From contig JALWSI010000231.1 of NCBI GenBank assembly GCA_027080315.1, positions 5,875-11,108 on the forward strand: 5,234 nt of DNA. Direction: 5' to 3'. The notes beneath the pieces were generated by a model. The model had not been told where the DNA came from. It saw only the letters and a list, made by a program, of their open reading frames with translations, and did no database searches. The first letter of the stretch is position 1. Every line of letters starts with the position of its first letter. Origin of the DNA: a bacterium. Lineage in GTDB: Bacteria; Thermosulfidibacterota; Thermosulfidibacteria; Thermosulfidibacterales; JALWSI01. Shown in pieces: positions 1-5,234 of this stretch. Both the position numbers and the translations under genes were made by a program.

Positions 1-1
1 C

Positions 2-325
2 TGTCTCTATCTGATGGAGAATGTTGATGCCGAGGATCTTGCCCAACTCCTTAGAGAGTCGTCCTCCCCTTGGCCTACCGACTACTTTGTGAATGTTGGA
101 ACCGGCAAAGACATTAAGCTTAAAGACTTATTCCATTTGGTGAAAGAGATAGTGGGGTACAAAGGCGATATAATACACGACCTCTCAAAACCCGATGGCA
201 CTCCAAGAAAGCTTCTTGACGTAAGCAGGATTCACGCGCTTGGCTGGCAACCTGAGGTGAGCCTTGAGGAAGGCATAAAAAAGACCTACCAGTGGGATGT
301 GGGAAGTGGGACCAGAGGTCAGTAG
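2..325 (+). CDS. fcl: GDP-L-fucose synthase, C-terminal part (5' end outside window)
   Basis: This is the last 107 codons of a short-chain dehydrogenase/reductase (NAD-dependent epimerase) family gene; the frame is open to the left edge, so the true start lies upstream. The family makes GDP-L-fucose from GDP-4-keto-6-deoxymannose in the cytoplasm (epimerase plus NADPH reductase) for surface polysaccharides. Recognisable C-terminal features are the CLYLMEN helix, FVNVGTGKDIKLKDL, the loop around KPDGTPRKLLDVSR that in the family contacts the GDP-sugar, LGWQPEVSLEEGI and the final KTYQW. The catalytic Ser-Tyr-Lys lies upstream and cannot be checked. The family usually continues from TYQW with a few native residues; here the last nine residues (DVGSGTRGQ) are mostly read out of a 7-bp repeat array, which also supplies the TAG stop. 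No gene overlaps it; hicB follows after 156 bp of repeats. Family call is firm; the fcl symbol rests on the C-terminal third only. Confidence 0.85.
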   Translation, partial: CLYLMENVDAEDLAQLLRESSSPWPTDYFVNVGTGKDIKLKDLFHLVKEIVGYKGDIIHDLSKPDGTPRKLLDVSRIHALGWQPEVSLEEGIKKTYQWDVGSGTRGQ

Positions 326-362
326 CCAGAAGTCAGATGTCGGGAGTCAGAAGTCAGTGGAT
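300..362 (+). repeat. Heptad array, AGAAGTC family (block A, part 1)
   Basis: Nine consecutive 7-bp units in unbroken phase: TGGGAAG, TGGGACC, AGAGGTC, AGTAGCC, AGAAGTC, AGATGTC, GGGAGTC, AGAAGTC, AGTGGAT. The first three and a half units are coding (fcl C-terminus) and the fourth carries the fcl stop codon. The units are degenerate but keep length 7. A lone related word (CGGAAGTCA) occurs near 963 after hicA. Confidence 0.75.
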
Positions 363-363
363 T

Positions 364-416
364 CTTAAAACTTAAAACTTGCAACTTAAAGCTTATAAGC
401 AACTTAATCCTTAAAA
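364..416 (+). repeat. Heptad array, CTTAAAA family (block A, part 2)
   Basis: Units in order: CTTAAAA, CTTAAAA, CTTGCAA, CTTAAAG, an 11-bp irregular unit (CTTATAAGCAA), CTTAATC, CTTAAAA, then a degenerate tail. It starts 1 bp after the AGAAGTC array ends. The first 27 bp (364-390), including the off-consensus CTTGCAA unit, are identical to 3811-3837 downstream of the four-helix-bundle gene. Confidence 0.85.
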
Positions 417-430
417 CTTTTACTAAACCC

Positions 431-466
431 AATAAACCAAACAAACGAGACAGACCAGACAGACCA
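431..466 (+). repeat. Nonamer array, ACCAGA family (block A, part 3)
   Basis: Four 9-bp units in phase: AATAAACCA, AACAAACGA, GACAGACCA, GACAGACCA. The next in-phase nonamer (467-475) is GAGAGGAGG, which contains the hicB ribosome-binding site. On the minus strand the units read as an Leu-Ser-Gly-like repeat, which creates a spurious ORF. Confidence 0.8.
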
Positions 467-469
467 GAG

Positions 470-475
470 AGGAGG
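470..475 (+). promoter_or_regulatory. Shine-Dalgarno site of hicB
   Basis: AGGAGG lies 6 nt before the hicB ATG at 482. It is a near-perfect anti-16S complement and fixes the hicB start. It sits in phase with the preceding nonamers, so it may have arisen from, or been captured by, the array. Confidence 0.8.
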
Positions 476-481
476 ACTTGA

Positions 482-697
482 ATGGATAAAGAGATAATAT
501 TTGTCGTTGAGGAGGATCCTGAGGGTGGGTATAGCGCCAAGGCATTGGGGTATTCAATATTCACTCAAGGAGAGACCATTCAGGAGTTGAAAGAGAATAT
601 AAAAGATGCCCTGTTGTGTCACTTCAACTATGAGAGCGATATTCCAAAGGTTATTCGTCTGCATATTGTGAAAGAAGAAGTTTTGGCTTATGCCTAA
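482..697 (+). CDS. hicB: HicB-family antitoxin
   Basis: A 71-residue protein with the compact HicB partial RNase H-like fold: an N-terminal strand (residues 4-10), the EEDPEGGYSAKALGY strand-turn-strand (about 10-24), then ETIQELKENIKDAL (about 31-44), the helix characteristic of HicB_like/DUF1902 antitoxins. It is expected to bind and block the HicA mRNA interferase encoded immediately downstream. It is short for HicB: no C-terminal HTH or ribbon-helix-helix DNA-binding domain is visible, so autoregulation by this protein alone is doubtful. The ATG at 482 has AGGAGG 6 nt upstream. Its stop overlaps the hicA start by 8 bp, indicating translational coupling. The order is antitoxin first, the reverse of the E. 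coli hicAB order but common in the family. Short single-domain HicB homologues are often mislabelled with metabolic names, which I do not follow. Confidence 0.85.
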   Translation: MDKEIIFVVEEDPEGGYSAKALGYSIFTQGETIQELKENIKDALLCHFNYESDIPKVIRLHIVKEEVLAYA

Positions 698-941
698 GAT
701 TCCGAGAGATCTCTCAGGTTCAGAGTTGGCAAAACTGCTTGTCAAATACGGCTATGTTGTAACGAGACAGACAGGAAGTCATATGAGGTTAATATCAACA
801 TATAGAGTTGACGAACACAAGATCACCATTCCATCTCATGGATCAATAAGGTTAGGAACATTGAACAGTATTCTAAAGTCTATAGCGGAGTACCTTGGAG
901 TTTCAAAAGAGGAGCTAATCAGAGAACTCTTTGAGAAGTAA
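690..941 (+). CDS. hicA: HicA-family mRNA interferase toxin
   Basis: An 83-residue type II toxin of the HicA/YcfA family, a dsRNA-binding-like fold that cleaves mRNA to arrest translation and is neutralised by HicB. The sequence shows the N-terminal SGSELAKLLVKYGYVVTRQ helix-strand (residues 9-27), the catalytic G-S-H with His31 in TGSHMRL, the ITIPSHGS strand (about 45-52) and the LGTLNSILKSIAE helix typical of HicA. The catalytic histidine and surrounding motif are intact, so the toxin looks functional. Length is slightly above the usual 60-80 residues because of a C-terminal helix (VSKEELIRELFEK). The ATG at 690 lies inside the end of hicB, with only a purine-rich AAAGAAGAAG stretch before it, so translation probably depends on coupling to hicB. 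The pair lies between two repeat blocks within the polysaccharide cluster, suggesting acquisition as a module. Confidence 0.9.
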   Translation: MPKIPRDLSGSELAKLLVKYGYVVTRQTGSHMRLISTYRVDEHKITIPSHGSIRLGTLNSILKSIAEYLGVSKEELIRELFEK

Positions 942-980
942 AAGAGAACCGGCTCAGGTGATCGGAAGTCAAAGAAGAAC

Positions 981-1037
981 AGGCCTGAGTGGAGAGCGTA
1001 AAGCATAAGGCGTAAAGAGTAAGGTGTGAAGCGTCAA
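981..1037 (+). repeat. Direct repeat copy 1 leading into GCGTAAR heptad array (block B)
   Basis: The 16-bp word AGGCCTGAGTGGAGAG (981-996) leads into six in-phase heptads at 996-1037: GCGTAAA, GCATAAG, GCGTAAA, GAGTAAG, GTGTGAA, GCGTCAA. The 44 bp at 981-1024 match 1212-1255 with four mismatches, all within the heptad part. Related heptads also precede the four-helix-bundle gene at 3409-3436. Confidence 0.85.
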
Positions 1038-1039
1038 AC

Positions 1040-1084
1040 TCACCAGCCAGACCAGATAGACCAGACATACCAAATGAACCAACC
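1040..1084 (+). repeat. Nonamer array, ACCAGA family (block B, copy 1)
   Basis: Five in-phase 9-bp units: TCACCAGCC, AGACCAGAT, AGACCAGAC, ATACCAAAT, GAACCAACC. It follows the GCGTAAR array after 2 bp, the same order as in the second copy at 1227-1337. Confidence 0.8.
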
Positions 1085-1110
1085 TTTACCTATTGACAAT
1101 GGATATTATG

Positions 1111-1131
1111 TATGTTCAATCGTTGAACATA
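1111..1131 (+). promoter_or_regulatory. Perfect 9-bp inverted repeat, possible operator
   Basis: TATGTTCAA and TTGAACATA form perfect 9-bp arms around a 3-nt spacer (TCG). A further GAACATA half-site lies at 1139-1145. A TTGACA hexamer at 1093-1098 is a possible -35 box, but no good -10 hexamer lies 16-18 bp downstream, so a promoter is not supported. The symmetry suits a dimeric HTH repressor site. A second GTTCA/TGAAC dyad lies at 1178-1199. It is unclear which gene it would control; the permease starts 240 bp downstream. Confidence 0.4.
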
Positions 1132-1150
1132 GTTTGGGCGAACATATCTC

Positions 1151-1217
1151 GGGCCTCACACCCGAGGTGGCCGAAGGCTGTTCAGGTTGAGGTGAACAGG
1201 ACTGGGTGCTGAGGCCT
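1151..1217 (+). other. Candidate folded RNA or three-way junction in the hicA-permease gap
   Basis: Hand folding gives an outer helix GGGCCTCA (1151-1158) with TGAGGCCT (1210-1217), seven Watson-Crick pairs plus one G-U. Inside are a 4-bp hairpin CACC-CGA-GGTG (1159-1169) and a 7-bp hairpin CTGTTCA/TGAACAG (1178-1199) with an 8-nt loop. It matches no RNA family I recognise; comparison with tRNA, SRP RNA and RNase P RNA failed. The second hairpin could instead be a DNA operator. The right side of the outer helix overlaps direct repeat copy 2; copy 1 (near 979-986) would not close the same helix. There is no transcription evidence and no U-tract terminator. Confidence 0.25.
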
Positions 1218-1261
1218 GAGTGGAGAGTGTAAAGCGTAAGGCGTAAAGCGTGAGGGGTCAA
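1212..1261 (+). repeat. Direct repeat copy 2 leading into GCGTAAR heptad array (block B)
   Basis: The second copy of AGGCCTGAGTGGAGAG (1212-1227) is followed by five in-phase heptads at 1227-1261: GTGTAAA, GCGTAAG, GCGTAAA, GCGTGAG, GGGTCAA. It lies 231 bp from copy 1 in the same orientation, and both copies are followed by a nonamer array. Confidence 0.85.
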
Positions 1262-1263
1262 GT

Positions 1264-1337
1264 TTACCAGATGAACCAGAGAGACGCCAGATAAACCAAA
1301 TCAACCAGACAGACCAAACAGACCAGATAGACCAGAT
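1264..1337 (+). repeat. Nonamer array, ACCAGA family (block B, copy 2; longest array)
   Basis: Eight units, seven of them exactly 9 bp: TTACCAGAT, GAACCAGAG, one 11-bp unit (AGACGCCAGAT), AAACCAAAT, CAACCAGAC, AGACCAAAC, AGACCAGAT, AGACCAGAT. The consensus is NNACCAGAY. It runs almost directly into a CTTAAAA array. Confidence 0.85.
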
Positions 1338-1340
1338 CAA

Positions 1341-1370
1341 CTTAACCCTTAAAACTTAAAACTTTTTAAA
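1341..1370 (+). repeat. Short CTTAAAA heptad array abutting the permease start
   Basis: CTTAACC, CTTAAAA, CTTAAAA, then CTTTTTAAA directly before the ATG at 1371. The array occupies the place where a Shine-Dalgarno site should be, and none is present. Here the nonamers precede the CTTAAAA heptads, the reverse of blocks A, C and D. The whole gap 942-1370 holds only the repeats and dyads listed; I see no coding gene in it. Confidence 0.8.
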
Positions 1371-2249
1371 ATGAAAACCCTAAAATTACCATTTTGGCCT
1401 TTAAGTGCGGCAGATACTTCTCCTGCCCAGCGGGTTACTGTGATAGAGCCCGGCAGGGCCGAGAAGAACTACTGGAGAGACCTGTGGAACTACCGTGAAC
1501 TCTTCATCATACTGGCCTGGCGCGATATCGCCGTTCGCTACAAACAGACTGTGATAGGTGTGGCCTGGGCTGTTATACGGCCCTTCTTGACCATGGTGGT
1601 CTTCACCGCCATCTTTGGCAGGTTGGCCAAGATGCCCAGCGCCGGCAATTCCCCTTATGCCCTCATGGTCTTTGCAGGTATGCTGCCCTGGACTTTCTTC
1701 TCAACCGCCTTGGGTGAGGCCTCTAACAGCCTCATTGGCAACGAGAAGCTCATAAGCAAGGTGTACTTTCCACGGCTCATCATTCCCACCGCCGCTGTGG
1801 TGACAGCCTTTGTGGACTTTCTGATAAGCCTTGGCATTCTCTTTTTCATGATGCTCTACTACCGCTTTGTGCCTGGATGGCAGATCTTGCTGTTGCCCGT
1901 CTTCATGCTGCTGGCCCTCTGCGCCGCCTTGGGACCTGGGTTGTGGGTGACTGCCTTAAACGTTAAGTACCGCGACTTCAGGTATGTGATACCATTTCTG
2001 GTTCAGCTTGGGCTCTATGTCTCTCCTGTGGGGTTCACCAGCAGCGTTATTCCCCACAGGTGGAGGTTGCTCTACAGCCTCAATCCCATGGTGGGGGTGA
2101 TAGACGGTTTCAGGTGGTGCATTCTTGGGAAAGAGAGTCCCCTGTATCTGCCGGGTTTCTGCTTCAGCGTGGTGGTGATAGCCTTCTTCTTGTGGTTTGG
2201 CATAACAAGGTTCAGAAAGATGGAGAACCTCTTTGCGGATTTGATATAG
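1371..2249 (+). CDS. ABC-2 type polysaccharide export permease (Wzm/TagG-like)
   Basis: A 292-residue inner-membrane permease of the family that, with a Wzt-type ATPase, exports O-antigen, teichoic acid or capsule polymers. Family marks are the amphipathic N-terminal segment with LAWRDIAVRYKQT (residues 48-60), GVAWAVIRPFLTMVVFT (about 63-79), FAGMLPW (101-107), the SKVYFPRLIIP coupling-helix region (129-139), LNVKYRDFRY (196-205), SLNPMVGVIDGFRW (236-249) and the terminal FRKMENLFADLI. Six hydrophobic segments fit about 64-80, 97-113, 136-160, 170-195, 204-220 and 260-278. Length is slightly long (usually about 260-280) because of an extra N-terminus. No Shine-Dalgarno site precedes ATG 1371; an in-frame GTG at 1440, giving VIEPGRAEK, would match the usual family start but also lacks one. 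The ATPase gene that normally follows is absent; a DUF433 gene comes next. It is clearly richer in G/C than the downstream flippase. Confidence 0.92.
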   Translation: MKTLKLPFWPLSAADTSPAQRVTVIEPGRAEKNYWRDLWNYRELFIILAWRDIAVRYKQTVIGVAWAVIRPFLTMVVFTAIFGRLAKMPSAGNSPYALMVFAGMLPWTFFSTALGEASNSLIGNEKLISKVYFPRLIIPTAAVVTAFVDFLISLGILFFMMLYYRFVPGWQILLLPVFMLLALCAALGPGLWVTALNVKYRDFRYVIPFLVQLGLYVSPVGFTSSVIPHRWRLLYSLNPMVGVIDGFRWCILGKESPLYLPGFCFSVVVIAFFLWFGITRFRKMENLFADLI

Positions 2250-2286
2250 AGGGTTTTAAGGTTTAGAAGAAGGTTTGGGTGTAAAG

Positions 2287-2364
2287 ATGTTGAAGTTGAT
2301 GCGGATTGTGGTTTCTCTAACGCTGAGTTTGATGTTAGACAGTTGTTTTTTTTGGGAGAGTTAG
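2287..2364 (+). CDS. Possible 25-residue signal-peptide-like ORF (doubtful)
   Basis: The 124-bp gap between the permease and the DUF433 gene contains a 25-codon ORF from ATG 2287. The product starts MLKLMRIVVSLTLSLMLDSC: a basic start, a hydrophobic core and a Cys after LDS, resembling a degenerate lipoprotein signal peptide, ending FFWES. An 8-T run (2346-2353) lies just before the stop; moving the reading frame there does not yield a longer plausible protein. No strong ribosome-binding site precedes it. It could be the stump of a lost lipoprotein gene or simply chance. Confidence 0.2.
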   Translation: MLKLMRIVVSLTLSLMLDSCFFWES

Positions 2365-2373
2365 GGAGGAAAA

Positions 2374-2613
2374 GTGAAAACCTGGAGAGAATGGATTGTC
2401 ACGAATCCGTCGGTGATGATGGGTAAACCGGCAATCGTTGGAACCCGGATCACAGTGGAGCTCATTTTAGAAAAGCTGGCCGCCGGTGAAACGATAGACG
2501 ATCTGCTGGAAGCACATCCTCGGCTGACGCGGGAGGCTATTCAAGCAGCACTGGCCTTTGCGGCTGAGGCATTGCGAGCTGACGTGGTGTATCCCGTAGA
2601 GATTCCTGCGTGA
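2374..2613 (+). CDS. DUF433 (VapB-type) antitoxin, partner toxin lost
   Basis: A 79-residue DUF433 protein. The family mark MGKPAIVGTRITVELILEKL (about residues 16-35), then LLEAHPRLTREAIQAALAFAAE (about 44-65), is the winged-helix-like fold of antitoxins normally paired with DUF5615 PIN-like toxins. The GTG start at 2374 has GGAGG (2365-2369) 4 nt upstream, which is slightly close. Its stop overlaps a GTG that begins the usual partner, but that partner is cut off after 8 codons, so this is an orphan antitoxin. Compared with the second DUF433 in the window (2796-3035) I count about 24 identities over 54 aligned residues, so the two are not recent duplicates. It is likely a cytoplasmic DNA-binding regulator; whether it can neutralise the intact DUF5615 toxin downstream is unknown. 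Confidence 0.85.
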   Translation: MKTWREWIVTNPSVMMGKPAIVGTRITVELILEKLAAGETIDDLLEAHPRLTREAIQAALAFAAEALRADVVYPVEIPA

Positions 2614-2636
2614 AAATTTTGGCCGATAAAGTGTAG
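2610..2636 (+). pseudogene. DUF5615 toxin remnant, first 8 codons only
   Basis: A GTG at 2610 overlaps the stop of the DUF433 gene (GTGA), exactly as the intact pair does at 3032-3035. It reads MKILADKV then TAG. MKILAD plus an acidic/Asn-Val continuation is the typical DUF5615 opening (family form resembles MKILADENV; the intact toxin here begins MKILLDMNL). After 8 codons homology stops, and about 10 bp later a fragment of a four-helix-bundle gene begins. The best reading is a toxin gene truncated by deletion or replacement. Confidence 0.7.
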
Positions 2637-2645
2637 CTGACTCAT

Positions 2646-2725
2646 AAGATGCCGTTGTTGCTGAGTTGAAAGAGATATCTTCCATGCTCCATGGCCTCAT
2701 CAAATACTTAAAACTTAACCCTTAA
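2646..2725 (+). pseudogene. 3' fragment of an S23/bIVP-type four-helix-bundle gene
   Basis: Positions 2651-2718 match 3722-3789, the 3' end of the intact four-helix-bundle gene, at 66 of 68 bases. One difference changes Ser98 to Ala, the other is silent. Homology probably extends to AAGATGCC at 2646 with a 6-bp in-frame deletion. In frame it encodes DAVVAELKEISSMLHGL and IKYLKLNP, then TAA at 2723-2725, corresponding to residues 92-118 of the intact protein. An in-frame TAA lies just upstream (2645-2647), so it is not a usable gene. The last codons and the stop lie in the attached CTTAAAA array, as in the intact copy. Confidence 0.9.
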
Positions 2726-2741
2726 AACTTAAAACTTAAAT
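2707..2741 (+). repeat. CTTAAAA heptad array (block C)
   Basis: Five perfectly phased heptads: CTTAAAA, CTTAACC, CTTAAAA, CTTAAAA, CTTAAAT. The first begins within the coding end of the four-helix-bundle fragment, as the array at 3778 does in the intact gene. Confidence 0.85.
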
Positions 2742-2742
2742 A

Positions 2743-2769
2743 AAACCAAACAGACCAGATAGACGAGAT
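2743..2769 (+). repeat. Short nonamer array, ACCAGA family (block C)
   Basis: Three in-phase units: AAACCAAAC, AGACCAGAT, AGACGAGAT. It follows the CTTAAAA array after 1 bp and precedes the ribosome-binding site of the second DUF433 gene. Confidence 0.75.
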
Positions 2770-2783
2770 GAAAACAACCAATT

Positions 2784-2789
2784 AAGGAG
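2784..2789 (+). promoter_or_regulatory. Shine-Dalgarno site of second DUF433 gene
   Basis: AAGGAG lies 6 nt before ATG 2796 and fixes that start. It lies outside the repeat arrays. Confidence 0.75.
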
Positions 2790-2795
2790 AAAAAT

Positions 2796-3035
2796 ATGGA
2801 ATTTCCAGGGTTAAATAGAATCACTATAGACCCTAAGGTTATGGGTGGTAAGCCTTGTGTGCGGGGTATGAGGGTAACGGTAGGGACAATTGTTGGGCTT
2901 CTTGCATCGGGAGCCTCTTTTGAGGAGGTTTTAGAGCTTTATCCCTACCTTGAAGAGGAGGACATAAGAGCTGCTCTATCGTATGCAACCTGGCGTTCCG
3001 AAGAGTACGACCTGCTATTAGAAGAGGTTTCGTGA
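2796..3035 (+). CDS. DUF433 (VapB-type) antitoxin of an intact DUF433-DUF5615 pair
   Basis: A 79-residue DUF433 protein with the family signature DPKVMGGKPCVRGMRVTVGTI (residues 12-32, best seen as GGKP...G.R.TV), the hydrophobic LLASGASFEEVLELYPYLEEEDIRAALSY segment, and a charged C-terminus (EEYDLLLEEVS) likely to contact the toxin. The start at ATG 2796 is supported by AAGGAG 6 nt upstream. Its stop overlaps the toxin start by 4 bp (GTGA at 3032-3035), so the two are translationally coupled, antitoxin first. The expected role is to bind and neutralise the DUF5615 PIN-like toxin and probably to repress the operon. It is the same length as the DUF433 at 2374 but diverged from it. Confidence 0.88.
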   Translation: MEFPGLNRITIDPKVMGGKPCVRGMRVTVGTIVGLLASGASFEEVLELYPYLEEEDIRAALSYATWRSEEYDLLLEEVS

Positions 3036-3421
3036 AGATCCTGTTAGATATGAACCTTTCTCCTGCATGGGTTCCCTATCTTGAGGGGTACGGGTACGAA
3101 GTGAAACACTGGGGTGAGGTGGGCTCTTCCACTGCTACAGATGTTGAGGTTATGGATTGGGCGCGTAAGAACGGGTATGTTGTTTTCACTCACGATTTAG
3201 ATTTTGGAACCCTTTTGTATGTGACCATGGCGGTGGCTCCCAGTGTGGTTCAACTGAGGTGCGAAGACATACGTCCTCAAAGTGTCGGTGAGATTGTGGT
3301 AAAGGCCTTAAAGAGAGCCCGCCAACAGATAGAACAAGGGGCCCTTGTTGTGATTGATCCCAGAAGAAGCCGAGTAAGACTCTTACCCTTAGGTAGGAAA
3401 GAGTCCAGGAATAAGGCATGA
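3032..3421 (+). CDS. DUF5615 PIN-like toxin
   Basis: A 129-residue PIN-like (Mut7-C-related) protein, a predicted metal-dependent RNase toxin paired with DUF433. Visible marks are the N-terminal MKILLDMNLSP with Asp6 and Asn8, the GYEVKHWGEV strand (21-30), TATDVEVMDWA with Asp37 and Asp42, and FTHDLDFG with Asp55 and Asp57. These acidic residues are the expected metal ligands, so the active site looks complete. Then come VVQLRCEDIRP, SVGEIVVKALKRA and the closing GALVVIDPRRSRVRLLPL. The GTG start overlaps the DUF433 stop and no separate ribosome-binding site is needed. The C-terminal NKA and the TGA stop lie within a GCGTAAR-type heptad array, so the tail beyond LLPL may not be ancestral. 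The four-helix-bundle gene starts 18 bp downstream and could be co-transcribed. Confidence 0.88.
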   Translation: MKILLDMNLSPAWVPYLEGYGYEVKHWGEVGSSTATDVEVMDWARKNGYVVFTHDLDFGTLLYVTMAVAPSVVQLRCEDIRPQSVGEIVVKALKRARQQIEQGALVVIDPRRSRVRLLPLGRKESRNKA

Positions 3422-3436
3422 GGCGTAAGGGTTGAG
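3409..3436 (+). repeat. GCGTAAR heptads upstream of the four-helix-bundle gene
   Basis: Four in-phase units: GAATAAG, GCATGAG, GCGTAAG, GGTTGAG, ending 3 bp before ATG 3440. The first two encode the end and stop of the DUF5615 gene. They belong to the family seen at 996-1037 and 1227-1261. Conservation is weaker here (four units). Confidence 0.65.
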
Positions 3437-3439
3437 TGT

Positions 3440-3796
3440 ATGGGATATGAGTCATTTGAAGAGTTGGAGGTGTGGAAACGGGCGTGTCGTTTGGCGGTTT
3501 TGGTGTATGAGCTGTTGGGTAGATGTGAGGATTTCGGATTAAAGGGCCAGATGACCCGTGCGGTGGTGTCAATTGCCTCTAACATTGCTGAAGGAGCTGA
3601 GCGGGACAGTAGAGCCGAGTATGTTAGATTTCTGCATATTGCCAAAGGTTCTGCTGCCGAGCTGCGCACTCAGGTTTATATTGCCCAGCAGATTGGTGTT
3701 CTTGAGCCTAAAGATGCCCAGGCCGTTGTTTCTGAGTTGAAAGAGATATCTTCCATGCTCCACGGCCTCATCAAATACTTAAAACTTAATTCTTAA
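3440..3796 (+). CDS. Four-helix-bundle protein (S23/bIVP family, TIGR02436-like)
   Basis: A 118-residue protein of usual family length. Marks are FEELEVWKRACRLAV in helix 1 (residues 6-20), FGLKGQMTRAVVSIASNIAEG (32-52) with Arg40 and the near-invariant SNIAEG, then RFLHIAKGSAAELRTQVYIA (63-82), and a final helix AVVSELKEISSMLHGLIKYL (95-114). The family includes proteins encoded in 23S rRNA intervening sequences and is structurally related to Avd, the basic pentameric accessory protein of diversity-generating retroelements that binds reverse transcriptase and RNA. No reverse transcriptase, template repeat or rRNA is present here. The start at ATG 3440 follows a GCGTAAR heptad array with no good Shine-Dalgarno site; it may be coupled to the toxin gene 18 bp upstream. 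The last six codons and the TAA are made of CTTAAAA-type heptads. A near-identical 3' fragment lies at 2646-2725. Molecular role unknown; nucleic-acid binding is a reasonable expectation. Confidence 0.93.
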   Translation: MGYESFEELEVWKRACRLAVLVYELLGRCEDFGLKGQMTRAVVSIASNIAEGAERDSRAEYVRFLHIAKGSAAELRTQVYIAQQIGVLEPKDAQAVVSELKEISSMLHGLIKYLKLNS

Positions 3797-3852
3797 CTTA
3801 ACCCTTAACTCTTAAAACTTAAAACTTGCAACTTAAAACTTAAAACTTCTTG
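3778..3852 (+). repeat. CTTAAAA heptad array after the four-helix-bundle gene (block D)
   Basis: Eleven units, ten of exactly 7 bp: CTTAAAA, CTTAATT, CTTAA (5 bp), CTTAACC, CTTAACT, CTTAAAA, CTTAAAA, CTTGCAA, CTTAAAA, CTTAAAA, CTTCTTG. It is the longest heptad array in the window. The first units are coding; the stop is in the 5-bp unit. No hairpin-plus-T-tract terminator is visible. Confidence 0.9.
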
Positions 3853-3854
3853 TC

Positions 3855-3890
3855 AAACCAAATAAACCACATAGACGATACAAACATTCA
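3855..3890 (+). repeat. Degenerate nonamer array, ACCAGA family (block D)
   Basis: Four in-phase 9-bp units: AAACCAAAT, AAACCACAT, AGACGATAC, AAACATTCA. It follows the CTTAAAA array after 2 bp, repeating the order of blocks A and C. Confidence 0.6.
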
Positions 3891-3904
3891 GTAAGCTATT
3901 AAAT

Positions 3905-5234
3905 ATGTGTCTCAACTCAATTGTTCAAGATCTATATTCAAACTTGAGAAGTTTGGTATCTCATGCTGGATTCCGTAAGTACTTTGCGAATACATCCTGG
4001 CTTTTTGCTGAGAAAGTTTTTCGTATGGGAATAAGCCTTTTTGTAGGGATTTGGGTTGCAAGGTATTTAGGACCAGATAGATATGGACTTCTGAGTTATG
4101 CACAGAGTTTTGTAGGGTTGTTTACTGCTATTGCAGCACTTGGGCTTGATGGAATAGTTGTAAGAGAATTAGTGAAATATCCTGAGAGGGAAGGAGAGCT
4201 GATAGGAACGGCTTTTTTCCTAAAACTTTTTGGTGCTATTCTAACTCTTATGGTCTTATTTGTAGCGATTCATTTTACATCAAATGATAGATATACAAAT
4301 ATTTTGATTTTTATCATAGCCTCAGCCACTATTTTTCAAAGCTTTAATGTTATAGATATGTATTTTCAGGCAAAGGTTATGAGTAAATATGCGGTTTTAG
4401 CAAATATGATATCTCTATTTGTGAGCAGTTTGGTAAAGATTGTACTTATGTTGAATAATGCGCCTCTCATAGACTTTGCATGTGTGGTGTTGTTTGACAG
4501 TGTGGTTTTGGCTTGTGGGTATTTGTATTTTTATATAAAAAACAGCTCAATATTCAGAATTCAGTATTTGAAATTTAATAAACTAACTGCTATTAGTTTA
4601 TTGCGGGATAGTTGGCTTTTAATTTTAAGTGGTATGGTGGTAGCCGTTTATATGAGGATAGACCAAGTGATGATAAAGGAAATGATGGGTAATAAAGCAG
4701 TTGGTAATTATGCGGCAGCAGTGAGGCTAAGCAAAGCTTGGTATTTTATACCAATGGTTATAAGCTCTTCTCTTTTTCCTGCGATTATAAATGCAAAAAA
4801 GGTAAGTGAAAAGTTGTACTATGAAAGGCTACAAAAATTGTATGATCTAATGGTCTGGATGGCAATAACCATAGCGCTTCCCATGACTTTTTTGAGCGAT
4901 TGGGTGGTTAATCTGCTCTATGGTGGGCAGTATAGCCAAGCTGGAGGTGTCTTGAAGATACATATATGGGCAGGAGTGTTTGTGTTCTTAGGGGTCGCTA
5001 GTGGTAAGTGGTTGCTTAATGAAAATTTACAAATATTTTCTACTATTAATACTACAATAGGCGCTATTGTTAATATAAGTTTAAACTATATCTTAATCAA
5101 ACATATATGGATTGTTGGTGCAGCGTGGGCCACATTTATTTCTTATTTTATTGCTGCATATTTATGTTTGGCTTTTTGGGAAAAAACAAGAGTTAATTTC
5201 ATTAACTTGTCAAGAACTTTATTAATAACAAGGA
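3905..5234 (+). CDS. Wzx-type oligosaccharide flippase (3' end outside window)
   Basis: Open for 443 codons to the right edge with no stop. It is a polysaccharide-transport membrane protein of the MOP superfamily (Polysacc_synt/RfbX type) that flips undecaprenyl-linked repeat units across the inner membrane for Wzy-dependent assembly. Signature stretches are NTSWLFAEKVFRMGISLFVG (about residues 29-48) with IWVARYLGPDRYGLLSYAQSF, GLDGIVVRELV, VYMRIDQVMIKEMMGNKAVG with NYAAAVRLSKAWYFIP, LPMTFLSDWVVNLLYGGQY and VASGKWLLNENL. Many hydrophobic segments fit 12-14 TM helices; the last one or two may be missing. ATG 3905 is the first in-frame start; no clear Shine-Dalgarno site precedes it, and family members usually start nearer residue 22, so the first 20 residues may be an extension. 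The gene is very A/T-rich compared with the permease, pointing to separate acquisition. Specificity cannot be read from the sequence, so I leave the symbol blank. Confidence 0.92.
   Translation, partial: MCLNSIVQDLYSNLRSLVSHAGFRKYFANTSWLFAEKVFRMGISLFVGIWVARYLGPDRYGLLSYAQSFVGLFTAIAALGLDGIVVRELVKYPEREGELIGTAFFLKLFGAILTLMVLFVAIHFTSNDRYTNILIFIIASATIFQSFNVIDMYFQAKVMSKYAVLANMISLFVSSLVKIVLMLNNAPLIDFACVVLFDSVVLACGYLYFYIKNSSIFRIQYLKFNKLTAISLLRDSWLLILSGMVVAVYMRIDQVMIKEMMGNKAVGNYAAAVRLSKAWYFIPMVISSSLFPAIINAKKVSEKLYYERLQKLYDLMVWMAITIALPMTFLSDWVVNLLYGGQYSQAGGVLKIHIWAGVFVFLGVASGKWLLNENLQIFSTINTTIGAIVNISLNYILIKHIWIVGAAWATFISYFIAAYLCLAFWEKTRVNFINLSRTLLITR

Follow-up and report, generated by a model that had tools for sequence, protein, structure and literature searches.

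The 23S rRNA IVS of Leptospira and Coxiella carries an S23p/IVP open reading frame, and the protein family is shared with a gene in the DNA described here. The ends of the IVS are inverted, and in Coxiella variable heptads (GACAGAT) precede the reading frame (PMC4990558). The IVS sits inside the 23S rRNA gene, whereas the unit in the window (the whole stretch of 5,234 nucleotides that was analysed) and the units sampled from other genomes are intergenic, beside ordinary protein genes. Inverted, stem-forming ends like those of the IVS are found at about half of the other IVP loci but not in the window's unit, where the inverted similarity of the left and right arrays is at background level (score 9). 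The IVS literature that we found does not describe a link to heptads dispersed over the genome.

The arrangement also resembles the REPIN/RAYT systems, in that a gene is flanked by repeats and gene-less inverted pairs are scattered in the same genome, lineage by lineage (compare PMC3116915). As in those systems, the repeat flanking the IVP gene is dispersed in the gene's own genome. However, RAYT is a tyrosine (Y1 HUH) transposase, whereas the IVP gene encodes a four-helix-bundle protein in which only PF05635 was found, and the REPIN repeat is a palindrome, whereas the IVP repeat is a heptad array. The window protein is weakly homologous to Avd of the diversity-generating retroelements (NF033474, E = 5.6e-5, with a score far below the Avd cut-off), in line with the stated homology of the IVP and Avd families (PMC10053308). 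Such retroelements have a reverse transcriptase and template and variable repeats, whereas the window has neither a reverse transcriptase nor a template repeat. A classical transposon or MITE would be expected to leave a target-site duplication and an empty site; in same-site comparisons the sites had been replaced, not emptied.

In two Xanthomonas genomes 70 and 75 pairs of the heptad GGGAATC, a repeat without an explanation so far, were described, with no general link to mobile elements (Rehm 2015; PMC4692102). The repeat and its inverted pairs are identical to those that we find flanking the XCC0516-type IVP gene, which is not mentioned in that paper. Among the open-access papers that we searched, we found none that links IVP genes with dispersed heptads.

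The duplicated gene end and its neighbours

The window belongs to a draft genome of 1.84 Mb in 253 contigs, and ten N (a scaffold gap, L039:5865-5874) directly precede its start. Its genes for sugar and export functions (ABC-2 permease, flippase-like Polysacc_synt protein) are broken up by toxin-antitoxin-like pairs and by arrays of 7- and 9-base repeats. None of the window genes that accompany the IVP unit encodes a transposase, recombinase or reverse transcriptase, and an Rfam search of the window gave no match to any known RNA family. The features around the duplicated block are:

2374-2613, + strand: DUF433 gene a, putative antitoxin-like (PF04255, E = 2.7e-23; nearest relatives outside the window)
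2610-2636, + strand: 5' remnant of a DUF5615 gene, VKILADKV-stop (translation; comparison with 3032-3421)
2632-2650, + strand: junction zone with weak IVP homology, a 6-base deletion and an in-frame stop (alignment, translation)
2651-2725, + strand: 3' end of a second copy of the IVP (four-helix-bundle) gene, including the stop (66/68 identity; 95% over 75 bp to 3722-3796)
2706-2740, + strand: right-hand ACTTAAA heptad array of the truncated copy (TRF, 5 copies)
2745-2779, + strand: nonamer array ACCAGATAG (repeat family D1)
2796-3035, + strand: DUF433 gene b (PF04255, E = 6e-27)
3032-3421, + strand: DUF5615 (PIN-like) gene b (PF18480, E = 4.8e-27)
3412-3437, + strand: left-hand G-rich heptads AAGGCRT/AAGGGTT upstream of the intact IVP gene (sequence; G-skew +0.71)
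3440-3796, + strand: intact IVP/four-helix-bundle gene (PF05635, E = 1.5e-33; TIGR02436, E = 1.2e-34)
3777-3848, + strand: right-hand ACTTAAA heptad array of the intact copy (TRF, 10.6 copies)
3855-3880, + strand: nonamer array 3' of the intact copy (repeat search)

The genome contains one intact PF05635 gene. Its product lies above the curated cut-offs (115.6 bits against 33.8 for PF05635, 118.8 against 24 for TIGR02436), and the array itself supplies the codons for its final residues, LKLNS.

Aligned within the window, positions 2651-2718 and 3722-3789 are identical at 66 of 68 bases, the same count as given in an earlier note on this DNA, and the match reaches 75 bp at 95% identity (2651-2725 against 3722-3796). 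That note had described one difference as silent and the other as conservative, and indeed 2692 (T/C) leaves a His codon unchanged and 2660 (G/T) exchanges Ala and Ser; two substitutions are too few, however, to demonstrate the selection on a coding copy with which the note found them consistent. The genome-wide search with the 68-bp block that it had proposed returned exactly two copies with gene sequence in the whole genome (E = 1.6e-29 for the second), and the remaining matches consist of array only, without the gene. In viral contigs, no IVP gene tail was found.

The two IVP gene ends, 97% identical, lie 1.07 kb apart, each beside its own unrelated-looking DUF433 gene. Both are followed by ACTTAAA heptads and then by ACCAGATAG nonamers, and the array lengths differ between the copies by insertions and deletions. 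Identity to the intact IVP gene falls abruptly at 2651. Because the weak further IVP homology to the left of this position lies behind an in-frame gap of 6 bases and contains a stop codon, and the DUF5615 start next to it is broken, the block is a pseudogene remnant.

The GTG at 2610 overlaps the stop codon of DUF433 gene a as a 4-base GTGA, and the identical overlap is present in the intact pair at 3032. Since both this overlap and the sequence VKILADKV resemble the intact pair, in which DUF5615 b begins VKILLDMN, positions 2610-2636 form the 5' end of a second DUF5615 gene, which breaks off after about 8 codons and is fused to the IVP tail. This fusion is an addition to the earlier account, as are the weak homology left of 2651 and the differing array lengths. 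The order of parts is the same at both sites (DUF433, DUF5615, IVP, array). The adjoining DUF433 proteins, already said to be poorly alike, share 44% identity, and DUF433a is closer to a gene of the distant genome G038 (67%) and to one of G003, from the same order (51%). DUF433a thus has closer kin in other lineages than in its neighbour DUF433b, and the two operons look like separate acquisitions. On the same comparison a whole-module tandem duplication, already thought not to fit, is unlikely.

Heptad arrays in this genome and around IVP genes elsewhere

Composite arrays without a gene lie further upstream in the window:

313-470, + strand: GTCAGAA heptads, CTTAAAA heptads, nonamers (repeat search; recurs elsewhere in the genome)
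981-1081, + strand: GCGTAAG heptads, nonamers; after HicA (repeat search)
1212-1364, + strand: GCGTAAG heptads, nonamers, CTTAAAA heptads; before the ABC-2 permease gene (repeat search)

Such arrays recur at more than 10 places in the genome, usually ordered from G-rich heptads (GCGTAAG, GTCAGAA) through CTTAAAA heptads to nonamers, and many of them adjoin toxin-antitoxin-like genes (RelB-ParE, AbiEii-like, a PIN pair, MazF-like, HicA). The heptad flanking the IVP gene, counted as exact two-unit matches to AAAACTT, occurs 14 times in this genome versus 0-2 times in each of eleven others; genome-wide array counts rest on pattern searches. The arrays of the window have the polarity of the general IVP class. 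In gene-less composites of this genome, neither the inversion scores nor hairpin folding was better than in shuffled sequences. What the window's unit has in common with the general IVP-array class is limited to polarity, order and dispersal, and the inversion result given below is not claimed for this unit.

Some further observations concern the surroundings of these arrays. At L039:745-3970 and L042:2700-4800, composite arrays separate toxin-antitoxin-like pairs (RelB-ParE, AbiEii-like, PIN pair, MazF-like) like cassette boundaries, and an island in the relative G007 (L170) looks alike. Beside an array-rich region, reading frames with a repeated LEFETCSKGIKT motif (L042:5029-6163) suggest a CRISPR array. 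The ACCAGATAG nonamer, unlike the heptad, is common to other families of the same order (window 2745-2779; G007:C42:2306; G003:C20:543), and in L018 (G005) the IVP stop codon lies inside nonamers of the ACCAGATAG type.

In the tested cases, the heptad flanking an IVP gene is scattered over its own genome, with 14-188 exact two-unit matches, and hardly occurs in others. GGGAATC units flank the IVP gene of the XCC0516 family in Xanthomonas and Luteimonas, and the two-unit pattern is found 188, 86 and 140 times in two Xanthomonas genomes and one Luteimonas genome, and 0-1 times in nine other genomes. Two units of GGTGGAC occur 164 times in a planctomycete and two units of CAGTAGY 124 times in a deltaproteobacterial draft genome, each versus 0-1 in other genomes. 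The dispersed copies frequently take the form of inverted pairs without a gene, their arms separated by roughly 30-230 bases; gene-less inverted doublets were seen in Xanthomonas, Luteimonas and a planctomycete, but not in the window's genome. The gene-less pairs have ends that match the IVP unit, and in the planctomycete their arrays also bracket an IVP gene. Judged from its flanks, the gene of the XCC0516 type (structure 2GSC) in Xanthomonas and Luteimonas appears to lie between accB and accC, for biotin carrier and biotin carboxylase (L172-L175, about 2240-3060).

IVP genes commonly sit between inverted heptad arrays in other genomes. For 99 full-length IVP genes with flanks, drawn from many genomes (sample 1), the 250 bases upstream were reverse-complemented and compared locally with the 250 bases downstream, with a score of at least 20 as the threshold. 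The median local score was 19, and 47% of the 99 loci reached the threshold, as against 0.4% with flanks swapped between loci, 0.8% with displaced windows and 2.7% for other reading frames. When the scan was repeated more widely, 12 of 515 other reading frames scored at least 20, and 7 of these 12 were themselves IVP genes. A second sample of 72 named loci, collected with a single XCC0516-like query and ranging from Xanthomonas and Flavobacterium to Planctomycetota and Chloroflexi, also had 47% of loci at or above the threshold, versus 1.0% and 0.6% in the controls. The best period was 7 in 63 of 162 arms and 14 in another 44, and the left arm was G-rich in 93% of loci. In the window's order, eight full-length IVP loci scored only 8-17, and a partial IVP locus in G005 scored 31.

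The two arms also change together. G249 and G113, members of one genus, have a site between two transporter genes with flanks that are 97-98% identical; different IVP genes occupy it in the two genomes, and each gene has matching inverted arrays of its own. At one orthologous site (L294:13900-14031 compared with L299), a GGGAATC pair is present in X. arboricola and X. vasicola, and a GGGGACC pair in X. dyei. Either the whole unit was replaced in such cases, or both arms changed in concert. A clean empty site was found neither in G249/G113 nor in the three Xanthomonas species, where the arrays were replaced or changed. Partial copies occur as well: G007 has an IVP copy without its 5' end, 95% identical over 368 bp and 2.1 kb from the intact one, and G036 (L017:1400-2870) has a copy without its 3' end, consisting of the left array and the 5' half, 98% identical over 259 bp and 1.2 kb from the intact gene. 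The copy in G036 is the mirror case of the window block.

Proposed origin of the truncated copy

We hypothesize that the block is a 5'-truncated second copy of the IVP gene-plus-array unit, which is the probable reading of the locus. The 5' truncation most likely also took most of the adjoining DUF5615 gene. The unit would have been copied either to the end of a DUF433-DUF5615 operon or from it; a later deletion would then have taken away most of DUF5615 along with the 5' three quarters of the IVP gene. More generally, IVP-array units may be copied to new intergenic sites, lose their gene and persist as repeats, as REPINs do in relation to RAYT genes. The window block would be such a copy caught in decay, with the partial copies in G007 and G036 as comparable cases. 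The earlier note had proposed that the gene end and array either moved alone or were kept alike by conversion; a move of the tail alone gives way to the likelier copying of a whole unit that was then truncated, and conversion is retained as a rival.

Conversion or slippage could produce an equal identity over 68 bases. In a passive local duplication, slippage or template switching at the tandem arrays would, during repair, have patched the tail and array into a broken DUF5615 gene, with the IVP gene and protein uninvolved. The shortness of the block, its proximity to the other copy, its position next to an array, the array lengths that differ by insertions and deletions, and the presence of only two copies all agree with such an event. 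It nevertheless leaves unexplained why IVP genes are associated with inverted heptad arrays over many phyla, and why the IVP flanks match a genome-wide repeat, and we consider it unlikely.

Gene conversion would instead imply that old IVP copies stood behind two old DUF433-DUF5615 operons, and that the gene ends and arrays were kept alike while their neighbours diverged. This would account for the equal order of parts and for the sharp drop in identity at 2651. However, the two operons do not resemble an old tandem pair, since DUF433a resembles genes of other lineages more than it does DUF433b, and one of the two partners is a pseudogene; we regard conversion as improbable. An artefact of short-read metagenome assembly, conceivable in view of the many contigs and the N run just before the window, is very improbable, since two substitutions as well as array insertions and deletions distinguish the copies, a usual read is longer than the block, and the stretch between the copies is free of N.

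The IVP protein may bind the array as DNA or RNA and help to copy it, a weaker part of the proposal; the distant homology of the protein to Avd would fit a nucleic-acid-binding role. Movement of the arrays, and any part that the IVP protein has in it, is what we infer from these comparisons. The association of gene and arrays is no proof that the protein moves them, and another agent could carry both.

Across many bacteria, IVP genes lie inside repeats whose units recur as short repeats throughout the same genome, a pattern that suggests a little-known family of selfish DNA. We speculate, tentatively and as a possibility that we hold to be rather doubtful, that there is a widespread class of selfish DNA that has no known transposase and in which IVP genes act in trans: the four-helix-bundle protein would spread inverted heptad arrays within the genome that encodes it, many dispersed heptameric repeats in bacteria would belong to this class as members that lack the gene, and the window block would be a gene-bearing copy in decay.

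To our knowledge, a structure from the IVP/S23 proteins has been available since 2006 (XCC0516, 2GSC), but the proteins still lack a function; heptameric repeats are common across bacterial genomes, and there is no agreement on how they arose. The function of the IVP proteins and the origin of heptameric repeats, two old puzzles, may be one. On this proposal the IVP protein of a genome should bind that genome's own heptad, and loss of the protein should halt the spread of the heptad. If the proposal is true, it would describe a REPIN-like system built on a protein without a known transposase identity.
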